A stretch of 18,845 nucleotides of DNA from an uncultured Lachnospiraceae bacterium (GTDB taxonomy: Bacteria; Bacillota; Clostridia; Lachnospirales; Lachnospiraceae). The notes under the pieces were generated by a model. The model ran no database searches. It had not been told where the DNA came from and saw nothing but the letters and a program-made list of their open reading frames with translations. This document shows positions 1 to 18,845 of this stretch, in pieces. The position numbers and the translations under genes were made by a program. Location of the stretch: contig CANTGP010000008.1 of NCBI GenBank assembly GCA_947653315.1, positions 1-18,845 on the forward strand, read 5' to 3'. Each line of letters starts with the position of its first letter. Positions within the stretch are counted from its first letter, which is position 1.

Positions 1-50
1 CGGAATGGAAAAGGAGCGGAGCGGAAACTGCCGTGGAAACGGGATGAAAA

Positions 51-96
51 GCAACTTGTACATATACAACTTGCACAAGATGTACGTAATTGTGCA
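51..96. promoter_or_regulatory. Tandem inverted repeats upstream of the chemoreceptor promoter (putative operator)
   Basis: Two inverted repeats lie just upstream of the -35 box. The first, 51-74, is an imperfect palindrome around TTGTACATATACAA. The second pairs TGCACAA (72-78) with TTGTGCA (90-96), with 11 bp between. TTGTAC/GTACAA cores are typical of AraR-type GntR repressor boxes in Firmicutes, and two such regulators are encoded in this window. The same order of elements recurs before chvE (2162-2216). The binding protein is inferred. Confidence 0.5.
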
Positions 97-114
97 GGTT
101 TCGCAAGAAGGGCA

Positions 115-143
115 TTGACAAGGGGGGACAAATGGCATACTAT
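115..143 (+). promoter_or_regulatory. Sigma-A promoter for the chemoreceptor gene
   Basis: A consensus -35 TTGACA (115-120) is followed by a 17-bp spacer and a -10 TACTAT (138-143), placing the transcription start near 150. This leaves an untranslated leader of about 200-240 nt. A motility sigma factor (SigD) promoter might be expected for a chemoreceptor, but the hexamers and spacing fit the housekeeping sigma factor. Nothing recognisable as a gene was seen in positions 1-50. Confidence 0.6.
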
Positions 144-262
144 ATAAATAATTGTTGGGCGGAAACGCAAAAACCGGCAAACGATATAAAAAAAGAAGAA
201 AATACCAAACGGCTATTGTATAAAATATATAGTGCGATAAGGAGGAGGAAAAACAAAATATA

Positions 263-349
263 GTGCCCGAAAGAAAAATGAACAGGAAATGGTACGAACA
301 ACAGATGTGCGGAAAGCGATATAGCGTTGGAAGGAGCGTGATTCGGTAA
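263..349 (+). CDS. Possible 28-codon upstream ORF in the chemoreceptor leader
   Basis: A GTG at 263 opens a short frame ending in TAA at 347-349, and the last base of that stop overlaps an in-frame ATG (349) of the chemoreceptor. A very strong ribosome site, AAGGAGGAGG (239-248), lies 14 nt upstream of the GTG, which is longer than usual. The peptide would be highly basic (many Arg and Lys) and has no recognisable family. It may be a leader peptide that couples translation to the receptor, or chance. Confidence 0.2.
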
Positions 350-387
350 TGGGATTTGCGGGAACGGAAAAGAAAACGGGAGGGAAA

Positions 388-2094
388 ATGGAAAAGAAAA
401 AAAGCAGTTTGGGGATACGCGCCAAAATTAACAGCCTGATTTTCGGAATCGTGGTTTTACTGTCGGGAATTTTGATTTTTGCCACGAATAAATTCATGGA
501 ATACAATGCCGAATACGAACACGTGTTGGAAAATATCAGTAAGATTACATATATTAAAACCAACAGTATTAAGGTGGCGCGGACCGTGGTGAATATGTGT
601 GCGGCGGGCGGGAACGTGGCAGGCAGCGGGCATCCGGAAATCGTGGAAACCATGAAACAGTATATCGTGGACATCGGCGTCAATATCGGTGACGAGCCGG
701 AATATAACCAAAACAGGAACCAGTTGGCAAGCCTTGCCAACGAAGTGGACAAATTTGTTAAGCTGTATGAGGAGATTACCGGAATCTGCGGAGAAGATTA
801 TTCCTCGGCGGCATCGGAACAGGCGGCGCGGCTGGATGCTTCCACGTCGTTTCTGACTACCAATGCGGATAATCTGCTGACTTATGAAATCGGCAGGAGC
901 GAGGCTTTACAGGAAACGATACGCCAAAATTCCCAAAACCTGTTTTCGGCGCTGGTGGCGGTCATTGCGGTATCCATTTTCGTGGCGGTGCTGTTGGCGG
1001 TGGTGGTGTCTAAAAGCATTACAAGACCCATTAAGGAGTTGAAAAAGAAAATAACGGTGATTGCGGACGGTGATTTGTCCGGGGCGGATATTGCGGTAAA
1101 ATCAAAAGACGAAACCGGTCATCTGGCGTCGGCGTTTAATAAAATGAAGAACAATATATCCGGTATTTTGGGGCAGGTATTGGAGAGTGTGGCGGAGCTG
1201 AAGATGGCGACTTCCACGGTAAATATCAGTATCGAGGAGAATTCCAAAGGAAGCGCCCAAATAGCGGAAGCCGTGGGCGGTATGTTGTTCCGGCTGAAAA
1301 AACAGCAGGACGAGGTGTCGAAAATTGCGGAACAGATTCAGGAAATGGAGAAGGTGTCCGGCGTCATTATCGAGAATGCGGAAAAAATCCATGAAAATTC
1401 GGAGGAGACGCGCATCAATGCCGGGAACGGGATGGATAAAATCATCGCTTATACGGACCAATTAAGTATCATCAACGATTCCATACAGGAAGTGACCCAG
1501 GTGTTTACCAGATTTAATGACAATACCAAACGGATGACGGAAGCCCTGAATGCGATAACCGATATTGCGGTCCAAACAAACCTGTTGTCCCTGAACGCAT
1601 CCATTGAAGCCGCAAGGGCAGGAGAAGCGGGAAGGGGGTTCGCCGTGGTTGCGGATGAAATCAGGAAGCTGGCGGACGATTCCCAGGGTGCGGCGAAAGA
1701 AATCGCATCCATGATCCAAAAGATACAGAACGAGTCGGAACATATGAATGATAAGCTGGAGGAAAGTCTCGGACATTTGCGGAAAGGAAATGAAATGACC
1801 GCGGAAACCCGCAGCAGTTTTGAGGTGATTAAGGACGGTACGGGAGAAGTGGGCAGAAGGGTTGCGGATATTATGGAGAAGTTGGAAACCCTGATGGAAA
1901 AGATTGAACATACGGTATCCAGCGCGGGCGAAATCCAAAATGCGGCGGATGAAAGCGTGATTGAAATCAACGAGATTAATGCCGTCGTGACGGAGGAAAG
2001 CGCCAACCTGGAATCCGTTTCCGGCGCTGCCGGAAAACTGCTTGGCCTGACCGGCAGACTGGAGGATATGGTGGGGGAATTTAAACTGGATTAG
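388..2094 (+). CDS. Methyl-accepting chemotaxis protein (transmembrane chemoreceptor)
   Basis: This membrane receptor would control the CheA/CheW kinase array in response to an extracellular ligand. From the ATG at 388 (568 aa), TM1 is about residues 17-34, an extracellular mostly helical region of about 150 aa follows, TM2 is about 185-207, and a HAMP domain starting [12 protein letters not shown] runs to about 260. The long cytoplasmic coiled coil carries the conserved hairpin tip, seen as [20 protein letters not shown] and [15 protein letters not shown] (about 394-428). The compact extracellular domain suits a four-helix-bundle sensor that might read a sugar-loaded binding protein, but that is inference. 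The start is uncertain: GGGAGGG (378-384) sits very close to this ATG, while an in-frame ATG at 349 has AAGGAG (331-336) 12 nt upstream and overlaps the stop of a short upstream ORF. Its promoter resembles that of the downstream sugar transporter, suggesting co-regulation. Confidence 0.93.
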
Positions 2095-2161
2095 AGTCTG
2101 TATGAAAATTGCTTTTTCGGATGCGTTCCGGAAAAACAAACAATAGAAAGAAGATTTTATG

Positions 2162-2201
2162 CAATATGCGGAAGTTGTACATGTACAACTTCCGCATATT
2201 G
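2162..2201. repeat. Perfect 40-bp palindrome between the chemoreceptor and chvE (operator and/or terminator)
   Basis: Positions 2162-2181 are the exact reverse complement of 2182-2201. The centre is GTTGTACATGTACAAC, an AraR-box-like core, and the outer arms are CAATATGCGGAA and its complement. As RNA it would fold into a stem of up to about 18 bp with a tiny loop, followed by the moderately T-rich TTGTATTTAATTTG. It could therefore end chemoreceptor transcription and also serve as a high-affinity operator upstream of the chvE promoter at 2236. Confidence 0.85.
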
Positions 2202-2235
2202 TATTTAATTTGTGCAAAAATTATAGAATTACATA

Positions 2236-2264
2236 TTGACAAAACGTATAATCTGTCATAATAT
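2236..2264 (+). promoter_or_regulatory. Strong sigma-A promoter for the chvE-gguA-gguB operon
   Basis: Consensus -35 TTGACA (2236-2241), a 17-bp spacer, then -10 TAATAT (2259-2264). Transcription should start near 2271, giving a leader of about 195 nt before the chvE start. A TTGTGCA motif (2210-2216) lies 19 bp upstream of the -35, matching the placement of the same motif (90-96) before the chemoreceptor promoter. Confidence 0.7.
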
Positions 2265-2270
2265 ATAACC

Positions 2271-2465
2271 AATATAGTTGCGAGAAACTAGAAAACAAGC
2301 CAATGCATCTTTAAAATGAAAAAATAACAGGTAAAAACATACAAAATACACAATGCGTCTTAGGGCGCGGATGGCGGATGGCCGTTTTGCTTTTTGTACA
2401 ATACCGTACAACCGTGCGGTTTGTAAATACAAGTTATTCAATACATGATTAAGGGAGGAAAATGT
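2271..2465 (+). promoter_or_regulatory. Long chvE leader with a downstream inverted repeat
   Basis: This untranslated stretch contains TTGTAC (2394-2399) and GTACAA (2406-2411) as an inverted repeat with a 6-bp spacer, overlapped by ACCGTGCGGT (2413-2422, directly after an earlier ACCGTAC). A weak stem around GGCGGATGGCC (2373-2383) is followed by TTTTGCTTTTTG. An operator here, about 125 nt into the transcript, could act as a roadblock. No known riboswitch class was recognised. A good ribosome site, GGGAGG (2453-2458), lies 7 nt before the chvE ATG. Confidence 0.35.
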
Positions 2466-3641
2466 ATGAAAAGAAAAGTTTTAGGCGCATTACTCAGCGT
2501 CGCAATGATGGCAACCTTATTGGTCGGATGCGGTGATTCCGGTTCCGCTCCGGCGGCAAGCACTACGGACGGTGCGGCAGCCGCAGACACGGCAGCTCCG
2601 GCAGCCACGGATACGGCGGCTCCGGCAGACACGGCAGCTTCCGGCGGCGGTAAGAAAGTGGGCGTGGCAATGCCTACACAGTCATCCGAAAGATGGATTA
2701 ACGACGGCGCCAACATGAAAGCAAAATTGGAAGAACTCGGTTACGAAGTGGACCTCCAGTATGCCGAGGATGATATCCAGGCACAGGTATCCCAGGTTGA
2801 GAACATGATTGCCAGCGGTGCAAATTGTCTGGTAATTGCATCCATCGACTCCGATGCGCTTGTAAATGTGGAAGCGCAGGCAAAAGAGGCAGGCATTCCG
2901 ATTATCGCGTATGACCGTCTGTTAAAGAATACCGATGCGGTTTCCTATTACGCATCGTTCGATAACAAGGGCGTTGGTACGGCAATCGCGAAGTATATTG
3001 AAGAAAAGAAAGACCTTCCGGGAGCAAAAGCGGCAGGCGAGTCTTACACCATTGAATTCTTCATGGGTTCGCCGGACGATAACAATGCAAAAATGCTGTA
3101 TGACGGTATTATAGAAGTATTACAGCCGTATTTGGATGACGGCACACTGGTTTGCAAGTCCGGCAGGACATCTTTTGACGATACCTGTATCCTGAGATGG
3201 TCCCAGGAAACGGCACAGCAGAACTGTGAGAACTATCTGACCGGCTTTTATGCGGACGAAGACCTCGACATCGCATGTACGGCATTTGACGGATTTGCTT
3301 ATGGCGTTAAGTCGGCACTGGAAGGCGCAGGATATACGGAAGCAAACTGGCCTTTGATTACCGGACAGGATGCGGAGCTTATGGCAGTGAAAAATATTAT
3401 CAGCGGTAAGCAGACCATGTCCATTTACAAAGATACCCGTCTCCTTGCAGATAAGTGCGTAACCATGGTTCAGGCAGTGCTGGAAGGTACGGAGCCGGAA
3501 ATCAACGATACCGAGCAGTATGACAATGGCGTCATCGTTGTTCCTTCTTACCTGTGCACACCGATTGCGGTTGATAAGGACAATTACGAAGAAATCATCG
3601 TTGGCGGCGGTTACTACACGGCAGAACAGTTAGCAGAATAA
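2466..3641 (+). CDS. chvE: Multiple-monosaccharide ABC transporter substrate-binding lipoprotein (ChvE type)
   Basis: This extracytoplasmic sugar receptor delivers monosaccharides to the GguA/GguB importer. The ATG at 2466 is chosen because GGGAGG lies 7 nt upstream and the protein then begins with a normal lipoprotein signal: KRK, a hydrophobic stretch, and lipobox LLVGC with lipidated Cys22. A linker of about 45 residues rich in Ala, Pro, Thr and Asp follows, then a type-1 periplasmic-binding fold from about residue 66 to the end (391 aa). Motifs such as MPTQSSERWINDG, LQYAEDDIQAQ, CLVIASIDSDAL and IIAYDRLL match the ChvE family closely as I recall it. Family members bind L-arabinose, D-galactose, D-glucose, D-xylose and D-fucose, so the exact ligand is open. 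The gene heads a three-gene operon and is followed by a hairpin that probably keeps it expressed above the ATPase and permease, as is usual for binding proteins. Confidence 0.93.
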   Translation: MKRKVLGALLSVAMMATLLVGCGDSGSAPAASTTDGAAAADTAAPAATDTAAPADTAASGGGKKVGVAMPTQSSERWINDGANMKAKLEELGYEVDLQYAEDDIQAQVSQVENMIASGANCLVIASIDSDALVNVEAQAKEAGIPIIAYDRLLKNTDAVSYYASFDNKGVGTAIAKYIEEKKDLPGAKAAGESYTIEFFMGSPDDNNAKMLYDGIIEVLQPYLDDGTLVCKSGRTSFDDTCILRWSQETAQQNCENYLTGFYADEDLDIACTAFDGFAYGVKSALEGAGYTEANWPLITGQDAELMAVKNIISGKQTMSIYKDTRLLADKCVTMVQAVLEGTEPEINDTEQYDNGVIVVPSYLCTPIAVDKDNYEEIIVGGGYYTAEQLAE

Positions 3642-3655
3642 TTTGGATAAGGTAT

Positions 3656-3692
3656 GGGCGGCGGCTTGGGTTCCGCCGCCCGTTTTACTTTT
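3656..3692 (+). terminator. Intra-operon terminator/attenuator after chvE
   Basis: GGGCGGCGG (3656-3664) pairs perfectly with CCGCCGCCC (3673-3681) around an 8-nt loop, and is followed by GTTTTACTTTTT. This is a good intrinsic terminator or 3' stabilising hairpin. Because gguA follows only about 40 nt later with no evident promoter, partial read-through is likely, producing more binding protein than ATPase and permease. Confidence 0.8.
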
Positions 3693-3728
3693 TCCGGTTA
3701 TAAAAATAAAAGAAAGGAAGCAATGCGG

Positions 3729-5288
3729 ATGTCTGATTATATTTTGGAAATGAATCACATAACGAAAGCGTTCTCCGGCGTCAAGGCTTTGGATGATGTG
3801 AATCTCAAAGTAAAACGCGGGGAAATCCATGCGTTATGCGGGGAAAACGGGGCAGGTAAATCCACCCTCATGAATGTTTTGTCGGGCGTTTACCCTTTCG
3901 GAAGTTATGACGGGGATATTGTATACGGCGGCAAAGTCTGCAAATTCCATAACATAAAGGAGAGCGAAGCGAAGGGCATCGTAATCATTCATCAGGAGCT
4001 CGCCTTAAGTCCGTATCTTTCTGTTGCGGAGAACGTATTTCTTGGGAATGAACAAACTTCGATGCGCGGGGTGATTAACTGGACGGAAACGAGGAAAAAA
4101 GCGCATGAAATGCTGGAGAAGGTAGGTTTGGGCGACGAAAACGTAAACGTTCCGGTAGGAAGTTTGGGAGTGGGGAAACAGCAGTTAATTGAAATTGCAA
4201 AGGCTATGGCAAAGAAAGTGGAACTGCTTATTTTGGATGAGCCTACGGCGGCGCTGAACGACGAGGAAAGTGCCCAGCTTTTGGAAATTATGCTGGATTT
4301 GAAGAAACAGGGGATTACGAGCATCATTATTTCACATAAGCTGAACGAAATCAGTTATGTAGCGGATTCCATTACCGTAATCCGTGACGGACATACCATC
4401 GAAACATTGGAAAAAGGAAAGGACGACTTTTCCGAGGACCGGATTATCAAGGGAATGGTAGGGCGGGAGCTTACCAACCGCTACCCGGTCAGGGAAGGCA
4501 TTAAGATAGGGAAGACCATTTTTGAAGTAAAGAACTGGAATGTGTTCCATCCGGATGACGGCGAACGGCAGATGATTAAGAATGTAAACCTTCAGGTGAG
4601 GGCGGGCGAAGTGGTCGGGCTTGCCGGACTGATGGGGGCCGGAAGGACCGAGCTTGCCATGAGTATCTTTGGAAGATCTTACGGGCAGAAAATTTCCGGC
4701 AGTCTCTTTATCAACGGAAAAGAGGTACATATTAAAAACGTAAGGGACGCCATTGACAACAAACTGGCGTACGTATCCGAAGACCGTAAGAATTACGGGT
4801 TGGTGCTGATTGACGATATCAAGAGGAACATGACGATGGCGGCGCTTCGGAATTTCTTTTCCAAAAACGGCGTGGTCAACAGCAACGACGAAATCGTCGC
4901 GGCGGAGGAATATAAGAAAAGGATTAATGTGAAGGCGAATTCCATCAACCAGACGGTAGGGTCGCTTTCCGGCGGGAACCAGCAGAAAGTGGTATTGGCG
5001 AAATGGATGCTGACACAACCGGACGTACTGATCCTGGATGAGCCTACGCGTGGTATTGACGTAGGTGCGAAGTATGAAATCTATTGTGTAATTAACGAAC
5101 TTGCGAAAGCCGGTAAGGCAGTGGTCGTCATTTCTTCCGAAATGCCTGAGATCATCGGTACCTGCGACAGGGTATACATCATTAACGAGGGCGAAATCGC
5201 CGGGGAACTGGGCAAAGAGGAAGTGACACAGGAAAGGATTATGCAATGTATTATGGCTCATAACAGAAAGGATGGTAAACATGAATAA
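3729..5288 (+). CDS. gguA: Multiple-monosaccharide ABC transporter ATP-binding protein (GguA, tandem ATPase)
   Basis: This cytoplasmic subunit powers sugar import and carries two fused ABC domains, as in MglA, RbsA and XylG. Taking ATG 3729 (519 aa), domain 1 has Walker [10 protein letters not shown] (38-46), Walker [13 protein letters not shown] (166-177) and a degenerate signature SLGVGKQQ. Domain 2 has a non-canonical Walker [10 protein letters not shown] (300-308), a proper signature LSGGNQQK (413-420) and Walker [12 protein letters not shown] (434-444). This asymmetry is normal for the family and leaves one fully canonical ATP site. AAAGGAAG (3713-3720) favours the start at 3729; another ATG lies two codons earlier (3723). 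The frame stays open further upstream, but those residues overlap the chvE terminator and are unlikely to be translated. The gene overlaps gguB by 8 bp (ATGAATAA), so the two are probably translationally coupled. Confidence 0.94.
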
Positions 5289-6453
5289 GAAGAAAGTAGT
5301 GAATCTCGACATGAAACAGTACGGTATGTTTCTTGCCCTTATTGCAATTTACGTGGTTTTTGCTATAATGACAGGAGGGAAGAATTTATCTCCCGCCAAT
5401 ATCAACAACCTGATCATGCAGAACGGGTATGTGGTAATTCTTGCGGTAGGTATGCTGCTTTGCGTTTTAACCGGTAACGTGGACTTGGGCGTAGGTTCCG
5501 TGGTCGCCCTGACAGGCGCTACGGTAGGTATTATGCTGGTGGATTACAAGATGAACATGTGGGTTGCCATTTTGGCGGCGCTTGTCATCGGACTTTTGGT
5601 CGGTATGTTTGCGGGATTCTTTATCGCATACCTGACCATACCTCCTTTTGTGGTAACGCTGGCAACCATGTTGATGGGCCGCGGTCTTACGTATACCATG
5701 CTTCATGCACAGACCAAGGGTCCCTTTGCGGCAGACTTTGTTTACATAGGAGCAGGTTTCCTGCCCACGGTGAAGATTCCGTTTGGGGACGGTACGATGG
5801 ATTTGGTCAGCATTATCGTGGCTGCCATTGTGACGGCATTGTTAATCATTGCGGAGATGAAAAACATTGCTACAAAGAAAAAATATGATTTTCCGTTAAA
5901 TCCTATGTGGCAGGTGGTTTTGAAACTGGCGGTATTAATGTTTATCGTATGGTTCTTCTTCTACAAGCTGTCACGCTATAACGGTCTTCCGTTTGTACTT
6001 GTCATTATGGTGGTACTGGTAGGGATTTACGTATTCATTACGAGCAAGACGGTAGCCGGACGGCAGATATACGCGCTTGGCGGCAATGCGAAAGCGGCAA
6101 GGCTTTCCGGTATCGATACGAGGAAAGTATTCTTTTGGGTATATACGAATATGGGTATTTTAAGTGCGGTAGCAGGTATCGTTCTCTGTTCCCGTAACGG
6201 GTCTTCCACACCGAAGGCAGGCGACGGATTTGAAATGGATGCCATCGCTTCCTGTTATATCGGCGGTGCGGCAGTAGCCGGGGGCGCAGGTACGATTATG
6301 GGCGCGGTAGTCGGGGCATTCATCATGGGTATCCTCAACAACGGTATGTCCCTGTACGGCTGGTCCACGGATATCCAGAAAATCGTAAAAGGCGCGGTTC
6401 TTTTGGGCGCCGTAACGGTAGATATCTTATCCAAGAGAAAGAGCAGCAAATAA
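5281..6453 (+). CDS. gguB: Multiple-monosaccharide ABC transporter permease (GguB)
   Basis: This is the membrane channel of the ChvE-GguAB importer, a BPD_transp_2 family protein of 390 aa with about ten hydrophobic helices. The N-terminal half contains [18 protein letters not shown] and [16 protein letters not shown], typical of RbsC/XylH-like permeases. The loop [20 protein letters not shown] (about residues 259-278) is the usual ATPase-contact region. At 390 residues it is longer than RbsC (about 320), because of an extra charged and hydrophobic stretch around residues 195-250, which is also typical of XylH and GguB. ATG 5281 has AGAAAGGA (5265-5272) at a good distance and overlaps the end of gguA by 8 bp. 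No strong terminator follows, so transcription may run into the regulator gene at 6545. Confidence 0.93.
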
Positions 6454-6485
6454 GAAGCGCCAATAGGAAAAAGGTATGGCGTTTC
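6454..6485 (+). other. Hairpin directly after gguB
   Basis: GAAGCGCCA (6454-6462) pairs with TGGCGTTTC (6477-6485) through 8 Watson-Crick pairs and one G-U pair, with a 14-nt loop. No T-run follows, so this is a weak terminator at best. It may mark a processing or stabilising 3' end for the transporter mRNA while allowing read-through. Confidence 0.4.
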
Positions 6486-6503
6486 CCATAACAAATACGG
6501 GAT

Positions 6504-6547
6504 AAGGAGGCGGGCAGCTTATTTTAGGCTGCCCGAAACAAATAGTG
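6504..6547 (+). promoter_or_regulatory. Ribosome site separated from its start codon by a perfect hairpin
   Basis: AAGGAGG (6504-6510) is a near-ideal ribosome site but lies 34 nt before the GTG at 6545. Between them CGGGCAGC (6511-6518) pairs perfectly with GCTGCCCG (6528-6535). When folded, only the 9 nt AAACAAATA separate the stem from GTG, restoring normal spacing. No ATG, GTG or TTG occurs between the two. An in-frame ATT (6521) with 10-nt spacing is the only nearer, non-standard alternative. Confidence 0.55.
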
Positions 6548-7639
6548 GGGAAAAATCAACCGAAATATATGGAGCTGGTCAATTGGATACGGGAACAGGT
6601 CGAAGCGGGGAAATTCCAGCCGGGACAGAAGATGTATTCGGAAAACGAATTAAAGGAAATGTTTGGTCTGAGCAGGCAGACGGTACGCCATGCCATAAGC
6701 GTACTGGAGAATGACGGTGTGCTTATCCGCAGGCAGGGCAGCGGTACCTATATTAATGACAGGCGCCAGACAAACCTTAGGAATAAGACGCGGATTTCCG
6801 TGGTGACTACCTATGTGGACGGCTATATTTTCCCCAAAACCATTCAGGGGATTGAAAATGTACTGTTTGAAAACGGGTATTCCGTGCAGATTGCGTTTAC
6901 CAATAACCAAATCGGCAGGGAAAAAACAATATTGGAAGATATTTTGAGCCGGGATGAAGTTGCGGGTGTAATTATGGAGACGGTAAAAAGCGGTATTCCG
7001 AATCCGAATCTGTCTTTGTATGGAAAATTGCAGGCAAAGGGCATCCCGGTTATTTTTATTAACAGCTATTATCCGCTGCTTCCGATTCCCCATGTATCGT
7101 TAAACGATAAGATGGCAGGGTACTGTGCGGCAAAACACCTGCTCGAACGGGGGCACCGGAAAATCGGGGGGATTTTTAAACTGGATGACGGGCAGGGACA
7201 CCAAAGGTATGCCGGATATTTGGAGGCGCTGACGGAAGCGGGCATGGAAATGGATGATTCCTGTATCCTTTGGGTGGACACGGTGGGAATGCAGAATTTG
7301 GAAGAAAGCAGGAGCCTGATTATGGGCAGGTTCCGCGGCTGTTCGGCAGTGGTATGCTACAATGACCAAATCGCCTTTGATTTGGTGGAAATACTGGCAA
7401 AGGACGGAATCCGGGTTCCGGACCAGATTTCCGTGGTCAGTATCGACGATTCCGAACTGACGGTGCTGGGCGACGTGGCGCTGACTTCCGTGCCGCATCC
7501 CATGGACAGGCTGGGAGAGAAGGCTGCGCTCAATCTGTTACAGATGATCGGGAATCCGGCGTTCGACGCCACTTATGAGTTTGATGCCTGCGTAGTGGTG
7601 AGGGATTCGGTAAAGACATTGGAACAGGAAGGACCGTAA
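6545..7639 (+). CDS. AraR-like GntR-family repressor with LacI-type sugar-binding domain
   Basis: This is a sugar-responsive DNA-binding protein of 364 aa. Residues 8-72 form a GntR winged helix-turn-helix, with YSENELKEMFGLSRQTVRHA and the wing RRQGSGTYI. Residues from about 82 to the end form a LacI/PBP type-1 fold with DGYIFPKTIQGIEN, SGIPNPNLSLYGKL and AVVCYNDQIAFDLVEIL, the architecture of Bacillus AraR. The start is GTG 6545; the paralogue at 11883-12956 begins in the same register (KYMDLAKSLREQ against KYMELVNWIREQ), which supports it. The gene lies 91 bp after gguB and 46 bp before the histidine kinase, so it may be co-transcribed with either. It probably represses the adjacent transporter by binding TTGTAC/GTACAA-type sites such as 2162-2201, and is released by a sugar. 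The inducer is unknown. Confidence 0.9.
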   Translation: MGKNQPKYMELVNWIREQVEAGKFQPGQKMYSENELKEMFGLSRQTVRHAISVLENDGVLIRRQGSGTYINDRRQTNLRNKTRISVVTTYVDGYIFPKTIQGIENVLFENGYSVQIAFTNNQIGREKTILEDILSRDEVAGVIMETVKSGIPNPNLSLYGKLQAKGIPVIFINSYYPLLPIPHVSLNDKMAGYCAAKHLLERGHRKIGGIFKLDDGQGHQRYAGYLEALTEAGMEMDDSCILWVDTVGMQNLEESRSLIMGRFRGCSAVVCYNDQIAFDLVEILAKDGIRVPDQISVVSIDDSELTVLGDVALTSVPHPMDRLGEKAALNLLQMIGNPAFDATYEFDACVVVRDSVKTLEQEGP

Positions 7640-7685
7640 GCGGCGCACGGGGCGCGCGGCGGGGGAATTAAGGAAGGGGGAAGCG

Positions 7686-9185
7686 ATGGAGGGGCAACGG
7701 GAAACCGGAAAAATTAAGTATCCCCTGCGGGTGAAAATGCTGGCGTTAGTGGTGACGGCGATGGTTCCCCTGTTGGGAATCGCCATATACCTGATTGCCG
7801 CGCTGGTGGATTACCGGAATGTTTATGACAGCATTGTCAGTAATATGACGGTGGCGAATAATTATAATTTGGATTTTAAGGATGAAATGGATGAGAGCAT
7901 TTACAAATTGGTGGTGGGATACGTATCCTTTGACAACATCCATGAGGATGTGTCGTTAAAAAACCCGTATTCCCTCATCGAAGAACTGAGGGCGGAGTTT
8001 ACGAACCTGATGGGGATTACCACGGACCGGGAGAGCCGCGTATGGCTGCAAAGTCTGCTGCGGAATATCGATACGCTGGAAGACCGGGTGGACGATATCC
8101 GCATCAACGTGGAACAGGGAGGCAGGTACGACGAAAACGTCAAGATGCTGGACAACAATATTTACATCCTGACCGAACTGATTCAGGACGATATCCAGTA
8201 TTATATTTATTACCAAACCAGAAGCATCGAACGGCTGAGCGCGCAGTTGAACAAGCAGGTCAGCTCCTTTATCATGCTCTGCATGGTGCTTGTGGCGGCT
8301 ATCGTGACTTTGGTCGTCGCCATTACGCTCCTTTTGCTGAAAAGCATTACCAATCCCCTGGAAAAACTCTGCCGCATTACGGGACAGATTTCCAACGGGG
8401 ATTTTAACGTGCGGGCGAGGATTAACACCATGGATGAAATCGGCATCCTGTCGGACAGCGTGGACAATATGACGGAAAAGCTGGAAATAATGGTGAAGCA
8501 GATTAAGGACGATGAACGGAAGATGCGCCATGCCGAGCTGCGGCTTTTGCAGGAACAGATTAATCCCCATTTCCTGTACAATACGCTGGACACCATTATA
8601 TGGCTGATTGAGGGAAATGATACGGACCGGGCGGTCAGCATGGTCGTATCGCTTTCGGAATTTTTCCGGCTGGTACTCAGCAAGGGAAAGGAATCCATTA
8701 CCATCCGGGAAGAAGAACTGCATATCCGCAGTTATTTGGAAATCCAGCAGGTGCGTTACCGGGATATTCTGGATTTTGGGATTCATATTTCCCCTGAAAT
8801 TTATGATTACCGCATCTTAAAACTGACGCTGCAGCCGTTGGTGGAAAATTCCCTCTATCACGGCATTAAGTATAAGCGCGCCAAGGGGAAAGTCACGGTA
8901 GAGGGCAGGAAGGAAGGGGACTGCATTCATTTCACGGTAGAGGATAACGGTGTGGGGATGGATGCGGCTGAACTGGAAAAACTGCGGGAGGAGATTGCCC
9001 GTCCCTGCAAGGAAACGGAAAAGGGATTCGGGCTGGCGAATGTGAACGAACGTATCCGCATGAATTTCGGTATGCAGTACGGTATGGAAATCCATTCGGT
9101 AAAAGGGGAGGGAACCCGGGTTGACATTACGATTCCCTCACAACGGCTGGAAGATCCGGCACGGGAGGAAACGGAAAATGGTTAA
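7686..9185 (+). CDS. Sensor histidine kinase, YesM/LytS type
   Basis: This is a membrane histidine kinase of 499 aa that would phosphorylate the response regulator at 10236. TM1 is about residues 19-41; an extracellular all-helical domain spans about 42-193; TM2 is about 194-218; a HAMP domain runs about 219-272. The His_kinase motif QEQINPHFLYNTLDTI places the phospho-acceptor at His295. The ATPase has its N-box QPLVENSLYHGI (383-394), G1 DNGVGM (420-425) and G2 GFGLANVNERI (447-457). The external domain looks like a small helical bundle, not the Cache domain common in YesM kinases, which suits sensing through the sugar-binding lipoprotein encoded next to it. The ATG follows GGAAGGGGGAAG closely. 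Its stop overlaps the next start by 8 bp (ATGGTTAA), giving tight coupling. The arrangement resembles the LytS of the C. beijerinckii XylFII-LytS-YesN system. Confidence 0.92.
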   Translation: MEGQRETGKIKYPLRVKMLALVVTAMVPLLGIAIYLIAALVDYRNVYDSIVSNMTVANNYNLDFKDEMDESIYKLVVGYVSFDNIHEDVSLKNPYSLIEELRAEFTNLMGITTDRESRVWLQSLLRNIDTLEDRVDDIRINVEQGGRYDENVKMLDNNIYILTELIQDDIQYYIYYQTRSIERLSAQLNKQVSSFIMLCMVLVAAIVTLVVAITLLLLKSITNPLEKLCRITGQISNGDFNVRARINTMDEIGILSDSVDNMTEKLEIMVKQIKDDERKMRHAELRLLQEQINPHFLYNTLDTIIWLIEGNDTDRAVSMVVSLSEFFRLVLSKGKESITIREEELHIRSYLEIQQVRYRDILDFGIHISPEIYDYRILKLTLQPLVENSLYHGIKYKRAKGKVTVEGRKEGDCIHFTVEDNGVGMDAAELEKLREEIARPCKETEKGFGLANVNERIRMNFGMQYGMEIHSVKGEGTRVDITIPSQRLEDPAREETENG

Positions 9186-10233
9186 AAAACGTATGAATCG
9201 GCGATTGGACAGGATAATCAGGCTGGGGAGCGCGGTATTGTGCCTGTTCCTGCTGGCTTTTACCTGCGGCTGCGGTATTTTCAGCAGCGTATCGGTGGAA
9301 GATGCAAAAGGGGATGAATACGGGGGAGAAAACGGCAATCTGGTGGTGGTGGGATTTTCCCAGATTGGCAGCGAATCCGTATGGAGGACGGCGCATACCG
9401 CGTCCATTCAGGAAGCGCTGACGAAAGAAAACGGCTATTTCCTTATTTTTGACAATGCAAGACAGAAGCAGGAGAATCAGATTAAGGCGCTGCGCAGTTT
9501 TATTTCCCAAAGGGTGGACTATATCGTATTTTCCCCCGTGACGGAAAGCGGATGGGATACGGTGCTGGCGGAGGCGAAAGAGGCGGGGATTCCCGTAATC
9601 CTTATGGACCGTATGGTGGACGTGGAGGACGATTCCCTCTATACCACCTGGATTGGGCCCGATACGGAGGAGGAAGGCAGGAAAGCCGGAAGGTGGCTGG
9701 AGGAATACCTGAAGATGGCGGGAAGGCAGAAAGAAGACATTAATATCGTGGTCCTGCAGGGAACGCTGAGTTCTTCCTCCCAGCGGGGAAGAAGCGCCGG
9801 CTTTGCGGAGATTGCCAACCGGTATGTGAACTGGCACATTTTGGGGCAGAGGAGCGGGGAGTTTACCGTGGCAAAGGGGAAAGAGGTTATGGAGCAATTC
9901 CTGGAAAAGTATCCCGATATCGATGTGGTGGTATCGCAGAACGACGATATGACGTTCGGGGCGGTGGAAGCCATAGAGGAGAGCGGAAGGAAAGTGGGAA
10001 GGGACGGCGGTATCATCATCCTGTCCTTCGATGCCGTGAAGGATGCCCTGCGCATGGTGGAAACGGGGCAGATTGCCGTGGACGTGGAATGCAACCCGGA
10101 ACAGGGCGAGTACTTGGCTGAGGTAATCGGTATACTGGAGCGGGGGGAGAAAGTGGAAAAGGCATACGTGGTGGAAGAAAAAGTGTTTACGATGGAAAAC
10201 GTGTCGAAATACATGGATGACAGGAGCTATTGA
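9178..10233 (+). CDS. YtfQ-like sugar-binding lipoprotein acting as a sensor subunit
   Basis: This is a type-1 periplasmic-binding protein of 351 aa with no permease or ATPase of its own beside it. A basic, hydrophobic N-terminus ends in LLAFTCGCG, so Cys30 or Cys32 is probably lipidated, though the lipobox is not ideal. Unlike the two transport binding proteins it has only a short linker before the fold begins at about residue 54. VVVGFSQIGSESVWRTAH, GWDTVLAEAKEAGIPVI and GRSAGFAEIANRYVNW align clearly with the transport protein at 13403-14530 and with E. coli YtfQ. Lying between a histidine kinase (8-bp overlap) and its regulator (2-bp gap), it most likely presents a bound sugar to the kinase, as XylFII does to LytS. 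ATG 9178 is chosen for GGGAGGA (9163-9169) and the lipoprotein signal; a longer frame beginning inside the kinase gene is not credible. Confidence 0.88.
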   Translation: MVKKRMNRRLDRIIRLGSAVLCLFLLAFTCGCGIFSSVSVEDAKGDEYGGENGNLVVVGFSQIGSESVWRTAHTASIQEALTKENGYFLIFDNARQKQENQIKALRSFISQRVDYIVFSPVTESGWDTVLAEAKEAGIPVILMDRMVDVEDDSLYTTWIGPDTEEEGRKAGRWLEEYLKMAGRQKEDINIVVLQGTLSSSSQRGRSAGFAEIANRYVNWHILGQRSGEFTVAKGKEVMEQFLEKYPDIDVVVSQNDDMTFGAVEAIEESGRKVGRDGGIIILSFDAVKDALRMVETGQIAVDVECNPEQGEYLAEVIGILERGEKVEKAYVVEEKVFTMENVSKYMDDRSY

Positions 10234-10235
10234 AC

Positions 10236-11852
10236 ATGCTGAAAGTATTTTTGGTGGAAGACGAAAGCGTGGTAAGGGAAGGACTGCGGGACAATATTGC
10301 GTGGCAGCAGTACGGGTACCAGTTTGCGGGGGAAGCCAGCGACGGGGAAATGGCGCTGCCGCTGATCCGTAAGCTGCGCCCCGATGTGCTGATTACGGAT
10401 ATTAAGATGCCGTTCATGGACGGGCTGGCGCTGAGCCGTATGGTCAGCCAGGAATTTCCGCAGACAAAAATCGTCATTATCAGCGGGTACGATGATTTTG
10501 AGTATGCCCGTCAGGCGATTTCCGTCGGTGTGGAGCAATACCTCTTAAAACCGGTGACAAGGATGAACCTGCAGAAAGTGCTGCAGGAAATCCGGGGGAA
10601 GATTGAGAGTGAACGGGAACAGGAAAACTATATCGAAAAGTTCCGGAAGGAAATGCAGGAATACGAGCAGTTTTCCCGCCGGAATTTTTTTGAAAAGCTG
10701 TTCGGCGGTCATTTGGCGGTACAGGAAATATATGAAGAAGCGCAGAAATTGTCATTGGAGCTGGATGCTGCCTGCTATAACCTTGCCATGGTGAGCCTTT
10801 GGGAGAAAAAAAACCCGGAAGGAGGGGGGAAAGACCTTGGGCTGGCGGAGCGGAAACAGGAGGAATTGATGCATTATTTCATGCGTTATCCCGAATATCT
10901 CGTTTTCCGCTGGAATATTACTACCTACGGCATTTTGATGAAGGGCGAGATGCAGCAGATGGAGGAGCTGAAAAACAGGTGCGTGAACAATATCAGCCGT
11001 ATCTGCAATGAGCCGGATGTGGAGTGGTATCTTGCGGTGGGCGATCCGGTGGAGCGTGTCAGCCTCCTGCCCGAATGTTATAACAGGGTCAACCATACGC
11101 TTTCTTACCGTTTTTTAAAGCCGAGGGAACATGTACTGGCGTACCGCGGGGCGGAGAACGATAACCACGGACAGGAAGAAGGAGGACTGGGCGGCGTGGA
11201 CATTGCCAAAACGGACCCGGAAATCATTAAGGGATTCCTGATGCGGGGGCAACAGGATGAGCTGGAAGACTTTGTGGACAGTTACCTGGAGAGCCAAAAG
11301 GACGCGCTCCGCTCCAAACTGTTCCGCGATTACCTGATGCTCAGTATCCGTTTTACGGCCATTGCTTATGCGGAATCGCTTGGTTTTACCCAGGATGAGC
11401 TTTTGGGGAACGCATGGACGGATAAGGTGCAGAATTTAAGCCTGGACGGGAAGGACATGAAACCTTACATGATGAGTCTTCTCGGAAAGGCCATTGAGCT
11501 GGGCAGCCGGGAAAGGGACAGCCAGGGGAAGAAAATCATCCAAAAGGCGCTGGATTACATTGAGGAAAATTTTGCGCAGGAAGCCCTTTCCTTAAATGCG
11601 GCGGCGCAGGCGGCAAATGTCAGCGCCAACTATTTAAGCGCCCTGTTCAGTCAGGAAAAGAAGACCACGTTTACCGAATATGTGACGCAGAAACGGATGG
11701 AGGCGGCGAAAAAGCTGCTGCGGGGGACGGAAAAGCATTCCGGCGAAATCGCGGCGGAAGTAGGATTTAAGGACCCCCATTATTTCAGTTTCGTGTTTAA
11801 GAAGACGCAGGGCTGCACGCCCCGCGAATACCGTACCGGTGCAAAAGGGTAA
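10236..11852 (+). CDS. Response regulator, YesN type (receiver plus AraC DNA-binding domain)
   Basis: This cytoplasmic transcription factor of 538 aa should be activated by the kinase at 7686. The receiver domain (about 1-120) has the acidic pair Glu8/Asp9, phospho-acceptor Asp55 in ITDIKMP, Ser83 in IISGYDD and Lys105 in LLKP, so it looks functional. A poorly conserved middle region (about 125-430) follows, then an AraC-type double helix-turn-helix near 435-535, including ALSLNAAAQAANVSANYLS and IAAEVGFKDPHYFSFVFKK. The start is ATG 10236, with AGGAG (10222-10226) 9 nt upstream; an alternative TTG two codons earlier overlaps the previous stop. Such regulators usually activate a nearby sugar transporter by binding direct repeats. 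The paired repeats at 13245-13289 upstream of the ytfQ-type operon are a candidate target. It is convergent with the repressor at 11883, only 30 bp away. Confidence 0.93.
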   Translation: MLKVFLVEDESVVREGLRDNIAWQQYGYQFAGEASDGEMALPLIRKLRPDVLITDIKMPFMDGLALSRMVSQEFPQTKIVIISGYDDFEYARQAISVGVEQYLLKPVTRMNLQKVLQEIRGKIESEREQENYIEKFRKEMQEYEQFSRRNFFEKLFGGHLAVQEIYEEAQKLSLELDAACYNLAMVSLWEKKNPEGGGKDLGLAERKQEELMHYFMRYPEYLVFRWNITTYGILMKGEMQQMEELKNRCVNNISRICNEPDVEWYLAVGDPVERVSLLPECYNRVNHTLSYRFLKPREHVLAYRGAENDNHGQEEGGLGGVDIAKTDPEIIKGFLMRGQQDELEDFVDSYLESQKDALRSKLFRDYLMLSIRFTAIAYAESLGFTQDELLGNAWTDKVQNLSLDGKDMKPYMMSLLGKAIELGSRERDSQGKKIIQKALDYIEENFAQEALSLNAAAQAANVSANYLSALFSQEKKTTFTEYVTQKRMEAAKKLLRGTEKHSGEIAAEVGFKDPHYFSFVFKKTQGCTPREYRTGAKG

Positions 11853-11882
11853 ATTTATATATTTATATATATTCATATATAT
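11853..11882. other. AT-only gap between convergent genes
   Basis: The 30-bp gap is almost entirely A and T, with TATATATTTATATATA-like self-complementary runs. It could form a weak bidirectional hairpin, but there is no GC-rich stem, so termination for the two convergent genes is unclear. Confidence 0.4.
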
Positions 11883-12956
11883 TCAGCAGGGAGCGTCGCT
11901 TTCCCGGCGGACGAGCCGCCAAGGCAGTTCCAGGGAGGCGGCGGGGATGCCCTGAATCATCCGCAGCAGGCATTGGGCGGCGGTGTTTCCCATTTCATGG
12001 TTCCGGTGGGAGAGGGTTGTGAGCCGGACCGGGGATATTTCACAGAGATAACTGTTGTCGAAACCGGCGACGGAAAGATTCGCAGGCACTTGTATGCCTG
12101 CGTATTTTAATTCCTTAACCAGCCAATAGGCGATTTCGTCGTTGTGGCAGACCACGGCGGAACAGTCCTTGAGCCGGCGGTGGAGGAAGGCGGTCAGGAA
12201 CAGGGTATCCGATTTGCGTTCCAGCGCGGTTAATTCCGTTTGGGTGTACCATAAAATCCGTTCGTCCGGAAGTTCCGCCCCGAAATCCCGCAGGGCGGCA
12301 GACAGACCCCGGTAACGTTCCGTCCCCTGCATGTCGTCCAGTTTGAAGATGCCCGCGATGTTTTTATGGTTGTTTTGGAGAAAATGTTTTCCCAAAAGGT
12401 AGCCGCCGTAATAATCGTCGCTTTTTACGTGACAGCCCTGGGAATCTGCCGGATAGCTGCCGTGAAGGAACAGGACGGGAATGCCCTGTTCCCGCAGACG
12501 CCCGTACAAATCCAGATTCGGATTGGGCAGGGCGGTTTTGCAGCCTTCCATGAGGAGGCCGCGGATGGGGAGGCGGAAAAGCTCCGTTAAAATCCGGCGT
12601 TCCGACGCCACCTGGCCGTGGTGGGAAAACAGCCGTACCGAATATCCGCGGTGTCCCAGGGCGGATTTTATGTCGGCAATCAGCGAGGGGTAGATATATT
12701 CTTCCTCCTCCGAAACGACGACGGCGATTTCGTTGGAGCCCGAAGCGAGACCCGTGGCGAAGGAGCCGCTTCCCTGTCTTTTTTCGATTAAACCTTCTTC
12801 TTCCAGCAGGCGTAGCGCCTGTCTTACCGTCTGACGGCTGAAACCGTATCTCCGGCATAGTTCGTTTTCCGACGGCAGTTTGTAAATGCCGTGTCCTGTA
12901 TGCTCCAAAATCTGTTCCCGCAGCGATTTTGCTAAATCCATATATTTGACAGCCAT
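11883..12956 (-). CDS. AraR-like GntR-family repressor, second copy
   Basis: This is a paralogue (357 aa) of the regulator at 6545. Residues 3-68 are a GntR winged helix-turn-helix (PSENELCRRYGFSRQTVRQA, wing EKRQGSGSFA), and the rest is a LacI-type sugar-binding fold with IRGLLMEGCKTALPNPNLDL, GIFKLDDMQGTERYRG and SAVVCHNDEIAYWLVKEL. The ATG at 12954-12956 has AGGAGA 4 nt upstream on the minus strand and matches the N-terminus of the paralogue. It is divergent from the ytfQ-type operon across a 446-bp AT-rich intergenic region, the normal position for a local repressor of that operon. A sugar imported by that transporter, or a metabolite of it, is the likely inducer; this is inference. Confidence 0.9.
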   Translation of the reverse strand: MAVKYMDLAKSLREQILEHTGHGIYKLPSENELCRRYGFSRQTVRQALRLLEEEGLIEKRQGSGSFATGLASGSNEIAVVVSEEEEYIYPSLIADIKSALGHRGYSVRLFSHHGQVASERRILTELFRLPIRGLLMEGCKTALPNPNLDLYGRLREQGIPVLFLHGSYPADSQGCHVKSDDYYGGYLLGKHFLQNNHKNIAGIFKLDDMQGTERYRGLSAALRDFGAELPDERILWYTQTELTALERKSDTLFLTAFLHRRLKDCSAVVCHNDEIAYWLVKELKYAGIQVPANLSVAGFDNSYLCEISPVRLTTLSHRNHEMGNTAAQCLLRMIQGIPAASLELPWRLVRRESDAPC

Positions 12957-12997
12957 GGGGTCTCCTTTTTCCGTTTTTTGTGTGCTTTCCGCCTTTT

Positions 12998-13026
12998 ATT
13001 ATAGCGGCAAAATCTATCCGCAAAAA
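12998..13026 (-). promoter_or_regulatory. Candidate promoter for the divergent repressor
   Basis: On the minus strand a consensus -10 TATAAT (12998-13003) lies about 40 bp upstream of the start codon. Seventeen bp further upstream is only a poor -35, TTTTTG (13021-13026). TATCC (13015-13019) and GGATA (13028-13032) form an inverted repeat overlapping this region and might be an autoregulatory site. Confidence 0.4.
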
Positions 13027-13244
13027 GGGATAAATTTAACTTTTCTTTTTTGGGTTGGTATATTTTTATCCATGCGGGAATAAAAAATTAACAAACTGAT
13101 ATGGAAAAATGAATAAATTATGAACGGAAGGATAAAATCACAAGGGCAAAAAGACAGGAAATACGTAAAAATAACTATAAATAAGTATAATAATATATAA
13201 AAATCGTAAAATTCTTAACAAAAAATAAGAAAACAAATCTTTGG

Positions 13245-13289
13245 AACAAACTTGTATTATGAAATGAGAGAATAAAACAAACTTGTATT
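13245..13289 (+). promoter_or_regulatory. Paired 14-bp direct repeats upstream of the ytfQ-type operon
   Basis: AACAAACTTGTATT occurs at 13245-13258 and again, identical, at 13276-13289. The offset is 31 bp, close to three helical turns, so both copies face the same side of the DNA. Direct repeats in phase upstream of a promoter are the usual target of AraC-type activators such as the YesN-like regulator at 10236. The ACTTGTA core also resembles a half-site of the AraR-like boxes at 51-74. The rest of this intergenic region (13033-13244) is AT-rich with nothing else recognised. Confidence 0.5.
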
Positions 13290-13329
13290 GTCAAGCCCGA
13301 CGAACTTAAGGAAACGGAAGATTTTAACA

Positions 13330-13357
13330 TTGAAGGAAAGGCGTTCTATCGTATAAA
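13330..13357 (+). promoter_or_regulatory. Candidate promoter for the ytfQ-type operon
   Basis: A partial -35 TTGAAG (13330-13335), a 16-bp spacer and a -10 TATAAA (13352-13357) place transcription near 13364, giving a short leader of about 40 nt. The imperfect -35 fits a promoter that needs an activator. GGGAGG (13389-13394) is the ribosome site for ATG 13403. Confidence 0.45.
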
Positions 13358-13402
13358 GTAGACTTATCAGCAATAAGAAAAAAGAAAAGGGAGGATATTA
13401 AG

Positions 13403-14530
13403 ATGTTAAGAAAAAAATTGGCAGTATTGTTTGCAGCGGCAATGGTTGCGGCTACCGTAGCAGGATGCGGCGGCGGTGATACACCGGCAGCGGCACCGGC
13501 GGAAACGGCTCCGGCAGCGGATACGGCAGCACCGGCGGAACCTGCGCCCAAAGAAGAAGCGGCAGCGCCGGCGGAAACGGCTCCGGCAGAGGAAGCGGCG
13601 GCAGACAATGCGGCGGCGGGCGGTACCATCAGCGTAGGTTATGCCCAGGTCGGACACGAATCCGACTGGCGTACCGCAAACACGCAGAATTACCAGAATA
13701 CGTTTACGGCGGAAAACGGCTATGAATTACAGTTGGTGGACTGCGATAACGACAATGCGGCACAGTTGGAAGCAGTACGTAACTTCATCGGCCAGGAGTT
13801 GGACTATATCGTAATTGCCCCGATTGAAACCGCCGGATGGGATACCGTTCTCCAGGAAGCAAAGGATGCCGGAATCCCGGTAATCATCGCGGACCGTGAA
13901 ATCGATGCGGACGCTTCCATGTATGACGCATGGGTAGGAACCAATACCAAGAACGAAGGCGTGACGGCAGGTAACTGGCTGGCGGAATACCTGGACGGCA
14001 AAGAAGCGAACATCCTTGTCATCGAAGGTACCGTTGGCGCATCCGCCGCACTGGGACGTTCCGAAGGCTTTAACGAAGTGGCTGCTTCCCACAGCGAGTG
14101 GAAAATCCTTGATTCCCAGTCCGGTGACTTCACACAGGCAGGCGGACAGGAAGTAATGGAATCCTTCATTAAGTCTTACGAAGGACAGTTCAACGTAGTG
14201 GTATGCCAGAACGATAACGAAGCATACGGCGCAATGGATGCCATGGATGCGGCAGGCATTACCTACGGTGTGGACGGCGACGTAATCCTGATTTCCTTCG
14301 ATGCAACCCATGACGGTCTGCAGTACACGTTGGACGGAAAGATTAACTGCAACGTGGAATGTAACCCGATTCAGGCAGATGTTGTGGCATCCGTTATTCA
14401 GGCGATGAACTCCGGTTCCGCATTTGAAGCTACTACACTGGTTAACGACGAAGCGTTTGTGGCGCCCGGCATCACCAGCCAGTACGCAACGACAATGACA
14501 GAAGAAATATTGGCAGGCCGTGCATACTAA
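13403..14530 (+). CDS. ytfQ: YtfQ-type sugar ABC transporter substrate-binding lipoprotein
   Basis: This extracytoplasmic receptor (375 aa) serves the importer encoded by the next three genes. The lipoprotein signal ends in TVAGC (Cys22), and a very low-complexity linker of about 50 residues rich in Ala, Pro, Glu and Thr follows to about residue 73. The type-1 periplasmic-binding fold has VGYAQVGHESDWRTANTQN, YIVIAPIETAGWDTVLQEAK, IEGTVGASAALGRSEGFNEV and SQSGDFTQAGGQEVMESFIK, close to E. coli YtfQ, which binds galactofuranose. Related Firmicute and Bifidobacterium proteins may take fructose or arabinose, so the ligand is not settled. It is paralogous to the sensor protein at 9178-10233. Two identical 22-bp tracts in the linker DNA (13496-13517 and 13568-13589) show how the linker may have grown by repeat expansion. 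It is followed by a hairpin that probably raises its expression over the downstream genes. Confidence 0.9.
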   Translation: MLRKKLAVLFAAAMVAATVAGCGGGDTPAAAPAETAPAADTAAPAEPAPKEEAAAPAETAPAEEAAADNAAAGGTISVGYAQVGHESDWRTANTQNYQNTFTAENGYELQLVDCDNDNAAQLEAVRNFIGQELDYIVIAPIETAGWDTVLQEAKDAGIPVIIADREIDADASMYDAWVGTNTKNEGVTAGNWLAEYLDGKEANILVIEGTVGASAALGRSEGFNEVAASHSEWKILDSQSGDFTQAGGQEVMESFIKSYEGQFNVVVCQNDNEAYGAMDAMDAAGITYGVDGDVILISFDATHDGLQYTLDGKINCNVECNPIQADVVASVIQAMNSGSAFEATTLVNDEAFVAPGITSQYATTMTEEILAGRAY

Positions 14531-14547
14531 TATTGGACAGAAGGTAT

Positions 14548-14586
14548 GGGAGGGATTCCTGGAATGCGGGTTCCCTCCCTGCTTTT
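14548..14586 (+). terminator. Intra-operon terminator/attenuator after ytfQ
   Basis: GGGAGGGA (14548-14555) pairs perfectly with TCCCTCCC (14572-14579), followed by TGCTTTTT. The loop is 16 nt. The position, between the binding-protein gene and the ATPase gene, and the likely partial read-through match the hairpin after chvE (3656-3692). Confidence 0.75.
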
Positions 14587-14618
14587 TCAGAAAATAGTGA
14601 GAATGGAGGAGGTCAAGG

Positions 14619-16142
14619 ATGGAGAAAAATATCGTTTTAACGATGCGGGGGATATGCATGACTTTCCCCGGGGTAAAGGCCCTGGACAATGTGGATTTTA
14701 CGTTGCGCAAGGGGGAAATCCGGGCGCTGATGGGGGAAAACGGGGCTGGTAAGTCCACCCTGATCAAATGCCTGACGGGGGTAAACAAGTTTGAAGCCGG
14801 GGAAATCCATGTGGACGGTATTGAGGGTCCCATTGTCAATAAGGATACCTTGGATGCCCAGAAAAAGGGAATTTCCACGGTATATCAGGAAGTAAACTTA
14901 TGCCCGAACCTGTCCGTTGCGGAAAACCTGTATATCGGACGGGAGCCTTTGACAAAAATCGGAACGGTCAACCGCCGTAAAATGAATGAAATGGCGGCAC
15001 AGTTGATGCGTGATTTGGATTTGGACATAGAAGTAACACAGAATTTGGAAAATTATTCACTGGCATTGCAGCAGATGATTGCGATAGCCCGTGCTGTCGA
15101 TATGAAAAGCAAGGTTTTGATTTTGGATGAGCCCACGTCTTCCCTGGACGACCACGAAGTAAGCCTTTTGTTTAAAATGATGCGCAGGCTGCGGGAGCAG
15201 GGAGTAGGCATCGTGTTCGTTACCCACTTTTTGGAACAGGTATACGAGGTGTGCGACGGTATTACCGTACTGCGTAACGGGACGCTGGTAGGGGAATATA
15301 CGGTAGAGGAACTGCCCCGGGTGAAACTGGTGGCGGCCATGATGGGCAAGGATTTTGACGATTTGGCATCCATTAAGCCGGAGGGCGAGAAGGACATGTC
15401 CCATGCGCCTTTGGAAATCGAAGCAAAAGGATTGGGCCATGCGGGCAAGATTAAGCCCTTTAACTTGGATATCCACAAAGGGGAAGTGGTGGGGCTGACC
15501 GGGCTTCTCGGAAGCGGAAGAAGCGAACTCGCCCGCGTCATTTACGGGGCTGACCGGGCACAGAGCGGAACCCTTAAAGTGGACGGGAAAGAAGTGAACA
15601 TTAAGAGTCCGCTGGATGCCATGAACCTGGGTATGGGTCTTCTTCCCGACGACCGGAAGGCGGAAGGCATCATCGGGGACCTGTCGGTGCGTGAGAACAT
15701 TATTCTTGCCATGCAGGCGAAGCTGGGAATCTTCAAACGCATCCCCATGGCGAAACAAATCGAAATTGCGGACCAATACATAGAAATGCTGAGCATCAAG
15801 ACGGCAACCAGGGAAACGTTAATCAAACAGCTTTCCGGCGGTAACCAGCAGAAAGTCATTTTGGCGAGGTGGCTGGCGACCAATCCGGACTTCCTCGTAC
15901 TGGATGAACCGACGAGGGGAATTGACATCGGAACGAAAACGGAAATCCAAAAGCTGGTCATTAAGCTGGCGGACGAGGGCAAGAGCCTGATTTTCATTTC
16001 CTCCGAAGTGGAGGAGATGCTCCGTACCTGCAACCGTTTGGCGGTGCTGCGCGACGGTGAAAAAGTAGGGGAGCTGAATGCGGACGAAATGTCGCAGGAA
16101 GGTGTCATGAAAGCAATAGCGGGAGGTGGAGCGAATGGGTAA
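14619..16142 (+). CDS. ytfR: YtfR-type sugar ABC transporter ATP-binding protein (tandem ATPase)
   Basis: This cytoplasmic ATPase (507 aa) has two fused ABC domains. Domain 1: Walker [10 protein letters not shown] (39-47), degenerate signature YSLALQQM (146-153), Walker B LILDEPTSSLD (167-177) and H-loop His203 in VTHFLEQ. Domain 2: non-canonical Walker A GLLGSGRSE (295-303), signature LSGGNQQK (405-412) and Walker [12 protein letters not shown] (426-436). This pattern, with one composite canonical site, is normal for the sugar CUT2 family. The start ATG 14619 follows GGAGGAGG (14605-14612) at 6 nt. The gene ends with ATGGGTAA, overlapping the permease start by 8 bp. Sequence and neighbours (two different permeases follow) point to the Ytf/Yjf type, not Rbs or Mgl, which have one permease gene. 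Confidence 0.92.
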   Translation: MEKNIVLTMRGICMTFPGVKALDNVDFTLRKGEIRALMGENGAGKSTLIKCLTGVNKFEAGEIHVDGIEGPIVNKDTLDAQKKGISTVYQEVNLCPNLSVAENLYIGREPLTKIGTVNRRKMNEMAAQLMRDLDLDIEVTQNLENYSLALQQMIAIARAVDMKSKVLILDEPTSSLDDHEVSLLFKMMRRLREQGVGIVFVTHFLEQVYEVCDGITVLRNGTLVGEYTVEELPRVKLVAAMMGKDFDDLASIKPEGEKDMSHAPLEIEAKGLGHAGKIKPFNLDIHKGEVVGLTGLLGSGRSELARVIYGADRAQSGTLKVDGKEVNIKSPLDAMNLGMGLLPDDRKAEGIIGDLSVRENIILAMQAKLGIFKRIPMAKQIEIADQYIEMLSIKTATRETLIKQLSGGNQQKVILARWLATNPDFLVLDEPTRGIDIGTKTEIQKLVIKLADEGKSLIFISSEVEEMLRTCNRLAVLRDGEKVGELNADEMSQEGVMKAIAGGGANG

Positions 16143-17214
16143 GTTAAAGGACATTACGAAGAAAAGATTGTTTTTGCCGATTTTCAGTATGATTCTCGTA
16201 ATACTGATTAATGTGGTTTATGATATTGCCAGCGGGAATCCGCCGTTTTCCTTTTTCAGTATCACCATCCGTCCGATTACGGGCGGCAGCAGTGTACTGT
16301 TCGGGCGTCTCATTGATATCCTGAACAGGGGGAGTGAGGTGGCGATTCTTGCCATTGGTATGACGCTTGTGGTATCGTCTTCGGCGGGGACGGATATTTC
16401 CGTGGGTTCCGTCATGAGTCTTTCGGGCGGTCTGTGCTGTATGCTGCTGGCGGGATACGGCGTAACAAACGTATCCGAATATGCAAGCCCTCTTTGGGTG
16501 GGACTCTTGGCAGGTGTCGGCATTGCGTGCGTCTGCGGATTGTTTAACGGCTTTTTGGTGGCTTACCTGAACATACAGCCCATGGTTGCCACTTTGATTT
16601 TATGGTCGGCGGGGCGCGCCATCGGCCTGCTTTTGTGCAACAGCCAAATCGTATATGTGCGCGTACCCTCTTTCCAAATATTCGGTTCCTATGTGGGAAT
16701 CATTCCGACGCCCATCATCATCGCGGCGGTTTGCATTTTAATCGCTTCTTTGGTACTGCGTTTTACCGCCCTTGGCACGTTTATCCAGGGTGTCGGCATC
16801 AATAAAAAGGCGGCGAGGATTTCCGGTTTTAATTCCTCAAAGATAATCCTGTTAACTTATGTCATCTGCGGTCTGTGCGCAGGGATTGCGGGTTTGGTGG
16901 CAACGTCCCGTATTTATTCTGCGGATACGAATAATATCGGATTGAACATGGAGCTGGATGCCATTCTTGCGGTTGCGCTTGGCGGGAACAGCCTTGGCGG
17001 CGGTAAATTCAACCTTGCGGGTTCCATTATCGGCGCTTATACCATCCAGTCCGTAACCACCACACTGTACGCGCTGGGCGTTTCCTCCGCACAGGCGCCG
17101 GTGTTTAAGGCGATTGTCGTAATCCTGATTGTCGTAATCCAGGCGGAGCCGGTGAAAGAATACTTCAAAAAAATGTCCGCAAAGAAACTGGCAGCAAAGG
17201 AGGCGAGGTCATGA
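16135..17214 (+). CDS. ytfT: YtfT-type sugar ABC transporter permease
   Basis: This is one of two membrane subunits of the importer, a BPD_transp_2 protein of 359 aa with about eight to ten hydrophobic helices. AILAIGMTLVVSSSAGTDIS followed by VGSVMSLSGG, then LNIQPMVATLILWSAGRAIG and GVGINKKAARISGFNSSKI, are typical family landmarks. ATG 16135 is preferred over the in-frame GTG at 16126, because GGGAGG (16121-16126) would overlap the GTG but is well placed for the ATG. The start overlaps ytfR by 8 bp and the stop overlaps the next gene by 4 bp (ATGA), so the two permeases are probably made in equal amounts as a heterodimer. Confidence 0.9.
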   Translation: MGKLKDITKKRLFLPIFSMILVILINVVYDIASGNPPFSFFSITIRPITGGSSVLFGRLIDILNRGSEVAILAIGMTLVVSSSAGTDISVGSVMSLSGGLCCMLLAGYGVTNVSEYASPLWVGLLAGVGIACVCGLFNGFLVAYLNIQPMVATLILWSAGRAIGLLLCNSQIVYVRVPSFQIFGSYVGIIPTPIIIAAVCILIASLVLRFTALGTFIQGVGINKKAARISGFNSSKIILLTYVICGLCAGIAGLVATSRIYSADTNNIGLNMELDAILAVALGGNSLGGGKFNLAGSIIGAYTIQSVTTTLYALGVSSAQAPVFKAIVVILIVVIQAEPVKEYFKKMSAKKLAAKEARS

Positions 17215-18242
17215 AAAACAAAAAGCTGAAAATCAACAGTAATAACCTGTTGCTGATTATCACCGTTGTATTGTTCGTGCTGATGTACATCGGCGGATGC
17301 GTGGTGTATGCGGATAAGGGCTTTACCCGTCTGCAGACGTTCCTGTTTATTTTAATTGACAATGCGGGACTGATTTGTCTTGCCAGCGGCATGACCTGCG
17401 TCATGCTGACGGGCGGTATCGATATTTCCGTGGGCAGTGTGGTCGCCATGGACTGTATGATTATCGCCGTGGGAATCGAACGCTGGGGCTGGGGCAGTCC
17501 GGCGCTGATGCTGTTGGTTTTGGTGGTAGGTCTTGTGTTCGGTTTGGTGCAGGGATGGCTGATTGCCTACTTAAAGATACAGCCCTTTATCGTAACAATG
17601 GCAGGAATGTTCTTTGCCAGGGGTATGACGGCGGTCATTTGTACCGAGCAGGTGAGCATCACCAGCGACCCGTTCTTTACGAAACTGTCCGGTTTTAAAA
17701 TCGAAATGCCTTTCGGGATTGGCGCATACGTGAACAAAAAGGGGATTCCCCAGATTCCGTATGTCAGGGTTTCGGTGATTGTGGCATTATTGGTAGTTCT
17801 GGCAGTGTTCCTGATGCTCCGCTATACGCGGTTCGGACGCAGTATCTACGCGGTAGGCGGCAACCAGCAGTCGGCGACGCTGATGGGACTGGACGTGAAA
17901 AAAGTAACGTTAAAGGCATATGTACTGTCCAGTTTCCTGGCATCCATCGGAGGCATCTGTTATTGCCTTAACACCATGTCGGGAACGACCACACAGGCAA
18001 CCGGGCTGGAAATGAGCGCCATATCATCGGCGGTCATCGGCGGTACCCTGTTGACCGGCGGTGTGGGAAATGTCGCGGGGTCGCTGTTCGGCGTATTGAT
18101 TAACGGTACGATTTCCAAACTGGTACAGACCCACGGACAGCTCATCGGCGCCTGGGCGAATATCGTGACGGCGGTATTGCTGTGCTTCTTTATCGTGTTG
18201 CAGGCGGTGTTTGTGAAGGTGAAGGAGCGGAAGAAGGCTTAA
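17211..18242 (+). CDS. yjfF: YjfF-type sugar ABC transporter permease
   Basis: This is the second, non-identical permease (343 aa) of the importer. LICLASGMTCVMLTGGIDIS then VGSVVAMDCM, YLKIQPFIVTMAGMFFARGM, and RFGRSIYAVGGNQQSATLMG match YjfF-like proteins. It is predicted to pair with the YtfT-type protein and to be driven by the tandem ATPase. The start ATG 17211 overlaps the previous stop by 4 bp and has GGAGG (17198-17202) upstream. It is the last gene of the operon. No simple terminator follows; the next structure is the very long inverted repeat beginning at 18269. Confidence 0.91.
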   Translation: MKNKKLKINSNNLLLIITVVLFVLMYIGGCVVYADKGFTRLQTFLFILIDNAGLICLASGMTCVMLTGGIDISVGSVVAMDCMIIAVGIERWGWGSPALMLLVLVVGLVFGLVQGWLIAYLKIQPFIVTMAGMFFARGMTAVICTEQVSITSDPFFTKLSGFKIEMPFGIGAYVNKKGIPQIPYVRVSVIVALLVVLAVFLMLRYTRFGRSIYAVGGNQQSATLMGLDVKKVTLKAYVLSSFLASIGGICYCLNTMSGTTTQATGLEMSAISSAVIGGTLLTGGVGNVAGSLFGVLINGTISKLVQTHGQLIGAWANIVTAVLLCFFIVLQAVFVKVKERKKA

Positions 18243-18268
18243 GGGGCGGATAGGCTTGAAGGGCGGAC

Positions 18269-18589
18269 GCAGGAAACAGGCGCGGAGCGCCATATGCGGT
18301 TTCCGCTGCCGTCCTGCCGGGGGGCGTTCCCCTTCCGTGTTTTTCAAATCCTGACTGCAAAAACGGGATATTTCTAATTGCTTTCCCCATATGATTTATG
18401 GTCAACGGCGGCGAAACTCCTCACTTCGTTCGTCAGACAACGCCGCCTGGAACGACCATAAATCATCCGGGAAAATCAATAAGAAATATCTCCGTTTTTT
18501 TGAACAGGATTTGAAAAACACGGAAGGGGAACGCCCCCCGGCAGGACGGCAGCGGAAACCGCATATGGCGCTCCGCGCCTGTTTCCTGC
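18269..18589. repeat. Very long inverted repeat / hairpin element (321 bp)
   Basis: The outer arms 18269-18353 and 18505-18589 are perfect reverse complements over 85 bp. Inside them, pairing continues with small gaps: CAAAAACGG (18358-18366) with CCGTTTTTTTG (18492-18502), GATATTTCT (18367-18375) with AGAAATATC (18482-18490), 13 bp around ATTTATGG (18391-18403 with 18454-18466), and GGCGGCG (18407-18413) with CGCCGCC (18441-18447), closing a 27-nt loop. Each outer arm has its own small palindromes, such as GGCGCGGAGCGCC and GCGGTTTCCGC. No transposase gene and no clear target-site duplication is visible. It could be a MITE-like mobile repeat, a structured RNA or a large terminator. Open frames across it are by-products of the repeat. 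Confidence 0.9.
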
Positions 18590-18617
18590 TGGTTACGGAA
18601 AAAGGGGAGCGCTTAAT

Positions 18618-18651
18618 CGGTTCACAATTTCCGTATATAATGTGTTATAAT
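18618..18651 (+). promoter_or_regulatory. Candidate promoter for the acetyltransferase gene
   Basis: Two TATAAT boxes (18636-18641 and 18646-18651) lie about 90-100 bp upstream of the start codon. The best -35 choices, TTCACA (18621-18626, 19 bp from the second box) or TTAATC (18613-18618, 17 bp from the first), are poor. This points to a separate transcription unit after the long inverted repeat. Confidence 0.35.
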
Positions 18652-18739
18652 GTTTTATGTGATTTGGGAAGATATAATACAATTAATGTTTTCCTTAGAT
18701 ATTATTAAATTATAATCGGAATTTAGCGGAGGGATTGAT

Positions 18740-18845
18740 ATGGGTAAGGAACCCGTTATTGAAACAGACAGGTTAATTTTGCGTCCGATTACACTTGATG
18801 ATGCGGAAGCCTGTTTCAGTTGGAACAGTGATGAAAGAGTTACAA
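18740..18845 (+). CDS. GNAT-family N-acetyltransferase, N-terminal fragment cut by the window end
   Basis: An ATG at 18740 follows GGAGGG (18728-18733) at 6 nt and stays open to the window edge. The 35 residues read ETDRLILRPITLDDAEACFS followed by WNSDERVT, the characteristic opening of RimJ/RimL-like acetyltransferases (acetyl-CoA dependent transfer to an amine, often a protein N-terminus or a small molecule). The catalytic core lies outside the window, so the substrate cannot be proposed. It seems unrelated to the sugar genes. Confidence 0.75.
   Translation, partial: MGKEPVIETDRLILRPITLDDAEACFSWNSDERVT

Follow-up and report, generated by a model that had tools for sequence, protein, structure and literature searches.

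Regulons of the AraR type are the closest described systems for the locus analysed here. AraR is a repressor (PMC4218819; PMC8579813). The consensus given for Bacillus subtilis in PMC4218819 is At(T/A)tGTaCGTAcaa(A/T)T, of which TTGTACGTACAA is the core, and the account in that paper is one of cooperative, in-phase boxes and repression from paired sites. In the AraR-DNA crystals described in PMC4333415, the half-sites are 6 or 8 nt apart. The grouping of chemoreceptors with a sugar pathway is also already known, from the mcpNag entry in PMC2996990.

Organization of the locus

The window, i.e. the whole stretch of 18 845 nucleotides that was analysed, contains the following features relevant to a comparison with these systems.

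53..72, + strand: putative chemoreceptor operator AACTTGTACATATACAACTT, one mismatch to AAGTTGTA-N4-TACAACTT; the -35 is 42 bp on
80..85, + strand: putative third half-site ATGTAC of the chemoreceptor promoter (the earlier GTA-nn-TAA stretch), in register with the family-wide ATGTACA
90..96, + strand: TTGTGCA, possible fourth half-site of the chemoreceptor promoter, missing from the two other receptor promoters
115..143, + strand: chemoreceptor promoter TTGACA-17-TACTAT, second hexamer at 138-143
388..2094, + strand: chemoreceptor (methyl-accepting chemotaxis) gene, open frame from 349
2162..2201, no strand assigned: perfect 40-bp dyad enclosing the transporter operator, a terminator-like hairpin behind the chemoreceptor gene
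2172..2191, + strand: putative transporter operator AAGTTGTACATGTACAACTT; the -35 is 44 bp on
2199..2204, + strand: putative third half-site TTGTAT of the transporter promoter
2210..2216, + strand: TTGTGCA of the transporter promoter, retained in four aligned transporter promoters of the genus
2236..2264, + strand: transporter promoter TTGACA-17-TAATAT, second hexamer at 2259-2264
2394..2411, + strand: leader element TTGTA-N8-TACAA of the transporter
2421..2432, + strand: AraR-like leader box TTGTAAATACAA
2466..3641, + strand: ChvE-type sugar-binding lipoprotein gene, start 2466 chosen by inspection
3729..6453, + strand: GguA and GguB transporter genes, completing a ChvE-GguA-GguB sugar ABC transporter
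6545..7639, + strand: gene of the AraR-like GntR-LacI regulator that may bind both operators
7686-11852: histidine kinase, sugar-binding protein and AraC-type response regulator (10230) in a row
11883, opposite strand: second GntR-LacI regulator
13403-18242: second sugar transporter

The preliminary description had held that the chemoreceptor and transporter promoters share a single cis-regulatory module, and every element that it named in the two regions (51-143 and 2170-2264) was found in its place. The interval from the end of TTGTGCA to TTGACA is, as claimed, 18 bp on the receptor side (to 115) and 19 bp on the transporter side (to 2236). The palindromes are TTGTACATATACAA at 56-69 and TTGTACATGTACAA at 2175-2188. 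The most fitting interpretation of the shared element is an AraR-type operator, with half-sites AAGTTGTA and TACAACTT and an ATGTAC-like third half-site 7 bp further on. The receptor promoter of the window also contains two copies of CAACTT, 15 bp apart.

The start at 388 was taken for the chemoreceptor gene because it is preceded by GGGAGG, a likely ribosome-binding sequence. The sensor part of the chemoreceptor is all-helical in a predicted structure (mean pLDDT 79.1). A comparison with the PDB gave no match at E 0.001 or better, and the ligand is not readable from the structure; the weak matches are to chemoreceptor and sensor-kinase bundles, including XylFII-LytS (E 0.018). The trio at 7686-11852 presumably resembles the tripartite sugar sensors of the XylFII-LytS-YesN type. 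Ahead of the second transporter (13403), AACAAACTTGTATT occurs twice at 13245-13294, 31 bp apart; these copies are probable sites of the divergent 11883 regulator.

Rarity of the shared element

The local alignment of the two promoters scores 47. Shuffles average 18.2 (SD 3.2), and none of 5000 reaches that score. With the palindrome removed, a global alignment is still not equalled in 5000 shuffles. If both hexamers are removed as well, 125/5000 shuffles (about 0.025) do as well, and the middle part (GTA-nn-TAA and TTGTGCA) is therefore weak alone.

The genome searched is a draft of 3 241 638 bases (3.24 Mb) in 508 contigs; it is 81% complete, and more sites may therefore be missing. Within it, TTGTAYATRTACAA with at most one mismatch occurs only at the two promoters (one place for the reversed-pattern control), and these are also the only genomic matches to ACAACTT-N7-WTGTAY (control, none). 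The latter has two further matches in G438 of the same genus, and none in G432, G435 or G433. The looser TTGTAYNNRTACAA adds a third place in the genome (control, one). Its reversed control is equally frequent in several of 18 genomes, and the idea that every TTGTAYNNRTACAA is an operator was rejected: most of its other places in the genus seem fortuitous, and many are at or within reading frames.

Transporter promoters of relatives

From 187 confirmed loci, 80 ChvE-type loci were kept, 73 of them with at least 330 bases upstream; the named relatives among them are largely Lachnospiraceae. AAGTTGTA and TACAACTT recur ahead of the transporter. The spacer is 4 bp in one group, 5 bp in a second (L019, L021, L024, L027, L029, L031, L032, L035 and L036) and 2 bp in a third, which usually has more mismatches and includes many Lacrimispora records. 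In one complete Lacrimispora genome (L068), the GguA match is split into three pieces and interrupted by a gap, perhaps a broken gene.

Exact AGTTGTA-N4/5-TACAACT was found in 18 of 29 whole relative genomes, at 19 places, and the reversed control nowhere. By motif check, 16 of these places are by ChvE (one via coordinates) and two by araA; the last, L091, is at a contig end with its gene context unassigned. The stricter AGTTGTAYNNRTACAACT is present in five of 397 family genomes, the window's own included (control, one genome). Of its four places outside that genome, two (L083 and L084) have neither a ChvE nor an araA motif in the compared stretch.

Outside the genus, operators with 4- or 5-bp spacers lie 31-34 bp before the -35 in 23 of 24 promoters, the exception being L013 at 41 bp. 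For 2-bp spacers the distance is 29-34 bp in 15 of 20 rows; the other five are at 26, 26, 37, 44 and 44 bp, some of them without a good -35 or with four mismatches. The transporter promoters of the genus (window, G430, G432 and G435) have the operator 43-44 bp before the -35, about one helical turn further than outside the genus. A cobalamin riboswitch (85.2 bits) is present on the minus strand of L003 at 2284-2455 and has no relation to the operator finding.

Chemoreceptor promoters of relatives

A chemoreceptor orthologue (E 1e-90) is present in three of 16 genus genomes: the window's own, G430 and G435. All three promoters contain TACAACTT-N7-third half-site, 42-43 bp ahead of TTGACA. A matrix was built from 22 transporter promoters of other clades, outside the genus, and comprises TACAACTT, seven free positions and a ATGTACATA-like part. 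It gives 26.3, 19.4 and 19.7 bits for the receptor promoters of the window, G430 and G435, respectively, and 19.7 bits for the window transporter. All 1 081 056 background positions score lower. This ranking of the three receptor promoters above background, with the rarity and shuffle results, thus supports the co-regulation of receptor and sugar transporter that had been proposed, within this genus. The other genus transporters score 15.4 (G430), 8.7 (G432) and 11.7 bits (G435). By the matrix, three receptor promoters outside the genus are without the element (L008, 7.3 bits; L020, 2.4 bits; L028, 0.7 bits). The transporter of L008 scores 7.6 bits, and there is no regulator in that stretch.

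The preliminary description had named a lack of conservation in close relatives as its refutation, and this was not observed: the core element is kept at all three receptor orthologues. The module is not kept in every detail. Instead of the palindrome, the receptor promoters of both G430 and G435 have two ACAACTT copies in tandem, 14 bp apart. TTGTGCA is missing from both, and was rejected as a conserved receptor element.

In G433 (L123), a promoter resembling that of the receptor, in which TTGTATGCGTACAA is 41 bp ahead of TTGACA, is located about 316 bp upstream of the regulator gene. Neither a chemoreceptor nor the ChvE transporter adjoins the AraR-like gene there, as if the intervening genes had been lost. 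The matrix misses this promoter (-0.2 bits); by eye, the third half-site is one base nearer.

The regulator and its likely mode of action

The protein encoded at 6545 combines a GntR winged helix (PF00392, residues 9-70) with a LacI/GalR-type domain (PF13377, 196-356). Its nearest solved relative is the sugar domain of B. subtilis AraR (3tb6, E 1.9e-50; the next is at 2.1e-22). For the winged helix alone, NagR/YvoA (7.4e-13) is nearer than AraR 4egy (1.5e-11). Among the 68 loci for which the available sequence suffices, 39 have both regulator and operator and 24 have neither; two have only the regulator (L054 and L075) and three only the operator (L051, L053 and L076), although tblastn finds regulator matches in L051 (two pieces) and L076. 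The p value of this association is only a guide, because the loci are kin. RQT[V/I]R is present in all 59 aligned regulator proteins, a set that includes both from the window and one genome twice.

Ten of the 16 genus genomes encode the regulator (E 1e-60 or better), and the ChvE transporter adjoins it in three of nine genus stretches, one of which is short. The gene directly after the regulator is araA in nine of 12 loci, a chemoreceptor in L010 (G430) and another gene in L003 and L013.

Both promoters thus have the same rare candidate operator, nearly equally far from the -35; it is found again in relatives, and its occurrence goes with that of the AraR-like gene behind the transporter. The two promoters probably form one small AraR-type regulon, in which a single AraR-like repressor, released by a sugar, is the candidate for both operators. 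The 6545 protein is likely to be this regulator and is the best candidate for it. It would bind both upstream operators and also a second box in the transporter leader, repressing transcription, probably by paired binding, as AraR does in B. subtilis. Release would most likely be by L-arabinose or a closely related sugar, and receptor and uptake system would then be produced jointly. Since the shared rare site resembles that of an arabinose-responsive regulator, sensing of the sugar and its uptake are probably switched as one. On this view, synthesis of the chemoreceptor should be confined to conditions in which its likely sugar is present; regulator, sites and sugar are now named as testable candidates.

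With the same operator and regulator, the upstream-bound protein could instead activate transcription by phased contact with RNA polymerase. This would suit an operator upstream of the -35 and the one-turn difference in distance between the genus and other relatives, and the AraR sites of Caldicellulosiruptor bescii described in PMC8579813 are instead in the leader or on the promoter. AraR is, however, a repressor in both PMC4218819 and PMC8579813, and the window does have a leader box; activation is therefore considered unlikely.

Binding of the receptor site, or of both sites, by another factor (the 11883 regulator or the 10230 response regulator) is improbable. The 11883 protein does share RQTVR in its recognition helix, and the left arm of the receptor site, AACTTGTA, resembles the probable 11883 repeat AACAAACTTGTATT. 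The operator, however, tracks the 6545-type gene across loci, and in the compared stretches of loci with 4- or 5-bp operators there is no best tblastn match to the 11883 regulator, the histidine kinase or the response regulator. Of the two regulators suggested earlier for binding tests, 6545 and 11883, the better candidate is the former, which is AraR-like and co-occurs with the operator; 11883 has its own probable repeat and its own transporter.

Leader boxes, araA promoters and hairpins

The leader contains the AraR-consensus core TTGTA-N2-TACAA, while in both shared upstream operators the spacer is 4 bp. The box at 2421-2432 is the sole exact TTGTANNTACAA in its own genome (control, one). 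In G432 there are eight matches against ten for the control, and the bare core is therefore no proof elsewhere. Of 53 loci, 36 have TTGTA-N2-TACAA with at most one mismatch in the 200 bp upstream of the transporter start, where mononucleotide shuffles predict 0.8. For the form with a 5-bp spacer the figures are 17 and 1.4, some of the 17 being overlapping by-products of the 2-bp form. The distance from upstream operator to leader box is 205-268 bp in 37 promoters, with no sharp helical phase. A search of the window against Rfam at the gathering score gave no match, and the idea of a known RNA element in the leaders was rejected.

araA was found in all ten genus genomes searched. In each, it is preceded by GTTGT(A/C)-N13 to 15-TACAACT with a T-rich tail, 34-35 bp before TTGACA. 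Eight of the ten dyads fold below -8 kcal/mol and two are weak (-5.1 and -4.9). Matrix scores at araA are weak (1.6 to 16.0 bits), the top match being at the -35-linked place in seven of ten. Exact TTGTACGTACAA lies ahead of araA in L020 and L028. Behind the upstream gene in L150-L159, the araA operators form hairpins that have a T-rich tail; several of the araA leaders contain tandem TACAACT copies.

The 40-bp dyad at the transporter would form a terminator-like RNA hairpin of -32.4 kcal/mol, and such operators may double as terminators. That the dyad is mainly a terminator of the chemoreceptor gene, its likeness to 53-72 being chance, is very improbable and was rejected: the perfect dyad and the marginal result for the operator-to--35 part alone (125/5000) would fit, but the half-sites are conserved across clades, the element occurs at just two places, the matrix scores are high, and in L003 and L004 the pairing is kept for nine more bases on either side, with no run of T.

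Extending the AraR-type regulon to all of these sites is tentative. A single lineage of regulators, its recognition helix unchanged, may recognize these half-sites in tandem as well as across spacers of 2, 4, 5 and 13-15 bp. The dyads might act both as the operator of one gene and as the terminator of the preceding one, with sensing and uptake obeying one sugar signal. The 3' end of the chemoreceptor transcript would then also be its neighbour's switch. Fixed half-sites with shifting spacers across relatives amount to a natural experiment on the spacing tolerance of GntR-type operators.

Comparison with known systems

No chemoreceptor within an AraR regulon was found in the open-access literature searched, although one may have been published elsewhere. 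Neither 'chemotaxis' nor 'MCP' occurs in the text of PMC8579813, and neither 'chemotaxis' nor 'chemoreceptor' in the texts of PMC4052901 and PMC3750489. The mcpNag gene of the Shewanella N-acetylglucosamine pathway is similar in that a receptor gene is assigned to one sugar pathway; according to the table row in PMC2996990, it differs from the system here in sugar, regulator and phylum.

The putative regulon shares with that of B. subtilis AraR a GntR-LacI regulator, TTGTA/TACAA half-sites, paired boxes and, in relatives, araA as a putative target. It differs in including a chemoreceptor, in having the upstream box well before the -35 and the leader box about 245 bp away, and in its tandem half-sites and spacers of 5 and 13-15 bp; for these spacers, no precedent was found in the AraR literature searched. 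The 2- and 4-bp spacers equal the half-site gaps of 6 and 8 nt in the AraR-DNA crystals of PMC4333415. As described in PMC8579813, the axg system of C. bescii likewise places a CUT2-family monosaccharide transporter under AraR-type control; its sites are within the leader or over the promoter, in contrast to the position upstream of the -35 seen here.
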